NCBI GenBank assembly: GCA_015272325.1
Contig: JACYLU010000036.1
Location: 186,001-250,000 of the forward strand
DNA: 64,000 nucleotides
Direction of reading: 5' to 3'
Origin: Synechococcales cyanobacterium C42_A2020_086
Lineage (GTDB): Bacteria > Cyanobacteriota > Cyanobacteriia > Elainellales > Elainellaceae
Shown here: in pieces, positions 1-64,000 of the stretch
How positions within the stretch are numbered: position 1 is the stretch's first letter
Layout of the letters: each line of letters opens with the position of its first letter
The notes under the pieces: model-generated
Told to the model about the DNA's origin: nothing
Database searches by the model: none
Seen by the model: only the letters and a program-made list of their open reading frames with translations
Program-made: the position numbers and the translations under genes

Positions 1-1288
1 ACTCCGGATCAACAATGGTCGGCAGATACAGCTTTTGTGGGTTAGCCCGACTAAAGCCCGCATTGCGATCGCCGCTCCACTGCATCGGCGTGCGGACCCC
101 GTTCCGGTCCCCTAGGTAAATATTGTCGCCCATGCCGATTTCGTCACCGTAGTAGAGCACCGGTGTTCCTGGCAGCGACAGCAGTAAGCTATTCATCAGC
201 TCAATGCGGCGACGGTTATTGCCCAGCAGTGGCGCCAAGCGGCGACGAATCCCCAGGTTAATTCGAGCCTGCGGGTCTTGGGCATAGACACGATACATAT
301 AGTCCCGGTCTTCGTCGCTGACCATTTCCAGCGTCAGCTCGTCGTGGTTACGCAGAAACAGCGCCCATTGGCAGTTGTCAGGAATTTGCGGCGTTTGCTG
401 CAAGATGTCGATGATTGGAAAGCTGTCTTCCATGCGCAGCCCCATAAACAAGCGCGGCATGAGCGGGAAATGAAAGTTCATATGACACTCGTTCCCCTCG
501 CCGTAGTAGGCGGCAGCATCTTCCGGCCACTGGTTGGCTTCTGCCAGCAGCATCCGGTTAGGAAAATGCTCATCCACATGGGCCCGCAGTGCCTGCAAGA
601 ATGCATGGGTGCGGGGCAAATTTTCGCAAATTGTGCCTTCTTCTTCGTAGAGATAGGGAACGGCGTCCATGCGTAGCCCATCGACCCCCATCCCCAGCCA
701 GAAATCGACGACATCGAAGATCGCTTTTTGCAGATCGGGATGCTCGTAGTTGAGGTCTGGCTGGTGTGAGTAGAAGCGATGCCAGTAATAGGCTTGGGCA
801 ACGGGGTCCCAGGTCCAGTTCGAGGTTTCAAAATCCTTAAAAATAATCCGCACGCCCTTATATTTGTCTGGCGTGTCGCTCCAAACATAAAAATTGCGCT
901 CGCTGCTGCCTGGTGGCGCTTTGCGGGCCCGTTGAAACCACGGATGCTGATCAGACGTATGGTTGACGATTAGCTCTATGATCACGCGGATGCCCCGCTG
1001 GTGAGCCGCATCTAGGAAGGTTTTAAAATCATCGAGAGTACCGTAGATTGGGTTGACGTTATGATAATCGGAAATATCGTAGCCGTCGTCTCGCAGCGGC
1101 GACGGGAAAAACGGCAGTAACCAAATAGCCGTTACACCCAGATCCTGAATGTAATCTAAATGCTCGGTTAAGCCGCGAAAATCACCGATGCCATCTGCAT
1201 CGCTATCAGCAAAGGCTTTTACCGGAACTTCGTAAATGATGGCGTCTTTGAACCAGAGAGGGTCGTCGTTTAGCGTCGATCGTTGCAT
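1..1288 (-). CDS. treS: Trehalose synthase / alpha-amylase family enzyme (3' end outside window)
   Basis: This is the first ~429 residues of a GH13 glycosidase that runs off the left edge. The N-terminus ([18 protein letters not shown]) and the order of motifs match trehalose synthase, which interconverts maltose and trehalose. The GH13 catalytic signatures are visible: [10 protein letters not shown] with the nucleophile Asp, [11 protein letters not shown] with the acid/base Glu, and LRNHDE with the third acidic residue. It starts at an ATG whose first base is 1288. Whether the missing C-terminus carries a fused maltokinase domain cannot be seen. malQ lies divergently about 950 bp away, so the two mark a glucan-metabolism neighbourhood. 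A related GH13 isomaltase or sucrose isomerase is a less likely alternative. Confidence 0.85.
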
Positions 1289-2239
1289 GATTTCCACAGT
1301 CTAATGCCCTTGAATCAAGTTACTGGGTGCATCCTGATTTGCCAATAGCAATGCAGTATCACTTGGGGTAAACTAGCCAATTTTCAGTCTTAAGGTAGAA
1401 AGAAAACAGCTTGTCCCCTCACCTGATTTTTAGTCAACCCAGTCAGGAGTCCCCAGTCAGTGACCTACACTTAATATTTTCTATTGTGTACAAACCTAAA
1501 TCTTAGAAGTGATCACCCTGAACGGAACGAGTATCGAAGCGAGTCACAGAGAGCACGTCTAAAGCCCAGCAAAACTGCCCGTTTCGCCATAGCCTGAACC
1601 TCAGAGGGGAATGGCCGAGCTAAGCGCGGCGGTCATCGTCCACAGAGACATTGCAAAGACCATTCTGCAGGTAGAGTGCCGGTTATGGTCTGGCTCCACA
1701 GAACTCTTGGGTTCAGCAGGAGCGAAACCCCAGTTGCTCAAAGCTGAATTGACAGCAGCAATTATGAGAAAAATGAGGCTGTAACCTGTCCTCATTCTAA
1801 GGAAACAAAATTCGAGTATTTGGAAGATTTACGGTCGCTTCACTTGATCTTTGCAAAGCCGCCTTGCATACTTGCGTGAATTCTTCACAGCAGGGGGTTT
1901 ACAGAGCCGATCTCGCTTTGTAGCTTGGTAAAGGGATCGCATTCAAGGCGGCGACAGCTCTTTGAGTCAGGGCTGCTGTGATGCTTAGCGGCTTAGCGGA
2001 TGGATTGTTGAAATCCGGTCATTTCCCGCGAAAGCAAGCTCAGTGGCGTGAGCCTCCTGAAGCTGTTTATTGAATGCGGTAGAATTCGCCAAGCCTGACC
2101 GCACAGGGAGGGCCACTGACGAATAACGTCCTGATATTTGTCCTTGATAGTGTCGTGTCTTCCTCTGCCGCGCTGCGACTACCCCAACCTCATTCCAAGC
2201 CCTTTCAAGCTATTTATCGTCTCGCTGTAGGAACTTACT
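1289..2239. other. Intergenic region between treS and malQ
   Basis: About 950 bp separate the divergent treS and malQ genes. The only candidate is a 64-codon minus-strand frame (1601-1795) with a hydrophobic N-terminus (YSLIFLIIAAVNSALS). It could encode a small exported peptide, but no convincing ribosome-binding site or known family supports it. Promoters for both flanking genes must lie here. I see no RNA gene or strong repeat. Confidence 0.4.
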
Positions 2240-3739
2240 GTGGCTTTTCAACGTGCAAGTGGCATTTTGCTGCACCCGACCTGTTTGCCGAGTCCGTTTG
2301 GCATTGGAGATTTAGGCCAGTCTGCCTATCGATTTATTGATTTCTTGGAACAGAGCGGCCAACGGCTCTGGCAGGTGTTGCCTCTAGGACCCACTGGCTA
2401 CGAGCACTCGCCCTACATCATGAACTTCAGCACGTTTGCCGGCAATCCGCTGTTGATCAGTCTGGAGCAGCTCGCCGCCGATGGATTACTCGAGGAGCAG
2501 AGCCTGACGCCCCTCCCTGAAACCGGCGACCCCGCCTATGCCAAGGTGAACTTTGCTGAGGTGATTCCCCACAAAATGCATTACCTGCGGCAAGCGTTTG
2601 CTCGTTTTCGGCCCGATGCCCGCTACGAGCAATTTTGCCACGAGCAGTCTTGGTGGCTCGATGACTACGTGCTGTTCATTGCCCTCTTGGAAGCCAATGA
2701 CAACCGTCCCTGGAACCAGTGGGAGACCGGCCTAGTTCGCCGGGAGCCGGCCGCCCTCGCCCAAGCCACTGAGCAGCTCGCTGAACCCATCCGCTTCCAC
2801 AAGTTCTTGCAGTACAAGTTCTTCGAGCAGTGGGCCGCGCTGCGCCGCTACGCCAATCAAAAAGGCATCCAGATCGTCGGCGATATCTCTATTTACGTCT
2901 GCCATAACAGTGCCGATGTTTGGTCCGCCCCAGATATGTTTAAGCTCGATCCAGACACCTTCGACCCTGCCTTTATGGCTGGCGTCCCCCCCGATTACTT
3001 CAGCGCTACTGGGCAGCTTTGGGGCAATCCCGTCTACGATTGGGATAAGCTGGAGCAGACCGATTTTGCCTGGTGGGTGAACCGCTTCAAGGCTACTCTG
3101 CTCTATGTTGATATTGTCCGCATTGATCACTTCCGCGGTTTTGAAGCCTACTGGCAGGTACCCGCCGGCGAAACCACTGCTATGAACGGTGAATGGATTA
3201 AAGGTCCTGATGCCAAATTCTTCGAGGTGCTGCAGAATGCCGTTGGTAGCCTGCCTGTGATGGCTGAAGATCTGGGCATCATCACCCCCGAAGTCGAGCG
3301 CCTGCGCGACCGCTTTGCCTTTCCCGGTATGCGGATCCTGCAGTTTGCCTTTGGTGGCGGCCCCGACAATCCCTACCTGCCCCACCACTACATTCACAAC
3401 GCCGTTGTCTATCCCGGCACCCACGACAACGACACGGCCCTGGGCTGGTGGCAGACGGCTACCCCGGCTGAGAAACAGCATGTGGCAGCCTATCTTGGCT
3501 ATTCCCGCCCCGAGCTGATTCAGGACCTCAACTGGCAGTTCATCCGGCTGGCCCTAGCTTCTGTTGCTGACCTGGCTATTCTGCCACTGCAAGATGTCCT
3601 GAGCCTCGACGGTCGCGCCCGCATGAACGACCCGCGCTACAACGACGGGCAGTGGCGCTGGCGTTTCACCGACCCCAACCTGCTCAGTCCCGAGTTGAGT
3701 CAACGGCTCCTGCAACTCACCCGCCTATACAGCCGCTAG
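2240..3739 (+). CDS. malQ: 4-alpha-glucanotransferase (amylomaltase)
   Basis: The 499-residue protein is a full-length GH77 amylomaltase, which transfers alpha-1,4-glucan segments between malto-oligosaccharides in glycogen breakdown. The N-terminus (RASGILLHPTCLPSPFGIGD) is the family signature. Further conserved blocks are YEHSPY near residue 53, VDIVRIDHFRGFEAYW with the nucleophile Asp, PVMAEDLGIITPEV with the acid/base Glu and YPGTHDND with the third acidic residue. The start is a GTG at 2240 preceded by a GGA core about 8 bases upstream, and it places the conserved N-terminus correctly. A hairpin follows the stop closely. It probably works with the neighbouring treS in maltose and glycogen turnover. 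Confidence 0.95.
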   Translation: MAFQRASGILLHPTCLPSPFGIGDLGQSAYRFIDFLEQSGQRLWQVLPLGPTGYEHSPYIMNFSTFAGNPLLISLEQLAADGLLEEQSLTPLPETGDPAYAKVNFAEVIPHKMHYLRQAFARFRPDARYEQFCHEQSWWLDDYVLFIALLEANDNRPWNQWETGLVRREPAALAQATEQLAEPIRFHKFLQYKFFEQWAALRRYANQKGIQIVGDISIYVCHNSADVWSAPDMFKLDPDTFDPAFMAGVPPDYFSATGQLWGNPVYDWDKLEQTDFAWWVNRFKATLLYVDIVRIDHFRGFEAYWQVPAGETTAMNGEWIKGPDAKFFEVLQNAVGSLPVMAEDLGIITPEVERLRDRFAFPGMRILQFAFGGGPDNPYLPHHYIHNAVVYPGTHDNDTALGWWQTATPAEKQHVAAYLGYSRPELIQDLNWQFIRLALASVADLAILPLQDVLSLDGRARMNDPRYNDGQWRWRFTDPNLLSPELSQRLLQLTRLYSR

Positions 3740-3754
3740 ACCCCAACCTGACTA

Positions 3755-3783
3755 GGATGGGCAGCGAGGAGTTCGGCCCATCC
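3755..3783. terminator. Perfect hairpin after malQ
   Basis: GGATGGGC (3755-3762) and GCCCATCC (3776-3783) form an 8-bp perfect stem starting 16 bases after the malQ stop. No U-tract follows, so it may stabilise the mRNA end or assist termination rather than act as a classical intrinsic terminator. Confidence 0.45.
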
Positions 3784-4131
3784 AACCCTACTTCTCACGC
3801 CGGTTTTCCTCCCTGCGCATCGGTACTTCTGTTCGCTACAGTTAAATTAATAAATGTTTACAGAGCGAGGTGGCTGCCATGACAATGCTGATAGCTTTGC
3901 GGATGATCGGTAGTGCCGCAGGCATCTTCAAGGCTGAAACCGACATCTTTGCAAAGCATTGCAGCACTGGTATTGCAGCCTGGTGATTGTGCCGCCCCGA
4001 GGTCTCGTTCTTTCGTTGCTTCTACGGGTCTGAGGACCGTACCCCATTCTGTTCGTCCGGTTATTCAAACCCGTTGTTATTTACTGATCCAGACAGTCTG
4101 GGTTGGATTGCATTTAGGGGGAAACCTTGCC
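3784..4131. other. malQ-clpC intergenic region
   Basis: About 350 bp contain no convincing gene. The clpC reading frame stays open back to 3913, but that upstream part lacks ClpC similarity, while a good ribosome-binding site and the family N-terminus mark 4132 as the start. The region presumably holds the clpC promoter and a 5' leader. No specific box was identified. Confidence 0.4.
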
Positions 4132-6594
4132 ATGTTTGAGTATTTCACTGAAAAAGCGATTGCCGTGATCATGGCGGCCCAAGATGAAGCCCGGCGGTTG
4201 CACCACTCCTTTGTGGGTACCGAACAGATTTTGCTGGGACTAATTCGGGTGGACGGCAGCTTGGCGGCATCGGTCCTGACTGAACTCGGGCTGACGCTGG
4301 AGTCTACGCGGGTCGAAGTCGAAAAAATTATTGGTCGCGGCACGAGTGCAGTCGCTTCGGAGCTGCCCTTCACGCCCAAAACCAAGCGCATCCTGGAGCA
4401 AGCCTTTGAGCAAGCCCGCCAACTTGATCAGGCGTATATCGCCCCGGAGCATCTTCTGCTGAGCCTGATTCAAGATCGCGATAACGTCGCCGTCAAAGTC
4501 TTACAAAATGTCGGTATTGATCCGGCCGAAATCCGTAGGCGGATTATTCGTGCTGTCGGCGAAGCCCCAGTGGCTGCTGGCGTCAAAGGTCGGGCCACGA
4601 GCGGACGTTCCATCCGCACAGGGCAAGCATTAGAGCAGTTTGGACGCGATTTGACTCAACTCGCTGCTGCGGGTCAGCTTGATCCGATGGTAGGGCGGGA
4701 GCAGGAGTTGGAGCGGGTGATTCAAATTCTCGGCCGCCGCACCAAGAATAACCCTGTCCTGGTTGGCGAGCCGGGTGTTGGTAAGACGGCGATTGCCGAG
4801 GGTTTGGCCCAGCGTATTGTGGATCAAGCGGTCCCTGAGCTGCTGCTCGACAAGCAAATCATCAGCCTCGATATGGGGGCGCTGCTAGCCGGCACCCGCT
4901 ACCGGGGCGATTTTGAGGAGCGGATGATGCAGATCATCGCTGAAGTGCGGCAATCGCAGAACATCATTTTGGTGATCGACGAAATTCACACCCTGGTTGG
5001 TGCGGGTTCGCTGGAAGGGGGCACCGATGCAGCCAATCTGCTGAAGCCGGCCTTGGCGCGCGGCGAATTTCAGGTGATCGGCGCTACGACCCTAGACGAA
5101 TACCGTCAGCACATCGAGCGGGATGCAGCCCTTGAGCGCCGCTTCCAGCCGGTAAAAGTGGGCGAGCCGTCCGTCGAGAACACGATCGAGATTCTCCGGG
5201 GCCTGCGCAGCCGTTACGAGCAGCATCATCAGCTTGTGATTAGCGACGAAGCGCTGGTGGCAGCCGCGACCCTCTCCGACCGCTACATCACCGACCGCTT
5301 TCTGCCTGACAAAGCAATTGACCTAATCGATGAGGCTGGCTCGATGGTCCGCTTCCGTCATGCCCAAGCGTCGCCTACCAAAGCCCTGAAGCAAGAGCTG
5401 CGCCAGATCACCGCCGCCAAAGAAGCCGCCGTCAAGCAGCAAAACTTCGACGAAGCCGGCACACTGCGCGACCGCGAGCTAGAGCTAGAGCGGCAGATTC
5501 AGGCGACAGCCACCGCGCCACGCGATCGAGCGACCCTGCCCGAAGTTACCCAGGACGACATTGCTCAGATTGTCTCTTCCTGGACGAGCATCCCGGTGAA
5601 CAAGCTGACCGAGTCGGAATCGGTGATGCTACTGCACCTAGAAGACCTGCTGCATGACCGGGTCATTGGTCAGGATGAAGCCGTCAAGGCTGTGTCGCGG
5701 GCGATCCGGCGAGCGCGGGTGGGTTTGAGCAGCCCCAACCGTCCGATTGCCAGCCTTGTGTTCTCCGGTCCCACAGGTGTTGGCAAAACCGAGCTAGCAA
5801 AAGCCCTTGCTGCTGCCGTATTTGGCTCCGAAGACGCCATGATTCGGCTCGACATGTCCGAGTTTATGGAATCCCACACCGTCTCGAAGCTAATCGGCTC
5901 GCCGCCGGGCTACGTGGGCTACGACGAAGGCGGTCAACTGACCGAAGCCGTGCGCCGCAAGCCCTACACGGTGATTCTGCTGGATGAAATCGAGAAAGCA
6001 CATCCCGATGTGTTCAACCTGTTGCTGCAGCTCCTCGACGACGGTCGCCTCACCGATGCCAAAGGGCGCGTAGTCAGCTTCAAGAATACGCTGCTGATCA
6101 TGACCTCGAACATTGGCTCTAAGGTGATCGAGAAGGGAGGCAGCCGTCTTGGCTTTGAGCTAGGCGATGCTACTGAAGCGGCTCAATATCAGCAGTTGCG
6201 CCACCGTGTTCTCGACGAAATGAAGCAATTCTTCCGTCCTGAGCTGCTGAACCGGATCGACGAAATCATTGTCTTCCGTCAGCTCCAGCGCCAGGAAGTG
6301 ATGCAAATCGCCGACTTGATGATCCGCGAGGTTGCTGCCCGCCTTACCGAGCAGGGCATTGCGCTCACGGTTACCGACGCCTTCAAGGAGCGGTTAGTCG
6401 CTGAGGGCTTCAATCCCAGCTATGGAGCGCGACCCCTACGGCGAGCGATTGCCCGACTGCTAGAAGATGGCCTCGCCGAAGCCATGCTCTCCGGCGAAGT
6501 GAATTCGGGGGATACCGCCGTTGCCGATCTTGACGATGATGGTCAGGTGGTGGTGCGTCGCCAGAACACGCCGGCTCTGGTTAATGTTGGCTAA
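4132..6594 (+). CDS. clpC: ClpC-type AAA+ chaperone/protease ATPase
   Basis: The protein is about 820 residues and is a class I Clp/Hsp100 ATPase, the unfoldase partner of ClpP. In order it has two N-terminal Clp repeats ([18 protein letters not shown], then [20 protein letters not shown]), a first AAA+ module with GEPGVGKT and [12 protein letters not shown], a UVR-containing middle region ([19 protein letters not shown]) typical of ClpC rather than ClpB, and a second AAA+ module with GPTGVGKT and [12 protein letters not shown]. The ATG at 4132 is preceded by TAGGGGGA. The sequence is more divergent in its N-domain than the housekeeping cyanobacterial ClpC as I remember it, so this may be a second paralogue. 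A strong intrinsic terminator follows. Confidence 0.92.
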
Positions 6595-6648
6595 TCAGGC
6601 TAAAGTCACTCGCTAAGACAGCCGCATAGAACGATAGAACGAAAGAAG

Positions 6649-6680
6649 GGTCAGGGGATAGACTTCCTTGACCTTTTTTT
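6649..6680 (+). terminator. Intrinsic terminator of clpC
   Basis: GGTCAGGG (6649-6656) pairs with CCTTGACC (6666-6673), with one G-U pair, and is followed directly by seven T residues. It sits 55 bases after the clpC stop in the right orientation. Confidence 0.9.
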
Positions 6681-6747
6681 GACCTTTTTTATAGTTTGTC
6701 AGGAATGAGCAGGAATGAGACAGACTGAACAGCGCCCTAGCAATCAG

Positions 6748-7209
6748 CTACTGAAAGCCAAACCGCGTCACGGCTCCCAGATACTCGTTGTAGCTAATCC
6801 GCTTCTTGCCCGCCTCATCTATCGTAATCAGTCGTTCTAGCCACTCTCGGCTAATCGGAAAGTTAAACTCATCGGCAATTTGCAGTGCCTCTTCGATTGA
6901 GAGCAAGCCATTTCGGTTAGAGTCGAAGTCTTGAAAGCGTTTTAGCAGGGAGTAGCTAGGATAGGAGGCAACTAAAAACTCCTCAAAATTAATGGCTCCA
7001 TCTCCATCTTTATCGAGGGCTTTGAACTGCTTGGTCAGCTTGTCTCGTTCACGAGCTAGCAAATAGTCTAGATACTCATCGAGATCAATCTTGCCATCGT
7101 GGTTGTGGTCAATCTCCGCAAACGCTTGCTTGATCGAGTCCAGCTTTTTCGGCGGTACTAAGGCTTCTGCTTCTGGTGGTACCTTAATTTCAGGCGAGTT
7201 AAAACTCAT
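6748..7209 (-). CDS. EF-hand calcium-binding protein
   Basis: This is a small soluble protein of about 153 residues with calmodulin-like architecture. Three canonical 12-residue calcium loops are visible: DHNHDGKIDLDE, DKDGDGAINFEE and DSNRNGLLSIEE. A degenerate fourth hand near the C-terminus (around ITIDEAGKKRISYNEY) completes two EF-hand pairs. The start at 7209 is chosen because GGAGAT lies just upstream; a longer frame to 7272 has no such site. No signal peptide or membrane segment is seen, so it probably acts as a cytoplasmic calcium sensor or buffer. It is divergent from the PadR gene. The partner is unknown; a second EF-hand protein, a transaldolase, lies at 22-23 kb. Confidence 0.88.
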   Translation of the reverse strand: MSFNSPEIKVPPEAEALVPPKKLDSIKQAFAEIDHNHDGKIDLDEYLDYLLARERDKLTKQFKALDKDGDGAINFEEFLVASYPSYSLLKRFQDFDSNRNGLLSIEEALQIADEFNFPISREWLERLITIDEAGKKRISYNEYLGAVTRFGFQ

Positions 7210-7333
7210 TTTTATCTCCGAAACGGATCGTTGCTGTAGAGACAGATTAAGGGGTCTGCTGGCAGAACGCAACGGGGTCGATCTGGGTCATCGACTGCTA
7301 CTACCCCCTGTATGATCTAATACCACTGCTGTC

Positions 7334-7354
7334 TATATTCAAAAAGTGAATATA
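7334..7354. promoter_or_regulatory. Inverted repeat in the padR promoter region
   Basis: TATATTC (7334-7340) and GAATATA (7348-7354) form a perfect 7-bp inverted repeat with a 7-base spacer, between the divergent EF-hand and PadR genes and about 60 bp before the PadR start. PadR proteins commonly bind such dyads in their own promoters, so autoregulation is inferred. Confidence 0.5.
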
Positions 7355-7416
7355 TAATTAGGAAAGCAATACTCGAAAGCAAGTTTTTACCTTAACTTCC
7401 TTGCTTAGGTGTTCCT

Positions 7417-7794
7417 ATGGCTGAGCGACCTAGCGAGCGCAATTCGGATGACGAGCGCAATTCGGATGAACCACTGGATTTGACTTTGATCGAGGAAGCC
7501 ATTCTGAATGCGCTGATGTTCCGAGAGCGCTATGGGCTAGAGATTATGCATGCCATTGCCCAAGCTAGCAAAGGAGAGCGCACCATTGGCTTCAGCTCGC
7601 TCTATCCCACCCTGCGCAAACTCGAACGTCGCGGCTTTGTTACCTCTCGCTGGGGCGAAGAAGCACCCGAAGCCACGACTGGCGCTCGCAGACGCTACTA
7701 CAAGATCACTGGCTTTGGCTTGCAGGCCATCGAGAAAAAACAGCAGTTCCTCACCGCTCTACAGCATCTACGTCCTGTCTGCGAAGAGGTTTAA
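7417..7794 (+). CDS. PadR family transcriptional regulator
   Basis: The 125-residue protein is a PadR-type winged-helix DNA-binding regulator. The conserved core runs from LIEEAILNALMFRERYGLEI through GFSSLYPTLRKLERRGFVTSRW to ARRRYYKITGFGLQAIE, which gives the recognition helix, the wing and the final helix. It starts at the ATG at 7417. The first residues come from an almost exact 18-bp tandem duplication (encoding ERNSDD/ERNSDE) and look disordered. It is short for the family, without the long C-terminal dimerisation domain, which places it in the PadR subfamily 2 type. The ligand and targets are unknown; the divergent EF-hand gene is an obvious candidate target. Confidence 0.88.
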   Translation: MAERPSERNSDDERNSDEPLDLTLIEEAILNALMFRERYGLEIMHAIAQASKGERTIGFSSLYPTLRKLERRGFVTSRWGEEAPEATTGARRRYYKITGFGLQAIEKKQQFLTALQHLRPVCEEV

Positions 7795-7956
7795 GCCAGG
7801 CTCAAACGCTCCCAACTTCGTTCTGCCTGTTATAGCCTAGACGGTTCGGTTGAGTCGATATCTGATGCAATCTGGTGCAGTTTGTTGCGAGTGCTCGCAG
7901 CCTCAAAAGACCTTAAAAAGATCTAATTTCTAATTGAAGTCTGCAGTTTCCCGGCA

Positions 7957-8577
7957 TCACCACTGCCAAGGAAACAGCAACGCACTCTTTTTGCGCTGCC
8001 GCTTTTGACTTTGATTTTGCACCACTGCTTTCCTGCCTCGCAACACCGTCCAGGTGACCGAGTCCACTACACCATCCTCGTGTAGATGATGGTCTCGCTG
8101 AAATGCCATCACCACTGCTTTCGTTTCGGCATTAAAAAATCCATTCCGTGTCACCGGGTAGCCGCAGACGTTCAGCAGTCCCTGGAGTTCAAATACATCT
8201 GCTCCGGTGAGTCCCTCTCGCAAAATGCGCGATCCTGGCTTTACGGTTGCCTTCAACGACGCCCAAGTTTCAGGACCAACAACCCCGTCCACCCGCAAAT
8301 TGTTGCGCCGCTGATAGGTTTTGACCGCAACCTCCGTGCGCCAGCCAAAATCCCCGTCTACCCGTAAGGGATAGCCATGGGCGTACAGCAGCTCCTGCAT
8401 TTCAGCCACCATGGGTCCAGTATCCCAGGGGTAAAGGACTGGATAACTGCGTCCCGAAGGGTCTTGATTGGGATGAGGTTCGGAATGGGGATGAGGGTGA
8501 CTATTAGTATGACTGGTATGACTGGTATGACTATTGGAAGCCTGATTCTCCGGAGCAGCATTGGGTTGAGATTCCAT
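7957..8577 (-). CDS. Tandem peptidoglycan-binding domain protein
   Basis: The 206-residue protein contains two PG_binding_1 repeats: about residues 50-112 (DTGPMVAEMQELLYAHGYPL ... VDGVVGPETWASL) and about 120-183 (LTGADVFELQGLLNVCGYPV ... EDGVVDSVTWTVL). These three-helix modules bind cell-wall peptidoglycan. The N-terminal ~45 residues are low complexity, rich in His, Ser, Thr and Pro, with a short SHT/HPH repeat. No signal peptide is evident, which is odd for a wall-binding protein, so export may be non-classical or the true start may differ. AAGGAAGGG lies upstream of the ATG. The C-terminus is strongly basic. No catalytic domain is fused. Confidence 0.85.
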   Translation of the reverse strand: MESQPNAAPENQASNSHTSHTSHTNSHPHPHSEPHPNQDPSGRSYPVLYPWDTGPMVAEMQELLYAHGYPLRVDGDFGWRTEVAVKTYQRRNNLRVDGVVGPETWASLKATVKPGSRILREGLTGADVFELQGLLNVCGYPVTRNGFFNAETKAVVMAFQRDHHLHEDGVVDSVTWTVLRGRKAVVQNQSQKRQRKKSALLFPWQW

Positions 8578-8658
8578 TGAATGCCCTTCCTTGGTTGCTG
8601 TAACCCTTGTGCTAATACTTGTGTGTTAGTACTTGTGCTAATTGCGTATAGTGCTAGC

Positions 8659-10896
8659 TTATAGTGCCTTTGCCCCAGTCGAGACGGCTGCCCAGATGTA
8701 GTCAACCCGGCTCTGCCACGGTACAGTCTGGTTGAGTAGCTGTTGGCCAAATACTGCACGGACGGTATCTAGATCCGAATCCGAGAGGTGCTGAGCCAGA
8801 CGATCACGATAGCTGGGGCGGTGGCGTCCGGGGCTAAACCAGCGGCTAAGTAGGGCGGGCGTAATCCGCAGCTCGGTTTGGCTCAGCTCGCTCTGCACTT
8901 GAACATGCAGCCCAGCAGCTTTTAATGGTGGAATCAAGTCCTCGAGATCCCAGCTTAGCAGTGGATCGGCACAGTCTTGGTATAGGGCTTCTTCAGCGTC
9001 AGACAACCGGCGATACAGCTTGCGGCTGAAGGCACTGGCATCCACTAGTTGATATAAACGCTGGCTATGACGCGGTAAACTCTCCGCCAGAACGATGGCT
9101 CCCTGGGGATGCAGCAGCGGCAGCAAACGAATCAAGGCGGCTTTATTGGCGATCATCAGCACGTTGCGGCCGATTAGCCGGTCGAAAATTACATCAGGCG
9201 CTTGAGCGGCAAGGCAATCCGGCAGTTCCAGCAGGTTAGCTTCTAGAATGACCGGGCGCGTTAACTCCGGCAGCAGGGACGCCTGTTCCCGCAGGGCTTG
9301 GGCATCAGTATCGTGCTGAACGCAGGCATAGACTCCCCCCTCCGGTACGCGCCGCACCGCCTCCCAAACGAGCAGCCCACTACCAGCGTTCAGGTCCAGC
9401 AGCAGATGATGCCGTTGCACGTTAGCCAGGGCAAACAGCCGGTCGCGAATTTGCCCCAGGTGCGCTCCGGTTTGGCTGAGGGTGCGTTGCAGCCAGCGTT
9501 CGGTCGCTGGATCCACAGGGCTAAAGGTGACTGCCTCCGGGAGCGCCACGCCGAATCCTTCTACAAGTGCTGCCAACTGCGCCTCCCGCTGACGAGCCAC
9601 CTGCTGCCGCACTCGATCTTCGTAGCCCTGATCCGACGGCTGATAGAACACCTGCCCCTGCAGCCCGCTTGGCAAATACTGCTGCGCTACCCAGTGGTCT
9701 CGATAGGCGTGGGGATAGAGATAGCCTGCCCCATGCCCAAAGCTGTGCTTGTCGCGGTTGGCGTCCCGCAAATGGGTCGGCACCTCGGTTTCCCGCTCGC
9801 GCTCTACGGCAGCTAAGGCATCAAAAAAGCCCATAACGCTGTTTGACTTAGGAGCCGTCGCCAAATATAGCGTTGCCTGGGCCAGCGGATAGCGCCCCTC
9901 AGGCATCCCCACGCGCTCAAAGGCTTCTGTACAGCTCACCACCACCGCCACCGCCTGCGGATCCGCCAGCCCCACGTCTTCGCTGGCCAAGATCAGCAGC
10001 CGCCGCAAAATAAACCGCGGATCTTCGCCGGCATACACCATTCGCGCCAGCCAATAAAGCGCTGCATCTGGGTCTGAACCGCGCACGCTCTTGATAAAGG
10101 CGCTAATCGTATCGAAATGGACATCGCCTTCTTTGTCGTAGAGTACCGCGCGGCGCTGAATTGATTCCTCGGCCACTGCTAGGGAAATCACAATCTTGCC
10201 GTCCGCATTGGGAGGTGTCGTTTCTACTGCCAACTCCAGGGCATTCAGCAGGGCGCGAGCATCGCCATTGGCCACGTTCACCCAATGATCCGCGGCTGCC
10301 GGTTCCAGCTCAACGTTGCGCCGACCGTAACCCCGCTCCCGATCCTGGAGAGCATGCTGGAGCACCCGCCGCAGATCGGCATCTTGCAGCGGCTTCAGCT
10401 GAAACACCCGCGAACGGCTGACCAGCGCCTTGTTCACCTCAAAATAGGGGTTCTCGGTCGTCGCGCCGATTAAAATCACCGTGCCGTTTTCCACCCACGG
10501 CAATAGCGCATCTTGCTGGGCTTTGTTGAAGCGATGCACCTCGTCTACAAACAGAATCGTCTTCTGGCTCTGCTGCCCCCGCTGCTCCTGAGCCGTGGCA
10601 ATGGCGTCGCGAATCTCTTTGACCCCCGCCAGCACCGCATTGATCGAAATGAAGTGGGCATGGGTGGTATTGGCGATAATTCGAGCCAGCGTCGTCTTGC
10701 CGGTGCCCGGAGGACCGTAGAAAATCAGCGACGAGAGCTGATCGGCTTGAATTGCCCGCCGCAACAGCCGCCCCGGTCCCAAAATGTGCTCCTGCCCGAT
10801 GAATTCCTCTAGCGTTTGGGGGCGCAAACGAGCTGCTAAAGGCGCTTCCGTCTCGATGAGCGACTGGCGATGCTGGTCAAACAAGGGCATGGGCAT
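8659..10896 (-). CDS. rarA: RarA (MgsA) AAA+ ATPase fused to a C-terminal methyltransferase-like domain
   Basis: The first ~430 residues are a RarA/MgsA replication-associated recombination ATPase: [20 protein letters not shown], Walker [14 protein letters not shown], Walker [20 protein letters not shown], sensor [10 protein letters not shown], and the family C-terminal block with the [15 protein letters not shown] stretch. RarA acts at stalled replication forks. The last ~280 residues form an extra domain with a Rossmann-like glycine-rich motif ([16 protein letters not shown]) resembling a SAM-dependent methyltransferase. This RarA/unknown-domain fusion is known from cyanobacteria, and the function of the added domain is not established. 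I prefer an ATG at 10896 or 10890 over the GTG at 10920, because family N-termini begin just before LFDQHR. It is the last gene of the cobM-reductase-rarA run. Confidence 0.9.
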
Positions 10897-10937
10897 AGCA
10901 ACTCGGTGGACAATTAGCACCAGAAATCAAGACTACC

Positions 10938-11462
10938 CTACGCGGGCTTGCCCAGATCGTAAACGAGCTGCACCATTCCGGAACTAAACGTTTGGGTTTG
11001 TTTCAAAATCAGCGGCGTCGCTAGGGCCGCATCGCGCTGAAACAGAGGAATGCCGTCACCCAGCAACAGCGGATGCACAAACAGCAGCAGTTCATCGATC
11101 AGCCCTTGCCGCAGAAACCAGTCGATGACAGCGGCTCCTCCTACCAGCCAGATGTCCTGCCCCTCCGCCTGCCGCAGCGCCTCCATAAACGCCCGCAGGT
11201 CAGAGCCAACAAACTCTACATGCTGATCCCGCTGCCCGTGCCGCCTTTGGGAGATCACAATTCCTCGTTTGCTGGCGTAGGGATACTCGCCAAAGCCCAG
11301 CACCTGCTCGTAGGTGGTGCGTCCCATGATTACGGTATCCACCTGCGCCAGAAACTCGGTGTAACCATAGTCTTGGTCGGTGAACAGCCAGTCTATCGCG
11401 CCATCTGGGCGAGCGATGTAGCCGTCTAGGCTGCTGGTGATAAATAGGCGAATGCGGCGCAT
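10938..11462 (-). CDS. RibD C-terminal / dihydrofolate-reductase-like protein
   Basis: This 174-residue protein belongs to the RibD_C/DHFR-like reductase family. Visible features are the start MRRIRLFITSSLDGYIARPD, the VDTVIMGRTTYEQVLGFG block and the nucleotide-binding stretch DIWLVGGAAVIDWFL, followed by IDELLLFVHPLLLGDG. Such proteins are NADPH-dependent reductases related to the riboflavin pathway enzyme RibD, but stand-alone members mostly have no known substrate. The ATG at 11462 is five bases after the cobM stop, which implies translational coupling. The longer upstream frame overlaps cobM and lacks family similarity. Confidence 0.88.
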   Translation of the reverse strand: MRRIRLFITSSLDGYIARPDGAIDWLFTDQDYGYTEFLAQVDTVIMGRTTYEQVLGFGEYPYASKRGIVISQRRHGQRDQHVEFVGSDLRAFMEALRQAEGQDIWLVGGAAVIDWFLRQGLIDELLLFVHPLLLGDGIPLFQRDAALATPLILKQTQTFSSGMVQLVYDLGKPA

Positions 11463-11467
11463 GAAAC

Positions 11468-12292
11468 TTAATCGGCTGAAGGAACCTTGGGACGAAACAG
11501 ATGGCTGTGCTCGGGATGATAGAGCCGCGAACGAGCCGTATTTGCAGAGCGCTCCCATGCCGATGCCAAAGCCGGACTGACCACATACAGCGTGGTTCGG
11601 ATCAGCTGCTCCCGCTGGCTCAGGTCTGCCATCTCACTGAGGGACACCAGCCAGATCCGCTCATCCGGCCAGCCCAGCCGAAAGCAGACCGCTACCGGCG
11701 TTTCGGGTGGGTAGTGCTGCAGCAGCTTGCTCTGCGCCTCCTGGATGTGACGAGCGCTGAGGTAGAGACACAAGCTCGCCCGATGGGCCGCCAGCGACGC
11801 TAGCTCCTCAGTTTCCGGGACGTGAGTGCGGCCGCTGATTCGCGTCAGAATGATCGTTTGCACCAGTTCTGGCACTGTTAGCTCTACCTTGAGTTTGGCG
11901 GCTGCCGCTTGAAAGGCGCTAATTCCGGGAATGACCTCAAAGGGAATTTCTGCCGCCGCGAGGGCCTGCATCTGCTCGTGAATGGCGCTATAGAGGCTGG
12001 GGTCACCCGATTGCAGCCGCACCACTGCCTTGCCCTGCTGCACCCACGCCTGCATCAGCGGCAGCAGTTCCTCTAGGGTTTTGTTGGCCGAGCGCACCAC
12101 TTCTGCTTCCGGGCGCACCATCTCGACGATCTGACGCGGCACCAGCGAATCAGCAAATAACACCACATCTGCCTGCATCAGCAGTTTCTGGGCTTTGATT
12201 GTCAGCAACTCTGGGTCGCCTGGCCCCGCTCCTACCAGATAGACGCCGGCAGATAGCGAACTCGGTAAAGACGTAGATTGTGACTCAGGCAT
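11468..12292 (-). CDS. cobM: Precorrin-4 C11-methyltransferase
   Basis: The ~274-residue protein is a tetrapyrrole methylase. It uses SAM to methylate C-11 of precorrin-4 in corrin (vitamin B12) synthesis. The family motifs are GVYLVGAGPGDPELLTIKA near the N-terminus, VVRLQSGDPSLYSAIHEQ, and FEVIPGISAFQAAAAKL, followed by LTVPELVQTIILTRISGRT, which is typical of the CobM/CbiF branch. The start at 12292 (MPESQ) has AGAGGA at suitable spacing; the longer frame to 12397 does not add family sequence. The gene is tightly followed by the DHFR-like gene and then rarA. cobU and a BtuF-like protein also lie in this window, so B12 genes are dispersed here. Confidence 0.93.
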   Translation of the reverse strand: MPESQSTSLPSSLSAGVYLVGAGPGDPELLTIKAQKLLMQADVVLFADSLVPRQIVEMVRPEAEVVRSANKTLEELLPLMQAWVQQGKAVVRLQSGDPSLYSAIHEQMQALAAAEIPFEVIPGISAFQAAAAKLKVELTVPELVQTIILTRISGRTHVPETEELASLAAHRASLCLYLSARHIQEAQSKLLQHYPPETPVAVCFRLGWPDERIWLVSLSEMADLSQREQLIRTTLYVVSPALASAWERSANTARSRLYHPEHSHLFRPKVPSAD

Positions 12293-12453
12293 ACCCGTAA
12301 TCCTCTGGACAACTTCGTAACCCCACCCTAGAAGAATCCCGCAAAATCTTTGAGAAGGACGGTCTGATTTTAAAGGGTTGATGAAACCCTTACGCAATTC
12401 CGGACACCGAGCACATCATAGGTAAAAGTGAATGGTAGATGCACCCTGATTCA

Positions 12454-12480
12454 AACCCTGGAGGAAACTCCGGGGTTTTT
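12454..12480. terminator. Probable terminator after lgt
   Basis: AACCCTGGAG (12454-12463), a GAAA loop and CTCCGGGGTT (12468-12477) make a 10-bp stem with one G-U pair. T residues follow on the plus strand and an A-rich mirror gives TTT on the minus strand. It lies 50 bp past the leftward lgt stop and before the cobM promoter, so it probably ends lgt transcripts, although its U-tract is better on the plus strand. Confidence 0.7.
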
Positions 12481-12532
12481 CTGTTGCTTGCTGCCTCAGC
12501 CGAGCCGCTCGACCCGTAGAACTCAACTCGTT

Positions 12533-13429
12533 CTAACCACTTCCAGAACTAGCATCCGATGACACAGACGCTTGCGCTTCCGGATCGGCTATCACGTCGG
12601 GCAGGGAGCGATTTAGACGATACAGCCAAACTAAACCCGCCAAGCCTAGCCCGATTCCCAGCAAGCTGATCACCTGAGCAATCCGCAGCGGCCCCAGCAT
12701 TAAGCTATCCATGCGTAGCCCCTCGATCCAAAATCGTCCCAAACTGTAGGTGATTAAATACACCAGGAACAGCGTCCCTAGCTTCAGCCGCAGCTTGCCC
12801 TGCACGCCGCGAAAAAAGAGTACCATCAGCAGCACAAACACGCCGAGATTCCAGATCGACTCGTACAAAAACGTAGGATGAAAATACTCGAACTGAGTGT
12901 AGCCGGGCGGTCGCTGGTTCAGAGGAATGTAGAGCTTCCACGGCAGATCCGTCGGGCGGCCAAACGCCTCGGAGTTGAAGAAATTGCCCCAACGCCCAAT
13001 GGCCTGCCCCAGAATCAGCGATGGAGCCACCAAATCCGCCAACTGCCAGAAAGAAATTTTATTCAGGCGAGCGAAGATCAGCGCTGCCGCCATGCCGCCT
13101 AGAATCGCGCCGTGGATAGCAATGCCGCCATGCCAAATGGCTAGGATCTCACCGAGATTGTTGGCGTAGTTGTCCCACTCGAAGGCGACATAATACAGCC
13201 GAGCCGCTGGAATGGCCGCCACCACCAGCCAGATCGAGAGATCGCTGATTAAATCGGGATTGACACCCCGCCGCTTGGCCAAATAGGACGACAGCATCAC
13301 CCCAATCAGCACCGCCGAGGCAATCAAGAAGCCATACCAGCGAATGGGCAGCGGTCCCATCATCGGTCCTGGTGAGCTAAGCTGAGCCAGAGGCGGCAAT
13401 GGAGCCATGAGGGTAGAAAAGAACAGCAT
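12533..13429 (-). CDS. lgt: Prolipoprotein diacylglyceryl transferase
   Basis: The 298-residue inner-membrane enzyme transfers diacylglycerol from phosphatidylglycerol to the lipobox cysteine of prolipoproteins. It has about seven hydrophobic segments. The signature [20 protein letters not shown] is intact, as are [15 protein letters not shown] near the N-terminus, [14 protein letters not shown] with the conserved His, and the C-terminal [19 protein letters not shown] precedes the chosen ATG at 13429; a second in-frame ATG at 13408 is possible. It is divergent from the folate-type transporter and ends in a hairpin. Confidence 0.95.
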
Positions 13430-13485
13430 AGGTCCTCAATGAGCTACAGATACCGATTGTATAGCGCTCAGCACCGTGCAAGGCG

Positions 13486-13523
13486 GGTTCTGTCGGTTCA
13501 TACCTCCGCTTCTGGACAGAACC
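13486..13523. promoter_or_regulatory. 9-bp inverted repeat in the lgt / transporter divergent region
   Basis: GGTTCTGTC (13486-13494) and GACAGAACC (13515-13523) are perfect inverted repeats with a 20-base spacer, within the 148-bp region between the divergent lgt and transporter genes. It could be an operator or a stem in the transporter's 5' leader. It did not match an RNA family I can recall with confidence. Confidence 0.4.
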
Positions 13524-13577
13524 GATCAGCCCGTTATCATAGAAGGCAGTTGATAATTCTTAATGATTCGGGTTTGA

Positions 13578-14999
13578 ATGGTTATTTCCTTCCCCGGCCT
13601 GACGCAGGCAAGAGCTTTTTTGCGGGAGAAAGTCCTGTTTGGTAACGAGCCTAGCCCAGAGCTAATTGCCATTTTGTCAATTTACTTTGTGCAGGGCATT
13701 TTGGGACTATCCCGCTTAGCTGTCAGCTTTTTCCTCAAAGACGAGCTTGCCCTGAGTCCGGCGCAGGTGTCGGCGCTGATGGGGGTAGCGGCCCTGCCCT
13801 GGATGGTGAAGCCTGTATTTGGCTTTATCTCGGATGGGCTGCCGCTGTTTGGCTATCGTCGCCGTCCCTATTTGATTTTGTCAGGACTGCTCGGCACCCT
13901 TGCCTGGATTGCCTTAGCAACTGTAGTCCATACCGCCTGGGCTGCCACTGCCGCCATTGCCTTGGGATCGCTATCGGTGGCCTTCAGCGATGTGATCGTC
14001 GATTCGCTGGTGGTGGAGCGGGCGCGGCGCGAGTCAGTCAGCGATGCTGGGTCCCTGCAAGCGATTTGCTGGGGAGCCTCTGCCCTGGGAGGGCTGCTCA
14101 CGGCTTACTTCAGTGGTCTGCTGCTGGAACACTTTAGCAACCGTACGGTGTTTGCTATTACGGCTACCTTTCCGCTGATTGTCTCTGCCGTTGCTTGGCT
14201 GATTGCCGAAGCCCAAGTTGAGCGATCCAATGACTGGGGAGCCGTCTGGCAGCAAATTAAACAGCTCCGGGGAGCCGTCACCCAAAAGGCAATCTGGATG
14301 CCTACGGCCTTTCTGTTCCTTTGGCAGGCCACTCCTACTGCTGATGCTGCCTTTTTCTTCTTCACCACCAACGAACTGGGCTTTCAGCCAGAATTCTTGG
14401 GGCGCGTGCGGCTGGTCACCAGTCTGGCAGCTCTTGTTGGTATCTGGATGTATCAACGTTTCTTCCGAGCAGTGCCCTTTCGGGTGATCTTTGGCTGGTC
14501 CACGGTCCTCTCTGCTGCTTTGGGCATGACGATGCTGCTGCTGGTCACCCACGCTAACCGGGCCCTGGGAATTGACGACCACTGGTTCAGCCTCGGCGAT
14601 AGCTTGGTACTCACGGTGATGGGGCAAATTGCCTACATGCCGGTGCTGGTGCTGGCGGCGCGTCTCTGTCCTCCGGGGGTGGAAGCTACCCTGTTTGCGC
14701 TGCTAATGTCAGTAACAAACCTAGCGGGGCTGCTGTCCTACGAGCTAGGGGCGCTGCTGATGCATGGGCTGGGCGTCAGCGAAACAAACTTTAGTCACCT
14801 CTGGCTCTTGGTAGTGATTACCAATCTCAGCACGCTGCTACCGCTGCCCTTTTTGGGTTGGCTGCCGAGCGAGCAAGAGGTGCTGGTTTCTGGATCGGCA
14901 GAACCCACAGCTCCACCGTCTGCTGCTTTGCCCACGGTCGCGACCGACCTAACTCCGGCCCTAGACGAAAAACAGCTCGTACCCGACTGGCGGCAATAG
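13578..14999 (+). CDS. Folate/biopterin transporter (FBT/BT1 family, MFS)
   Basis: The 473-residue protein has about twelve membrane segments and matches the BT1/FBT family of the major facilitator superfamily, whose cyanobacterial and plastid members carry folate. Diagnostic stretches are IYFVQGILGLSRLAVSFFLK, LPWMVKPVFGFISDGLPLFG with the family Asp, and IALGSLSVAFSDVIVDSLVV followed by GSLQAICWGASALGG. The C-terminal ~45 residues are a Pro/Ala-rich soluble tail. The start is the ATG at 13578, which gives a short amphipathic N-terminus. The carotenoid oxygenase gene follows after 82 bp on the same strand and may be co-transcribed, though no functional link is known. Confidence 0.9.
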   Translation: MVISFPGLTQARAFLREKVLFGNEPSPELIAILSIYFVQGILGLSRLAVSFFLKDELALSPAQVSALMGVAALPWMVKPVFGFISDGLPLFGYRRRPYLILSGLLGTLAWIALATVVHTAWAATAAIALGSLSVAFSDVIVDSLVVERARRESVSDAGSLQAICWGASALGGLLTAYFSGLLLEHFSNRTVFAITATFPLIVSAVAWLIAEAQVERSNDWGAVWQQIKQLRGAVTQKAIWMPTAFLFLWQATPTADAAFFFFTTNELGFQPEFLGRVRLVTSLAALVGIWMYQRFFRAVPFRVIFGWSTVLSAALGMTMLLLVTHANRALGIDDHWFSLGDSLVLTVMGQIAYMPVLVLAARLCPPGVEATLFALLMSVTNLAGLLSYELGALLMHGLGVSETNFSHLWLLVVITNLSTLLPLPFLGWLPSEQEVLVSGSAEPTAPPSAALPTVATDLTPALDEKQLVPDWRQ

Positions 15000-15081
15000 G
15001 GTTTGTTCCGGCTGCTTCAACTCGCAATCATCCTGTCTCCGCTCAGATTCGTATTTCTCTTAAGTGTTTTTGGCATCGACC

Positions 15082-16581
15082 ATGCAAAGTTTCCAGCTCG
15101 GCGAACGCACCACCCTGCAAAACCCGGTCCCCTATGAACTTCGGGACTGGCGAAAAGGCTATCGGTCCTTAACTGAAGAACACGACTACTGGATCGACGA
15201 CATTATTGGCGAGATTCCCTGTGGTTTACAGGGGACCCTATTCCGCAATGGTCCGGGCTTACTCGATATCAACGGGCAGCGCTTCCATCATCCATTCGAC
15301 GGCGACGGCATGATCTCTGCCTTTACCTTCACCCAGGGTCGGGCCCATTACCGCAATCGCTTCGTGCGCACCCAAGCGTTTGTCGAGGAGCAGCAGGCAC
15401 GGAAAATCCTCTATCGCGGCGTCTTTGGCACCCAAAAGCCCGGCGGCTGGTTGGCCAATGCCTTCGATCTGCGGCTGAAAAACATTGCCAATACCCACGT
15501 CATCTACTGGGGCGGCAAACTGCTGGCTCTTTGGGAAGCGGCAGAACCCCATCGCCTTGACCCCACCACCCTCGACACCCTGGGGCTAGACCACCTCGAT
15601 GGCGTTTTGCAGCCCGGCAGTGCCTTTGCGGCTCATCCTCGCATTGACCCTGCCTGCGAAATGGACAACGGGCAGCCCTGCCTCGTTAACTTCTCGATCA
15701 AGCCCGGACTCTCGACCACGATTACCATTTACGAGTTTGCTCCCTCAGGAACTTTGCTGCGGCAGCATGCCCACGCCATCCCTGGCTTTGCTTTCATTCA
15801 TGATTTTGCAATCACGCCTCACTACTGCATCTTCTTCCAGGCTCCCATGGCCTTTAACCCCTTACCCTATCTGCTGGGCTTACGGGGAGCAGGGCAATGT
15901 CTACAGCCGCGCCTGCATCAACCGACGCAGGTGATTTTGATTCCCCGCAACGGCAGTGACCCGGTGCAAATTCTATCCACCGAGGCGGGATTTGTCTTCC
16001 ACCACGCCAATGCCTTTGAAGAGGGCGATGAGGTGGTTGTAGACTCGATCTGCTACGCCTCGTTGCCGGGAGTAGACGCCGACGAAGACTATCGAGAAGT
16101 CCGGTTCTCCAACCTCGATCCGGGGCAGCTCTGGCGCTTCCGCTTTAACCTAACGACGCAAGCCGTCGAGCGGCAGTTGATCGAATCGCGCTGCTGCGAG
16201 TTTCCCGTCGTGCATCCTGACAAGGTCGGACGCTCGTACCGCTATGTATATCTGGGAGCTGCCCACAACCCTACCGGCAACGCACCGCTGCAGGGCGTCA
16301 TCAAGGTAGATTTGCAGTCGGATGAACGCCAGATCTGGAGCGCCGCGCCCCGAGGCTTTGCCGGAGAGCCGATCTTCGTGCCACGCACCTTCGATCCTAC
16401 TGCCGCGGAAGACGACGGTTGGCTGCTGCTGCTGATCTTTAACGCCGAGCTAGACCGCTCGGAGCTAATAATCCTCGATGCCCACGATCTGCGCGAACCC
16501 GTGGCTCGACTGCGCCTGAAGCATCATGTGCCCTATGGGCTGCACGGTAGTTTTACGCCAGAGGTGTTTCTGCCAGCCTGA
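15082..16581 (+). CDS. Carotenoid oxygenase (RPE65/apocarotenoid dioxygenase family)
   Basis: The ~499-residue enzyme is a non-haem iron dioxygenase that cleaves conjugated double bonds of carotenoids or apocarotenoids. Four family His blocks that should ligate Fe(II) are visible: SAFAAHPRID, FAFIHDFAITP, FVFHHANAFEE and HVPYGLHGSFTPEVF. The N-terminal GTLFRNGPGLLDINGQRFHH and FDGDGMISAF stretches are also characteristic. The ATG at 15082 is chosen over a GTG at 15064 because the family N-terminus begins there. Its substrate (beta-carotene, apocarotenal or lignostilbene-like) cannot be told from sequence alone. Confidence 0.92.
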   Translation: MQSFQLGERTTLQNPVPYELRDWRKGYRSLTEEHDYWIDDIIGEIPCGLQGTLFRNGPGLLDINGQRFHHPFDGDGMISAFTFTQGRAHYRNRFVRTQAFVEEQQARKILYRGVFGTQKPGGWLANAFDLRLKNIANTHVIYWGGKLLALWEAAEPHRLDPTTLDTLGLDHLDGVLQPGSAFAAHPRIDPACEMDNGQPCLVNFSIKPGLSTTITIYEFAPSGTLLRQHAHAIPGFAFIHDFAITPHYCIFFQAPMAFNPLPYLLGLRGAGQCLQPRLHQPTQVILIPRNGSDPVQILSTEAGFVFHHANAFEEGDEVVVDSICYASLPGVDADEDYREVRFSNLDPGQLWRFRFNLTTQAVERQLIESRCCEFPVVHPDKVGRSYRYVYLGAAHNPTGNAPLQGVIKVDLQSDERQIWSAAPRGFAGEPIFVPRTFDPTAAEDDGWLLLLIFNAELDRSELIILDAHDLREPVARLRLKHHVPYGLHGSFTPEVFLPA

Positions 16582-16652
16582 GCGGTTTCTCTGCTAGGCT
16601 CTGAATTATGTCCTAGAAATTCGGTGAAATTAGGTCAATCCGGAGAAACGAC

Positions 16653-17576
16653 ATGCTTGATCAGCCCTTCCGAATCGTTTCCCTAATCCCGAGTGCGACC
16701 GAAATTGTGGCGCTGCTGGGTCTCACCGATTGTCTTGTTGGACGCTCCCACGAATGCGACTTTCCGCCTCAGGTGAGCGCCTGCCCCATTTGCACCGAAC
16801 CTAAATTCAACCCCGAGGGTAGCAGCGGCGAAATCCACGACCGCGTCACCGACCTACTGCAATCCGCCTTGAGCGTTTATCGCATCAAAACCGACGTGCT
16901 AGAAGCGCTAAAGCCCACGCATATCCTGACTCAGGCTCAGTGCGAGGTCTGCGCCGTCAGTCTGGCAGATGTGGAGCAGGCTGTCGCTATCTTGACCGGC
17001 AGTCAGCCGCAGATTATCTCGTTGCAGCCCAACACCCTCTCCGATGTCTGGAACGACATTCAGCGCGTCGCAGCAGCATTCAATCAAGATGCCACCCAAC
17101 CCCTAGCCGAACTTCAGCAGCGGGTCGAACGCTGTGCTCACCGAACACCAATCGCACCCCAGTCCCCCACCGTTGCCTGCATTGAATGGCTCGATCCGCT
17201 GATGGCCGCCGGCAACTGGATTCCCGAACTCGTGACGCTAGCAGGGGGACACTGTGAATTCGGTGTGGTGGGTCAGCATTCTCCCTGGCTTTCCTGGGAT
17301 GCTTTGATTGAAGCTAATCCCGATGTCATCATTTGTATGCCTTGCGGTTTCGACTTGGAGCGCACGCGGCAGGAAGCCCAGTGGCTTTGTCAGCATCCGC
17401 AGTGGATGCAGCTCAAGGCAGTGCAAACGAACCGAGTTTATGTCACCGATGGCAACCAGTACTTTAATCGCCCCGGCCCTCGCCTTGTGGATTCACTGGA
17501 GATTCTGACCGAGATTCTCCACCCGGATCGAGTGGATGTTCACCATCAAGGAACGGGATGGCAACCATTGCTGTAA
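16653..17576 (+). CDS. BtuF-like periplasmic-binding-fold protein without signal peptide
   Basis: The 307-residue protein has the helical-backbone substrate-binding fold of BtuF/FhuD (RIVSLIPSATEIVALLGL at the start, WIPELVTLAGG and VIICMPCGFDLERT later). Such proteins deliver cobalamin, haem or siderophores to ABC importers. No secretion signal is present: the conserved domain starts within seven residues of the ATG. The cytoplasmic-type subgroup usually annotated as cobalamin-binding protein has this form, including the conserved LTQAQCEVCAVSL block with a CxxC motif. No ABC permease or ATPase is adjacent. A cytoplasmic corrinoid or metal handling role is an inference. Confidence 0.85.
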   Translation: MLDQPFRIVSLIPSATEIVALLGLTDCLVGRSHECDFPPQVSACPICTEPKFNPEGSSGEIHDRVTDLLQSALSVYRIKTDVLEALKPTHILTQAQCEVCAVSLADVEQAVAILTGSQPQIISLQPNTLSDVWNDIQRVAAAFNQDATQPLAELQQRVERCAHRTPIAPQSPTVACIEWLDPLMAAGNWIPELVTLAGGHCEFGVVGQHSPWLSWDALIEANPDVIICMPCGFDLERTRQEAQWLCQHPQWMQLKAVQTNRVYVTDGNQYFNRPGPRLVDSLEILTEILHPDRVDVHHQGTGWQPLL

Positions 17577-17671
17577 ATCCATCCATCCAGAGCTGTAAAG
17601 ACTTGCAACTAATTTTTAAGTTATGTTACATTTGGGCTAGCAAGGTTGATATTAACGAGGTCTAAGCAGTC

Positions 17672-17815
17672 ATGGAAAATCAACAGCCTAAATTCGGTTT
17701 CACTAGCTTCGCAGAAACTTGGAATGGTCGTTTGGCAATGCTGGGCTTTGTGATCGGTCTGGCAACGGAGTACCTGACGGGTCAAGGCATCTTGTCTCAG
17801 CTAGGCCTAATGTAA
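17672..17815 (+). CDS. hli: High-light-inducible protein (Hlip/Scp)
   Basis: This 47-residue protein is a single-helix thylakoid protein. It carries the chlorophyll-binding motif ExxNGRxAMxGF as AETWNGRLAMLGFVIGLATE, followed by a short tail. HLIPs bind chlorophyll and carotenoid and protect photosystem assembly under excess light. It is a typical free-standing HLIP length. The start ATG at 17672 has an AGG-containing stretch (GAGGTC) at 17658-17663. A near-perfect intrinsic terminator follows, so it is probably a monocistronic unit. Confidence 0.93.
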   Translation: MENQQPKFGFTSFAETWNGRLAMLGFVIGLATEYLTGQGILSQLGLM

Positions 17816-17851
17816 TCTCTAAGTTTACCTATCAGTAGTCTGTTCATTGCG

Positions 17852-17880
17852 GGGGATGGTCGCCATCCCCTTTTTTCTTT
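17852..17880 (+). terminator. Intrinsic terminator of hli
   Basis: GGGGATGG (17852-17859) and CCATCCCC (17863-17870) form a perfect 8-bp stem with a 3-base loop, followed by six T residues and a second T-run. Confidence 0.95.
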
Positions 17881-17943
17881 TTTGCTGATACCCTTTGCTA
17901 GCCGTTAGATCGCGGACCAGTCAACACTGCCCAACTGCAACAG

Positions 17944-18344
17944 ATGCAAAGTTCACCAACGAGCGCGATGGTGGTCAAAGTTGAAGCATGGAAAAAACAA
18001 CAGCGGTGGTTGTGGCATGCCATTGACCATCAGACAGGCGCAGTCTTGGCTGCTGGTCTTGCTCTGCGCGAAGAGGCAGCCCTCAAGCAACTTCAGGAGG
18101 TGTTGGCTCTTGCCATTGAGCGATTTGACACCGATAGTTGGGGGGCGACTTGCAATGACTAGAGTCTCAAAAGCACCGTGTTGGTCAAGCCAATACTCAA
18201 CGGATTGAGCGCAAGCCTTTAACGCTTCGCACTCGGATCAAGCGCTTAGCTCGAAGAACGATCCGCTTTTCTAAGTCGATTTGGCTGCATGATGTGGTCA
18301 TCGGGTTGTTCATCAACCGCTGTGAATTTGGTCGAACGGTGTGA
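17944..18344 (+). pseudogene. IS1-family transposase remnant (InsB part)
   Basis: Two reading-frame fragments together match the C-terminal catalytic half of an IS1 transposase. The first (from 17944) contains QQRWLWHAIDHQTGAVLAAG and ends near DTDSWGA. The second, in another frame from 18168, contains HRVGQANTQRIERKPLTLRT, then RFSKSIWLHDVVIGLF, and stops at 18344. The frameshift between about 18146 and 18168 and the missing N-terminal half make it dead. No terminal inverted repeats could be assigned. It begins just after the hli terminator. Confidence 0.8.
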
Positions 18345-18419
18345 TAGTTCGTCCACAGACCTAGAACATTACCCAGAAACGGAGGGAATGGCGATGGGAT
18401 TACTCATGGATTGATCGTT

Positions 18420-19025
18420 TTAGTGAGGCAAAATATCGTCTAATTGAAGTTGTAAATTGGGTAACAATCCTGACGAGATCGTCTCCCCAAGGCGATATTG
18501 CTGCTGACGATACTCCTCGACCTCTAATAAGCACACGGTGAAGGTCGGTTGTTTGGGTTTGCCAATGAAGCGAGTGCCTCCTAGTCCCCGATAATCAACA
18601 ATCCAATATTCGGGAATGCCGAAGAGCGCATATTCTTCTACCTTACGGGCGTAGTCCGTTTCCCAGTTGGTGCTGACCACCTCGACCACCAGCTTGATCG
18701 ATCGTCCTAAGGTAATCACAGGTTCTTGCTGCCAGCGGGGTTCATTCACCAAAAAGGTTTCATCGAGAACCACAATGTCGGGACGACGAGCGGTGGCGAC
18801 CTCTGCAAAGGGTTGAATTAGGCAAGTGCGAGGAATAAACCAGGGATACTTGGCGTTTGTAATGGCAATGCCAATTTGAGTAGCAAGTTTACCACTCACC
18901 GTTTCGTGGGGGACTGTAGGCTCCATGTCAATCAGTTCTCCATCAGCCAATTCATAGCGGGAATCATCGCCATATTCGGCAATGAAGCGATCAACGGTGA
19001 GGGTTTGCGCTGAGGTGTAGGCCAT
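18420..19025 (-). CDS. Uma2 family (DUF820) PD-(D/E)XK nuclease-like protein
   Basis: The 201-residue protein belongs to the Uma2/DUF820 family, which is hugely expanded in cyanobacteria and has a restriction-endonuclease-like fold. Visible landmarks are LTVDRFIAEYGDDSRYELADGELIDM at the N-terminus, ARRPDIVVLDE with the PD motif, and LVVEVVSTNWETDYARKVEEYALFGI carrying the E and K residues, followed by EYWIVDY. The biological role of the family is unproven. It sits in an island of transposon debris, a toxin-antitoxin-like pair and a methyltransferase remnant. Confidence 0.88.
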   Translation of the reverse strand: MAYTSAQTLTVDRFIAEYGDDSRYELADGELIDMEPTVPHETVSGKLATQIGIAITNAKYPWFIPRTCLIQPFAEVATARRPDIVVLDETFLVNEPRWQQEPVITLGRSIKLVVEVVSTNWETDYARKVEEYALFGIPEYWIVDYRGLGGTRFIGKPKQPTFTVCLLEVEEYRQQQYRLGETISSGLLPNLQLQLDDILPH

Positions 19026-19257
19026 GGCTTACTGGTATTTTGAGGTCAGATAATCTGTGTATTCTGCTTGTAGTTTATCGTCGTTGCGAGTGTGGGCGTT
19101 CCAAACCAAGGGGAATTCGCCGTCCATACGATCTCGGGATCACACATCTCCGCAATCGTGGCGGGGAAGTAGTGTTCGCGGGCGAGCAGAATGTCTTGCA
19201 GCGGGTGGTTGGCTTTATTTTGCTCCGTGAGGAAGGAAGGTGTTCCAGCCCAGGGTG
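19023..19257 (-). pseudogene. C-terminal scrap of a DNA methyltransferase / restriction-modification gene
   Basis: On the minus strand a block reads TPWAGTPSFLTEQNKANHPL and continues QDILLAREHYFPATIAEM, which resembles the conserved C-terminal region of large type II (MmeI/Eco57I-like) DNA methyltransferases. The similarity breaks after CDPE, and a second frame reads EFPLVWNAHTRNDDKLQAEY to a stop at about 19029. There is no start, no catalytic NPPY motif and a frame change, so this is a relic of a restriction-modification gene. The assignment rests on remembered family sequence. Confidence 0.6.
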
Positions 19258-19269
19258 TTAGATATTACT

Positions 19270-19644
19270 CTAATGAATTGGGAGTTGGCGAACACGAACA
19301 GAGTCATCACTGATGGTAACTGCTGCGCCTGCTGTCAGTTCTGGTTCCACAGACGGCAAAACCTCTAAAAGTTTTTGAGTCACGACATCGGGTTTGGCAG
19401 AAGACAACCGTAAGGTAATCAAACTGGGTAACCCATAATTGCTAAGAGCAACGAGCATAGAGAAATCCAGGTCTTGGGTTAAAACAACCCTACCTTCCAC
19501 CCTTGCAAGTTCCAAAATCTCTTCATCGGCAGCAGTGGCAGGTAACAAGTCTGTTGTGCGCACGGTATTATAACCATGTGAATTTAAAGCTGCCACAGTC
19601 AACGGAGAAATGTGAACGTCAGCTAGCAAACGCAGACGACTCAT
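19270..19644 (-). CDS. DUF5615 PIN-like protein (putative toxin)
   Basis: The 124-residue protein matches the DUF5615 (Mut7-C-like PIN) family. The N-terminal RLLADVHISPLTVAALNSHGYN and the central DEEILELARVEGRVVLTQDLDF contain the conserved acidic residues expected in a PIN nuclease site. Its ATG overlaps the stop of the upstream DUF433 gene (ATGA overlap), the usual arrangement for this pair. A toxin role is inferred from the PIN fold and the pairing; few members have been tested. Confidence 0.85.
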   Translation of the reverse strand: MSRLRLLADVHISPLTVAALNSHGYNTVRTTDLLPATAADEEILELARVEGRVVLTQDLDFSMLVALSNYGLPSLITLRLSSAKPDVVTQKLLEVLPSVEPELTAGAAVTISDDSVRVRQLPIH

Positions 19645-19874
19645 GCTGAAGTAATGCTCACAATCCGATCAGATACTGCCCAAGCAGCGTAACGAAGAGC
19701 CTGACGAATATCTTCCTCTTCTAACTCTGGATAAGATGCCAAAATTTCCTGAACCGATAACTGACTCGCTAGGAGTTTGAGGACGAATGCTACAGTGATA
19801 CGCATTCCCCGAATAGTTGGCTGCCCCAAACAAACCTGGGGGTTAATCGTAATCCGATCGAGGTCTTCAATCAT
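19641..19874 (-). CDS. DUF433 protein (putative antitoxin)
   Basis: The 77-residue DUF433 protein begins MIEDLDRITINPQVCLGQPT, followed by IRGMRITVAFVLKLLA, and ends with a helix-turn-helix-like segment (VQEILASYPELEEEDIRQAL). DUF433 proteins are VapB-like DNA-binding partners of DUF5615 PIN proteins. The frame is open much further upstream into the neighbouring IS element, but the ATG at 19874 gives the family start. An IS1-like element lies 79 bp upstream and may have altered its promoter. Confidence 0.85.
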   Translation of the reverse strand: MIEDLDRITINPQVCLGQPTIRGMRITVAFVLKLLASQLSVQEILASYPELEEEDIRQALRYAAWAVSDRIVSITSA

Positions 19875-19952
19875 AGTGGCTACCCTATTCTCAAGGCTTC
19901 CTCTCCATCCTACCTTTGGCTTTGTGCTTTGCAGACTTTTGGGGTGCTCTCT

Positions 19953-20868
19953 GCGGTAGTGCATCAGGATAATGTGGGATAGGTTGCTATATCGTGCCAC
20001 GCCCAAGAACGAGTTGTTAATCCTGCCCGTTGTGCTGCGGTGGATTTGAAGCGGCTGTGCTGCCAGATCCAATTGAAGTAGCTCACGACTAACCGGGTAG
20101 TGACTTGCGTCTGTTCCCACACCTTGCCAAACTTGCCAAACTTGTTCTGTCGTCGATGCCATCTTCCCGTTTGTTGTCGCAACGTTCCATTCGTCCGCTC
20201 TAATCGCTGTGTTTTATCTTTGCCGATGTGGGGCTGAATTTCGAGAGGTAAGACTCGCTCATAGCCGCCCCAATCGTCACTATTGAATCGCTTGCAGTGT
20301 GTTTTACCTTCAGTGTTCATCACTAACTGCTCAATCAGTTCATCATTGTGTTTGCCGACTCGGGCAGCCATAATTAATCCACTGCTGTTCGCTAAGCTCA
20401 GTCCCATCCAGCAATCTCCAGCTTCTCGCTCTTGGCTGAAGCATTGCTTTTGGTTTTTGAGACCAATGACCACAGTTCATCAGCACTGACCTCGGTTGTT
20501 TCGACCGCTTGAACTTCCGCATTATGGACCAGTTGCGCTCGTTGACTTGCTGCTCGAACAAGGCTGACGACTGTGTTGTAAGCGAGTCCAGTGATCCGAC
20601 TCACCCCGCGTAGACTGCTGCCTTCACTGTGCGCTTGCAGCAGTTGTTGACTGTGCTCAGGACTGACATGGCGGCGATAGTAGAGACTATCAACGTGTTC
20701 TGAAAAGGTTTGATGGCAAGCGGGACAGAGATAGCGTTGATGACCATTGGGCATCTTGCCATGCTTATGGGTTTTGCTATGACCGCACAGTGGGCATTCT
20801 ATCGCTTTGATTCCAGTCGAGGTTCCTCTCTACTTGATCAATCCCACATTAGCCTGACGCACCACCGC
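19953..20868 (-). mobile_element. IS1-like insertion sequence (about 916 bp)
   Basis: The element is bounded by 28-bp imperfect inverted repeats with three mismatches. The left end starts GCGGTAGTGCATCAGG at 19953 and the right end finishes CCTGACGCACCACCGC at 20868; inside both, TAATGTGGGAT is identical. One transposase in two overlapping frames fills it. No target duplication is visible: the outside flanks differ, and the right flank is the coding sequence of a second related transposase. Confidence 0.82.
19964..20814 (-). CDS. IS1-like transposase, two frames joined by probable -1 frameshift
   Basis: The first frame (about 20814 to 20398) encodes a zinc-ribbon start (ECPLCGHSKTHKHG, then GHQRYLCPACHQTF) and a helix-turn-helix. 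The second (20473 to 19964) encodes the catalytic part (GDCWMGLSLANSSGLIMAAR, DDWGGYERVL, ERTNGTLRQQTGRWHRRQNK, SYFNWIWQHSRF). They overlap at a TCAAAAACC run where a -1 slip on AAA would fuse SLVSK to NQKQCFSQ and give the expected continuous protein. IS1 elements are known for a -1 shift on an A-run. No AUG exists upstream of the zinc ribbon after an in-frame stop, so either initiation is non-AUG or the element is inactive. A 9-bp in-frame tandem duplication (about 20123-20143) repeats KFG. Confidence 0.75.
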
Positions 20869-20995
20869 TACTTCAACTGGATCTGGCAGCACAGTCGCTT
20901 CAAAACAACGGCGGCCCAACGAGCAGGGTTAGCGGATCAAGCTTGGACTTGGCGGGATCTGATGACCTATCCAACAATAATCTGATGCACGACGC
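20869..20995 (+). pseudogene. 3' end of a second IS1-like element
   Basis: Directly right of the first element, the plus strand encodes only the transposase C-terminus YFNWIWQHSRFKTTAAQRAG, then ADQAWTWRDLMTYPTII and a stop at 20985, followed by an end-like sequence CTGATGCACGACGC. Its N-terminal part is absent on both sides of the first element, so it is a truncated relative left by nested insertion plus deletion. Confidence 0.8.
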
Positions 20996-21971
20996 TTAAT
21001 TCTGTCCGAAGTATTGATTAATGAAATTTAATTAAAACTAGGGTGGCTGCATCGATTGAACGCTGACTTAAACCCCTAAGAGTGTTCAAATCGGCTTCCA
21101 TGGTGGAGCAGAATCAGAGCTTCAATACTTTAATCTTTAATCAATACTTAATCAATAAATAATGGCTTTAATACTCTAATGAATGAGAAATAAATAGAAA
21201 TAAATGAGAATTTGGGATTGTGGCGAGCTAAATTGTTTCTGATTCAAGTCGCTCAACTTGCTTAATATGAATGTCATATTAGTTTCATGCGAGTGTCATG
21301 TGAGTGTCATATTAATTTCGTACAATTCTTGAATAAGATGTAAGCATCGAGATTTGCGTCATTACACGTCGATGTGGATTATTAGCGCTCGATCTGTCAC
21401 CTGATTTCTAATCACCTCTTCTGATTATCTTCTGAATAGTTCTGAAACTTTTGATTGATAGTAATGATTTTGTATGAAGGGGGAGTGTTATGTACAACAC
21501 AGAGATTGGTCAACATCTGAATCATTGAGGTAATGCTTTAGAGTCCCTAAAGGCAAATCGTGTAGATTCCCGTTATGACTCAACCCGTGCAATCCGAAAA
21601 GGATATGGGCAACGTGAAGCATGAGTTTCCGAATAAAATGGCGCACAGCAGCGCTGGTTCTCGGTGTGATTTCAGCAGTTACCTAGAAGCAGCTCGGCAA
21701 TTGAGTGTTTGAAGGCAGTTGGGCTTTTGCTAAGAGCATTTCGAGAATCCTGTCGCGACTGAGAGTAAGGCAGCAGTTGGCCATGATTTACCCGTTGGAT
21801 TGATCGTTGGATTGATCAGCGACGGTGCTGTCTTCTGTTACATAGGTTGCACGTCGTTACATAGGTTGCACGCATTTACCCCTTGACTCAGACCGCTATC
21901 TGCAGACACTAGGCTGAATACTTAGCTGAACTTAGCTGAATACTGAAGGCTGAATACTGAAGGAGACAGAC
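20996..21971. other. AT-rich intergenic region before transaldolase
   Basis: Almost 1 kb without a supported gene. It contains repeated TGTCATATTA and GAGTGTCAT units (about 21270-21316), the 17-bp direct repeats listed separately, and reiterated CTGAATACT just before the tal start. A 45-codon frame starts at 21574, but it lacks a ribosome-binding site and a recognisable family. Confidence 0.4.
21837..21872. repeat. Pair of 17-bp direct repeats upstream of tal
   Basis: GTTACATAGGTTGCACG occurs at 21837-21853 and again at 21856-21872, a period of 19 bp, ending 100 bp before the tal ATG. The near-helical spacing suggests tandem binding sites for an activator. Confidence 0.6.
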
Positions 21972-23147
21972 ATGCCGCGAAGCTTACTCGATCAACTAGC
22001 GGAAATGACCGTCGTGGTTGCTGATACTGGAGATCTACGGGCAATTGAAAGATTTGCGCCTCAAGATGCGACGACTAATCCTTCCCTGATTGCTACAGCG
22101 GCTCAAATGCCCGAGTACTGGGAAATTGTGGATGAAACACTATTGCAGTCCAAAAAAGATTCTGGAGCAGGCGCGACCCAAGAGCAGGTGGTCTCGCTCG
22201 CGTTTGCGCGTTTAGCAGTCTCCTTTGGTATGCGGATTCTCGACATCGTGCCGAAGCGGGTGTCGGTGCAGTCCGATCCGCGCCTGTCCTACGATACGAA
22301 GGGTACGATCGAGCAGAGCCGCTTCTTGCTCTCAGAGTTTGAAAAAGCAGGCGTGCCTCGGGAACGAGTGATGATCAAAATTGCCTCAACTTGGGAAGGC
22401 ATTTGTGCTGGAGAAGCCCTCGAAAAGGAAGGGATTCAGTGCAATATGACGCTGCTGTTTGGCATCCATCAGGCGGTTGCCTGTGCTGATGCAAAAACAA
22501 CGCTGATTTCACCCTATGTTGGTCGCATTCTGGACTGGTATGTACAGCACACCGGCAAACACTATGAAGGAGCGAATGATCCCGGCGTGCAGTCGGTGAC
22601 TCGTATCTACAACTACTACAAAAAGTTTGGCTACTCCACCGAGGTGATGGGCGCTAGCTTCCGCAACATCAGTGAAATTGTGGAATTAGCAGGCTGCGAC
22701 CTGCTGACGATTGCCCCCAAGCATTTAGAACAATTGCAGCACACTACAGGTGAGCTGACGCGCAAGCTAGATGCGTCCAAAGCCGCCTCGATGGAGATTG
22801 AAAAGATGACGATCGATCAAACCACCTTTGAGAAGATGCACGCTGAGAACCAAATGGCGACCAATAAGCTCGCAGAGGGCATTAGAGGCTTTAGCAAGTC
22901 CTTGGAATCGCTAGAAACGTTTTTGGCAACTCGCCTGGCGCAACTGGAAAGCGGTGCCAAGGTGGGAGCAGCCACCACGAGTATCTTTGCAGCTTACGAT
23001 CTCGACGAAGATGGCTTTATCACCCGTGAAGAATGGATGGGGCTAGATGCGGTCTTCGATGTGCTGGATCTGGACGGAGATGGCAAAATTACCGCCGAGG
23101 AAATGGCAGCTGGGCTAGGAGCCACCTTCCAGATGGCAGTCGCTTAA
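21972..23147 (+). CDS. tal: Transaldolase with C-terminal EF-hand pair
   Basis: Residues 1-~325 are a transaldolase of the TalB type, which exchanges dihydroxyacetone units in the pentose phosphate pathway. Visible motifs are the start block with QDATTNPSLI, the Schiff-base lysine in ERVMIKIASTWEGICAGE, and the phosphate-site region around LISPYVGRILDW. The last ~60 residues add two canonical EF-hand loops, DLDEDGFITREE and DLDGDGKITAEE. This extension is known in some cyanobacterial transaldolases and suggests calcium control of carbon flux, which is not proven. GAAGGAGA precedes the ATG. gldA follows after 142 bp. Confidence 0.95.
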   Translation: MPRSLLDQLAEMTVVVADTGDLRAIERFAPQDATTNPSLIATAAQMPEYWEIVDETLLQSKKDSGAGATQEQVVSLAFARLAVSFGMRILDIVPKRVSVQSDPRLSYDTKGTIEQSRFLLSEFEKAGVPRERVMIKIASTWEGICAGEALEKEGIQCNMTLLFGIHQAVACADAKTTLISPYVGRILDWYVQHTGKHYEGANDPGVQSVTRIYNYYKKFGYSTEVMGASFRNISEIVELAGCDLLTIAPKHLEQLQHTTGELTRKLDASKAASMEIEKMTIDQTTFEKMHAENQMATNKLAEGIRGFSKSLESLETFLATRLAQLESGAKVGAATTSIFAAYDLDEDGFITREEWMGLDAVFDVLDLDGDGKITAEEMAAGLGATFQMAVA

Positions 23148-23289
23148 CTTGTTCGGGAACGGTACTGAGTCGGGGCTAGGGATCCAGGGATCCTCCGCTT
23201 CAGCAGCGCCGCTTCGTGTGTTGCTCATATCTCGTCTTTTCAGATGGGGCGTTCAACATGTGCAGTCTACCTACTACAGGAGTTACATC

Positions 23290-24381
23290 ATGATTCGGAC
23301 CACGATTTTTCCAGGACGCTATGTTCAGGGATGGCAAGCTCGGAAGCGACTCGGTGAAGAGTTGGCAAGATACGGACACAAGGGCATAGTGATTTGCGAT
23401 CCCTTTGTTTACAAGAAACTGCTGCCGGATATTGAACCGTATATGCAGGATGGCGTGGAGGTCCTGATTGAGAAATTTGGCGGCGAATGCTCGGATGAAG
23501 AAATTGGTCGGCTGCTCAGCCTGATCCAGCAGTCGCCATTCCAGTTTGTGGTCGGGTTGGGCGGTGGCAAGACGCTCGACACGGCAAAAGCGGTAGCCCA
23601 TGACGTCAATCTACCCGTCGCCATTGTGCCAACCATCGCCTCGACTGATGCCCCCTGTAGCGCGGTGTCGGTGGTCTACACGCCTGAGGGGAATTTCAAA
23701 CGCTATATTCTGCTGCCTCAGAATCCGGCGCTAGTGTTGATGGATACTGAGCTGATTGTCAATGCCCCGGTGCGGTTTTTGGTGGCGGGCATGGGAGATG
23801 CCTTGGCTACCTGGTTTGAAGCCGAATCCTGCATGAAGAGCTACGCTCCCAACATGACCGGCGACCTAGGATCAATCTCGGCCTATTCTCTGGCCCGTCT
23901 CTGCTACGACACGCTGCTTGCCTACGGCGTTGCTGCCAAAACCGCCTGCGAAACCCACGTTGTCACTCCGGCTCTCGATCACATTGTGGAGGCCAACACA
24001 CTCCTGAGCGGCTTAGGCTTCGAGAGTGCCGGACTTGCCGCCGCCCATGCTATTCACAACGGGTTGACGGTGCTGGAGCCGACCCACAGCTACTACCATG
24101 GCGAGAAAGTCGCCTTCGGTACCCTGACCTCGCTGTTTCTCACCGACAAGCCCACAGACCTGATTGACGAGGTGTATGAATTCTGCGAGTCCATTGGTCT
24201 GCCTACGACGCTAAGCGACATAGGTTTAACCGAAGTCAGCGACGACGAGCTGATGCAGGTTGCCACGGTGTCTTGTGCAGCAGGGGAAACGATGCACAAT
24301 GAACCCATGCCGGTCACACCCTATGCGGTATTTGCCGCCCTAAAAGCTGCCGATACCGAAGGAAAACGGCGACGTGCCTAG
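23290..24381 (+). CDS. gldA: Glycerol dehydrogenase
   Basis: The 363-residue protein is an iron/zinc-dependent alcohol dehydrogenase of the GldA type, oxidising glycerol to dihydroxyacetone with NAD. It shows VVGLGGGKTLDTAKAVAHD for NAD binding, PTIASTDAPCSAVSVVYTPEG, MGDALATWFEAE, and the metal-ligand histidines in AAAHAIHNGL and the later HSYYHGEKVAFG segment. The ATG at 23290 has AGGAG six bases upstream; the upstream frame extension is not needed. Dihydroxyacetone links it with the transaldolase immediately upstream, so the two may serve glycerol or triose metabolism together. Confidence 0.93.
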   Translation: MIRTTIFPGRYVQGWQARKRLGEELARYGHKGIVICDPFVYKKLLPDIEPYMQDGVEVLIEKFGGECSDEEIGRLLSLIQQSPFQFVVGLGGGKTLDTAKAVAHDVNLPVAIVPTIASTDAPCSAVSVVYTPEGNFKRYILLPQNPALVLMDTELIVNAPVRFLVAGMGDALATWFEAESCMKSYAPNMTGDLGSISAYSLARLCYDTLLAYGVAAKTACETHVVTPALDHIVEANTLLSGLGFESAGLAAAHAIHNGLTVLEPTHSYYHGEKVAFGTLTSLFLTDKPTDLIDEVYEFCESIGLPTTLSDIGLTEVSDDELMQVATVSCAAGETMHNEPMPVTPYAVFAALKAADTEGKRRRA

Positions 24382-24405
24382 GGATTATGGGCATTGCTCA
24401 ATATC

Positions 24406-24915
24406 CTAAATATCCGTTTCGCTAATGGACCGCACCACATAATCGAAGGGTTCATCAACAAAAGCAATATTGGTGACGCCAGCCGCTATCAACTTCTGCT
24501 TCACCAGATCTTTCATGAGCTGAATGCTGCGGGCTGTGGGTCCTAGAGGAATACCTAAGGAATTGAAAGTTTCCCGCAGTCCGGCAAGCAGCCGCTCGTC
24601 TAGGATGCTGACATCTCCTGCGACCAGCGCATAGCTGCAATAGCGCAGGAAGTAGTTCATGTCGCGCAGATACATCGTATAGCGCCGCGTTGTGTAGGCA
24701 TTGCCGCCCGGTCGCACGAGTTCAGGTTGCTCTTGAAAGAGTTGACTAGCGGCTGTTTTGACAATTTCTGCGGCATTGGAGCCAATGATGGATGCCGCCA
24801 ATACCCGGTTGCTACCTGTGTCCAAGAAGCCTTTCAGCGACTCGACGGTATCTCGATCCAGAGATTCGCCGGTGAGATTGAACTGTTCAACCACGCCTGT
24901 CACTTTATCTTGCAT
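24406..24915 (-). CDS. apcF: ApcF-like allophycocyanin beta-type subunit lacking the usual chromophore Cys
   Basis: The 169-residue protein is a phycobilisome core subunit of the ApcF (beta-18) type: GGNAYTTRRYTMYLRDMNYF contains the conserved Asn that is methylated in beta subunits, and RETFNSLGIPLGPTARSIQL and the FVDEPFDYVVRSISE C-terminus follow ApcF. In ApcF and ApcB, as I recall them, the stretch after TTRRY reads xAC(L/I)RD, with the Cys carrying phycocyanobilin. Here it is TMYLRD, so Tyr replaces Cys. A Cys occurs ten residues later in RYCSYALVAGD. AGGAGA precedes the ATG. It lies alone, away from other phycobilisome genes. It may be a paralogue with a non-covalent or no bilin. Confidence 0.85.
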   Translation of the reverse strand: MQDKVTGVVEQFNLTGESLDRDTVESLKGFLDTGSNRVLAASIIGSNAAEIVKTAASQLFQEQPELVRPGGNAYTTRRYTMYLRDMNYFLRYCSYALVAGDVSILDERLLAGLRETFNSLGIPLGPTARSIQLMKDLVKQKLIAAGVTNIAFVDEPFDYVVRSISETDI

Positions 24916-25446
24916 GTCAACTTCTCCTAAGTGTTTGGTATGGGTGTCTGGTAAATGTCTAGTACGCGGCTAGTAAGTGGTCAGCTAGTAAGTGGTCAGA
25001 ATGATGAGCTAATTAACTTACATTGAGTGGACAAGAGAATTCAAAAAATATCTCACAGGAACACAAAGGATACGCTCCTGGGGATGAAGATGCATATCCT
25101 CTAGGGAGGCCAAGGCTAGCGCTGCTGTCCTGCGGATGGTTCTGTCTACGTATGGACTACCCATCAAGTAGAATTCACAGAAAATCCTATGGATGCAGCC
25201 AGCACCATCGAGGGGCAATTGCCCTCACGATCTTGCCTGTGGCTCACAGGTTACCTATTGCGCGCTATCTGCTCAGCGCTGTTTGTGATTGAATTATTAA
25301 CTTAGAAATGAGTCTACCACACTGACTCTAAACTAACTCTGAACTGCCCCTGAACTCACTTGGATTGAGACGCCAAGTTGTAGCTATCAGGTTGCGCCTT
25401 AGCTAGCCTTAGCTACGGGTTGCCCTTCAGCGCCAGAGTTTGCCCC
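24916..25446. other. Intergenic region upstream of apcF-like gene
   Basis: About 530 bp hold the apcF-like promoter and the trailer of the kinase gene. A 15-bp tandem repeat is described separately. Open frames here lack ribosome-binding sites and known families. No RNA gene was recognised. Confidence 0.4.
24969..24998. repeat. 15-bp tandem repeat upstream of apcF-like gene
   Basis: GCTAGTAAGTGGTCA occurs twice head to tail (24969-24983 and 24984-24998), 54-83 bp upstream of the apcF-like ATG on the minus strand. It could be a double regulator site or a recent slippage duplication. Confidence 0.55.
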
Positions 25447-27633
25447 TCAGCGCCAGAGTTTGATAGTGGTATCGCGGCTACCGCTGACCAGGGTTTCTGC
25501 CCAGCAACTCAGCGACACTATGGGAGCGGCATGCCCCAGCAAGGTTTGTCGCAACTCTCCAGTTTGGGCATCCCACAACTTAATCGTGCGATCGGAGCTG
25601 GCGCTGGCCAAGGTTTGAGCATCTACAAACACAAGGGATGTAACCTGCTCAGCATGACCATCCAGCGTTTGGAGTAACTGCCCGGTCGCAGGATTCCACA
25701 GTTTGATAGAACCATCCCAACTTGCACTGGCTAGGCGACCCTCGGGACTAAAACTGACGGCACTCACCCCTTGTGGATGTCCTCCGGGTTCCCCTAACGT
25801 GCGGAGTAGCTCACCCGTCTGCCCATCCCAGAGTTTGATGGTTTTGTCTTCGCTGCCGCTAGCGATGAGGGAGCCGTTGGGGCTGAGCGCTACCCCATGC
25901 ACTGGACCCGTATGCTCAGCAGCAGTGCGGCTGGTGCCCGTTCGCAGATCCCAACGCCTGACAGTTTTATCTTCACTGCCGCTGACAAGCGTTTGCCCAT
26001 CGGGACTCAGCACAACCGACGTGACCGGAGCAGAATGACCGGTCAGGGTTTGCAAAAGCTCGCCCGTGGTGACATGCCAAAGATGGATGGTGTGGTCACG
26101 GCTCCCGCTTGCTAGAAGTTGCCCATCGCTGCTGAGACTGAGGGATTGCACGGTATCTGTGTGGTGGTTCAGCGTCAGGCGGACCTGCTGTGTAGTCGCA
26201 TCCCAGACAGTGATTGGATAAACCAGCTGAGCTGCATCCCGATCGTCTCCACTGCTAATCAGGGTTTGGCCGTCCGGGCTTAAAACCGCTGCCCGAACCG
26301 GAGACCGAGCAGCAAAGCTAGCGGCTAAAGCCAGCGAATCGGTCGCTGCAGCGTCGATAGTCCTGGCAACGGTAGGATCGGGGAGCACAGGACGAACAGA
26401 TCTCGATGGCGTCGATGGGAGCTGAGAAACTGTGCGAAAAACTGCGTAGAAGCCCAAAGACAAAGCTAAAACAGTGCCGCCGAGCAGCCATAGCAACCGA
26501 CGGGAAGGACGCTGACGATGAATCGTAGGCGAGGGAGCGACAGAAGCATCCGCCGCAGGCAGCAAGGCTGGAGAAGCAGGCGACAGGTTCTGAAGGGTAG
26601 CATCTGGTTCGGATACGTCTCGGATCAGCGTTTCTGCAGCTGCATGAGAGTGCAATTGAGCCGCGGCTAGAGGAAGCGAGAGCAAATCTGCCGTGCTGAT
26701 CCCCTGTAGCGCCGTTCCTAGCTCTGCTACCGAAGCAAATCGCTGATCCGGTAACTTGGCTAAGCATCGCATCACTACAGCGTCTAGGGCAGACGGGATT
26801 GGCTCGCAGCCCGGATGGGATCGCAGTGGTTGGGGGGGTTTAGAGGCATGGGCGGTGAGCCAAGCCGTGTTGGTCACTGGATGATGGTGGAAATCAAAGC
26901 CGAAGGGATCCGTTCCGGACAGCATTTCATACAGAATTACTCCAAGGCTGTAAATATCGGAACGCTCGTCTACAGCTCGCCAGCCGTCAAATTGTTCGGG
27001 GGAAGCATAGTGGCAGGTTCCTAAAAAGATGCTGGTCGTGTGGGTAGATTCAGCGTGCAGTGAATAAATTTTAGCAATACCAAAATCAATGATTTTTGCC
27101 AATTGCCCAAGTGTTGTCGGCAGTAAAAAAATGTTATCGGGCTTGAGATCGCGATGAACGACTTTGATGCGTTCGCTAGCATTCGTTTCCCGATTCCAGA
27201 TCATCACGCCTTCATGGGCTAAGCGCAATCCAGCACAGACTTGAGTGATGATACTACATGTTTGCTCGATTGACAGACGAGGTTGTGTTGATAAAAGCTG
27301 TCCTAGTGTTTGCCCTTGCAGATACTCCATTACATAAAATGGATATCCTTCGCTGGTGACGCCGTAATCGCTCACTTGAACAATATGTACGCTTTTGAGT
27401 GCAGCACAGATGGTACATTCCCGTTCAAAGCGCTGTCTTAGATCCAAATCATTAGCAATCAGCGGATCTTTGAGTAATTTTAGAGCAACGGATTTTCCTA
27501 AACGGGTATCGGTAGCGAGGAAAACGTCACCCATGCCACCGCCGCCAAGGTATTGATCAAGGCGATAGCGATTGTCATCACCAGTGACACGACCGATCCA
27601 AGCTTGGGGTTGATTAGAAGAAAACTGACTCAC
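25447..27633 (-). CDS. Ser/Thr protein kinase with C-terminal WD40 propeller
   Basis: The 728-residue protein has a Hanks-type kinase domain at about residues 20-300: glycine loop LGGGGMGDVFLA, catalytic VVHRDLKPDNIFLL, metal-binding IDFGIAK and YASPEQF. All catalytic residues are intact. A single membrane segment (RLLWLLGGTVLALSLGFYAV) lies near residue 380, after a Pro/Ser-rich linker. Seven WD40 blades follow, most with SxDxTIKLW-type strands, making a complete propeller. The kinase is probably cytoplasmic and the propeller on the other side of the membrane. It starts at a GTG 21 bp after a WD40-only gene, so the two form an operon. Substrates are unknown; an FHA-domain redox protein at 33 kb is a possible reader. 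Confidence 0.92.
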   Translation of the reverse strand: MSQFSSNQPQAWIGRVTGDDNRYRLDQYLGGGGMGDVFLATDTRLGKSVALKLLKDPLIANDLDLRQRFERECTICAALKSVHIVQVSDYGVTSEGYPFYVMEYLQGQTLGQLLSTQPRLSIEQTCSIITQVCAGLRLAHEGVMIWNRETNASERIKVVHRDLKPDNIFLLPTTLGQLAKIIDFGIAKIYSLHAESTHTTSIFLGTCHYASPEQFDGWRAVDERSDIYSLGVILYEMLSGTDPFGFDFHHHPVTNTAWLTAHASKPPQPLRSHPGCEPIPSALDAVVMRCLAKLPDQRFASVAELGTALQGISTADLLSLPLAAAQLHSHAAAETLIRDVSEPDATLQNLSPASPALLPAADASVAPSPTIHRQRPSRRLLWLLGGTVLALSLGFYAVFRTVSQLPSTPSRSVRPVLPDPTVARTIDAAATDSLALAASFAARSPVRAAVLSPDGQTLISSGDDRDAAQLVYPITVWDATTQQVRLTLNHHTDTVQSLSLSSDGQLLASGSRDHTIHLWHVTTGELLQTLTGHSAPVTSVVLSPDGQTLVSGSEDKTVRRWDLRTGTSRTAAEHTGPVHGVALSPNGSLIASGSEDKTIKLWDGQTGELLRTLGEPGGHPQGVSAVSFSPEGRLASASWDGSIKLWNPATGQLLQTLDGHAEQVTSLVFVDAQTLASASSDRTIKLWDAQTGELRQTLLGHAAPIVSLSCWAETLVSGSRDTTIKLWR

Positions 27634-27654
27634 AGCGACTACCCCGCCATCCTT

Positions 27655-28848
27655 CTAGCGTCCTGAGCTTGACTTGTGCCAGAGCAGGACAGTACCGTCT
27701 CGACCACCGCTAATAAGGGTACGACCATCGGGTGTAAAGGCAACCGACAACACCCAATCGAGATGTCCCAAAAGAGTGGCCAACAAGGTCTGCCGTTCCA
27801 GATCCCAAACTTTGATCGTGCTATCTACACCCCCACTGACCAACTGTTTGCCATCCGGGCTAAAGGCAATCGAGACAATGCGGTTAGCATGACCGGTAAA
27901 GGTGTGGAGTTCCTGTCCGGTCTGACAATCCCAGAGTTTGATGGTGCCGTCCCAGCTCGCGGTGGCGATGCGATCCCCGCTAGGGTCAAAGACTAAGGCT
28001 CTCACCGTGTCGGTATGCCCGAGCAGCGTTTGCAGCTCTTGACCAGTTTTCCAGTTCCACAGCTTAATCGTTTTATCCTTGCTGCCACTGGCGAGCCGTT
28101 TACCATCAGGGCTGAATACGACTGGGAACAGGCGATCGCGATGCCCCGAGAGCGTCCGCGTTAATCTGCCGCTGCTGAGATCCCAGAGGCGAATTGTGCT
28201 GTCGCCGCCGCCGCTCGCCAAGGTCTTACCGTCGGGAGTGAAAGCCATGGACCAGATAACGCCGACATGCCCTTTGAGGGTGCGGATCAGCGTACCGCTT
28301 TGCAGATCCCAGAGCTTGATCAGCTTATCAGCGCTGCCGGTTGCAAGGGTTTTCCCATCTGGGCTAATCGCTAGGGAATGAATGACATCTGAGTGCCCCT
28401 TGAGGCGATACACAATCTGGTGGCTGCCCAGATCTCGCACCTCCACCACATTGCCGCTCACCGATGCCAGAGTCTTGCCGTCAGGGGTTACCACCACCCA
28501 CCAAGCTGCCCCCGAACGCCCCAAAAACGACTGCACCTGCAGCGATTGCCAGTCTTGACCCACTGCGCAGTCGGGCAAAACAATCTGCGGCTCGACAATC
28601 TGTGCGGCTTTCGGCTGAGGGTTGCCCTGCCGAGTCACGACTTTTTCTGTACAGGGCTGTGCCTCGGCTAAATTGGCAGCATCGAGTGATCCTGAAATTT
28701 GGCTGGGGGGCCGGGAAAGACTGCCGAGTGCAAAGCCAGCGCCGAGGAGCAGCAGCGTCATGATCGCCTGGCGAAAAAAGAACATTTGCTGACGCACCCT
28801 CCTGATGGTTTCGGTTTCCTGAGAACGAGAAGCAGACTTGTTCATCAT
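27655..28848 (-). CDS. Membrane-anchored WD40 repeat protein
   Basis: The 397-residue protein has a short cytoplasmic N-terminus, one membrane segment (AIMTLLLLGAGFALGSLS) near residues 29-48, a linker and seven WD40 repeats, each with a SPDGKTLASG-type strand and a TIKLWD-type closing strand. The seven blades form a full propeller that would sit outside the cytoplasm. GAGGTC lies just before two consecutive ATG codons. It is immediately upstream of the kinase-WD40 gene on the same strand and probably co-transcribed. The propellers of the two genes resemble each other and may be products of duplication. Confidence 0.88.
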   Translation of the reverse strand: MMNKSASRSQETETIRRVRQQMFFFRQAIMTLLLLGAGFALGSLSRPPSQISGSLDAANLAEAQPCTEKVVTRQGNPQPKAAQIVEPQIVLPDCAVGQDWQSLQVQSFLGRSGAAWWVVVTPDGKTLASVSGNVVEVRDLGSHQIVYRLKGHSDVIHSLAISPDGKTLATGSADKLIKLWDLQSGTLIRTLKGHVGVIWSMAFTPDGKTLASGGGDSTIRLWDLSSGRLTRTLSGHRDRLFPVVFSPDGKRLASGSKDKTIKLWNWKTGQELQTLLGHTDTVRALVFDPSGDRIATASWDGTIKLWDCQTGQELHTFTGHANRIVSIAFSPDGKQLVSGGVDSTIKVWDLERQTLLATLLGHLDWVLSVAFTPDGRTLISGGRDGTVLLWHKSSSGR

Positions 28849-28959
28849 GACCTCGACTGATGCAAATAACGGGGCACTGAGGGAAGAGTGACTTGGTTAA
28901 CGAAGCGTTGCTCGCTGCCAAATCACTCTCTCTGCTGCAAAGGGGGCTGCGGGCGAAAA

Positions 28960-30339
28960 TTATGCCGTCGCGAAATCGGCTGCTGTGAACGTGTCTTGAA
29001 ACTTGACGCTGGTCAGGTTGTTGTAGTTGGCTTGCACGCTGAAGGGTCCACCGTTGCCCAGATCCGAGGAGAACACGGCGCGGCTGATGCCGAGCGTGCT
29101 GTTGTAGTAGACAAACACCCCTTTGCCAGCGGTGATCTTGTTGTTGGCGGCAATGGCAGCGGCTGCCTGTCCGGCGTTGGCAAAGGTATCGCCGGTGAGG
29201 ACCAGCAGATTGCTGTCGCCCGCGAGGTCTGCCACTCGACCCTGGGAGAATTTCAGGTCTCCATAGAACTGCTTGCTAAACACCACCTGATCGATGCCTT
29301 GCTCGTAGTCGGTGATCACGTCGGGCTGGTTGAGGGCTTGGGCGGGATTACCGTTAGCAAAGGGATCGGTGAAGAACTGGAACTTATCTTTGCCGCCGCC
29401 GCCGGTAAGGCTATCGCCCAAGGTGACGGGCAGATTGGTAGCAGGATTGGTGAATGTAATTGTGCCGGTGCCGCCGGTGAGAATATCGTCACCATTGCCG
29501 CCGCTGGCCTCAAGGCGAGTTTTTGTGTTGCGAGCATCGACGCTGTCGTTGCCTTCACCGCCATCAAACTGGATCAGCTCTACGCCGGTCCCCGTCAGGT
29601 CATTGATGATGAACGTATCGTTGCCGCCATCGCCGCTGACATCAAAGATTTCGGCGGTATCCACGGTTAAGTCAAACCGACCGACACCGAGTTGACCGTC
29701 TAATCCGACGCGCTCAAAGAAGGCTTTGCCGACGGCATTCTTACCCAGCACAAAGTTATCCCCTCGGGCAACTGCGCCATCCACTTCAATGGTGTCGCGG
29801 CCTTCGCCCCCGCTCATGATGTCGTTGCCGTCGCCGTCATCCCAGTCGAGGGTGTCGTCCCCTCGTCCACCCAGCATTGTGTCGTCGCCCGTGTTGCCAG
29901 AGACAAAATCATTGCCGTCGCCGCCGTCGAGCTGGTCATTACCAGAGCCGCCATTGACTTGGTCATCCCCCAGATCACCAAAGACTTTGTCGTTACCGGA
30001 GCCACCATCGAGGGTATCCGAGCCGTCACCGCCAAAGATCTCATCATTACCAGAGCCGCCGTTGACGGTGTCATCACCCACACCGCCTCTCAGCCGATCT
30101 CTGCCGGCACCCCCATCGATTGTGTCATCGCCGGCACCACCGTCAATTTTGTCATCCCCGGCACCGCCCAGCAGAGTATCGTCACCGTCTCCACCGCGAA
30201 CGATATCTTTGCCACCGCCACCATCTACTCTATCGTTACCTGCACCGGCAATACAGATATCATCTCCAGCCAACGCAAAGAAGGTATCTTTCTTGGCAGT
30301 GCCAATCCAACGATTGTTACCATTTGTACCCCATGCCAT
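28960..30339 (-). CDS. RTX (haemolysin-type) calcium-binding repeat protein
   Basis: The 459-residue protein contains a long array of glycine/aspartate nonapeptides of the GGxGxDxLx type (for example GGAGDDTIDGGAGRDRL) from about residue 23 to 180, which fold into a calcium-filled parallel beta-roll. A second stretch with shorter repeats follows (GGNDTFIINDLTGTGVELIQ). The C-terminus ends with a non-repetitive segment (SVKFQDTFTAADF), a common pattern in type I secreted cyanobacterial RTX proteins. No N-terminal signal is seen, in keeping with C-terminal secretion. AAGGAG is eight bases before the ATG. No type I exporter is adjacent. Confidence 0.88.
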   Translation of the reverse strand: MAWGTNGNNRWIGTAKKDTFFALAGDDICIAGAGNDRVDGGGGKDIVRGGDGDDTLLGGAGDDKIDGGAGDDTIDGGAGRDRLRGGVGDDTVNGGSGNDEIFGGDGSDTLDGGSGNDKVFGDLGDDQVNGGSGNDQLDGGDGNDFVSGNTGDDTMLGGRGDDTLDWDDGDGNDIMSGGEGRDTIEVDGAVARGDNFVLGKNAVGKAFFERVGLDGQLGVGRFDLTVDTAEIFDVSGDGGNDTFIINDLTGTGVELIQFDGGEGNDSVDARNTKTRLEASGGNGDDILTGGTGTITFTNPATNLPVTLGDSLTGGGGKDKFQFFTDPFANGNPAQALNQPDVITDYEQGIDQVVFSKQFYGDLKFSQGRVADLAGDSNLLVLTGDTFANAGQAAAAIAANNKITAGKGVFVYYNSTLGISRAVFSSDLGNGGPFSVQANYNNLTSVKFQDTFTAADFATA

Positions 30340-30954
30340 GTATTTTCTCCTTGAATTCAGTGAAATTGAGATTGCGTGAATAAGTCAAAGCGCTGCAACT
30401 CCTTATGCAAATTGGAGTGCAAATTAGAAGTTACAAGTGATCGTTGAGAGAGGCTAAATTGAATAAAATCTTGCAATCGACTATCCGGTCGTTTTGCATA
30501 TAAACGTCATCATCCGGATACATCCCTGATAAAGCAGTAAGCAGTGAGAAGAGAATCCACTCGCGCTACACCCTTAGCTACACCATCAGACTAAGCGGAT
30601 TCGCCCGCACTGTCGGTACGAAAAAGTCTGAAAATGTCAGGCATCTGAGTTCTAGATGTTCAACTCTTCTCTGGGTTAAAGCTGAAACCGTTTCGCAGCC
30701 TTGGATCTCGCTTACGCTCCTCGATGGTGCATTGGAGGCAGAGGCTCCTCCGCGTTTCCTGTTATTTCAAGGCACTTCAAAGTCAACGCTGAGCGACCTT
30801 CGCATCCATCTCCTAACACGATGTTGGGGAAAGATCTGATCTTTTCCGACTTTTTCTAGCTGGCAAATGGGCTGATTCCGCTTAGGGTGTTGCTGATGGA
30901 GATTCAATAGACTCTATTCCCCCAGGCTTGTCCTTTCGGCACAGGACGCGACTC
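30340..30954. other. Divergent intergenic region RTX / membrane 4Fe-4S gene
   Basis: About 615 bp separate two divergent genes. Visible are a short direct repeat (GCAAATT, about 30407-30425) and a GC-rich palindromic stretch GGAGGCAGAGGCTCCTCC near 30734-30751. No gene is supported. Confidence 0.4.
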
Positions 30955-32787
30955 ATGTTGGCATCTATTTCAGAAAAGCACATACGTTTAATTCGCTGGG
31001 GACTCACCCTCGGCTGGTTTGTTTTGATCGCGTCGATGTTTTACGATCCGATTTCTGCCCAGTGGACCGCCCCGAATCAGGTGTTCGCGGCCACTACTCC
31101 CGATGGTCAGTTTCTGTTTCAAGGCAGCCGCCGCCCCCTCACTCCCTACCCCATGGGCACCCGCATCTTTTGGGGGATGGTGCTGCCGCTATCTATTTTG
31201 ATTCTGCTGATTTTGGGACACGAAGCTTGGCGACGAATCTGTCCGCTGTCTTTCTTGTCGCAGATTCCTCGCGCCTTGGGCTGGCAGCGCCAACGGACGG
31301 TTGAGGAAACCTCCTGGTTGGGACGGAACGCACTCTATCTGCAAATGGGGTTGCTGTTTATCGGTCTCAATTTGCGCCTGCTGCTGGTGAATTCCGACCG
31401 CCTGCTGCTGGGACTGTTTCTACTGCTGACCATCCTCGCGGCAATCACGGTGGGCTGGCTCTACGATGGCAAGACTTGGTGCCATTACTTTTGCCCGATG
31501 GCTCCTGTGCAGATGATTTACAGCGAACCCAGCGGACTACTCGGCAGCGATGCTCACACTGCTCCGGCCAAAACCATCACCCAGTCTACGTGCCGCACGA
31601 TTGATCCGCGGGGGCAAGAGAAAAGCGCCTGTGTGGCCTGCAAAACGCCCTGCATCGATATCGACGCTGAACGCGCCTACTGGGAGGATCTGCGTCAGCC
31701 CGAACGCAAGCTGCTCTACTACGGCTATGTCGGTCTGGTGATGGGCTTCTATCTTTACTTCTGGCTGTATTCCGGCAATTGGAGTTTGCTCTCGGCAGGG
31801 GTGTGGAACGAGACAAATCAGTGGGCCACGCTGTGGAGTCCTGGCTTCTTTATTGCCGGTCATGCAGTGCCAATTCCCAAATGGATCGCGGTTCCCCTGA
31901 CGCTAACCAGCTTTGCGGGTGCAACCTATAGCTTGGGACTGTGGCTGGAAAGCTCCTACAAACGCCGCAATCAGCGGTTAGGCTACCCACTGAGCCGCGA
32001 CCAAGTTCAGAGCCGCTGCTTTGCCGTTGCCACTTTCACGGCCTTCAATCTGCTGTTTTTTATGGGAGTGCGACCCACCCTCGGCTACTTGCCGCTGCTG
32101 ATGCAGCACGCCTTGAGCTGGATAGCGATTGTAGTCAGCAGTTTGTGGCTCGCCAAAACCTGGAGACGTAGCGCTCGCCAGTATCACCGAGAACGCGACG
32201 CCAATTTACTGAGACGACAGTTAAGCAAGCTCAATCTGGACCTGCACCAACTGCTAGAGGGGCGCTCGCTCACCGACTTGAATCCTGACGAACTCTACGC
32301 CCTAGCTAAGGTGCTGCCCGGACTCGCTCAGGATTATAGCCTACAGCTCTATCGGGGCGTACTGCGGGAAGCCTTCGAACAAGGGGTTACTCCAGCCAGC
32401 AGTCTGATCACGTTTCAAACCCTGCGACAACATCTTAAGCTCTCGGAAGACGATCACTGGGCGGTGATCCATCGGCTGCAGCTCGAAGAACCGCTGCTGT
32501 TTGCGCCCTTTCAGCGCCGCGATCTCGATCCCACCGTTCATCGTCCGCGCGGTCGGGTTTCTGACCCACTAGAGGCGACGCTGTACCAGCCCCATCGTTC
32601 CAGAACTGCTGACTCTCAGTGTCACTACCCCTATCAGCGCAGCAGGACAGAAGGCGATGAGGATACAACGGTGATTCGTTCGCTAAACGCCAATGAAACT
32701 TATTCTGAGATTGCGCCTGATATGAAGCTAGAGAACAATAAGGACGAAAATGATGAAGCTCAAGATATTCAATCATCAAACGGGTAA
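30955..32787 (+). CDS. Membrane 4Fe-4S protein (NapH/NosR-like) with cytoplasmic tail
   Basis: The ~610-residue protein has about ten membrane segments (first near residues 13-30) and two cysteine clusters. WCHYFCPMAPVQ (about residue 182) and SACVACKTPCIDIDAER (about 224-240) resemble the polyferredoxin-type motifs of NapH and NosR, which pass electrons across or along the membrane; RRICPLSF adds another Cys-Pro. The last ~200 residues are soluble and contain a regulatory-looking helical region (LHQLLEGRSLTDLNPDELYA). Start: ATG at 30955 with AGGA ten bases upstream. The 3' end overlaps the FHA-reductase gene by 38 bases, so the two products are probably partners. Confidence 0.85.
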   Translation: MLASISEKHIRLIRWGLTLGWFVLIASMFYDPISAQWTAPNQVFAATTPDGQFLFQGSRRPLTPYPMGTRIFWGMVLPLSILILLILGHEAWRRICPLSFLSQIPRALGWQRQRTVEETSWLGRNALYLQMGLLFIGLNLRLLLVNSDRLLLGLFLLLTILAAITVGWLYDGKTWCHYFCPMAPVQMIYSEPSGLLGSDAHTAPAKTITQSTCRTIDPRGQEKSACVACKTPCIDIDAERAYWEDLRQPERKLLYYGYVGLVMGFYLYFWLYSGNWSLLSAGVWNETNQWATLWSPGFFIAGHAVPIPKWIAVPLTLTSFAGATYSLGLWLESSYKRRNQRLGYPLSRDQVQSRCFAVATFTAFNLLFFMGVRPTLGYLPLLMQHALSWIAIVVSSLWLAKTWRRSARQYHRERDANLLRRQLSKLNLDLHQLLEGRSLTDLNPDELYALAKVLPGLAQDYSLQLYRGVLREAFEQGVTPASSLITFQTLRQHLKLSEDDHWAVIHRLQLEEPLLFAPFQRRDLDPTVHRPRGRVSDPLEATLYQPHRSRTADSQCHYPYQRSRTEGDEDTTVIRSLNANETYSEIAPDMKLENNKDENDEAQDIQSSNG

Positions 32788-34228
32788 TGTTCAAGAAACC
32801 ACTCTGACTTCCAGCAGCCAGTCCTCAGAGGCAGAATGGTTGATTGGGCGGGGTACCAGTTGCCATCTCGTCCTCGATGGTTCGGATGTCAGCCGCCTGC
32901 ATGGCAAAATCACGCTGCAGAATGGCGAGTATTTCTACATGGATATAGGCAGCGCCAACGGTTCGTGTCTCAACAATGAAGCTCTGCCGGCCAAGCACGC
33001 TTTCAAACTCAAAGGAGATGACCTGATCCGAATTGGGGATTTCGTGCTGCTGATTGAAGCGCTAGATGAGTCCGCCAACAATTCTTTGCGGAGTTCTGGA
33101 GACGTTTCGATTTGGAAGAATCTGCATGGCGATTTCCCGATTTGGTCTCAGGGCAAAATTACCGTGCGCTGCGTCCGCATCACTCCAGAAACACCGGACG
33201 TCAAGACCTTCACCTTTGTCGCTGAGCCAGCGGTGCTATTTCGCTATCAGCCGGGTCAGTTCGTCACGCTAGAACTGGAAATTAACGGAGAACTCATCCT
33301 GCGCTCCTATTCGATTTCGTCTACCCCCACTCGACCGCATACCCTAGAGATAACCGTCAAGCGTGTGCCGGCACCCTCGCCCGATCTGCCCGCTGGACTG
33401 GTGTCGAATTGGCTGCACAATCACCTCAGCGTGGGCAGCACCCTCCAGATCAACGGTCCGCTGGGGAAGTTCACCTGTGCTCCCAATCCGCCCAAGAAAC
33501 TGTTGCTGATCTCGGCAGGCAGCGGCATTACGCCAATGATGTCTATGATGCGCTGGTTGGCTGATACCGTGTCTCCAGCAGATGTCTGCTTCTTGCACTG
33601 CGCTCGCACGCCCAGCGACATCATTTTTCGCCAAGAGCTAGAGCTGATGGCAGCCCGATTGCCCCAGGTTCATCTGTCTATCTCAACTACCCGGCCCACG
33701 CTAGGACAGCCTTGGTTCGGCTTCACTGGTCGCCTCACCGAAGCAATGCTGTGCACGATTGCGCCAGATTTTTTAGAACGCACCGTTTATGTCTGCGGAC
33801 CCCAAGAATTTATGCAGTCCGCCAAAGCACTGCTGAAACGTTTGAACTTTCCCATGCAGCAGTACTATGAAGAAAGCTTTGGAGCACCCAAGAAGGCAAA
33901 ACAGTCAGCAGAACCGCCTAAGTCCGCTGCGGCAGCACCACCTAGCACCGCTCCCTCTTCCAGCCAATCGGTGGTGGTGTTCACTCAGTCCGGCAAAGAA
34001 GTGCCGAGCGGCAGTGACGAATCTATTCTGGATTTGGCGGAGCAAGCAGGTGTCAAGATCCGCAGCAATTGTCGGCAAGGCGTTTGTGGGGCGTGCAAAA
34101 AGCGCAAGCTGGAAGGAGAAATTCAATATGCGCAGGAACCCGAAGCCCTAGATGCAGACGAACAAGCCGCTGGCTATATTCTCACCTGCGTCGCCGCTTC
34201 TGTAGGACGAGTGCTTATTGAAGCTTAA
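32750..34228 (+). CDS. FHA domain - flavin reductase - 2Fe-2S ferredoxin fusion
   Basis: The 492-residue protein has three modules. Residues 1-~105 are an FHA phosphothreonine-binding domain (LIGRGTSCHLVLDGSDVSRL followed by HGKI, and the SANGS loop). Residues ~135-375 are a ferredoxin-NADP reductase-type module: FAD site LRSYSISSTPT, pyridine-nucleotide site LLISAGSGITPMM and VYVCGPQEFM. A Ser/Pro/Ala linker leads to a plant-type 2Fe-2S domain (~400-492) with cysteines in NCRQGVCGACKKRK and ILTCVA. It should move electrons from NAD(P)H through FAD to a 2Fe-2S centre. It overlaps the membrane 4Fe-4S gene. Phospho-dependent docking through FHA is an inference. The acceptor is unknown. Confidence 0.9.
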   Translation: MMKLKIFNHQTGNVQETTLTSSSQSSEAEWLIGRGTSCHLVLDGSDVSRLHGKITLQNGEYFYMDIGSANGSCLNNEALPAKHAFKLKGDDLIRIGDFVLLIEALDESANNSLRSSGDVSIWKNLHGDFPIWSQGKITVRCVRITPETPDVKTFTFVAEPAVLFRYQPGQFVTLELEINGELILRSYSISSTPTRPHTLEITVKRVPAPSPDLPAGLVSNWLHNHLSVGSTLQINGPLGKFTCAPNPPKKLLLISAGSGITPMMSMMRWLADTVSPADVCFLHCARTPSDIIFRQELELMAARLPQVHLSISTTRPTLGQPWFGFTGRLTEAMLCTIAPDFLERTVYVCGPQEFMQSAKALLKRLNFPMQQYYEESFGAPKKAKQSAEPPKSAAAAPPSTAPSSSQSVVVFTQSGKEVPSGSDESILDLAEQAGVKIRSNCRQGVCGACKKRKLEGEIQYAQEPEALDADEQAAGYILTCVAASVGRVLIEA

Positions 34229-34249
34229 TCCGCTGCGTTCTCTGTTATT

Positions 34250-34699
34250 CTAATTTTCTACTGACTCTTGTGTAAATTCCTGTTTCTGCAGAAACTGCTC
34301 AACCTGTCGCAGCAATTCCTTACTTTGTGTAAAGGTAATTCGCTCTACCGCTGCTTCGAACGGTAACCAAGCAAAATCGATCACTTCTTTGGCCTGACAG
34401 GTCACCTGCTCAGACCGCACCAACGCCACGAAATAGGTTACGGTTTTATCTATCGGGGTTTGTTGTTTCAAAAAGCGATACTGCTCAACAAACGCGGGAG
34501 CTTCTAGAAGCTGATAGTCTGTGATTCCCGTCTCTTCTTCAAACTCGCGGCAGGCAGCCATCAGTGCCGTTTCACCGGACTCTGCATGCCCTTTAGGAAA
34601 CCCCCAGTGCCCTGCCTGATGTTGGATTAATAGAAAGTGATGCTCGTTCTGCCGCTGCGAAACGGGCACAATACCAAAAGATTGATCAATCATGTGCAT
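34250..34699 (-). CDS. Nudix hydrolase (diadenosine tetraphosphatase type)
   Basis: The 149-residue protein has a complete Nudix box, GHAESGETALMAACREFEEE followed by TG, matching Gx5Ex7REUxEEx(G/T)U. The start MIDQSFGIVPV and HWGFPKGH are typical of bis(5'-nucleosyl)-tetraphosphatase (MutT/Ap4A) members, which clear alarmones or damaged nucleotides. Two ATGs six bases apart (34699, 34693) are possible starts. It is convergent with the FHA fusion gene, leaving only 21 bp between stops. Confidence 0.88.
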   Translation of the reverse strand: MHMIDQSFGIVPVSQRQNEHHFLLIQHQAGHWGFPKGHAESGETALMAACREFEEETGITDYQLLEAPAFVEQYRFLKQQTPIDKTVTYFVALVRSEQVTCQAKEVIDFAWLPFEAAVERITFTQSKELLRQVEQFLQKQEFTQESVEN

Positions 34700-34845
34700 G
34701 AGGCAACGAGTGTCGCGCTTAGTCCGAAAACCTTATCCTTCTCCCATGTTTTGCTACCTAACTCAACTTTCAGCACCTCTGCTCCAAAATAAAACACTTC
34801 TGCTCCAAAATATTAGACCCGCTCCTTAATCTACTTTGCTATTTT

Positions 34846-34861
34846 ATGACTAATCAGTTAT
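34846..34861. promoter_or_regulatory. Palindromic operator candidate (copy A)
   Basis: ATGACTAATCAGTTAT is a 16-bp palindrome with few mismatches, 105 bp before the DUF2892 start. A closely matching copy (ATRACTA...RGTTAT) lies at 37052-37067 in the same gene cluster, and both are followed by an AT-rich ATTAT/ATAAT stretch. Confidence 0.6.
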
Positions 34862-34966
34862 ATTATAAGCAGAGCTATCAACTGTCGCGAGTTTGTGGAA
34901 GCCGCTTCTGCCACATGACTTTGCGGTATTTGTAATTTACCTGATCCGGATTTGGAGATTTCAGCT

Positions 34967-35179
34967 ATGGAAACGAATGTCGGTTCACTCGATCGCCTGA
35001 TCCGCCTAGTTTTGGCTTCAGTACTGTTTTATCTGGGGTTGTTTCTCTACAGTGGTACAGCTCTAGGTATTGGGTTAGTTCTCGTAGGCGGTGTATTGCT
35101 GGTAACAGGACTCATTGGTTTTTGTGGTCTTTATCGGCTTCTGGGAATTCGCACAAACCAACCCAAGTCCCAACTTTAA
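34967..35179 (+). CDS. DUF2892 inner-membrane protein (YgaP C-terminal-like)
   Basis: The ~70-residue protein has two hydrophobic helices (LVLASVLFYLGLFLYSG and IGLVLVGGVLLVTGLIGFCG) after an N-terminal NVGSLDRLIRL, the DUF2892 signature. In YgaP-type proteins this segment is fused to a rhodanese domain and relates to sulfide or persulfide handling. Here it is separate, and a rhodanese gene lies 770 bp downstream with a Rieske gene between them. GGAGA sits eight bases before the ATG at 34967. Confidence 0.85.
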   Translation: METNVGSLDRLIRLVLASVLFYLGLFLYSGTALGIGLVLVGGVLLVTGLIGFCGLYRLLGIRTNQPKSQL

Positions 35180-35222
35180 GGCACTCTCAGCCTGTCCTCA
35201 CTCAAAACTTCTTCCCTCACTG

Positions 35223-35256
35223 GAGAGGGAGACGCGGTTCAGTGGGGTTCCCTCTC
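35223..35256. repeat. Degenerate interspersed palindrome
   Basis: GAGAGGGA (35223-35230) and TCCCTCTC (35249-35256) form an 8-bp stem inside a stretch of CCCTC/GAGGG repeats between the DUF2892 and Rieske genes. It resembles the short CCCTCTCC-type palindromic repeats scattered through many cyanobacterial genomes. Confidence 0.5.
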
Positions 35257-35381
35257 TCCGCAACAGGGAGACTAGCCAAGATGATGAGAGTCAGCAAAAG
35301 ATTGGGAAGATCGTGGGTCGTGATTACTTTTGCCCTGTCCCTTGATTCAAACCTTCAAGGCACGCAAACAGGAGGTTTCTG

Positions 35382-35921
35382 ATGGACAATACTTTTCCAG
35401 TTGAAGCCCCCTCTTTATCACGGCGACAACTACTTAATTTTCTCACTGGAGCAACGGTAGCTGTCACAGTAGGTTCTGCCCTCTATCCGGTGGGTCAGTT
35501 CTTTGTTCCACCCAAAGAAGACACAGGGGTAGAGGGTGGCATTATTGCGAAAGATATTCTGGGAAATCCAATTCCCGCAAGCCAAATTCTGGCAGAACCG
35601 CCCGGAACTCGGGCACTGGTCGCAGGGTTAGCAGGTGAACCAACCTACTTGGTTGTGAGAGACGACCAAACACTTGACCCGATAGGGCTTGTAGATAATT
35701 GCACTCACTTGGGTTGCACCTTTCCCTGGAACCCTGTCGATCAGCAGTTTCAATGTCCTTGTCATGGTTCTCTTTACGCGCCAGATGGCACAGTAATTCG
35801 TGGGCCGGCACCCCTACCCCTCAAGATTGTTCACGTCGCCGTGATGGACAACGGCGGTATTTTGATTTCACCTTGGACAGAGACCGACCCCCGTACTGGC
35901 GAGAAGCCTTGGTGGGTTTAG
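35382..35921 (+). CDS. Rieske 2Fe-2S protein (PetC-type paralogue)
   Basis: The 179-residue protein is a close relative of PetC, the Rieske subunit of cytochrome b6f. It has a twin-arginine/membrane anchor (LSRRQLLNFLTGATVAVTVG), then the cluster-binding boxes CTHLGCTFPWN and CPCHGSLYAPDG with both Cys and both His, and RGPAPLPLKIVHV. The C-terminus ETDPRTGEKPWWV matches PetC. AGGAGG precedes the ATG. A PetC copy beside DUF2892 and rhodanese genes and without petA is unusual: it probably is an alternative Rieske used under particular redox or sulfide conditions rather than the main b6f subunit. Confidence 0.9.
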   Translation: MDNTFPVEAPSLSRRQLLNFLTGATVAVTVGSALYPVGQFFVPPKEDTGVEGGIIAKDILGNPIPASQILAEPPGTRALVAGLAGEPTYLVVRDDQTLDPIGLVDNCTHLGCTFPWNPVDQQFQCPCHGSLYAPDGTVIRGPAPLPLKIVHVAVMDNGGILISPWTETDPRTGEKPWWV

Positions 35922-35949
35922 TTATAAACAGTCATAAACGAGGTGCTTA

Positions 35950-36339
35950 ATGTCTAAACTGACTCATTCCAAACCGGCTCATTCCCAAGCTCAGAATGGA
36001 TCAACTGTAATTGACCTGTCTCCCACAGAGTTCTCTCAGCTGCCGAACCCACCATTACTCATTGATGTTCGCAGTTCCCTGGAATACTTCACAGGTCATG
36101 CCCCTAATGCCCGAAACTTAAGTTTGCCCCGAATTTTGATGGGCTTAAGCCTAACGCAGTGGTTTTTGCCCCGATGGTTTCGGGAGTTGTCAAAAGAGCA
36201 GCCCATTGCGGTGATCTGCCTAACGGCACACCGTAGCTCCATTGCAGCCAAGAAGCTTGCCGATGCAGGTTTTACCACAGTCTATAACATCACAGGCGGC
36301 ATGATGGAGTGGCGGCGTTCGGGTCTGAAGACAACATAA
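35950..36339 (+). CDS. Rhodanese-domain sulfurtransferase
   Basis: The 129-residue single-domain rhodanese has PLLIDVRSSLEYFTGHAPNA and the active-site loop VICLTAHRSSIAAKKLADAG, in which Cys of CLTAHRS is the persulfide-carrying residue. It ends with the usual GGMMEWRRSG. Rhodaneses move sulfane sulfur between donors and thiols or cyanide. It starts 28 bp after the Rieske stop and is surely co-transcribed with it. Together with DUF2892 it corresponds to the two halves of YgaP. Confidence 0.9.
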   Translation: MSKLTHSKPAHSQAQNGSTVIDLSPTEFSQLPNPPLLIDVRSSLEYFTGHAPNARNLSLPRILMGLSLTQWFLPRWFRELSKEQPIAVICLTAHRSSIAAKKLADAGFTTVYNITGGMMEWRRSGLKTT

Positions 36340-36350
36340 ACAGTGCAAGA

Positions 36351-36983
36351 TCAAGTGAATTGACCCGTTCCCAATCCCGTTCCTAATAGGGAATTCTTGA
36401 ATCCTAGAAGTTGCACGACGGCACTTATTCCGTTGTGTAACGTCCCTTCCTGAATGAAGCGTGTTGTTTCACGCGCGATCGCCCATTCCAGTCCGCCCAA
36501 TTCAGTCTGTAGCTCAGCCAAGTTCATCATTAGCTCGGCAGAGGGTGGGCCGCCAGTCTTGTATTGCAACTGTTGAGGCGTGTAGGCTTCCAAGACAAAG
36601 GCTCCACCTATCACCAATCCCTCTACAGCAGCGCGGTGCAGTCGAACCCGCACTTCGGGCGGCACATGGGCAAAGATGGAGACAATCCCCTGCCAGTGGT
36701 TGGGTTGAATGACAAACTCCCTCAAATCCGCACAACAGGTTTCGATGCTGACTCCTCGCTCCGCTGCCAATCGGCGCGCCTTCTGCAAGCCAACACTAGA
36801 GAAGTCAACCGCTGTGACTGAATAGCCTTTTTGTGCCAGAAAAACCGCATTCCGTCCTTCCCCCTCTGCTAAACAAAGGACCCGACCCATGGGAATGCGA
36901 TTGACCACGCTGATCAAAAAGTCATTAGCAGTCGTGCCATAGACATAGTCTTCTGCTTTGTAGCGTGCGTCCCACGGGTTCAT
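36351..36983 (-). CDS. Class I SAM-dependent methyltransferase (TehB/TPMT-like)
   Basis: The 210-residue protein has the Rossmann SAM site (GRVLCLAEGEGRNAVFLAQK) and the acidic loop TAVDFSSVGLQKARRLAAER, with no C-terminal extra domain. The start MNPWDARYKAEDYVYGTTAN is typical of small thiol or tellurite/selenite methyltransferases of the TehB or thiopurine type. It is convergent with the rhodanese gene (11 bp between stops) and has an operator-like palindrome 69 bp upstream. Methylation of sulfide or thiols as detoxification would fit the cluster but is inference. Confidence 0.85.
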   Translation of the reverse strand: MNPWDARYKAEDYVYGTTANDFLISVVNRIPMGRVLCLAEGEGRNAVFLAQKGYSVTAVDFSSVGLQKARRLAAERGVSIETCCADLREFVIQPNHWQGIVSIFAHVPPEVRVRLHRAAVEGLVIGGAFVLEAYTPQQLQYKTGGPPSAELMMNLAELQTELGGLEWAIARETTRFIQEGTLHNGISAVVQLLGFKNSLLGTGLGTGQFT

Positions 36984-37391
36984 GACCGCCTTCGTCTCAA
37001 CAGAATCAGGTTAACCTCTTCAGTGTACAAGTAGAATTACGCATTGTTTTAATAACTATCTGGTTATATAATCATTTTAGCTTACCTAGCTTATCCTGTG
37101 CTGAAGCACGTTGCAGAAGGACATTGTATAGCTCCCTTTTGGCTCGTAAACAGCTGTAGTTCTGCTAGAGAATTACACCAAACGTGTCGAGAACGCTAGC
37201 TCGAATTCTTGAAGTGGATACGAGATCATCTGCAAACACGACTTGCTGCAGTCAACGGTGCAATCACTGCCCTTGAGGAACCGATCCAGCGAGACGCCCA
37301 GCCTCACACTCAACCTCCAGATACTGCTGCATAAACCTGAATCAGGTCACTGTGTTTCAATCCGTTTTCTGTACAAAGAGGAGACACTCTC
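36984..37391. other. Divergent region with palindrome, methyltransferase / 4Fe-4S gene
   Basis: About 410 bp contain the operator candidate at 37052-37067 within an AT-rich stretch, then GC-richer sequence without a supported gene or tRNA. Promoters for both divergent genes must be here. Confidence 0.5.
37052..37067. promoter_or_regulatory. Palindromic operator candidate (copy B)
   Basis: ATAACTATCTGGTTAT has perfect 5-bp arms (ATAAC/GTTAT) around six bases. It matches copy A at 34846-34861 at 12 of 16 positions, including all of the outer halves except one R position, and has the same AT-rich right flank. Confidence 0.6.
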
Positions 37392-37970
37392 ATGACGACC
37401 CAAGCCAAACCCAAAAAATCGAAAGCGAAGCGGTCTCAGTGGATCATGCTGGGATTCTTTCCGTTAATTGCGATTGGGGGCTTATTCTACCCCTTGCTGG
37501 GCTATCTGATGCCCTTGATGATGGCATTTCTAATTACAAACTCTTACTTTCACGCTCGCTACTGGTGCGGCAATCTCTGTCCCAGAGGAGCTTTTTTAGA
37601 TATTGTCATGCCCCACTTCACGTTCAATCGTCCTTGGCCGCGCCTGTTTAATCGGCGGTGGTTCCGCTGGGGCGTGTTTGGGTTGTTTATGAGTGTCTTT
37701 ATTTCTCGCATGATCGCAACGGGTGGAAATGTGCTGGCGATCGGCGGTGTGTTTGTCAATATGTGTGTTGTCACCAGTTTGATTGCGATTCCACTAGGAA
37801 TTGCCACTCGCCCTCGCGCTTGGTGTTCGTTTTGCCCAATGGGTACGCTGCAAGAATCCCTTGGTAAGCTGGGGCAACGCCATGCCCGCACCAAACGGAA
37901 GGCATCTCAGCCAGCCCAGCTACCCGCAGCAACGGACACAACACCCACAAAGCGTAGCTCAAGTCTGTAG
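37392..37970 (+). CDS. Membrane 4Fe-4S binding protein (NapH-like)
   Basis: The 192-residue protein has about three to four membrane helices and two cysteine motifs, YWCGNLCPRGAFLD (about residue 57) and WCSFCPMGTLQESLG (about residue 144), as in the NapH/CcoG half-ferredoxin family. A Lys/Ser-rich tail follows. It probably relays electrons at the membrane. GAGGAG is eight bases upstream of the ATG. It belongs to the Rieske/rhodanese cluster by position and by the shared operator-like site. Its partner could be the Rieske protein, which is not shown. Confidence 0.85.
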   Translation: MTTQAKPKKSKAKRSQWIMLGFFPLIAIGGLFYPLLGYLMPLMMAFLITNSYFHARYWCGNLCPRGAFLDIVMPHFTFNRPWPRLFNRRWFRWGVFGLFMSVFISRMIATGGNVLAIGGVFVNMCVVTSLIAIPLGIATRPRAWCSFCPMGTLQESLGKLGQRHARTKRKASQPAQLPAATDTTPTKRSSSL

Positions 37971-38457
37971 CTTCGCCACCGCGTTGTTGATTCTCGGGGC
38001 AATACCTGCTGCAAGTTGACGGCTTCCATAATGGTGGTGGTTCAAGGCGCGACGCTGATTGCCATGCCCAATCCCAGCACCACAATAGCCGGAAAAAGGT
38101 CGTCCAATAGCTACCGCCAATGCCGGGAAGGGCAAAGTAAACCCGACAGCCGCAATCGTGGGATCATCAGCGGACGTTTGGCACCGTAGCGGTTGACCAG
38201 TCCCCCCGACCAGCGCCACAGCAGAAACATCAGCAGAATGAACGGCAAAAAAGCAGCTCCAGCGGCATCAGCAGAGTAGCCCTGCACCTGAATCAATGAA
38301 TCAAATTGAAGAGCAGAAAAAACAGCACGCCGCTGAGGGCCGTGTAGAGAAACAACGTCAGCAGATTGGCACCCGTGAAGTTGCGCGAGTGAAACAGCGA
38401 CAGCGGCATCATCGGATGGCGGCTGCGGGCTTGGACCCAAAGAAATCCGGCTAAGCG
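37965..38457 (-). pseudogene. DHA2-type MFS drug transporter remnant
   Basis: The minus strand carries pieces of an EmrB/QacA-like MFS transporter in several frames: PLSLFHSRNFTGANLLTLFL followed by YTALSGVLFFLLFNLI, then VQGYSADAAGAAFLPFILLM with WSGGLVNRYGAK, then TTFF and PAIVVLGLGMAISVAP before an internal stop. At least three frameshifts, a stop and the missing N-terminal half show it is decayed. It directly follows the SDR gene on the same strand. Confidence 0.82.
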
Positions 38458-38463
38458 GAGGGG

Positions 38464-39231
38464 TTAGGTACGGCGATGCACGAGGGTAGCGCTCGATTGG
38501 TCGGTGGCCAGCACCACAATATCGCTGATATTGACATGGGGCGGGCGCGTGGCGCAAAACAGCACGATCTCGGCAATGTCGTTGGGAGTTAGGGGAGTCA
38601 TGCCGCGATAGACCTGCTTGGCCCGCTCAGCGTCGCCGTGGAAGCGCACTTGGCTGAATTCGGTTTCCACCATGCCGGGATCAACAGCGCTGACTCGAAT
38701 CGGCGTTCCCAGCAGATCGAGCTTTAGCCCTTCGGTGAGGGCACGCACGGCCGCTTTAGTGGCGCAGTAGACGCTGCCGCCCGGATAGGTCTGGTGCCCT
38801 GCAATTGAGCCAATGTTGATTACATGCCCCTGACCGCGCTCCACCATGCCTGGTACCACCGCCCGCGTCACGTAGAGCAACCCCTTGATGTTAGTGTCGA
38901 TCATTTCTTCCCAGTCTGACCGCTTGGCTTCGTGGAGCTTGTCGAGACCGCGACTCAGACCGGCATTGTTAATCAGCACATCAATATGAGACCAAGGCTT
39001 GGGCAATGAGTTTAAGGCCGTCTCGACTTGCGACGGATCACGAACATCCAGCGGTAGGACGTGAATGACATCCGGATTGGCAACCTGACTGACAAGCTGC
39101 TCTAAGCGATCCCGCCGTCGAGCTGCCAAAATCAGCCGTGCTCCGGCTTGGGCAAAGGTTTGGGCACAGGCCGCCCCGATGCCGCTGCTGGCCCCGGTAA
39201 TCAGTACGGTTTGGTTGTGAATCATTGACAT
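38464..39231 (-). CDS. Short-chain dehydrogenase (YdfG-like)
   Basis: The 255-residue protein is a classical SDR oxidoreductase: TGASSGIGAACAQTFAQAGA for NAD(P) binding (Arg residues after the second strand suggest NADP), INNAG, the catalytic Ser in VINIGSIAGHQTYPGG and the YCATK motif with catalytic Tyr and Lys. SAVDPGMVETEFSQVRF with the VYRGMTPL region matches the YdfG group acting on L-allo-threonine and 3-hydroxy acids. It is followed by the decayed transporter and is divergent from cysH. Confidence 0.88.
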   Translation of the reverse strand: MSMIHNQTVLITGASSGIGAACAQTFAQAGARLILAARRRDRLEQLVSQVANPDVIHVLPLDVRDPSQVETALNSLPKPWSHIDVLINNAGLSRGLDKLHEAKRSDWEEMIDTNIKGLLYVTRAVVPGMVERGQGHVINIGSIAGHQTYPGGSVYCATKAAVRALTEGLKLDLLGTPIRVSAVDPGMVETEFSQVRFHGDAERAKQVYRGMTPLTPNDIAEIVLFCATRPPHVNISDIVVLATDQSSATLVHRRT

Positions 39232-39535
39232 CGCTCAGCGTTGGAAGAGAACATGGTCAAATTCTGCATCAAGATGCTCACGATGCTGCTATCAAACGGT
39301 TTCCTGCCCCATCGCTTGCTCCTGGTCTGTGCTATCCTAGTCCATTCAAACGCCGGAACGACAGCGGGTTGGTTCCCACCATCAAGTCCTTCCTAGGACA
39401 GAAGTCGATTCTGTTGATGCTATTGACTGCCAATCCAATGGCAAGATCTATGGGAAGATTGCTAAGTAGATTGAAATTCAGCTTGGGCAATTTTCCCAAG
39501 TCCGTTTCCCCAGAAAGCTCGTTTACCACGCCAAC
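39232..39535. other. Intergenic region SDR / cysH
   Basis: About 300 bp between divergent genes. I see no gene, clear operator or RNA element; a minus-strand frame overlapping the cysH start has no recognisable similarity. Confidence 0.4.
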
Positions 39536-40294
39536 ATGACCAGCTTGAGCTTGAGGCATACTTCATTCAATCTCGCTGATGTGAATCAGCAGCTCACCAA
39601 CGCTGAAGCCCCTCACATCGTGCAGTGGGCCGTGGATACCTTTGGTGAAGGTCTGGTGATGACGACCAGCTTTGGCATTCATTCGGCGGTGATGCTGCAC
39701 ATGGTGACCCAGATTGTGCCGGATATTCCGGTGATCTGGATCGATACCGGCTATTTGCCCACCAAGACCTACTTGTTTGCAGAGCAGTTGAGCGAGCGGC
39801 TACAGCTCAACCTTAAGGTGTATCAGTCCCATCTCAGCCCGGCCCGCATGGAAGCTCTCTATGGTCGGCTCTGGGCACAAAACGATGTCGAGTCCCTCAA
39901 CCGCTACGATCAGATTCGCAAGGTAGAGCCGATGCAGCGGGCGTTGGCCGAATTGAAAGCAACCGCCTGGATCGCAGGGCTGCGCAGCAACCAAACCGAG
40001 CACCGCAAAACTCTGGATATCGTCAACCTGCAAGGCTCAATCTATAAAATCCTGCCGATTCTCAATTGGTCCTCGAAGCAGGTGTATGACTACCTTGTAG
40101 CGCACGATTTGCCCTACCATCCCCTGTTTGACGAAGGCTACGTCACTGTGGGCGATTGGCATTCCAGCCGCCCGCTGACCGCCAGCGACGAAAACGAACG
40201 GGATACGCGCTTCAAAGGTCTCAAACAAGAGTGCGGCATCCACCTGCCTCTGAGTCCCGGTGCTTCGGAAAGCTTTGACTCTAGCTCGCTTTAG
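39536..40294 (+). CDS. cysH: Phosphoadenosine phosphosulfate reductase
   Basis: The 252-residue protein reduces PAPS to sulfite in assimilatory sulfate reduction using thioredoxin. The PP-loop-like start ([18 protein letters not shown]), [32 protein letters not shown] and the catalytic cysteine in KQECGIHLP are visible. The paired CC motifs of the iron-sulfur APS reductases are absent, so PAPS is the likely substrate. It lies in a stretch with several sulfur and redox genes but is not in an obvious operon. Confidence 0.95.
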
Positions 40295-40416
40295 GAACTA
40301 CTTTGTCTGTTTTCAAAAGCGGAACGCTGAGAGCAATCTGTACCCAAGGGGTATTTCCAGAGAAGAGTTCGTGGCAGCCCACAACTGCAGCTAGAGAGCA
40401 GGAGCAGCAGAAATCG

Positions 40417-41418
40417 TCACGCGACGGCGCTAGACTGCGGTTCGGGTAGGGCGACTTTGCTTGTACGCAACGACTGAATCGCGTACTTGATGTATTCCGT
40501 CGGCTGGGCGGCATGACAGGACCCCAGCAGGCAACGGCTTTGCTCAGGATCTGGAATCAGCTCGGCTGCATACTCTCGCACCTGACCATCCGGCAGCAGC
40601 ACCGATAGCTCGGCTTGCAGCCCTGGCATCTCGGTCCGCTCAACCACCCGCGTAGCGATCGGGTAGCGAAACCAGTCCCAGCCCCAATTCAGCATCAGTT
40701 CGCGCTCGAGCACCTGTAGCGGCGGGGGCAGAATGGACCATCCCCGGTAAATAGATTTCAAGCCGTCAATGGGGCCAGAGTGCATCAGGATTGACTGCAA
40801 CAATGACCGATCAAGCCGTCCGTAGCAGCGCCCGTCTGGAAAATCGAGGAGCGTGGGGGCAAAGCGATGTCCGCCAAAATGACTCGCCTTCCAGATGCGC
40901 ACCTGCTCTAAACCTAACTGAGCCTGGAGAGCCACCGCGTCGCGATAGAAGGGAATACCGTAGCGAGCACAGCACCGGTCGTGGCTGCCATGGACGCAAA
41001 TCAACAGGTCACGGATAGGCGGAGCGTTTTGATCAGTCTGCCAGTAGGATTCGCACGGCAACTCTCGCATCGCCAGCTGCGCCTGTATCACCCCCGCCAC
41101 CTGCTCTAAATGCTCTACGCTGGTTTCCCAACGGTGATAGCCTTTGCAGAACCGCCCGGAAGACTGGCGGTAAATCAAGACGCGGGTTGCGGTTGGGTGT
41201 TGCCCCTGATTGACTAGCAGAAAGCGAATCGGCAGCCCGGACTGCTGCACTGCCTGCACAAGCTGCCGGAGCGAGTCTGGAATAAGTTTGGATTCCAGAG
41301 CATTCGCGGTCCACGGCATCGGACATTCGATCAACACGTAAGCCCGATACGGCATCACGGTGCCAATTAAGTCTTCCTGGGCAAGGCGAGATGCTTCCGA
41401 ACAAAAGAAGGAACTCAT
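40417..41418 (-). CDS. Sucrase/ferredoxin-like (thioredoxin-fold) protein
   Basis: The 333-residue protein belongs to the sucrase/ferredoxin-like family with a thioredoxin-like 2Fe-2S fold. Diagnostic are the N-terminal SFFCSEASRLAQEDLIGTV, the Cys-rich ICVHGSHDRCCARYGIPFYR and SHFGGHRFAPTLLDFPDGRC with YGRLD. The Cys and His residues could hold a 2Fe-2S cluster. The biochemical role is not established; the sucrase label is historical. It sits 85 bp downstream of the GCS2-like ligase on the same strand, suggesting an operon. Confidence 0.85.
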   Translation of the reverse strand: MSSFFCSEASRLAQEDLIGTVMPYRAYVLIECPMPWTANALESKLIPDSLRQLVQAVQQSGLPIRFLLVNQGQHPTATRVLIYRQSSGRFCKGYHRWETSVEHLEQVAGVIQAQLAMRELPCESYWQTDQNAPPIRDLLICVHGSHDRCCARYGIPFYRDAVALQAQLGLEQVRIWKASHFGGHRFAPTLLDFPDGRCYGRLDRSLLQSILMHSGPIDGLKSIYRGWSILPPPLQVLERELMLNWGWDWFRYPIATRVVERTEMPGLQAELSVLLPDGQVREYAAELIPDPEQSRCLLGSCHAAQPTEYIKYAIQSLRTSKVALPEPQSSAVA

Positions 41419-41503
41419 ACATGGACCTCCTCACTCAAACGGGTGGCATACCATCAACTGCTGCGCATTGCACGGTGCTTTGTTACCGCTAAGTCTGCCT
41501 TGG

Positions 41504-42628
41504 CTACAACACCGCAACCTGCACCTCGGGCTGACGATACGTTTGTTGCAGCACAGCCTGAATCGAGCCGCTTTGCCGATAGGCTTCGATCAGGGCATGG
41601 GCAGGAGTGCGTCGCTGGTCTAACGCGTCCTGCAACGGCAGCAGCAGTGCCGCATCAGGATCAGAAGACAAGGCTGCGGTTGCTGCTTGCAACACCTGCT
41701 GCGCGGAGTCCGCGATCATCGGGTCGTCAAATCCATACTGAGCGGCTGTTTGATGGAGGGCAGCATCCGGCGTTGTGGCTCGCCCGGGCAGCGTTTCGTC
41801 TAGAATTAGCCCCTTCAGCAGCGCTAGCAAAGCGGCGTAGCGTGAAAAATCATCGCAGCTATCAAAGGCTTTAAACTCAATGCGTCCAACTTCTGCCGGA
41901 ATGCGGGCCATTTTAGTTAGCGACGGGCTGCTTGCAATTAAGCTCTCTGATTTCTCAACAAATACGAGGGCAGCAGGACGGGCACCCGTGCGAACAAACG
42001 TGCGGACTGATAGCCCTGACCACAGCTCACCACGATAAAACGGAGAACTAAAGCTAAATGGGATTATGAACGGGCTATAGTACGTTAATTTTTGACCGAT
42101 ATCAATCAATTGTGCCGTAGATAGTCCAGCTACAGACAAATTAAGATCCGGTCCGTAAGTCAACATGGGAATATGAGCCGTCTGTTTCTCAGGGGAGATT
42201 TGTCTACGATAAAGCTCATAGGCATTGAGCGGCGGCTGAGGTTGATACTGATCCCGATAGGGATTGAAGCTGATCAGCACTGGCATAAATCCAGCATGAA
42301 TTGCTGTATTTCGTAGTTGTACAAAGCTTTCTGACAATTCAGCAATGACTCCCTGAATCGTAGCGTGAATTGTGGTTCTAATTTCGATTCCTTTGGGGAT
42401 ACAGTCAATCACTTGGTCGGAATCAGCAAACCGTTCAAACCCTTCAACATACCAGCGCTTTTTCTTGATTCCAGCATCTCCGATGCGCAGTTGTGGATAG
42501 TCTGTTGCATAGAGCGGCAGTGCTTCCACGATGTGCTGCAACTGCGGAAAGGAAGTACAGGTAAAATCTGCAAATTGACCCTGCGAATTCAAGAAGGCCA
42601 CTTCATGCTCAAGTCCGAATGCAAACAT
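41504..42628 (-). CDS. Glutamate-cysteine ligase family (GCS2-like) carboxylate-amine ligase
   Basis: The ~374-residue protein shows GCS2-type features: FAFGLEHEVAFL with the metal-binding Glu at the start, EIRTTIHATIQGVIAELSES, and RIEFKAFDSCDDFSRYAALL in the substrate region. Such enzymes join glutamate (or another amino acid) to cysteine or an amine with ATP. It differs from the usual cyanobacterial GshA as I remember it (start region GFEVEMYTGTPQGE), so it may be a paralogue with a different acceptor. The second ATG (42628) fits the AGGGA spacing better than the first (42634). It precedes the sucrase/ferredoxin-like gene. Confidence 0.75.
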   Translation of the reverse strand: MFAFGLEHEVAFLNSQGQFADFTCTSFPQLQHIVEALPLYATDYPQLRIGDAGIKKKRWYVEGFERFADSDQVIDCIPKGIEIRTTIHATIQGVIAELSESFVQLRNTAIHAGFMPVLISFNPYRDQYQPQPPLNAYELYRRQISPEKQTAHIPMLTYGPDLNLSVAGLSTAQLIDIGQKLTYYSPFIIPFSFSSPFYRGELWSGLSVRTFVRTGARPAALVFVEKSESLIASSPSLTKMARIPAEVGRIEFKAFDSCDDFSRYAALLALLKGLILDETLPGRATTPDAALHQTAAQYGFDDPMIADSAQQVLQAATAALSSDPDAALLLPLQDALDQRRTPAHALIEAYRQSGSIQAVLQQTYRQPEVQVAVL

Positions 42629-43135
42629 AAGCATTCCCTAATAAATACCCTAATCAATAAAAGGCGCAAAGCGCTGATCCAGCTTTTCCACAGCTGAATG
42701 TCCCTACCAAGCTCAGCTCGCGCTTTAATTGTCTGCTCGCGTCCTATGAAATCAACTCTTCTCAAAATGGGGTAAACCGAAAACGGTAGTTTAACCCATC
42801 GGAATAATCAGACTGAGTAGTCAAGCCGAATCATTTGAATATCACGGAATTATTTTATCCCACTCTTGCAAATTTTTTGCAATAGAACCCGAGGTAGAAC
42901 CTAGGAACTTTAAAGTAACGATGTCTGCGCTTCATCTTTACCTGAATTTTTGTCAAGACATGGCAAAACTCAGGTCATTCTGGAACTCGGATCGCTATCC
43001 TCGGTCTTGGCTGACGGGAATGCCACCGCAGACCTCTTTTCAAGCCAACCCTTTGCTTGGCTATACTAGCGACTGAATTTGCAGGGTGGAACCTGCGAGG
43101 CAACGAGCTGAAGCGTACAGAATCTCTGGAGGACT
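42629..43135. other. Divergent region GCS2-like / ydcF-like
   Basis: About 500 bp without a gene. An imperfect hairpin with core ACCGAAAACGGT and outer GGGT/ACCC arms lies at about 42770-42797. The remainder is AT-rich promoter-like sequence. Confidence 0.4.
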
Positions 43136-43945
43136 GTGATTGCCATGCTTGATCCTGCTGTTTGCAAGAGCCACGAAACCGCGCGCTGGACGGGTTTAGC
43201 CCTGTGGCTCTTTGATGGTCTGACCAACCCTGCCATTGTGATTCCGATTCTGCTAGGGCTGATGATTTTGCCGTGGCTGGTGCGGCGGGTACGTCGCAAG
43301 CGCCTAATTAGTGGGCTGAGTGGCGGATTGCTGGTGTTGTATCTCGTGGGCTGCTCGCCTTTGGGAATCATCTGGGGCAACCAGCTATTGGTTAGCCTCT
43401 TGCCGCCGGATGCAGGCGAATCCGCCGATGCCATTGTGGTATTAGGACGCGGCTCCTCGTTACGCAAAGAGCGAGTACAGGTTGCCAGCGAGCTATGGCA
43501 GAATGGGCGAGCGCCTCTGGTATTTGCTAGCGGCTGGGGCGATGCGACGCAAATTGCGCAGGGGCTAGCAAACCGTGGACTCCCTGCCCCCGCCATCGAT
43601 GGTGAACCCTGCTCGCGCACTACCGAAGAAAATGCTCAGTTCACGGCTGCCCTGCTGCAACCCAGAGGCGTGCAGCGCATCCTGCTAGTCACCGATCCGC
43701 CCCATATGCTGCGCTCAACCTTGACCTTTCGCAGCCTCGGCTTCGAGGTGATTCCCCATCCCAATCCGCTGCCTGCTTGGCTCGATCGGCGTCGGCAAGG
43801 GTTTCTAGTGTTCAAAGAATACCTTGGCTTGATTGGTTATAGCCTCATGGGTCGCTTTCTGCCCCGCGAAGCACCGCCTGCTGAGGTGGTCGCTCACCAG
43901 GAAATCACCAATGCAACTCCGGACTGGATGATGCAACGGCAGTGA
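43136..43945 (+). CDS. YdcF/SanA/ElyC (DUF218) membrane protein
   Basis: The ~269-residue protein has two N-terminal membrane segments (PAIVIPILLGLMILPWL and LISGLSGGLLVLYLVG) followed by a DUF218 domain: ADAIVVLGRGSSLRKERV, PLVFASGWG, RTTEENAQFTAALLQ and RILLVTDPPHMLRSTLTF. Family members affect envelope integrity or undecaprenyl-lipid metabolism. The start is uncertain: a GTG at 43136 is only three bases from GGAGG, an ATG at 43145 is twelve bases from it. Confidence 0.85.
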   Translation: MIAMLDPAVCKSHETARWTGLALWLFDGLTNPAIVIPILLGLMILPWLVRRVRRKRLISGLSGGLLVLYLVGCSPLGIIWGNQLLVSLLPPDAGESADAIVVLGRGSSLRKERVQVASELWQNGRAPLVFASGWGDATQIAQGLANRGLPAPAIDGEPCSRTTEENAQFTAALLQPRGVQRILLVTDPPHMLRSTLTFRSLGFEVIPHPNPLPAWLDRRRQGFLVFKEYLGLIGYSLMGRFLPREAPPAEVVAHQEITNATPDWMMQRQ

Positions 43946-43993
43946 ATTGCCCTCTCGGTGATTCAGCATTGAACCAACATCTTAATTCTTAAT

Positions 43994-44920
43994 CTAGATT
44001 GGCTCCTGCATCCGTCCGTGTACCATTGTCAAATCCTGAACCAGCTGCGTTAGTCGCTGCTCTAGGCCTTGCTTGCGAGCCAGAAGAATTCGTAGCTTCT
44101 GGTAGCGGGCAATTGCTAGACCCACATAGGGCACCTGCTGCGGTGGACAGGGGCGCGACCAAAGCTGACCGTCGGCATCGAGTCCGCATAGGCAGTACCC
44201 GGTACGAAATTCACCTGGCTCTAAGGTTTGCGGCACGCGGCAAATTTCTTCTACGTAGTCCATCAGGCGGTCAATCTCGGCATGGCGCAGCACAGCGGCC
44301 CCAAGCGGCTGCATTGCCTGCTGCGAACCAGAGGGGTGCGACTCTAGCCAGCCGTCCACAATCGGTCCTTCCAGATAAAGCGCCTGGATTTCGAGTACTG
44401 TCTGCTCTAGCTCTAGCTGCCACTCGATCACTCGCGACTCGACTTCTTTGAGCAGTCCTAGGGCCAGATTGGGATTGGTAGCCTGGCGAGGAGGACTGAA
44501 GCTGGAAGGCTGATTCTTAGAAGCAGACGCTGTCAACGATGGTATGGTGACTGGCACTTTGGAGGCAGCCTGGAGCGACGCAGCTGGCATCCGCTGAGGT
44601 GAGGCCGACGAAGAGGGCGGATGTGTTGACTGAGCCGCTTTGGCGGATTTAGCCAACTTCTTGCTCTTTGCGGGTTCCTTGGTTGTTCCTCGAGGTGTTG
44701 GCTGGGACGAAGTCATCGGTGGTGCCTGAGTTGCAGCCGAGGGCTTGGGCAAGGGAAAGGGCTGAATGGACTTAGCCGCAGCAGGCAGCGGAGTGGTGCT
44801 ATTAGGGGTCCTATTGGGGATATTGGACAGCCTGCGGTCATTTTTCGGCGCATCCACGTCGGGGGAATGACCTTGAAGCTGATCCAAAGTTGCCTCTATC
44901 CGCTTTAGTCCAGAATTCAT
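43994..44920 (-). CDS. Conserved cyanobacterial hypothetical protein with disordered linker
   Basis: I do not recognise a named family. The ~308-residue protein begins with a short amphipathic segment (LKRIEATLDQLQG), continues with ~130 residues rich in Pro, Ser, Ala and Lys that must be disordered, and ends with an ordered ~130-residue helical domain. That domain contains LLKEVESRVIEWQLELEQTV, AAVLRHAEIDRLMDYVEEIC, GYCLCGLDADGQLWSRPCPP and a final helix. The start at 44920 has GAGGG at good spacing; the longer frame would overlap the cobU leader. It is divergent from cobU. Confidence 0.7.
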   Translation of the reverse strand: MNSGLKRIEATLDQLQGHSPDVDAPKNDRRLSNIPNRTPNSTTPLPAAAKSIQPFPLPKPSAATQAPPMTSSQPTPRGTTKEPAKSKKLAKSAKAAQSTHPPSSSASPQRMPAASLQAASKVPVTIPSLTASASKNQPSSFSPPRQATNPNLALGLLKEVESRVIEWQLELEQTVLEIQALYLEGPIVDGWLESHPSGSQQAMQPLGAAVLRHAEIDRLMDYVEEICRVPQTLEPGEFRTGYCLCGLDADGQLWSRPCPPQQVPYVGLAIARYQKLRILLARKQGLEQRLTQLVQDLTMVHGRMQEPI

Positions 44921-45044
44921 GCGGCATCGCCCTCGTGTACGTCGTAGAGTGAATGAGAAGCAGCGGGCGCGGGCAGGTCTGCTGCACCCAGATCTCAATG
45001 GGGGTATTCTACCTGCTCCATCGGTCGGCAACACAACGAAATGT

Positions 45045-45632
45045 ATGACTTTTGATAACGATTTGCGGACACCGCTGCCTCAGGTATGTTTGGTGACTGG
45101 ACCGGCTCGTTCCGGCAAAAGCGAATGGGCCGAAGTGTTGGCCAATCAATCGGGGCGAGCCGTGTGGTATGTGGCGACGGCTCAGACAGATCCCGCAGAC
45201 GCCGAATGGCAAGCTCGCATTGCTGCCCATCGTCAGCGTCGCCCATCGACCTGGACGACCCTCCAGGTGCCTACCGATCTAGCTGCTACCATTCGTCGGG
45301 GTACCGTCACGGATTGTCTGCTCATTGACTCTCTCGGCACTTGGCTCGCCAACCAACTCGATCTCGATGAGGCAGCCTGGAGCGAAACCACCCAAGACTT
45401 GCTGCTCAGCCTGCATCAAACCGCTAGCCAGGTGATTATTGTGGCCGAAGAAACAGGATGGGGTATCGTGCCAGCTTACCCTCTAGGACGACGCTTTCGG
45501 GATCGCCTAGGAACCTTGACGCGGCAGGTGGCGGCCCTATCTCAACGGGTTTACTTGGTGACCGCTGGCCATGTGCTCAACCTCAGCCAGTTGGGAAGTC
45601 CACTGCCGCCTCTGGGAAGCAATCTGTTCTAG
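45045..45632 (+). CDS. cobU: Adenosylcobinamide kinase / phosphate guanylyltransferase
   Basis: The 195-residue bifunctional enzyme phosphorylates adenosylcobinamide and attaches GMP in the nucleotide-loop assembly of vitamin B12. It shows the P-loop VTGPARSGKSEWAEVLANQS, VWYVATAQTDPADAEWQARI with the HRQRRP (His used for guanylylation), LLIDSLGTWLANQL and ETGWGIVPAYPLGRRFRD. The true start is the ATG at 45045; the upstream frame extension reads into the divergent gene. No riboswitch was identified in the 124-bp upstream region. Together with cobM it shows a corrin pathway in this organism. Confidence 0.93.
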   Translation: MTFDNDLRTPLPQVCLVTGPARSGKSEWAEVLANQSGRAVWYVATAQTDPADAEWQARIAAHRQRRPSTWTTLQVPTDLAATIRRGTVTDCLLIDSLGTWLANQLDLDEAAWSETTQDLLLSLHQTASQVIIVAEETGWGIVPAYPLGRRFRDRLGTLTRQVAALSQRVYLVTAGHVLNLSQLGSPLPPLGSNLF

Positions 45633-45821
45633 ATGCTGCCATCGAGCCGCTTTTCGATATTAATCGGCATCAATCGACATCAAGTTGACCTGCTGTCCTA
45701 GGACTCCCCCCCGTCCTACTCCCTATGTGTTAATCCCTAAGCTTAAGGTTTACTCTAGATTTTCTACCCGGAGACCCACAGTGAAGTCGGTAGCATGGAA
45801 GTACAGTGGGCAAAGGATATT

Positions 45822-46256
45822 ATGAACAATAGCGACCGGGATATGGCAGCGTCAGAACAAGTTAAACGATACTTAGCGTATTGGTTTCAGCTCGGAAAGC
45901 CACTGGTGGTTGAACCAGACCAGCGAACGATACTGCCTCAGCCGATAATTGTGGGCAATCGCTACAGCCCCGAGTTTGAATCGCTCTGGCAGCAGCTTCT
46001 GGCTTTGGGAGGTCAAGGGTGCTATCTGGAAGGCACTGTGCAATCAATTGCCGACCTGCTCTCCTCTACCTGGGAAATTTCAGATTGCGCCCGCTGCGGT
46101 ATGCCCGTTCCCATCATCAGTTTGGGGGTATCTTCCGCGCCCTGTCCTTGCTTTGATCTACCCACTTGGCCCAACAGCGATCTGCCGCAGCCGCGCTTGC
46201 CGGTTGACGAACGCTCACGCCTAGGTCAGATTCGCGATCGCTTGCGCCCCGGCTAG
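45822..46256 (+). CDS. Small conserved hypothetical protein with Cys-rich motifs
   Basis: The ~144-residue protein is of the cyanobacterial hypothetical type. An N-terminal helix (SEQVKRYLAYWFQLGKPLVV) is followed by a mixed domain with two cysteine pairs, SDCARCGMPVP and APCPCFDLPTWPNSDLP, which may bind zinc or a cluster. AAAGGA precedes the ATG at 45822; an ATG at 45795 is also in frame. It is convergent with ftsE, with only one base between the stops. No function is assigned. Confidence 0.7.
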   Translation: MNNSDRDMAASEQVKRYLAYWFQLGKPLVVEPDQRTILPQPIIVGNRYSPEFESLWQQLLALGGQGCYLEGTVQSIADLLSSTWEISDCARCGMPVPIISLGVSSAPCPCFDLPTWPNSDLPQPRLPVDERSRLGQIRDRLRPG

Positions 46257-46257
46257 G

Positions 46258-47037
46258 CTAGGGTTGAATTCGCACCAATCTACCGTCTCGAATTTGCACG
46301 ACTGCATGGTTTGACATGCGCACCAGATGCTCGTCATGCGTGGTGACGATGACGGTGATGCCGACGGTGTTGAGCTTCCTGAGAATTTTAATTACCTGCC
46401 AGGAGTTATCGGGATCGAGGTTGCCGGTTGGCTCATCAGCCAGCAGAATGGGTGGCGTTCCTACAACGGCTCGGGCAATGCTCACTCGCTGCTGCTCACC
46501 CCCCGACAACTCCTCGGGAAAGCAGTTGGCTTTGTCTTGTAAACCAACCATGCGCAAAGTCGGCTGCAAGCGACGATGGATCTCTTTGCGGGTAAATCCT
46601 TGGGCCCAGAGCACAAACGCTACATTCTCAGCAACTGTGCGGCGGGGAATCAATTTATAGTCTTGAAAAACAATGCCGATCTGTCGTCGCAGCATGGACA
46701 GCCGATTACCGTGTGCTTGCGATAAAGGCACTCCATTCACAGTGACTTCCCCTTGGGAAGGGCGTTCCTCTCCATACAACAGTTTCAGTAATGTTGATTT
46801 TCCGGAGCCAGAGGGACCCGTAACAAACAAAAAGTCGCCGTGGCGAATCTGCAAATTTACATCGATCAATGCTCGACAGCCGTTATCGTATACTTTGCTG
46901 ACCTGCTCTAAATGGATAATGACCTCACCGATCGAGCGAGTCCGTCCAGGGCTAGTCACAGAAGAGTGATCAGCAGCCCGATTGAACGGGGGAATTGGTG
47001 AACGCTCGGTAGAAGCTGGCATAGGCTCAATCATCAA
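46258..47037 (-). CDS. ftsE: FtsE-like cell-division ABC ATPase
   Basis: The 259-residue protein is an ABC ATPase: Walker A VTGPSGSGKSTLLKLLYGEE, Q-loop FQDYKLIPRRTVAENVAF, signature LSGGEQQRVSIARAVVG, Walker B ILLADEPTGNLD and the H-loop TTHDEHLV. The FQDYKLIP and TVAENVAF stretches and the C-terminus (VRMSNHAVVQIRDGRLV) match FtsE, which with FtsX regulates peptidoglycan hydrolases at the septum. An N-terminal ~37-residue extension is disordered. No ftsX lies directly downstream. Confidence 0.88.
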   Translation of the reverse strand: MMIEPMPASTERSPIPPFNRAADHSSVTSPGRTRSIGEVIIHLEQVSKVYDNGCRALIDVNLQIRHGDFLFVTGPSGSGKSTLLKLLYGEERPSQGEVTVNGVPLSQAHGNRLSMLRRQIGIVFQDYKLIPRRTVAENVAFVLWAQGFTRKEIHRRLQPTLRMVGLQDKANCFPEELSGGEQQRVSIARAVVGTPPILLADEPTGNLDPDNSWQVIKILRKLNTVGITVIVTTHDEHLVRMSNHAVVQIRDGRLVRIQP

Positions 47038-47276
47038 ACGGCTATCAACGCAATCAATGAACCACTCAATGGAACACTTGGCACACGATTCAGCAATTCA
47101 TGCACAACAGTCTCAACAATTAATTTAAAAAACGAGGATGAAAAGCCTGGGTTGATCTATGACACCGCAGGAAGAGATTGACAAATAGATTACAGTCTCA
47201 CCTAGTGTACTGAAATTCACTCGGCTTGGAACTATCGTTGCAGCAAATTTAATGCCCCATTGCCCACAGCCATACC

Positions 47277-48023
47277 CTAGGATCCCTCAAAGGTCAGCGC
47301 TCGCCAGGCAAACTTGGGCAATGCCAACATTCGTCGCCAGCGCCAGGGTTCTTGATATAAACGGTACACCCATTCCAAATGATGATTGCGCAACCAGCTG
47401 GGAGCGCGGGTCTTCGTGCCTGCCCAGATATCAAAACTGCCGCCCACGCCAATCCAGACTGACTGCGGGCAAAGATAGCGGTTCTCAGCAATCCATAGTT
47501 CTTGACGAGGCACTCCTAGCCCGACCAGAATAATGGCTGGCTGACGCCGTTGAAGGGTTTGCTTCAGATCGTGCTGCTCGGCGGGCGAGAGAAACCCATG
47601 CACTGCTCCTGCCACATTGAGCTGTGGAATCTGCTGTTGCAAGGCAGATGCCGCCGCTTGACTCACGCCGGGTGCCGCTCCATAGAAAAACACCGACCAG
47701 TTGGGATTGACCTGCGCGGCTTGCCGTAGCAAGGTCTCGGCAAGTTCAATTCCAGGACAGCGCTTCACAACCTGCTTCTTGAGCCACCGCAGATAGAGCA
47801 CTACGCCAGAGCCATCGGGAATCACTAGCTCAGCTTGGCGAATAACATCAGCCAAGGCATCGTTCTGCTCTGCCTGCATGGCCATTTCAGCATTGAGCGT
47901 GACCACATGAACGCCCCGCCGCTGCTGAAGTTGGTTGAGCAGCCAATCTGGGTAGTGCGTCAGCAGATGCACGGGCAACCCCAAAACGGTGGCCGACTGA
48001 GGGCAGTCTTGCACATCAATCAT
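47277..48023 (-). CDS. WecG/TagA/CpsF family glycosyltransferase
   Basis: The ~248-residue protein is a GT26 glycosyltransferase that adds a sugar (N-acetylmannosamine type) to a lipid-linked precursor for envelope polysaccharides. Motifs are VHVVTLNAEMAMQAEQND, LVIPDGSGVVLYLRWL with the catalytic Asp, VFFYGAAPGVSQAAASALQQ and ILVGLGVPRQELWIAENR. The start at 48023 (MIDVQDCPQ) fits the family; the frame is open to 48110 with other ATGs. It is the gene after aroF on the same strand, behind aroF's terminator hairpin. Confidence 0.88.
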   Translation of the reverse strand: MIDVQDCPQSATVLGLPVHLLTHYPDWLLNQLQQRRGVHVVTLNAEMAMQAEQNDALADVIRQAELVIPDGSGVVLYLRWLKKQVVKRCPGIELAETLLRQAAQVNPNWSVFFYGAAPGVSQAAASALQQQIPQLNVAGAVHGFLSPAEQHDLKQTLQRRQPAIILVGLGVPRQELWIAENRYLCPQSVWIGVGGSFDIWAGTKTRAPSWLRNHHLEWVYRLYQEPWRWRRMLALPKFAWRALTFEGS

Positions 48024-48140
48024 GGATTCAAGTTGCCAGAAGGTCCCCATCATTATAAGAACCAACGGCAATTTCGCAGCAGCGCCAAACCGCCTAACGT
48101 CGAAACCCAATTTTTTTTAGGCTTCATAACGAACGAAGGT

Positions 48141-49007
48141 TTAAACAAGCGAAAGCCGGGGGAAATGCCCGGCTCTTGAAAGGGTAGGAATAGATCGCCC
48201 CAAAGCACTTGCTAGCGTCTGTAGGGTCTCGGCGAGGTGAACCATATCGGGTAACGATAGAGCCTGACGCGCGTCTGATATTGACTGTTCTGGCTCCGGG
48301 TGGCATTCGACGATAACCCCATCGGCCCCCGCGGCGATTGCTGCCTTGGCGAGATCCGGCACTAGTTCCCGCTTGCCTGCGGCATGACTAGGATCCACCA
48401 TCACCGGCAGATGGGTGAGCTGCTTCAGAGCAACCACTGCGCCAAGATCAAGAACATTGCGGGTGTAGGTGTCAAAACTGCGGATTCCTCGCTCGCAGAG
48501 AATCACATTGGGATTGCCGTGACTGAGGATATACTCGGCTGCCATGACAAACTCTTCTAGGGTAGCGGCAAGTCCCCGCTTGAGCAGGACGGGCTTATTG
48601 ATCTCGCCAAGAGCTTTCAGCAAATCAAAATTTTGCATATTGCGGCTGCCGACTTGCAGCACATCTGCATAGGTGGCAATCGCTTCAATCTGAGCAATAG
48701 CCATCACTTCGGTAATAACGGGTAAGCCATAGCGCTGGCGGATATCTGCCAAAATTTCGAGTCCTTCCAGTCCTAGCCCCTGAAAGTCGTAGGGTGATGT
48801 GCGCGGCTTGTATACCCCGCCCCGAAGTGCCTGAATGGGAGCATTGCCGAGGTGACTGGCTACTGCTTCCATCTGAGCCAGACTCTCTACGGCGCAGGGT
48901 CCGCCCACAATCAGCAGGGCCTCGCCGCCGATACTGACTTGGTCCGAAATCTGAACAATCGTTTGGTGCTGAGGATAACGCTTGAGCGCCAGTTTAGCTT
49001 TCTGCAT
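48141..49007 (-). CDS. aroF: 3-deoxy-7-phosphoheptulonate (DAHP) synthase, short type I-beta
   Basis: The 288-residue enzyme condenses phosphoenolpyruvate and erythrose 4-phosphate, the first step of aromatic amino acid synthesis. Core motifs are VGGPCAVESLAQ, RGGVYKPRTSPYDFQGLGLE, VGSRNMQNFDLLKALG, LLKRGLAATLEEFVMAAEYI, CERGIRSFDTYTRN and VDPSHAAGKRELV. The ~60-70-residue N-terminal ferredoxin-like regulatory domain of many I-beta enzymes is missing, so the protein itself may be feedback-insensitive. AAGGA lies eight bases before the ATG. Upstream is a tandem aromatic-leader attenuator. The last codons overlap the gene's own terminator hairpin. Confidence 0.93.
   Translation of the reverse strand: MQKAKLALKRYPQHQTIVQISDQVSIGGEALLIVGGPCAVESLAQMEAVASHLGNAPIQALRGGVYKPRTSPYDFQGLGLEGLEILADIRQRYGLPVITEVMAIAQIEAIATYADVLQVGSRNMQNFDLLKALGEINKPVLLKRGLAATLEEFVMAAEYILSHGNPNVILCERGIRSFDTYTRNVLDLGAVVALKQLTHLPVMVDPSHAAGKRELVPDLAKAAIAAGADGVIVECHPEPEQSISDARQALSLPDMVHLAETLQTLASALGRSIPTLSRAGHFPRLSLV
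48144..48174 (-). terminator. Terminator hairpin embedded in the aroF 3' end
   Basis: On the minus strand AGCCGGG and CCCGGCT (48174-48168 and 48160-48154) form a 7-bp stem with a 7-base loop, followed by TTCGCTTGTTT. The aroF stop codon (48143-48141) comes after this T-rich stretch, so the hairpin lies within the final codons. Confidence 0.65.
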
Positions 49008-49104
49008 GGGAGGGGTCCTTGGGTTGTGAGATTAGGTTGAGGTTATGCTGCACACAGATGGTGCTGAAGATGGTGCCGAACAGAACCAGCGGACGATGAT
49101 TCAT

Positions 49105-49135
49105 GAAAAAACCCGGAGCTTGGCAGTTCCGGGTT
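49105..49135 (-). terminator. Attenuator terminator 2 (aroF leader)
   Basis: On the minus strand AACCCGGA (49135-49128) and TCCGGGTT (49117-49110) form a perfect 8-bp stem followed by a six-T run. It starts 23 bases after leader peptide 2 and ends about 100 bases before the aroF ATG. The same AACCCGGA arm can instead pair with TCCGGGT at the leader 2 stop codon. Confidence 0.9.
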
Positions 49136-49158
49136 GGCTGAACACTCGCATGATCACT

Positions 49159-49224
49159 TCACCCGGAGCGAATCCTGGTCCAAAAGTAAAAGCCAAAAAA
49201 CCAGTACCGGAGAGAAGTTGCCAT
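49159..49224 (-). CDS. Aromatic leader peptide 2 of the aroF attenuator
   Basis: A 21-residue reading frame starts at the ATG at 49224 and ends at the TGA at 49161-49159. Residues 7-15 read YWFFGFYFW, eight aromatic residues in nine codons. The final codons (RSG-stop) contain TCCGGGT, which is complementary to the 5' arm of terminator 2. This is the layout of trpL/pheL-type leader peptides: a ribosome waiting for charged tRNA-Tyr, -Phe or -Trp leaves the stop-codon region free to form the antiterminator. No clear Shine-Dalgarno sequence precedes the ATG. Confidence 0.8.
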   Translation of the reverse strand: MATSLRYWFFGFYFWTRIRSG

Positions 49225-49290
49225 GGCAGAATCTGTGAAGAGTTGCAAAAGAGAATGACAAAAAAATCGGGCTGTGAAAGCAACAGCATC

Positions 49291-49324
49291 TAAAAACAAA
49301 AACCGCAGAGGTTAATCTGCGGTT
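49291..49324 (-). terminator. Attenuator terminator 1 (aroF leader)
   Basis: On the minus strand AACCGCAGA (49324-49316) and TCTGCGGTT (49309-49301) form a perfect 9-bp stem followed by TTTGTTTTT. It lies 27 bases after leader peptide 1. The upstream segment GGTTCACC inside leader 1 can pair with GGTGAACC, which shares AACC with the terminator's 5' arm, giving an alternative antiterminator. Confidence 0.9.
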
Positions 49325-49351
49325 CACCAAGAGGCTCGTACGAAAACGAAT

Positions 49352-49411
49352 TCACCCCCGGTGAACCTCCGTAAAAAACCAGACATAAAAATAGTGGCTC
49401 GAGTACTGCAT
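49352..49411 (-). CDS. Aromatic leader peptide 1 of the aroF attenuator
   Basis: A 19-residue reading frame from the ATG at 49411 to the TGA at 49354-49352 encodes MQYSSHYFYVWFFTEVHRG, with seven Tyr, Phe or Trp residues, six of them in residues 7-13. TAGGA lies five bases upstream as a ribosome-binding site. The GTT-CAC-C segment near its end (GGTTCACC) is complementary to GGTGAACC just before terminator 1; a local TTCACC/GGTGAA hairpin over the stop codon competes with this pairing. Its position, content and hairpins fit ribosome-mediated attenuation. Confidence 0.85.
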   Translation of the reverse strand: MQYSSHYFYVWFFTEVHRG

Positions 49412-49457
49412 GAAATCCTAGCTCAAAGCGCTGTTACACAATGTTGCTTTACTGCTA

Positions 49458-49487
49458 ACCGTAGCAAAGACCACAGAACTCCGTCAA
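49458..49487 (-). promoter_or_regulatory. aroF: Candidate promoter of the aroF leader
   Basis: On the minus strand TTGACG (49487-49482) and TACGGT (49463-49458) are separated by 18 bases, a plausible -35/-10 pair. The start point would be near 49450, about 40 bases before leader peptide 1, so one transcript would carry both attenuators and aroF. Confidence 0.5.
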
Positions 49488-49647
49488 GTCCCTGTGGAGG
49501 GCAGTTGGCGTGAAGAGTCGGTGGGTCCAATCGATAAAGGCACGTCAGTTAGGGGGAATACGCCTGCATGACGGGTAGCAATCGTCAGCCCCCGACTCTG
49601 TTGAGTCGCTTCGAGCAGCCGTTTAGTCCAGCTCGATATCCAATTCG

Positions 49648-50208
49648 CTATTCTGCCATCTTGGCTTCAAGCTTGCTCTTAAACAGCTTCATCTTGGCAC
49701 TAATCCGTTCGCCAATTTCTTCTGCTGTGGGGGCAAACCCATTTTTAGTCCCCATCATGTCTTCCTTCAGCTTCATTTTGGTGCTAATCCGCTTGCTAAT
49801 TTCCTCGGCAGTTGGCATGAAATACTGCTTTTTCTGCAGAAAGAACTGTCGCTTCTGTTCCGGCGTCAAATCTGCAAACAGGTCATCTTTAGGCAGCGAC
49901 TTGAATACAGCACTGAGCTGATCTTTTTGATCGGGAGTCAGCGACAGAGATTGTACAATCTTGCGCAGGTTGAGACCGCCCTCCGAGAGAGCCGCTTGCA
50001 ATTGCTGTTTCTGTTCAGGGGTGAGAATGTTTTCAAGCTGGGGCAGAATTTTGGTTTCAAGCTGGTTGAGAAAGTCCTGCTGTTGGGGGGTGAGTTCAAG
50101 ACCTGGAATGTCCATTGCCACCAGCGATTGAGCTTGGGCTACACTCGTCACAGCCAAATTGATCAACATTAACAAACATATAGCAACTACCATCAGTGCT
50201 CGTTTCAT
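49648..50208 (-). CDS. Secreted Spy/CpxP-like LTxxQ-repeat protein
   Basis: The ~186-residue protein has a signal peptide (KRALMVVAICLLMLINLAVT, cleavage near AQAQS) and an all-helical mature part with LTPQQ, LTPEQKQQL, LTPDQKDQL and LTPEQKRQFF motifs, the hallmark of Spy/CpxP-like periplasmic chaperones. The C-terminal part holds two copies of a PTAEEIxxRISxKMKL repeat. GGAGAT precedes the ATG at 50208. It probably acts in the periplasm against envelope or metal stress; no metal-binding His cluster is seen. Confidence 0.8.
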   Translation of the reverse strand: MKRALMVVAICLLMLINLAVTSVAQAQSLVAMDIPGLELTPQQQDFLNQLETKILPQLENILTPEQKQQLQAALSEGGLNLRKIVQSLSLTPDQKDQLSAVFKSLPKDDLFADLTPEQKRQFFLQKKQYFMPTAEEISKRISTKMKLKEDMMGTKNGFAPTAEEIGERISAKMKLFKSKLEAKMAE

Positions 50209-50366
50209 CGGGATCTCCAAAGTGTGCACAACAGGGCTTATGTCGTTACTGGTTTATGTCGTTACTCAGAAGACTAAGCCAATCATTCATTCGCTCTATC
50301 AAACGCTCTATCAAACTGTAGAAGGTTAGTCGATCAAGTTCCCAAAACTTCAGGAAATCTCAGGAT

Positions 50367-51158
50367 TTAGGCTGCCGACGACCGACGGCTATGCTCCGCG
50401 TAGGCTGCAACCGCGAGCACCGAAATCACAATGACCGGGAAGATCAGGCTCCACCACGTTTCCGATGCCAGGATGAAATACACAGCCCCCAACCCACCCA
50501 GCGCAAAGCCAGCAATTACCGGAAACACTCGACTCAGGCGCTCTAGAGCTTCCTCAGCCTCTGGGTTACCAGTCTCGCCTGCCGATGCCGTTAGCTTAGC
50601 AACGCAGAACTGCACCAGATCCAACGTCAACTGAGTCGTGTTGCCCGTCATCACCGTGGTGGGGATATAGCTCTTGAATACTCCCTTAGCTTCTTTCATC
50701 AAGGCATTCTGAATCGCCATGGCTACGACGCCGGCCATTGCAATTGGAAAGATCAGGTCTTCCTGCACATCCACTAACAGCGACGGGGAAAGGCTAGTCC
50801 CCACAATTAAAAAAACGACCAACGCGATCGCCTCTGCCGTCAGCAGCACTGCGAAGACTGGCCAGTGTTTGTGGCGGGCATAGCGCGCTAGCAGTGAGGT
50901 TAACGCCACCGTCACCATGAACACCGGAATGACCGATAGGCGAGTCACTGTACTGCCTTCATCCGCAGCGACAAACGATGACCCAGCCAAGGCAATATTC
51001 CCGGTGACATGAGCGGTAAAAATGCCAAACAGAATAATAAACGCGGAAGTATCGACAAATCCTGCTACCCAACTCAGCAGAAACCCTGCCGGGCCATCGC
51101 TGATTAGGAAGGCGCTGAGGCTAAAGGGTTCGTCAGTTCCCGGTGAACTTACAGCCAT
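50367..51158 (-). CDS. YoaK family (DUF1275) membrane protein
   Basis: The 263-residue protein has about six membrane segments and the DUF1275 signature: LLSWVAGFVDTSAFIILFGIFTAHVTGN near the start and IAMAGVVAMAIQNALM with the conserved VMTGNTTQLTLDL later. The family is a predicted transporter or channel group without a proven substrate. Nothing in the neighbourhood suggests one: the flanking genes are a Spy-like protein and an amidase. Confidence 0.85.
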   Translation of the reverse strand: MAVSSPGTDEPFSLSAFLISDGPAGFLLSWVAGFVDTSAFIILFGIFTAHVTGNIALAGSSFVAADEGSTVTRLSVIPVFMVTVALTSLLARYARHKHWPVFAVLLTAEAIALVVFLIVGTSLSPSLLVDVQEDLIFPIAMAGVVAMAIQNALMKEAKGVFKSYIPTTVMTGNTTQLTLDLVQFCVAKLTASAGETGNPEAEEALERLSRVFPVIAGFALGGLGAVYFILASETWWSLIFPVIVISVLAVAAYAEHSRRSSAA

Positions 51159-51316
51159 GAGGCTCTCCCTTGCAGCTGCACGGTAAACGCAGAAGATAGA
51201 ATGCAGCCCATCAGCGACAATATCAGATGTGGTTCATCCTATTGGTAGCAGATGCCACTGCGGGTTATTTCCCTTTGTGGAAGAGCCAAGCCTAGCGCCC
51301 CTATCCCGTTCTTTTC

Positions 51317-52504
51317 TTACTCGTTTCCAGCAGCAGGTCTCTGCCCTTCAACGACTCGTGGGTAACTATGCAGCAGGCTGAAGAACTTGGCGGTATCGAA
51401 GCTGCGGGGATCAATGCGCGACCCCGAGCGATCAACATCGCGGTGCGTGGTAATCCGATCGTCAGTAACGCTGGTGTGGGCTACTAGCCAAGCTAGCGAC
51501 TGATACTGCTGCTCGGTGTAGCCGCTATGAGTCTCGCCGTTGTTATCACCGTCTGGAGGGGTTTCCAGCGAGATGTGATAGGCGAAGTTGTTCACCGACG
51601 GCGGAAACTGGCGATGGGTACGCACGGCTTCTGGTCCGTTGGGACCGTTGAAGACGGAATTGCCTGCGCCGAAAGCTCGCTTTTCTGGCGGCACAATGTA
51701 AACCACTGTACCGTCGCGGCGAATGATGCTGTGGTAGCTCGATTGGTCGCTTTCTTGGTAATGGGGTGTCTGGAAGGTATTAATGGCGCTGTCGGCAGTG
51801 CCCACAGTTTCGTGCAGCACGATCAGCGGTTGATTGTTCACCGGCTTGCCGAAGATGTCTTTGGCGTAGCGGTCGCCGTAATTGGTGGGGTGAGCAGGAG
51901 CGGCTTGCTGGGGCGGTATGTAACCCGAAGGCACTAAATTGGTCAGAGCGCTCGGCACCGGCGAGACCGGGTTGGGCGAGGCCACAGGGGTTGCAGGACG
52001 AGGAGGCACATGTCCACGAACAGGCGGAGCAGACTTGGGCTGGACGTTCGGAGATGGCGAAACAGTAGGAGTAGAAGGCTTGGCCGAAGATTTGGCGGGC
52101 ACCGACTGCTGCGAGGGTGGTGAAGCCGTCGGGGATGCAGGAGGAGCGATGGGCAACCCACCCCAACCTCGGAACGGCGATGACTGATTTGCGATCTCTG
52201 GTAATGGGGCTGTGGACGGCGATGGCTGCCCACCATTAAAATCCACACGAGCAATAGCCTGAATACCGCCGAGCACGAGGACCGCCATCAGAGCCGCCAG
52301 TCCCAAAGCCGCAAACTGAAGTGTTGCCACCTGTACGCTGCGCGGTCGCATCGCTTCCCAACGAGCGGCTATGGCCTCAGCGCCGACCTGACCCAAGCGG
52401 CGCAACCGGATGATCCATGAGTGTACGGTAGACTGAACAAACTGAACCCAATCGCGAACAGAGGTTCTTAGCCGCGATATCACCGCTTGAATGTCGAATT
52501 TCAT
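51317..52504 (-). CDS. Membrane-anchored N-acetylmuramoyl-L-alanine amidase (Amidase_2)
   Basis: The 395-residue protein has a ~60-residue basic cytoplasmic N-terminus, one membrane segment (LQFAALGLAALMAVLVLGGI), a ~120-residue Pro/Ser/Ala linker and a C-terminal Amidase_2 (AmpD/T7 lysozyme-like) domain. The zinc-site residues are seen in PLIVLHETVG and ITTHRDVDRSGSRIDPRSFD, with YHSIIRRDGTVVYIVP and the NFAYHISLE segment between. It cleaves the amide bond between muramic acid and the stem peptide. Such anchored amidases act in wall remodelling or recycling. The long linker could span the peptidoglycan. Confidence 0.9.
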   Translation of the reverse strand: MKFDIQAVISRLRTSVRDWVQFVQSTVHSWIIRLRRLGQVGAEAIAARWEAMRPRSVQVATLQFAALGLAALMAVLVLGGIQAIARVDFNGGQPSPSTAPLPEIANQSSPFRGWGGLPIAPPASPTASPPSQQSVPAKSSAKPSTPTVSPSPNVQPKSAPPVRGHVPPRPATPVASPNPVSPVPSALTNLVPSGYIPPQQAAPAHPTNYGDRYAKDIFGKPVNNQPLIVLHETVGTADSAINTFQTPHYQESDQSSYHSIIRRDGTVVYIVPPEKRAFGAGNSVFNGPNGPEAVRTHRQFPPSVNNFAYHISLETPPDGDNNGETHSGYTEQQYQSLAWLVAHTSVTDDRITTHRDVDRSGSRIDPRSFDTAKFFSLLHSYPRVVEGQRPAAGNE

Positions 52505-53077
52505 ACTCTCACACCAACAGTGCCACTATCGTCCCTTGGCGGGATAGCTTGGATAAGTGCGATCGGCTACAGATCGTTCTCCCCATCAGCCTGACCATGA
52601 CCTCGATCATAAATGGAACCTTGGGGCAGCGGTTCCCCCAAAGCCTGGCTGTCATCCTCCCTGCCGATCGCTGGATGAGGGAGGCTAGTCCACGGTCACA
52701 CGGTCAGCGAGGCAAGCGGTTTCTAGATAGGCAAAACCCGAGTACCACTATCGCATAGATCATCCCAGCATAGATAATGGCATAGAACCCAGCGCACGAC
52801 GTTCCATAGCCGGCTCACCTTCCGCAGGAGGAACCAGAAGCCGCTACAATCCTTTAATGCTGACTGGCAATTCTATTAATCAATTCTGCAAACCATCTGC
52901 GTAAACCATCTGCAAATCAAAGGACCCACTGCTAGGTCGCGGCACAATCTCTGCTCTAAGGCAGCTTTCTTCGGTGTCTTAGCCGATTTGAGGTTAGAGT
53001 TTTAGAAATATTGATTGCTAGAATTGACATCCAGTTTAGACCTATCAAATCAAAGCAAGCGTTCAACTTCCTGACCC
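52505..53077. other. Divergent region amidase / pdhB
   Basis: About 570 bp without a supported gene. GCATAGAT occurs twice around 52753-52775, in a stretch rich in ATGCTATG-type words. The AT-rich end near 53000-53070 probably carries the pdhB promoter. No RNA family recognised. Confidence 0.4.
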
Positions 53078-54061
53078 ATGGCAGAAACCCTTCTCTTTAA
53101 TGCTCTGCGAGAAGCCATTGACGAAGAAATGGCCCGTGACCCCTCTGTATTTGTCCTGGGCGAGGATGTGGGGCACTACGGCGGCTCCTATAAGGTCACA
53201 AAGGATTTGTATAAAAAATACGGCGAGCTGCGGGTGCTTGATACGCCGATTGCAGAGAACAGCTTTACCGGCATGGCTGTCGGAGCGGCGATGACCGGGC
53301 TGCGGCCAATCATTGAAGGCATGAACATGGGCTTCCTGCTGCTGGCGTTTAACCAGATTGCCAATAATGCCGGCATGTTGCGCTACACTTCCGGCGGTAA
53401 CTACAAAATTCCGATGGTGATTCGCGGTCCCGGCGGCGTTGGGCGGCAGCTCGGGGCAGAGCACTCGCAGCGGCTGGAAGCCTACTTTCAAGGCGTTCCC
53501 GGACTGAAGCTCGTAGCCTGCTCCACCCCCTACAATGCTAAGGGGCTGCTGAAGGCGGCAATCCGCGACGATAACCCGATCTTGTTTTTCGAGCATGTGC
53601 TGCTCTACAACCTCAAGGAGAACTTGCCTGATGAAGAGTACGTGCTGCCGCTAGACAAGGCGGAACTGGTGCGTAAGGGCAAAGATGTGACGATTCTCAC
53701 CTACTCGCGGATGCGGCATCATGTGATGGCGGCAGTCAAAACTCTGGAGAAGGAGGGCTACGATCCCGAGGTGATCGATCTGATCTCCCTGAAGCCGCTC
53801 GATTTTGATACCATTGGCGAGTCAATCCGCAAGACCCATCGCGTGATCATCGTCGAAGAGTGCATGAAGTCTGGAGGGATTGGTGCCGAGCTGACGGCTT
53901 CCATCAATGATCGCCTGTTTGATGAGCTAGATGCGCCCGTGCTGCGGCTGTCCTCGCAAGATATTCCTACACCCTACAACGGCACCCTAGAAAACCTGAC
54001 CATTGTGCAGCCGCCGCAGATCGTAGAGGCGGTGCAGAAGATGGTGGCGCTGCGGGTCTAG
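53078..54061 (+). CDS. pdhB: Pyruvate dehydrogenase E1 component beta subunit
   Basis: The 327-residue protein is the E1-beta subunit that, with E1-alpha and thiamine diphosphate, decarboxylates pyruvate to feed acetyl-CoA synthesis. Typical blocks are [59 protein letters not shown] with the ThDP-binding Glu, [20 protein letters not shown] and [19 protein letters not shown]. It stands alone, as usual in cyanobacteria, where pdh genes are dispersed. The Tab2-family gene follows 56 bp later and may be co-transcribed. Confidence 0.96.
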
Positions 54062-54117
54062 CTTCGCACCTCCTCGCCCTTATGATCAAAGGCAGAGGTT
54101 TACGGTGATCAGGACCC

Positions 54118-54978
54118 ATGACAACGATTTGGGAGCTCGATTTTTATTCCCGACCGGTGCTCGACGAGAAGCAGAAAAAGCTTTGGGAAGTGCTGCTGTG
54201 CGAAAGCCCGACCGACATCAAATCCCAGCCTGAAGAGCTGTTCCGCTATGCTGAGTTTTGCTCGAATACTGAAGTCAACTCGGTGTGGTTACGAACAGCC
54301 CTAGAACGAGCAATTGCCCAGGCCCCTAACCCGCCGGATCGGATTCGCTTCTTTCGTCGCCAGATGAACAACATGATCACCAAAGCCTGCGAAGAGGCGG
54401 GTATCCCGGTCTATGCCAGTCGGCGCACCTCGACGCTGTACCAGTGGATCCAGCAGCGGATGCAGGACTATTACCCAACCCTACCCAACTATCAGCCGGG
54501 AGATAACCCTTCGGTAGGCTTGCCGCCGCCCAAGCCGCAGCCGCTCCCGGATGCCTTGATTGGCGAACGCTGGGCCTTTGTGACGCTGGAGGCGGCCGCC
54601 TTTCAGGATCTACCCGAGTGGGATATTGGCTTTAGCGAGCTGTTTTCCCTCAATATGTTCAACCTATCGCCCGAGACGCCGGTGCCAGGGTTGATTATCT
54701 ACTCCTCGCGGGCACTGCCGATCGCCGCCTGGATGTCGGGGCTAGAGCTAGCCTACTTACGGTTCAATGAGTCGCCGCCACAGCTCGTCCTGGAAACTGG
54801 AGCTACCGATGCCTGGATTCTGGCGAATTTGCCGAACGCAGCCCTGCAAGCCGAAGCTAAAAGCTTTGAGACGGCCAAGCAAACGTCCAACCGTGTCCAT
54901 TTTCTGGCGGTGCAGTCGAGTCCTGAATCGGAGTCCTTTGCCGGGTTCTGGTTGCTGCACGAATTGAATCTAGCCTAA
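54118..54978 (+). CDS. Tab2/Atab2 family RNA-binding protein
   Basis: The 286-residue protein belongs to the Tab2/Atab2 (DUF1092) family, found in cyanobacteria and plastids. IWELDFYSRPVLDEKQKKLW at the N-terminus and FFRRQMNNMITKACEEAGIP are diagnostic, as is the C-terminal WLLHELNLA. In algae and plants Tab2 proteins bind mRNA 5' regions of photosystem I genes (psaB) and support their translation; the bacterial role is less clear but is presumed similar. No membrane segment. It lies between pdhB and a TldE-like gene on the same strand. Confidence 0.9.
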   Translation: MTTIWELDFYSRPVLDEKQKKLWEVLLCESPTDIKSQPEELFRYAEFCSNTEVNSVWLRTALERAIAQAPNPPDRIRFFRRQMNNMITKACEEAGIPVYASRRTSTLYQWIQQRMQDYYPTLPNYQPGDNPSVGLPPPKPQPLPDALIGERWAFVTLEAAAFQDLPEWDIGFSELFSLNMFNLSPETPVPGLIIYSSRALPIAAWMSGLELAYLRFNESPPQLVLETGATDAWILANLPNAALQAEAKSFETAKQTSNRVHFLAVQSSPESESFAGFWLLHELNLA

Positions 54979-55093
54979 TGTCCCCGTGATCCCGGAAGAT
55001 TAGGTATGAGTTTTGCGTTGCCACTTTGGCGTGTTGAGCTGGCTGGAACTGGCACTGCAAACAGGGTTCCATTGTGTTGGTCGAACGAATGCT

Positions 55094-56407
55094 ATGAGGG
55101 ACGAGAGCGCGCAACAGGCAGCAGTCGCCGAAGAATTGCTGCACCTAGCGGCACGGTCAGGGGCAGAAGCGGCAGAGGTGTTTCAATCGTATTCACTGTC
55201 GCGGCCGGTGTTTTTTGAAGCGAACCGGCTGAAGCAGCTCGAAAGTTCGCAGGTAGAAGGTGTGGCTCTGCGGCTCTGGCGCGATGGTCGCCCTGGTTTA
55301 GCAGTGGCTTACGGTCCGGTAGAACCGCAAATGCTGGTGGATCGTGCCCTTGCCCTCAGCCAGCTTAACCAGCCGGAAATCATTGAGCTAGCTTCCTCTT
55401 CTCAGTCCCACTATCCTGATCTGGGCGAACCAGTGGCGGTGGATCAGCTTGTGACGTGGGGCAAAGAAGCCATTGAGCTGATCCGCGAGGTCTACCCGGA
55501 GCTACTCTGCACCGCCGAGTGGGAATGCGACCGCGAAACGACGCGCTTGATCAACTCCCAGGGCCTAGACTGCGGCTACACCGACGTCACCCTCAGCTGC
55601 TATCTCTCGGCGGAGTGGGTGCGGGGCGATGATTTCCTCAGCGTTGCTGACGGGCAAACCCAGCGTGGCAGCCTCGACCCAGTAGCGCTAGCTCAGCAGA
55701 TCTTGCAGCGGTTGGAATGGGCGGAAACGAATGCACCCTCGCTCAATGGACGAGTGCCGGTGCTGTTTACCGCCAAAGCGGCAGACATGCTTTGGGGTAC
55801 GGTGCAGGCTGCCCTCAATGGCAAACAGGTGATTGAGCGGGCCTCTCCCTGGAGCGATCGCCTTGGGGAGCGGGTGATGTCCTCGAACCTGACGATAGCA
55901 CAACAACCGGACGCCGGTCCCTTTAGCTGTCCGTTTGACGACGAAGGGACCCCCACCCAGCCGATTACCTTTATCAAAAACGGCGTTTTGCAGCTTTTTT
56001 ATACAGACCGCACGATCGGACGCGCCCTTGGCAGTGGCACCACGGGCAATGGCTTTCGCCCTGGATTAGGCAGCTACCCAACGCCGGGACTGTTTAATCT
56101 GATCATTGAACCAGGATTTCAGTCCTTGCCAGAACTGATCGCCTCGATCGATCACGGCATTGTGGTCGATCAAATGCTGGGCGGCGGAGCGGGTATCTCC
56201 GGCGATTTTTCGGTGAATGTTGATCTCGGCTATCGCGTCGAGCAGGGGCAGGTGGTCGGACGGGTCAAAGACACGATGGTGTCGGGCAATGTCTACACAG
56301 CGCTAAAAAATCCAGTGGTGCTGGGCAGCGATGCGGATTGGAATGGCTCCTGCTACACGCCTTCTGTTCTTGTGGAGGGACTCTCGACGACTGGTCGCAG
56401 CGAGTGA
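55094..56407 (+). CDS. TldE/PmbA-type subunit of the TldD/TldE metalloprotease
   Basis: The 437-residue protein is of the PmbA/TldE half of the TldD-TldE peptidase, which trims peptide antibiotics and CcdA-like antitoxins. It shows LAARSGAEAAEVFQSYSLSR, EGVALRLWRDGRPGLAVAYG, PFSCPFDDEGTPTQP and LYTDRTIGRALG-like stretches (here LFYTDRTIGRALGSG). The zinc motif HExxxH of TldD is absent, as expected for the non-catalytic partner. The ATG at 55094 fits the family N-terminus; the longer frame (55013) is probably untranslated. The TldD partner is not in this window. Confidence 0.9.
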   Translation: MRDESAQQAAVAEELLHLAARSGAEAAEVFQSYSLSRPVFFEANRLKQLESSQVEGVALRLWRDGRPGLAVAYGPVEPQMLVDRALALSQLNQPEIIELASSSQSHYPDLGEPVAVDQLVTWGKEAIELIREVYPELLCTAEWECDRETTRLINSQGLDCGYTDVTLSCYLSAEWVRGDDFLSVADGQTQRGSLDPVALAQQILQRLEWAETNAPSLNGRVPVLFTAKAADMLWGTVQAALNGKQVIERASPWSDRLGERVMSSNLTIAQQPDAGPFSCPFDDEGTPTQPITFIKNGVLQLFYTDRTIGRALGSGTTGNGFRPGLGSYPTPGLFNLIIEPGFQSLPELIASIDHGIVVDQMLGGGAGISGDFSVNVDLGYRVEQGQVVGRVKDTMVSGNVYTALKNPVVLGSDADWNGSCYTPSVLVEGLSTTGRSE

Positions 56408-56697
56408 GGAAGCCAGGGAAACAAACCCTCCCATGGGATAGTAGTCTGATCCCGGATTGAGTGACTATTGAGTGAATTTTAGTGTCTTGACCTCAATAGC
56501 CAACGCTTCAGTTGCGGCTGAGCCTTGCAGCAGGACAACAAACGCTGAAAATTCTTGAATTCTCTACAATCCGTCTGCCCTGGGCAAGACCCTATCATTA
56601 TCTATGCTAAAGATTTATGAATAAAGCTTAACAAAGTTTAGTACAATGGCTTCATTCACAGATAAGTATTTTTGCTCACTTATTGCTCGAATACATG

Positions 56698-58380
56698 ATG
56701 GCGGATCAATTTCCTTGGCTAACCGCGATTGTCCTGCTGCCCCTCGTGGCTTCCTTGCTCATCCCCGTGCTGCCCGATAAATCCGGCAAGCGCGTGCGGT
56801 GGTATGCTCTGGGCGTCAGCATCGCGGACTTTGTCTTGATGTGCTACGTCTTTTGGAAGCATTACGACCCTAGCAGGGCAACATTCCAGATTGTGGAGCA
56901 GGTTGCCTGGATTCCCCAAATCGGTCTCAATTGGGCCGTGTCAGTGGATGGTCTGTCGATGCCGCTGGTGCTGCTGGCAGGGCTAGTCACGACCTTGGCC
57001 ATCTTTGCAGCCTGGCAGGTGGATCGTAAGCCGCGCTTGTTTTATTTCTTAATGCTGGTGCTTTACTCGGCGCAGATTGCCGTGTTTGTAGCCCAGGATT
57101 TGCTGCTGTTCTTTGTTGCCTGGGAAATCGAGCTGATTCCCGTTTACCTACTCGTCTCAATCTGGGGCGGTCAGCGACGGCGCTATGCAGCCACCAAGTT
57201 TCTGCTCTACACAGCCGCAGCCTCAATCTTTATCCTGATTGCCGCACTCGCTCTGGGACTCTACGGCGGCGGTTCCCTCACCTTTGACCTGGTTGAGTTG
57301 GGTCTGAAGCAGTATCCCCTGGGGCTGGAGCTGTTGCTCTATGCCGGTCTGCTGATTGCCTTTGGCGTCAAGCTGGCGATTTTCCCGCTGCACACTTGGC
57401 TGCCCGATGCCCACGGGGAAGCCTCGGCTCCGGTCTCGATGATTCTAGCGGGCGTGCTGCTGAAAATGGGCGGCTACGGGCTGATCCGCCTCAATATGGA
57501 GCTATTGCCGAATGCCCACATCTACTTTGCTCCGGTGCTGGCGATTCTGGGTGTGGTCAACATTATCTACGGAGCCTTCAACTCCTTTGCCCAAACCAAC
57601 ATGAAACGCCGCCTGGCCTATTCCTCGGTGTCGCATATGGGCTTTGTGCTGCTGGGGATTGCGTCCTTTACGGATGTGGGCGTCAGTGGTGCAATGCTGC
57701 AAATGATTTCCCACGGACTGATTGCGGCGGTGCTGTTCTTCTTGGCGGGTGTCACCTACGACCGTACCCACACCTTATCTATGGACGAAATGACCGGCAT
57801 TGCTCGCGTCATGCCCAAAGTCTTTGCTTTGTTCACTGCTGGATCGATGGCCTCCTTGGCGCTGCCCGGCATGAGTGGCTTTGTCGGCGAACTCCAGGTT
57901 TTTGTGGGTGTGGCCACCAGTGACATCTACAGTACTCCCTTCCGCAGCGTGACGATCATTCTGGCGGCGGTTGGGCTGATTCTGACGCCAATCTACCTGC
58001 TCTCGATGCTGCGGCAGGTGTTCTATAACGCCGATGCGGCTCCCTTCTGTGCCCTAGATGGCGGTGCCCGCAACCAGGGCGATCAAGAGGCAGTCTGTTT
58101 TGGTACCAACTGCGTGCTGCCTGCGGATGCGGTCTACAGCGATGCCAAGCCCCGCGAAGTGTTCATTGCCGCCTGCTTCCTCGCACTAATTGTGGGCATT
58201 GGGGTCTATCCTAAGTTGGCCACGCAGCTCTATGACGTCAAGACCGTGGCGGTGAATGCCCAAGTGCGCCAGTCCTACGAGCAGATTGCCGAGACCAACC
58301 CGCAGATCTATGCGCAGGGCTTTCTGTCCCCCCGATTCAGCGAGCGCGAGGTAGAACCCGTGTTGGGTGTGTTGAAATGA
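56698..58380 (+). CDS. ndhD: NAD(P)H-quinone oxidoreductase subunit 4 (NdhD)
   Basis: The ~560-residue protein is an antiporter-like subunit of the NDH-1 photosynthetic complex I, with about fourteen membrane helices. Conserved charged residues lie in [20 protein letters not shown] (Glu), [20 protein letters not shown] (Lys) and [20 protein letters not shown]. It carries the cytoplasmic loop typical of cyanobacterial NdhD1/D2 ([19 protein letters not shown]). The N-terminus [15 protein letters not shown] favours the second of two adjacent ATGs. It stands alone (ndhF is not adjacent). A terminator follows. Confidence 0.95.
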
Positions 58381-58473
58381 GACGGTGATTCTTTCTGCTG
58401 GAAGTCTCCGAAGCTCTTTCTAAACTCTTCGGCTAGCGTTCTTCGCACCTAACTCATTTCATGGCTGTTAGCA

Positions 58474-58505
58474 GGCGCATTCCTTCTGCGGGTGCGCCGT
58501 TTTTT
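58474..58505 (+). terminator. Intrinsic terminator of ndhD
   Basis: GGCGCA (58474-58479) and TGCGCC (58493-58498) form a 6-bp stem with a 13-base loop, followed by G and a six-T run. It is about 95 bp after the ndhD stop. Confidence 0.8.
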
Positions 58506-58604
58506 GATCAGCTCGGCTTCATCAGTAAGGCTCTATCGGCGAGGCAACAGTCGAGGGACTTTTCCTGAGCACGCTAAGACTTCGCTATAGGGAATCGTGC
58601 GGCC

Positions 58605-61600
58605 TCACTGGGGCAAGGTAGGGCATTGCTCTGGCGATAGCCGCAGGTATTGGCTACATTCATCTAGCGTGAGCTGGCGCAAGCTACGGTCGCGAGCAAG
58701 CTTGAGCAGCATTTCCCGAGTTGCCGCCCACAGATGAATGCGACCGCTCTTGGTGAGGGTGGCAACATAGTGTCCATCGGGACTGAAGAAGGCTTGCAGC
58801 ATGGCTTCGGCTGGCTCATCTGAGCGATGGGGGCGTAGCTGCGCTTGTTGCTCGCCGGTGCGCCCATCCCATAAATAAGCTGTGCCATCTGCACTGGCAG
58901 TGACGAGCAGTTGACCATTGGGGCTAAACTGAGCATCGAGCACGGCTTTAGCATGACCCTTTAACAAAACGGGTGGCTCTGTGCTGCCCAGTTGCCAGAG
59001 CCGTACCGAGCCATCCCAGCTCGTTGTGACCATTCGCTGCTGGTCGCTGCTAAGGCTGGCACTGCTGACGGCGTCGCTATGGCGCAACACTTGATGCAAT
59101 TTGCCCGTTTCTGTTTGCCAGAGTCGAGCCGTACGGTCCCAGCTTGCCGTGATAATCCAGCGCCCGTCCGGGCTGTAGCGGGCCTGCCGAATGGTTGCTT
59201 CGTGCCCCTGCAAGACCTGCACCAACTGTCCCGATTGCACATCCCAGAGCCGCACCGTGAGATCATCCGCAATCCCCAAGACCTGCTGCCCGTTGGGACT
59301 AAAGCTCAGGTGGCGAATAGCCGTTGGATCACCGCCTGCTTTGGGAGACCCCTGACTGGACAGTGAGTTGGGCGTTTCTTGGGTATCGAGCCGATGCAGA
59401 CCCTCCTGCCAGCGCCAGTTGCGCAACCGATGCAGCAAGCGAGGGGGCTGCTGACCTGATAGCCGATAGAATTCGACCCAGCCCTCAATGTTGGCGATTG
59501 CCACATAGCGTCCGGTTGGGCTGAGTGCCACGCTGCTGAGGGCGGCTGCTTCTTGTGAAATACCTAGCTGATCCAAGAGCTTTGTGGATGAAGGCAGAGG
59601 AGTAAGCTGATCTCCAGCAACTTGGCGAGCCATAGCGGCTAAACCTGATTTGGCTGGTTGAGGCACCGCGTCAGGCTGGATCAGTCGCAGTTGTTCCGGT
59701 AGTGCAGCAGCAAGAAACCTCCAAACTTGAGCAGCGCTCGGATAATCTTGAATGGCTGCCACAGGGGTAATGGTACTAGGGAGCAGCAGCGTGGGTTCTG
59801 AGGGGCGCCCGGTCAAAATTTGCCAGCGCTGTAAGGTGCCTTCGGGAGTCAAAGTCACCATTGTAGTCACGGATGCGAGGAGGTCCGTAGATGTTTCTGA
59901 GGTTCCTGAAGACGTCTCTTGAACCACTTCTTGAGATAGATTTGGAGAAGCTTCTTGAGATGCCTTCGAGGATGTATCCCGAAGAGTATTGAAAGCTGAC
60001 TCTGACTGCGACAGTGGCATCGTCTGCATGGTAGTCGGGCGATCGCTCGCTGCAACGGATCCAGCATCCCTTGACGGCGTTACGGATGGGCGAACCGTGT
60101 GGATCGGCTGTGGGGGAAAAAGCGGCAACAGAGCCAACCCGTTCAACGGACGCAACCCACTCAGCAGAGGCGTAGCGGGTGATGAGTCAGGCTGTGACGG
60201 TTTGATAGGAGGACTTGGCTCGGCTGCGGCAGTTGATTGGGCAACGGCTGCGGTTGCAGTTCGGGTTTCTCCCGGTAGAAACATCGCCCACTGCACTGAG
60301 GTTTCAGGCAGGTTCAGTGTGGGGAGTTCGCCGCCTCGTTCCGCTGTCCATAGGCGAACGCTGCCGGTTTCATCGCCAGTGACGACATAGGTGCCATCGG
60401 GGCTAAACTGCATGGACGCCACACCCCGATGACCCGATAATCGCCCGATCTGTCGCCCTGCCCGCCAGTCCCATAGCACTACGCTGCTCTGACTTACTTG
60501 AGACGGCTGAAGATCGCCCACTGCCAGCAGGCGACCATCCGGACTGAAGCGTAGCCGTTGAGAGGCAGACCTAGGGGGAGCTTGGGCACTAGGCAGTGAT
60601 GAGCGCAACGGTGGTGAAAGAGCCGCCTCAATCTGCCCGGTTGTCAGATTCCATATCCAAACTTGCTGAGCCGTATCCAGAGCCGCTAGCCGTTGTTCAT
60701 CTGGGCTAAATTCAATTTGGTCAAGCCGGGAGGGCACGGAGGCAATGCCTGGTAGTTGCGGTAAGGGCAACACAAAAGCCGGATCAGGTGGGGTCGGCTT
60801 CTCCAAGTTTGGCAACGGTGGGGAAAGGATAGACAGCGGCTGACCGTTCTCGGTTTTCCAGAGTTTGACCGTACCGCTTTGCCCCAGAGTGGCAATTGAA
60901 CGACCTTGAGGACCGAATCGAGCGGCCCGCAGCGGCTCACCGTGGGAGAAACTGGCAGCCGGCTCCAGCGTAGCTGTAGGAGTGGGTTGCAACCGCCATA
61001 GTTGGACAGTGCCGTCTTCTGCAGCAGTTAGGAGGGTCTGACCATCAGCGCTAAATTGTAGACTCGTGCTGACGCGGGACTGCGGCAACCGAATTTGCAG
61101 CTCACCAGTAGCGGCTCGCCACAAAGCAAGGCTGCCATCGGCATGGGTGGTGGCAATCCAGTCACCCGTTGGGCTGTAACTTGCCTGAATCACAGCCGCT
61201 GAGCCAGCAAGCTGCTGCACTACTTCCCCAGACTGCACCGACCAGATCTTTACCAGCGGCGAGTCGGCGGCTATCGCGAGCACCTGCTGCCCGTTTGGGC
61301 TGAAATGCAACCCATGAATCGCAGAGGAACTGCGCTGTTCGGCTGACCAAGACAGCACCCGAGCAGGCGACAGGCGAGTGTTGTAGATCGTCTGCGGATT
61401 GATGGTCCAAAGACGAATGGTGCCATCTAGACTAGCAGTGGCTAAGGACTGACGATCGGAGCTGAAGGCAATGTGCGGCACAGCGGCTTGGTGTCCTTGC
61501 AGGTTGAGCTGCAGTCGCAACTCCTGCAAAGCGGCCCGCAAGCTCGATTGAGCTTCATGGGATGCCGTGGGATCTTCAGCGGCTAATCGTCCAATCAGAA

Positions 61601-64000
61601 GAGCTGCCATTGGATCGGCCTGAGGATCTTGCAGAATGGACTGCGCGATGGCCGCCCGTTCCCGAACTGCCGCTGCCTGCAGTTGATCATCCTTTTTCGC
61701 CTGCGATTGGATAACCGTGTGATATTGGCTCAAGACCACGGCTAGCATTGCGACTAGCAGCGAAGGAATAACAATCCGCAACTGCCGCGACTCCCGTCTA
61801 GCCCGACGCATTTCAGCACAGCTGATATTGATATAAGTCTGGGCAACAGCAGACAGTTCCTGTGGATAAATCTTGAGAAAATCTTCGGCGTCTCGCAACC
61901 GCAGCCCATGCAGCAGGTACTCCCCTGTGGCGGGTTGACCGGCGCTAATCCACTCTTGAGCCGCCTGTTCAATGCGCCGTTGCCGCCGCAGCATCTCCCG
62001 GCTCTCATCGAGCCACTCTCGCAGCAGTGGCCAGTTGCGAATCAGGGCTTCATGGGTGACATCGACAATTTCGTGCGACCACCAGGAGGAACTGACCGGC
62101 TGCTCGGACGAAGAGTCGCAGGCGATCCCTGAATCTGCTTCAGAGTGCTCCTGACTGGTTAGGCTCGGTTCAGGGTTAGGGTTAGAGCGGACAGCCGCAC
62201 CGCGTGTGACAATTTCTTGGCTAGTGACCACCAGTTTGGCAGCCACCAGCTTCTCCAGCACTCGTTCTACTAGCTCAATTGGAAATCTAGGACTCACCAG
62301 TTCCGATTTCATGACGCGACGACGGGTATCTTCAGTCCCTTCCCCGAGCTGGGTTAGCGCCAGAAAGATCCGCTTAGCAACCAACTGCTCTTCCGCCGTC
62401 AGGCTATAGAAGACTTCGGTGGCCCGCTTCTGCAGGGTCCCACGTACGCCTCCTAACTCCTGATAGGCATCTAGAGCCAGTCGAGCAACTCCCCCTTCAG
62501 ACCCCATGCGGCGACGACGCCACAGTTCCAGCAACGTGTATTGCAACAACGGCAGCTCGCCCGGTGCCCCAATCACGTCCGACATCATGGTGTACACCAA
62601 GTTTGGCTCACACACCAATCCCACTTTCTGAGCGGGGCGGACAATGGTCGCTTTGATTTGCTCATATTTCAGCGGCGGCACCATGACCTGATGGCGCTCG
62701 ATTTGCTGAATCAGGTCTGGATAGAGCGAACACTTGTTGAGGAAGTCGGCCCGCAGCACCAACACAATACTTAAGCAGTCTTCTGCCAAGGTCAAAGCCT
62801 CCAACAAGCACTGGAGAAACTCTTGGCGCTCTCGTTCGGATTGCGACCCTTCAGCCAAGGTGAAGACTTCCTCGAATTGATCGATGACTAACAGCAGCCG
62901 GGGGTGGGTCTGATGCGGTGACCGTGTTGTGCTGCTGGACTCCACCGACAGGCTAGCCCGCACAAGCTGAGCCAGTCCTGCTCCCTTGTCCTGCAGAAAA
63001 ACTTCAGCACGACGTAGCTGTTCTGCCCGCTCTAACTCGCTGAGTTCAGAGTCAATGAATGCAGCTGCCAAGCTTTTCAGCGGGTGTTCGGTCGGAGTTA
63101 GCAGTTTGATGCGCCAATTCTCACTGCCAGGCAGTTTTTTGCCCTGCCGGAGTTGGGCGATGAGTCCCGCCCGAATCAGAGAAGACTTGCCGCTGCCGGA
63201 GGCTCCTACCACTGCCACAAAGGGCTGGCTGTGCAGCAGATCAATTAATCGATGCGTTAGATCTTCTCGTCCAAAGAAGTAATCGCTGTGAGCTTCATCA
63301 AAGAACTCGAGTCCACGATACGGACAAACATCTTTAGAGTGCACCACCGACGGTCTGGACCGAGTATTGGAGTCAGTCGCTCCTGCGCTGCGGCGCGTTA
63401 GGATGATCTCACTGCCGGAGCTTTCAAACAGCGGCTGTTGAATTTCGCCCTTGAGAGAGTGATTCACCCAATCGGTGAGGGAGTGATTGGTGACTACACC
63501 CGAGTCGAGGCGATTGGGGTCTAGCCCGGTCAGCAGAGCTTGTGTAAACACACTGTAGGAACCGTCTAGTGACTCGTAGGCGGTTTCATAGTCTCGTGAG
63601 GCAGCCATAAATAGCCGATCAGTGCCGGGATAGGCTCCTGGGTCAGCTTCTAGAAAATTGAGCAGTTCACCGCTATGACAACAATCCAGCAGGATAATGC
63701 GTTGCCGTACTGGGCTTTCTTGCAGCAGCCGCCGCAACCAAAAGAGTGACAAGCCATAGAACCCTTGGTCAGGGTTTGAGTCGCCTAGGGCTAAGTACCC
63801 TTCATGAATGCCCGCTTCTCGCTGCAACCCGTGCCCTGAGAAATAAAACAGCGCCGTGTGGGGAACAGCACTACCTTTGGGCTTAAACAGGTTAATCAAC
63901 CCGGTTTCTAGCTCTCGCAAGGTGACGAGCGTTTTCTGACCGATGCGGGGGTTGCCCTCTTGAATCACTTCTGGAAGGCGATGCACACGGAATTCGCCGT
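58605..64000 (-). CDS. Caspase-like peptidase - STAND NTPase - WD40 giant protein (5' end outside window)
   Basis: The visible part is ~1798 residues and the frame is open to the right edge (GEFRVHRLPEV), so the first residues are missing. Order: a C14 caspase/metacaspase domain (~1-190) with catalytic His in ALFYFSGHGLQ and Cys in ILLDCCHSGELL; a STAND-type NTPase (~220-720) with CPYRGLEFFDEAHSDYFFGR, P-loop AVVGASGSGKSSLIRAGLIA and LLVIDQFEEVFTLAEG; a membrane segment (LRIVIPSLLVAMLAVVLSQY, ~760); then WD40 repeats in two groups split by a ~180-residue disordered Ser/Pro/Thr region. Both catalytic residues are intact. Such proteins are thought to sense a ligand through the repeats and trigger proteolysis, in cell death or defence; that is inference here. 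Confidence 0.9.
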   Translation of the reverse strand, partial: GEFRVHRLPEVIQEGNPRIGQKTLVTLRELETGLINLFKPKGSAVPHTALFYFSGHGLQREAGIHEGYLALGDSNPDQGFYGLSLFWLRRLLQESPVRQRIILLDCCHSGELLNFLEADPGAYPGTDRLFMAASRDYETAYESLDGSYSVFTQALLTGLDPNRLDSGVVTNHSLTDWVNHSLKGEIQQPLFESSGSEIILTRRSAGATDSNTRSRPSVVHSKDVCPYRGLEFFDEAHSDYFFGREDLTHRLIDLLHSQPFVAVVGASGSGKSSLIRAGLIAQLRQGKKLPGSENWRIKLLTPTEHPLKSLAAAFIDSELSELERAEQLRRAEVFLQDKGAGLAQLVRASLSVESSSTTRSPHQTHPRLLLVIDQFEEVFTLAEGSQSERERQEFLQCLLEALTLAEDCLSIVLVLRADFLNKCSLYPDLIQQIERHQVMVPPLKYEQIKATIVRPAQKVGLVCEPNLVYTMMSDVIGAPGELPLLQYTLLELWRRRRMGSEGGVARLALDAYQELGGVRGTLQKRATEVFYSLTAEEQLVAKRIFLALTQLGEGTEDTRRRVMKSELVSPRFPIELVERVLEKLVAAKLVVTSQEIVTRGAAVRSNPNPEPSLTSQEHSEADSGIACDSSSEQPVSSSWWSHEIVDVTHEALIRNWPLLREWLDESREMLRRQRRIEQAAQEWISAGQPATGEYLLHGLRLRDAEDFLKIYPQELSAVAQTYINISCAEMRRARRESRQLRIVIPSLLVAMLAVVLSQYHTVIQSQAKKDDQLQAAAVRERAAIAQSILQDPQADPMAALLIGRLAAEDPTASHEAQSSLRAALQELRLQLNLQGHQAAVPHIAFSSDRQSLATASLDGTIRLWTINPQTIYNTRLSPARVLSWSAEQRSSSAIHGLHFSPNGQQVLAIAADSPLVKIWSVQSGEVVQQLAGSAAVIQASYSPTGDWIATTHADGSLALWRAATGELQIRLPQSRVSTSLQFSADGQTLLTAAEDGTVQLWRLQPTPTATLEPAASFSHGEPLRAARFGPQGRSIATLGQSGTVKLWKTENGQPLSILSPPLPNLEKPTPPDPAFVLPLPQLPGIASVPSRLDQIEFSPDEQRLAALDTAQQVWIWNLTTGQIEAALSPPLRSSLPSAQAPPRSASQRLRFSPDGRLLAVGDLQPSQVSQSSVVLWDWRAGRQIGRLSGHRGVASMQFSPDGTYVVTGDETGSVRLWTAERGGELPTLNLPETSVQWAMFLPGETRTATAAVAQSTAAAEPSPPIKPSQPDSSPATPLLSGLRPLNGLALLPLFPPQPIHTVRPSVTPSRDAGSVAASDRPTTMQTMPLSQSESAFNTLRDTSSKASQEASPNLSQEVVQETSSGTSETSTDLLASVTTMVTLTPEGTLQRWQILTGRPSEPTLLLPSTITPVAAIQDYPSAAQVWRFLAAALPEQLRLIQPDAVPQPAKSGLAAMARQVAGDQLTPLPSSTKLLDQLGISQEAAALSSVALSPTGRYVAIANIEGWVEFYRLSGQQPPRLLHRLRNWRWQEGLHRLDTQETPNSLSSQGSPKAGGDPTAIRHLSFSPNGQQVLGIADDLTVRLWDVQSGQLVQVLQGHEATIRQARYSPDGRWIITASWDRTARLWQTETGKLHQVLRHSDAVSSASLSSDQQRMVTTSWDGSVRLWQLGSTEPPVLLKGHAKAVLDAQFSPNGQLLVTASADGTAYLWDGRTGEQQAQLRPHRSDEPAEAMLQAFFSPDGHYVATLTKSGRIHLWAATREMLLKLARDRSLRQLTLDECSQYLRLSPEQCPTLPQ

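Follow-up and report, generated by a model that had tools for sequence, protein, structure and literature searches.

A candidate kinase-gated reductase module of cyanobacterial membranes, encoded by a conserved gene pair with linked Hanks-type kinases

Ser/Thr kinases are linked to partners with a phosphothreonine-reading FHA domain in the PknB-GarA and PpkA-Fha1 systems, in which GarA and Fha1 are kinase targets (PMC6213207). The locus described here likewise links a Ser/Thr kinase to such a partner, but the FHA domain is carried by a redox enzyme, and its candidate ligand is the tail of a membrane redox protein. The redox enzyme has a domain order identical to that of the GbcB/Hcr/PaaE-type FAD-NAD-2Fe2S reductases, from which it differs by an N-terminal FHA domain and by its proposed partner, which is a membrane Fe-S protein and not an oxygenase or a hybrid-cluster protein. 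The membrane protein is polytopic, has Cys motifs of the CxxxCP type and Fe-S sites predicted on the cytosolic side, and shows remote profile similarity to the NapH/NosR/CcoG proteins (Fer4_5, PF12801). Unlike them, it has a first CxxxCP motif reduced to one Cys, a weak Fer4_5 score and no FMN-binding domain, and proteins of its family have regulatory C-terminal tails with Thr motifs or with FHA, cNMP or EF-hand domains. A system of this kind did not appear in our searches of the literature on FHA and ferredoxin reductases, on kinases and FHA domains, and on cyanobacterial NapH/NosR proteins.

The genes are encoded in a 64,000-nucleotide stretch of a contig from Synechococcales cyanobacterium C42_A2020_086, to which we refer as the window (Table 1). 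We call the membrane protein MEM, the reductase RED and the kinase KIN. A first-pass annotation of this DNA had reported that the MEM and RED genes overlap by 38 bp and that a kinase-WD40 gene lies 3.3 kb away. The overlap is exact (32750-32787), and the kinase gene is KIN, 3.3 kb from MEM. Inspection of the reading frame shows that an alternative MEM start at an in-frame TTG (30928) is possible. The Rieske, rhodanese and small NapH-like genes downstream in the window were rejected as parts of the system, as they were not found as conserved neighbors at sister loci.

Table 1. Coordinates of the genes, domains and motifs discussed, as positions in the window.
Feature	Position	Strand	Description
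KIN	25447..27633	-	Ser/Thr kinase of the Hanks type, bearing a WD40 propeller; its orthologue recurs at sister MEM-RED loci
WD40 protein beside kinase	27655..28848	-	Conserved at sister loci (cluster c2)
RTX protein with calcium-binding repeats, lying between KIN and MEM	28960..30339	-	Relative in 10/23 close loci
MEM	30955..32787	+	8-TM NapH-superfamily-like Fe-S membrane protein; disordered cytosolic tail; 610 aa from ATG
MEM C96 codon (RRICPL)	31240..31242	+	Invariant; forms 3-Cys site with C176 (31480) and C180 (31492)
MEM ferredoxin-like Cys site C213/C226/C229/C233	31591..31653	+	Invariant in 68/68
Thr motif 1 of MEM tail, DPTVHR (Thr527)	32527..32544	+	Candidate FHA-ligand phosphosite
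Thr motif 2 of MEM tail, DTTVIR (Thr572)	32662..32679	+	Candidate FHA-ligand phosphosite
RED	32750..34228	+	FHA - FAD - NAD(P)H - 2Fe-2S reductase, 492 aa
FHA domain of RED	32837..33037	+	R34, S48, H51 invariant in 39/39
2Fe-2S (Fer2) domain of RED	33986..34195	+	Pfam

The exact overlap is not conserved and the spacing varies, while the order MEM>RED is conserved. The two genes are adjacent in most close homologues, and the adjacency recurs in Leptolyngbyaceae, Nostocales, Moorena, Symploca and Pseudanabaena. In a phylum-wide sample of 386 genomes MEM was found in 50, all matches falling within the window's own class, and each of the 15 genomes with RED also carries MEM. MEM occurs without RED in 35 of its 50 genomes, and RED is unlinked to MEM in five of its 15; two unlinked REDs have a degenerate FHA domain and two of the five lack Fer2. 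Independent occurrence of the two genes, which the first-pass annotation had held would count against its proposal, is thus partly true of MEM, which is often alone, yet is rejected for RED, which never occurs without MEM in the sampled genomes. By these associations MEM-RED is a conserved cyanobacterial module.

RED has the three modules first read from its sequence: Pfam identifies FHA (PF00498, 1.4e-13, residues 30-96), FAD_binding_6 (5e-15), NAD_binding_1 (3e-17) and Fer2 (6e-13), and the protein carries RSYS (the RxYS FAD motif), a GSGITP NAD site and four Fe-S cysteines (C-x4-C-x2-C-xn-C). The best NCBIfam match, GbcB (NF058606), scores 371 bits, below the cut-off of 500, and RED is therefore not a GbcB equivalog. 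Loss of the phosphate-binding FHA residues had been named as grounds for dismissing phospho-dependent assembly. The window RED has GR33-34, S48-R-x-H51 and the SANG loop, and the predicted pThr-binding residues R34, S48 and H51 are invariant across all 39 REDs; among relatives the Asn in the SxNG loop varies.

MEM, first noted as a multi-pass protein, has eight predicted TM helices and seven cysteines that are invariant in 68/68 homologues. These cysteines make up the 3-Cys and 4-Cys sites of Table 1, all on the predicted cytosolic side. The two NapH/NosR-like Cys clusters of the first-pass annotation are thus retained as two sites, with a different pattern: NapH-superfamily proteins are defined by two CxxxCP motifs and two 4-Cys sites, and the first motif of MEM is only xxxCP. 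The window MEM scores 18.2 bits against Fer4_5, below the curated 22, and some of its relatives score above it (30.2 in L074, 29.2 in L150). By profile, MEM aligns across the CP motifs with a NapH-like protein also encoded in the window (hhalign probability 78, E 1.8e-5). The AF2 model (pLDDT 79.5, pTM 0.78) is disordered over residues 520-610. A PDB sequence search with MEM gave no match, and a fold search with the model found no PDB relative of the membrane core and only weak matches to the helical region 456-521, a result that does not prove a new fold. The family is large, with 457 relatives in one scan, and its regulatory domains (Thr motifs, FHA, cNMP, EF-hand, ferredoxin) look interchangeable. 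In one relative (L111) a Fer2 domain is fused directly onto MEM. Slr0593 of Synechocystis, which has a role in motility, is possibly a MEM-cNMP relative, judged by its name only. One listing gives it as a "cAMP binding membrane protein" (PMC3516471).

We propose, at a probability of roughly 0.6, that MEM and RED form a kinase-gated module that feeds electrons into cyanobacterial membranes, with RED as the part that plugs in. From NAD(P)H, electrons would pass via FAD to the 2Fe-2S domain of RED. The linked Hanks kinase would phosphorylate threonines of the MEM tail, to which the FHA domain of RED would then bind; RED tethered in this way could reduce the Fe-S clusters of MEM through its 2Fe-2S domain, and MEM would hand these electrons on to an acceptor within the membrane or beyond it, with quinone and, on the outer face, O2/superoxide as candidates. 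Phosphorylation of the tail, its binding by the FHA domain and the direction of electron flow are steps that we infer. The support shown for the module is at the level of sequence: its anatomy and linkage, the motif enrichment with its held-out check, the FHA residues, the predicted topology and the ferredoxin-MEM fusion. The phospho-dependent path from NAD(P)H to the membrane envisaged in the first-pass annotation likewise finds genomic support in the pair, the kinase linkage, the FHA residues and the tail motif.

As to the acceptor, MEM may reduce quinone near its cytosolic Fe-S sites, and the module would then be a kinase-gated NAD(P)H:plastoquinone reductase and an alternative entry into the photosynthetic or respiratory chain. 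The remote relationship to a NapH-like protein, the presence of eight TM helices together with Fe-S sites on the cytosolic side and the confinement of MEM matches to the window's own class are in favor of this possibility. However, we identified no quinone site, PDB searches gave no solved fold relative, and the gene neighborhoods described below would be left unexplained; on balance we lean against it.

These neighborhoods suggest another output. In 14 Nostocales loci a gene for an exported Cu/Zn-SOD lipoprotein lies downstream of RED (MEM>RED>SOD>kinase), a vanadium haloperoxidase gene adjoins the pair on differing sides in Moorena, G305 and Coleofasciculus, and in Symploca an animal haem peroxidase gene lies 210 bp upstream of MEM. 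SOD or peroxidase genes are found at 19/56 loci with RED vs 1/68 loci with MEM only, and that one locus is truncated at the end of its contig. These neighbors hint at O2/superoxide as the acceptor at the outer face. MEM-RED could then be a functional analogue of NADPH oxidases, providing superoxide/H2O2 for exported SOD and peroxidases, which is a claim about output and is compatible with the kinase-gated module. Cyanobacteria produce extracellular superoxide that inhibitor data ascribe to flavoenzymes (PMC12684733). As in NOX2/NOX5 and SpNOX, an NAD(P)H flavin enzyme would feed a membrane electron carrier, and the putative EF-hand and phospho-site regulation recalls, by analogy, the Ca2+- or phosphorylation-dependent control of NOX5 and NOX2. 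Unlike these enzymes, MEM has Fe-S in place of haem and a non-homologous membrane part: Pfam finds no ferric-reductase TM domain (PF01794, paired haem His) in the module, and the invariant His 89, 201 and 501 of MEM fall outside the hydrophobic TM cores. No transmembrane cofactor is visible in MEM beyond the Fe-S sites, and because these are all predicted to be cytosolic there is no visible route across the membrane. Additionally, no SOD or peroxidase gene was found beside the window pair among the genes scanned, and the SOD linkage may reflect Nostocales synteny. We regard this output as possible but rather unlikely. Its specific form, a haem-free bacterial counterpart of regulated NADPH oxidases in which a pThr-docked reductase feeds the MEM Fe-S core and thence O2 outside, supplying SOD, haem peroxidase and haloperoxidase, is unlikely, and to the same degree so is its extension to MEM relatives whose reductase would instead be under Ca2+, cNMP or ferredoxin control.

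The proposed tethering of RED to MEM requires a ligand for the FHA domain, and phosphothreonines had been predicted on the soluble tail. MEM tails carry one to six copies of a Thr motif with the core [DE]xT[VI]x[RK], 27 copies in all vs 0.3 in shuffled tails, and the motif is conserved within tails that are otherwise unconserved. This strict form is absent from the held-out tails (0/12), of which 11/12 have the looser T[VI]x[RK] (0.65 expected); the shuffles and, for the looser form, the held-out set lead us to reject an artefact of composition. The tails thus bear repeated and strongly enriched candidate phosphosites. Arg or Lys at +3 is not the classic FHA +3 preference, and for this reason kinase recognition may account for part of the motif signal. 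In several window-type kinases the linker that follows the kinase domain contains a similar motif (DPTVARTID, SPTIHRQRP, DLSTVARP). Both observations are consistent with a reading in which RED docks on the kinase through its FHA domain, or the motif is mere kinase recognition, so that RED and MEM are separate substrates with no phospho-tether. However, copies of the motif concentrate in the tails of MEM, and in the long-type pairs, where FHA is on MEM itself, the tail motif is absent and an acidic-Thr motif appears in the RED linker (13 vs 2.3 expected), a swap that better fits MEM-RED contact. We therefore consider this reading improbable.

Kinase linkage, which had been proposed as a check on the idea, bears on whether the pair is regulated at all. 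KIN is a Hanks-type kinase (PF00069, 1.1e-37, with HRD and DFG). With equal flanks, 28/56 MEM+RED loci have a Hanks kinase no farther than 8 kb away, vs 0/68 MEM-only loci (p=1.5e-12), a count to be read with the caveat that related genomes are non-independent; about half of the loci with RED show no kinase in the flanking DNA covered. Held-out MEM-RED loci have a kinase in 10/12 cases vs about 4.3% expected from kinase density, and we reject adjacency by chance. The KIN orthologue at sister loci is 62-78% identical, whereas the best paralogue in KIN's own genome is 43% identical. Within the window's own order the window-type kinase is present in 13/14 genomes with a close RED vs 3/22 others (p=3e-6); in G414 this kinase is unlinked. 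Three kinase lineages occur at the pair: the window WD40 type, a CHASE2 type and a second WD40 lineage, whose gene immediately precedes MEM in 7 genomes; one of the three sits in an operon-like kinase-MEM-RED array. A tree-controlled test of RED against kinase, run before the held-out kinase lineage entered, gave 5:0 pairs with a median p of about 0.06. An ordinary constitutive redox pair, with a kinase nearby by inherited synteny and FHA as a passive scaffold, would be in keeping with the relatedness of the genomes and with REDs that are unlinked. It is still less probable than docking on the kinase, given three kinase lineages at differing positions, their absence from MEM-only loci, the held-out result and the conservation of the tail motif.

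Very improbable is a DsbD/CcdA-like supply of thiol reductant across the membrane, with MEM reducing a lumenal disulfide: the family does conserve a pair of cysteines in a lumenal loop (C..VQGxC, of which the second is present in 66/68 homologues), and the ORF after MEM in L186 resembles a CcdA-type protein by eye, but the window MEM has lost both cysteines (Q52, R59) with the remaining module intact.

Returning to the kinase-gated module, the joint presence of kinase, MEM and RED genes suggests a bacterial switch, so far undescribed, by which phosphorylation would plug a reductase into the membrane. If true, this would be, in the literature searched, the first described case in which a membrane electron path of bacteria is switched on and off through physical assembly, by a Ser/Thr kinase together with an FHA domain. 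The proposal provides a large, uncharacterised family of cyanobacterial membrane proteins with a role that can be tested, and it offers MEM-RED as candidate genes for the live question of which flavoenzymes are behind the extracellular superoxide of cyanobacteria (PMC12684733).

The membrane Fe-S protein (MEM, 610 aa) and the reductase (RED, 492 aa) are encoded where the first-pass annotation placed them, with the 38-bp overlap that it reported, and RED gives clear Pfam matches to the proposed modules (FHA, FAD_binding_6, NAD_binding_1 and Fer2). The top NCBIfam relative of RED is GbcB, far under the cut-off of that model. The sole Pfam match of MEM is a sub-threshold one to Fer4_5; profile comparison reveals remote kinship to a second protein of the window, which is small and NapH-like, and alignment with 67 homologues identifies seven invariant cysteines (C96, C176, C180, C213, C226, C229 and C233). 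Nearly all relatives also retain a lumenal cysteine pair, now gone from the window MEM, and its second Cys is kept in 66 of 68 aligned sequences. The AlphaFold model of MEM (pLDDT 79.5, pTM 0.78) has eight trans-membrane helices and a tail disordered from residue 520 on, and charge distribution predicts that all Fe-S cysteines and the tail are cytosolic. A fold search with this model found no PDB relative of the membrane core. With neither a ferric-reductase domain nor a haem-type pair of His residues in its trans-membrane cores, the membrane part is no NOX.

Among 386 genomes of the phylum, 50 have MEM and 15 have FHA-type RED. Co-occurrence is one-sided: all 15 RED genomes carry MEM, but MEM also occurs without RED, and the genes are adjacent in most RED genomes but unlinked in five. 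From 457 MEM relatives in named genomes, we took the 80 closest and compared their neighborhoods. In this set, RED lies directly downstream of most short-tailed MEMs and of long MEMs carrying FHA and cNMP domains; cNMP-only MEMs of about 920-980 aa mostly have no adjoining RED, with Pseudanabaena as an exception. Further MEMs have EF-hands at their end or no terminal domain, and one (L111) is fused to a 2Fe-2S ferredoxin, a fusion that directly supports a ferredoxin-type domain as a natural partner for the membrane core. A nitrate-type ABC transporter operon adjoins cNMP-domain MEMs at five loci (ntrB and ntrCD confirmed by NCBIfam at L107), which suggests a nitrogen-linked role for this branch.

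Features at the window and at loci of MEM or RED relatives (L-numbers)
Feature	Locus	Position
MEM	window	30955-32787 (+)
RED	window	32750-34228 (+)
Hanks-type kinase with WD40 propeller	window	25447-27633 (-)
Lost lumenal Cys pair (MEM residues 52-59)	window	31108-31131
MEM tail motif copies (n=2)	window	DPTVHR (Thr527), DTTVIR (Thr572)
Additional cytochrome b6f Rieske (PetC), rhodanese, small NapH-like Fer4_5 membrane protein, close together	window	35382-37970
Short-chain dehydrogenase ORF, end overlapped by apparent MFS transporter fragment	window	38111-39231
MEM with C-terminal 2Fe-2S ferredoxin	L111	6478-8346
MEM ending in EF-hands (Pfam-confirmed in L104, L105)	L089, L096, L100, L104, L105, L122, L197	
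cNMP-domain MEM beside nitrate-type ABC operon	L080, L093, L101, L107, L120	
MEM-distant RED, degenerate FHA	L083	8331-10208
MEM-distant RED, degenerate FHA	L084	6386-8209
MEM-distant RED without 2Fe-2S domain	L082, L086	
MEM-RED with sigma70-region-4-like protein upstream, DUF1822 protein downstream	L123, L125, L128, L142	
Exported Cu/Zn-SOD lipoprotein downstream of RED	L075, L076, L153, L154, L157, L159, L167, L168, L176, L184, L189, L190, L191, L193	
Animal-type haem peroxidase with RTX repeats	L161	4690-7791
Vanadium haloperoxidase beside MEM-RED	L178	12607-14373
Vanadium haloperoxidase beside MEM-RED	L077	10165-12039
Vanadium haloperoxidase beside MEM-RED	L188	1108-3258

The nearby WD40 kinase, noted in the first-pass annotation, is no chance neighbor. 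Its orthologue recurs at sister MEM-RED loci with 62-77% kinase-domain identity (43% for its best paralogue in its own genome), often with the same adjoining WD40 gene. It is divergent from MEM at some loci and downstream on the same strand at others (MEM>RED>kinase or MEM>RED>WD40>kinase). With equal flanking DNA in both groups, a kinase lies within 8 kb at 28 of 56 MEM+RED loci versus 0 of 68 MEM-only loci; within the window genome's order, the orthologue is present in 13/14 genomes with a close RED versus 3/22 others. Nostocales loci carry a CHASE2-type kinase. In held-out genomes of the window genome's order a kinase is present at 10 of 12 new loci; in seven genomes, a further WD40-fused lineage (25-28% identical to the window kinase) immediately precedes MEM on its strand. 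The genomes are related, and a tree-controlled test on the first set gave 5:0, with p no lower than about 0.06; the several kinase lineages argue better for independence. The Rieske, rhodanese and NapH-like genes were not found as conserved neighbors at sister MEM-RED loci. The dehydrogenase/MFS overlap is possibly a pseudogene or frameshift.

MEM tails are divergent except for a repeated threonine motif, S-D-A-[ED]-[PST]-T-[VI]-x-R-P, in up to about six copies. The 27 RED-linked short tails contain 27 copies of its core, [DE]xT[VI]x[RK], versus 0.3 in shuffled tails; the core is weakly raised in MEM-only tails (7 vs 1.8) and does not exceed chance in tails of the long type (2 vs 1.4). The patterns were chosen in advance of the held-out set; of its 12 tails, 11 contained T[VI]x[RK] (0.65 expected) and none the stricter core. 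Long-type pairs, in which MEM itself carries an FHA domain, have no motif in the MEM tail, and their RED linker contains an acidic-Thr motif (13 vs 2.3 expected), noticed after the fact in mutually related sequences. Of the FHA residues for phosphothreonine binding, Arg, Ser and His show no variation across 39/39 MEM-adjacent REDs and are degenerate in two REDs distant from any MEM.

Anatomy, linkage, motif and residues are the directly established part of the module. In its simplest reading, the kinase would phosphorylate the MEM tail, the FHA domain would dock RED there, and electrons would pass from NAD(P)H via FAD and the 2Fe-2S center to the MEM clusters; phosphorylation, binding and electron direction are what we infer. 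Assembly of the phagocyte NADPH oxidase is a phosphorylation-driven docking of a cytosolic partner, and docking of RED may work alike, although MEM-RED is no member of that family. Every part of the module falls in a known family. The first-pass annotation knew of no such system, and our literature search likewise found no described gating of a bacterial membrane redox chain by a Ser/Thr kinase and FHA domain.

The NapH kinship of MEM suggests a quinone as a possible acceptor. An exported Cu/Zn-SOD gene follows RED at 14 Nostocales loci, often with a CHASE2 kinase next, vanadium haloperoxidases adjoin MEM-RED in three genera, and the haem peroxidase lies upstream in Symploca; such neighbors occur at 19 of 56 MEM+RED loci versus 1 of 68 MEM-only loci. 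Flavoenzymes have been credited with extracellular superoxide of phytoplankton, cyanobacteria included, from inhibitor data (PMC12684733). The neighboring SOD and peroxidase genes suggest that the output of the module may be extracellular superoxide/H2O2.

Follow-up and report, generated by a model that had tools for sequence, protein, structure and literature searches.

Two complete leader ORF–antiterminator–terminator units lie in series upstream of aroF, a DAHP synthase gene, in the window, i.e., the whole stretch of 64,000 nucleotides of cyanobacterial DNA analysed here. Sequence comparison shows the parts and the order in which they occur, pairings that exclude each other, the conservation and covariation of the units and the promoter that they share. 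The best reading of this arrangement, and a very likely one, is that of two independent ribosome-mediated transcription attenuators placed one after the other before aroF, both sensing phenylalanine, tyrosine and tryptophan, so that repression is multiplied. The regulation itself is inferred from sequence, without RNA or protein data.

Arrangement of the region upstream of aroF

On the minus strand, the promoter is followed by leader ORF 1, antiterminator and terminator 1, leader ORF 2, antiterminator and terminator 2, and aroF (Table 1). No gene is located between the promoter and aroF, and terminator 2 is separated from aroF by about 100 nt. The original prediction had proposed the two leaders, their antiterminators and terminators, and the promoter, and all of them were confirmed at the positions listed in Table 1 on reading the minus strand. 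It had missed a third pairing, GAGGTTC/GAGCCTC (the A:B helix), in unit 1. The Shine-Dalgarno sequence (TAGGA) which it had assigned to leader 1 is present, yet not conserved: 4 of 58 homologues have it, and a control stretch gives 8 of 58.

Table 1. Coordinates of the elements between the promoter and aroF in the window.
Feature	Position	Strand	Description
Promoter	49487-49458	-	TTGACG (49487-49482), N18, TACGGT; extended -10 TGCTACGGT (49466-49458)
Leader peptide ORF 1	49411-49352	-	MQYSSHYFYVWFFTEVHRG*, 19 residues; conserved in 58 homologues
Antiterminator 1, 5' arm	49367-49360	-	GGTTCACC; inside leader 1; helix 92.9% paired (57 distinct sequences)
Antiterminator 1, 3' arm	49328-49321	-	GGTGAACC; overlaps 5' arm of terminator 1
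Competing A:B helix of unit 1, 5' arm	49369-49363	-	GAGGTTC; leader strand; covariation
Competing A:B helix of unit 1, 3' arm	49337-49331	-	GAGCCTC; covariation
Intrinsic terminator 1	49324-49292	-	AACCGCAGA (49324-49316) with TCTGCGGTT (49309-49301), then T-rich to 49292
Leader peptide ORF 2	49224-49159	-	MATSLRYWFFGFYFWTRIRSG*, 21 residues; 58 homologues
Antiterminator 2, 5' arm	49167-49161	-	TCCGGGT; overlaps stop codon of leader 2; helix 91.4% paired (54 sequences)
Antiterminator 2, 3' arm	49134-49128	-	ACCCGGA; strand shared with 5' arm of terminator 2
TCATGC motif	49153-49148	-	just 3' of leader 2 stop; columns 48-53 of alignment A2
Intrinsic terminator 2	49135-49106	-	AACCCGGA (49135-49128) with TCCGGGTT (49117-49110), six T to 49106
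aroF	49007-48141	-	DAHP synthase, 288 aa; TIGR01361, PF00793

Aromatic residues occupy six of nine positions in the densest part of leader 1 and eight of nine in that of leader 2. Among ORFs of 10-30 codons on both strands of the 64-kb window, these two are the only ones with at least five aromatics in nine residues, and both have a terminator 3' of them. In 3000 dinucleotide-preserving shuffles of the 481-nt aroF upstream region, one ORF with at least six aromatics in nine residues arose in 42 trials and two arose in a single trial.

Transcription is expected, from sequence alone, to start at about 49452. Upstream of leader 1, 56 of 58 loci have a promoter of the form TTGAC-N16/17-TGnTAnnnT (1.5% in shuffles), with a median of 76 nt from the -35 element to the ATG of leader 1, and no promoter of this form was found between the units in 55 loci. 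Therefore, both gates are placed on one transcript, and the two units and aroF are inferred to be transcribed together.

Conservation of the leaders and RNA stems

Relatives were fetched with the aroF protein, which yielded 62 non-redundant cyanobacterial loci, 61 of them with enough upstream sequence. Both leaders are present in 55 of the 61 orthologous aroF loci. By ORF criteria, L035 has leader 1 only, and L095, L024 and L030 have leader 2 only. Among the carriers, which are filamentous cyanobacteria, are Nostoc, Calothrix, Scytonema, Dulcicalothrix, Iningainema, Drouetiella, Pegethrix, Phormidesmis and Laspinema. Of the strains kept in laboratories, Calothrix sp. NIES-3974 has at least unit 1, and Scytonema sp. 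NIES-4073 has both. Leader 2 of L017 and L020 does not end at the usual stop and extends to about 44 residues, with the aromatic run kept (about 200-60 nt upstream of aroF); this read-through is possibly a natural variant of the second gate.

Covariance models of both units were also run over 390 cyanobacterial genomes, and the matches were compared with the positions of aroF orthologues (n = 144, at least 68% identity, well separated from paralogues at no more than 57%). None of the 144 orthologues is without an upstream unit on its own strand: 123 have both units, 19 only unit 1 and 2 only unit 2. The models were built partly from sequences in the scanned set, so these numbers are presence counts and not independent discoveries. 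Some of the loci scored as unit 1 only hold a diverged unit 2, in which a shifted leader end or frame is accompanied by a matching new stem (CCGGGTCAGG/CCTGACCCGG in L186). Three more strong matches (G020, G004, G153) lie near contig ends, with the gene divided or truncated there, and one strong off-target match proved to be a unit 1 before an aroF pseudogene. In this locus (L187, G143:C48:72041-75134, reverse-strand 980-1331), the broken aroF is preceded by unit 1 with the leader MFSSRSYFYFWFRVVHWE, and the genome is without an intact aroF orthologue. Apart from this, no convincing copy of a unit was found at other genes in the 390 genomes, and the remaining off-target matches are weak; those in G212:C2, G032:C157, G276, G174, G352 and G146 were without an aromatic leader on reading. 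A search for the aromatic-codon pattern across the window's genome gave three matches versus four in a reversed control, and thus no sign of further such leaders. The genes adjoining aroF in the window are not conserved around its relatives, whereas the leader is; therefore, the element travels with aroF.

At the peptide level, leader 1 has a median length of 18 aa in 58 homologues, starts with ATG in all of them and contains 5-8 aromatics; 57 of the homologues have each of F, Y and W. Leader 2 has a median of 20 aa and 5-12 aromatics, with each of F, Y and W occurring in 56 of 58 homologues, and an aromatic residue, mostly W, lies seven codons ahead of the stop. The consensus sequences are M----YFYFWF-xVHxx* for unit 1 and M----WFxGFYFWxRxxSG* for unit 2, and the distance from the stop of leader 1 to the start of leader 2 is 75-191 nt (median 99). 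At the aromatic positions, F, Y and W interchange freely among homologues. The non-aromatic tails, in turn, vary in step with the RNA pairing (VHRE, VHLG, VHQG, AHRG and PPVHRS; SG, PG and AAGSGWR).

The helices were assessed on alignments A1 (unit 1, 58 sequences) and A2 (unit 2, 54 sequences). The original prediction had proposed covariation in the terminator and antiterminator stems as a check, and compensatory changes were found in antiterminator 1, terminator 1, the A:B helix, antiterminator 2 and terminator 2. The covariation of antiterminator 1 was 0.161 versus 0.072 after shuffling, with none of 500 shuffles as high, and at one pair UA, AU, GU and UG substitute for CG. The A:B helix, in which a GnGGT leader strand pairs with a downstream ACCnC and which competes with antiterminator 1, is 78.8% paired, with a covariation of 0.219 versus 0.140 (0/500) and AU, CG, UG and UA at its central pair. 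The terminator 1 stem is 98.1% paired (57 distinct sequences) and that of terminator 2 89.4% (54 sequences); pair 79-114 of A2 is AU in 32 sequences, GC in 15 and CG in 1. In antiterminator 2, pair 30-86 of A2 is UA in 26, CG in 15 and GC in 2. When the partners were shifted by 1-3 columns, the paired fraction dropped sharply for every helix.

Both antiterminators have their 5' arms inside the leader ORF and share strand C with their terminators, which makes the two pairings mutually exclusive in each unit. Terminators 1 and 2 are conserved together with their T-runs, which places an intrinsic terminator between the leader and the gene in both units. In diverged relatives, e.g., L174, L181 and the version with the new unit 2 stem described above, both arms have been replaced jointly. 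Relatedness among the sequences is not removed by the covariation shuffles, and a tree-aware paired test had too few supported branches. Selection for pairing is nevertheless inferred as by far the most sensible reading of the stems, given how many pair states occur and that both arms were exchanged jointly in L174 and L181.

Two further elements were observed in the alignments. The TCATGC motif after the stop of leader 2 is not explained by the named helices and may be a pause or loop element; attempts to interpret it as a pause site or as a partner in pairing gave nothing consistent. A local hairpin TTCACC/GGTGAA (49365-49351, minus strand; A1 columns 29-43), detected with RNAalifold, overlaps the stop of leader 1, but its pairs hardly vary and it is therefore indistinguishable from coding constraint.

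Proposed mechanism and alternative explanations

A translating ribosome was modelled as a mask extending 12 nt past the first base of the A-site codon, with equilibrium folding of the RNA downstream of it. The model was run over 58 (unit 1) and 54 (unit 2) homologues, and kinetics were ignored. In unit 1, the antiterminator probability was 0.96-1.0 with the A site at codons -12 to -9, which are aromatic in nearly all species; it was 0.72 at codon -8 (mostly Trp), 0.15 at -7 and 0 at every codon from -6 onwards, the stop included. For unit 2, the corresponding values were 0.93 at -15, at least 0.95 from -14 to -6 and 0.09 at -5, then 0; codon -7 is aromatic in 54 of 54 sequences and Trp in 49. 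Therefore, the aromatic run ends where a stalled ribosome ceases to hide the antiterminator arm. The model predicts for both units that a ribosome on the aromatic codons frees the antiterminator and a ribosome at the stop codon hides it, as in trp attenuation.

Without a ribosome, antiterminator 1 forms in the equilibrium model (0.95), and a trp-like protector in unit 1 is thus not clearly effective. The A:B helix occurs just as a transient in partial transcripts and is not the favoured fold at equilibrium after strand C has been made, and no protector (1:2) structure was identified in unit 2. With the full terminator present, the unit 2 terminator beats its antiterminator at equilibrium in most sequences. 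The antiterminator must therefore form first, and the folding order must matter.

In the proposed mechanism, a single transcript starting near 49452 would meet both attenuators ahead of aroF. Each leader has many codons for Phe, Tyr and Trp, and its end falls on the 5' arm of the antiterminator. With an ample supply of charged aromatic tRNAs, the ribosome would reach the stop codon and cover this arm; the downstream strand would then pair with the 3' arm of the terminator and transcription would stop. When any one of the three is scarce, the ribosome would stall on the aromatic run, leaving the arm free for the antiterminator to form and the polymerase to continue. Since the polymerase must clear both gates, their read-through fractions would multiply, which may result in strong repression of an isozyme without an allosteric domain. 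Leader translation, termination, the tRNA signal, the multiplication and the response to starvation are all inferences at this stage.

The original prediction had suggested that two gates could either multiply repression or integrate different tRNA charging signals. The F/Y/W proportions are 50/32/18% in leader 1 versus 52/28/20% in leader 2. Units sensing different amino acids were therefore rejected and the integration of different signals is not favoured; the units appear to repeat one question, and multiplied repression is inferred to be the better fit. The prediction's interpretation of the region as attenuation is supported, and the conservation check in relatives which it proposed was passed by the leaders, stems, order, promoter and target in 144 genomes.

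The aroF product in the window scores 358.2 bits with TIGR01361 (B. subtilis type; curated cut-off 267.75) and belongs to the KDO8P-synthase-related, type I-beta DAHP synthases. PF00793 is its sole DAHP-synthase-specific domain, and it is without the ferredoxin-like regulatory domain; a second DAHP synthase of the same genome has PF00793 plus the ferredoxin-like (FXD) domain PF18152. In this enzyme class, feedback inhibition resides in the ferredoxin-like domain, and enzymes that lack the domain are insensitive to it. Because aroF lacks this domain, attenuation in place of allostery is a reasonable possibility for this isozyme, although it has not been shown. No convincing leader of this kind was found before the DAHP synthase paralogue in 18 of the 19 loci read. 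In the exception, L196 (G055:C15:366279-368076, about 560-700 nt in), a single aromatic leader MKNSQFWYSFTFRSATGVRHRSG and a strong terminator precede a paralogue with a longer N-terminus; this may be an independent one-gate attenuator of another lineage.

Several alternative explanations were considered. According to the first, only one unit works, and the other is a remnant, a fixed terminator or a brake. In its favour, a few lineages have a single unit (the four single-leader loci given above, and 19 + 2 of the 144 by model), and leader 2 has no stop at the usual place in L017 and L020. However, most genomes keep, in both units, the reading frame, the aromatic run, the place of the stop codon and the complementarity of the stems, some apparent single-unit loci hold a diverged unit 2, and a remnant would not preserve compensatory changes. 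This explanation is therefore considered unlikely.

It is also improbable that the units respond to another stalling or uncoupling signal, such as general starvation, the light-dark energy state or an antibiotic, and not to the charging of aromatic tRNAs. The Salmonella mgtM leader senses ATP through coupling (PMC3641672), which gives this explanation some support, and light is known to swing the energy state of cyanobacteria. Against it, the codons are those of the pathway end products, all three of them in both leaders, at a conserved distance to the antiterminator, and classical attenuators work by such codons. Less likely still is the possibility that the leaders are small trans-acting peptides, the hairpins being ordinary terminators that yield short RNAs. 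The peptides are strongly conserved, and action in trans has been reported for the Sinorhizobium trp leader peptide (PMC7298713). However, the tails follow RNA pairing and not peptide chemistry, the aromatics swap freely, and the mutually exclusive pairing would be left unexplained. Finally, intergenic terminators are common and terminator 2 stands about 100 nt away from aroF, but hairpins belonging to an upstream gene, with the aroF promoter further down, are all but excluded by the conserved promoter before leader 1, the lack of any gene between it and aroF, and an upstream gene not conserved in relatives.

Relation to known attenuators and significance

The two serial attenuators proposed here resemble the trp and pheA attenuators of E. 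coli and the trp attenuators of Corynebacterium and Streptomyces (PMC1262725) in having a leader with codons for the pathway product, an intrinsic terminator and a biosynthetic target. An antiterminator overlapping both leader and terminator is likewise shared with trp/pheA. Unlike in those systems, two complete units are present, each leader contains all three aromatics, the target is a DAHP synthase, and the leader ORF contains the competing strand. It is inferred that the features of trp-type attenuation that can be checked in the sequence, masking being computed, are all met bar an effective protector helix. No match to Rfam amino-acid leader families or T-box was obtained at the gathering threshold; the sole match at E up to 5 was a chance miRNA hit.

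The original prediction had regarded two consecutive units as not described, and this claim has to be amended. In Salmonella, the mgtCBR operon has tandem leader-ORF attenuators, mgtM and mgtP, which have been called a singular example (PMC3641672). Both systems have two short leader ORFs in series in one leader mRNA of one operon and couple translation to transcription. The mgtCBR leaders respond to differing signals (ATP and proline), whereas here the same amino-acid set is found in both leaders, by codon content. Moreover, the mgtCBR stem-loops are unlike intrinsic terminators and a Rho-dependent route has been suggested (PMC3641672), whereas each unit described here has an intrinsic terminator; the mgtCBR targets serve Mg transport and virulence, and the present one biosynthesis. 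The uORFC-13-1 motif upstream of Acholeplasma aroF (PMC8632094) likewise combines a putative leader ORF that has Phe codon(s) with a terminator before a DAHP synthase gene, but it is a single unit, known from 24 sequences (Acholeplasma and unassigned environmental), with Phe only and no Tyr/Trp run described. The tandem riboswitches of Bacillus clausii metE (per PMC3641672) are likewise two attenuators with their own intrinsic terminators before one biosynthetic gene; their sensors are SAM and B12 riboswitches and not translated leaders.

A survey of leader genes published in 2016 stated that reliable data on cyanobacterial attenuation are lacking (PMC4833913). The open-access literature searched yielded no description of this element, and an earlier brief mention in subscription literature is not excluded. 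The element is notable for its host group, the depth of its conservation and the doubling of one signal. A bolder reading, which we consider more likely than not, is that a same-signal two-gate attenuator goes back to an ancestor shared by Nostoc-, Leptolyngbya- and Laspinema-like cyanobacteria and takes the place of allosteric feedback on a DAHP synthase that has no regulatory domain. It would then be the first well-supported ribosome-mediated attenuator of cyanobacteria and a sign of tight coupling between transcription and translation. The element offers an assay for such coupling in this group, could explain how a pathway entry enzyme is controlled without an allosteric domain, and gives the engineering of aromatics in cyanobacteria a specific control element to remove. 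It also poses the question of why two gates with an identical signal are kept in series.

Elsewhere in the window, a single-copy match to NsiR1 (RF02399, 49.3 bits), an sRNA of heterocyst-forming cyanobacteria, was observed at 12433-12484 on the plus strand. No NsiR1 tandem array was found near this position, and the match is flanked by genes which we take to be cobM-like and lgt-like.
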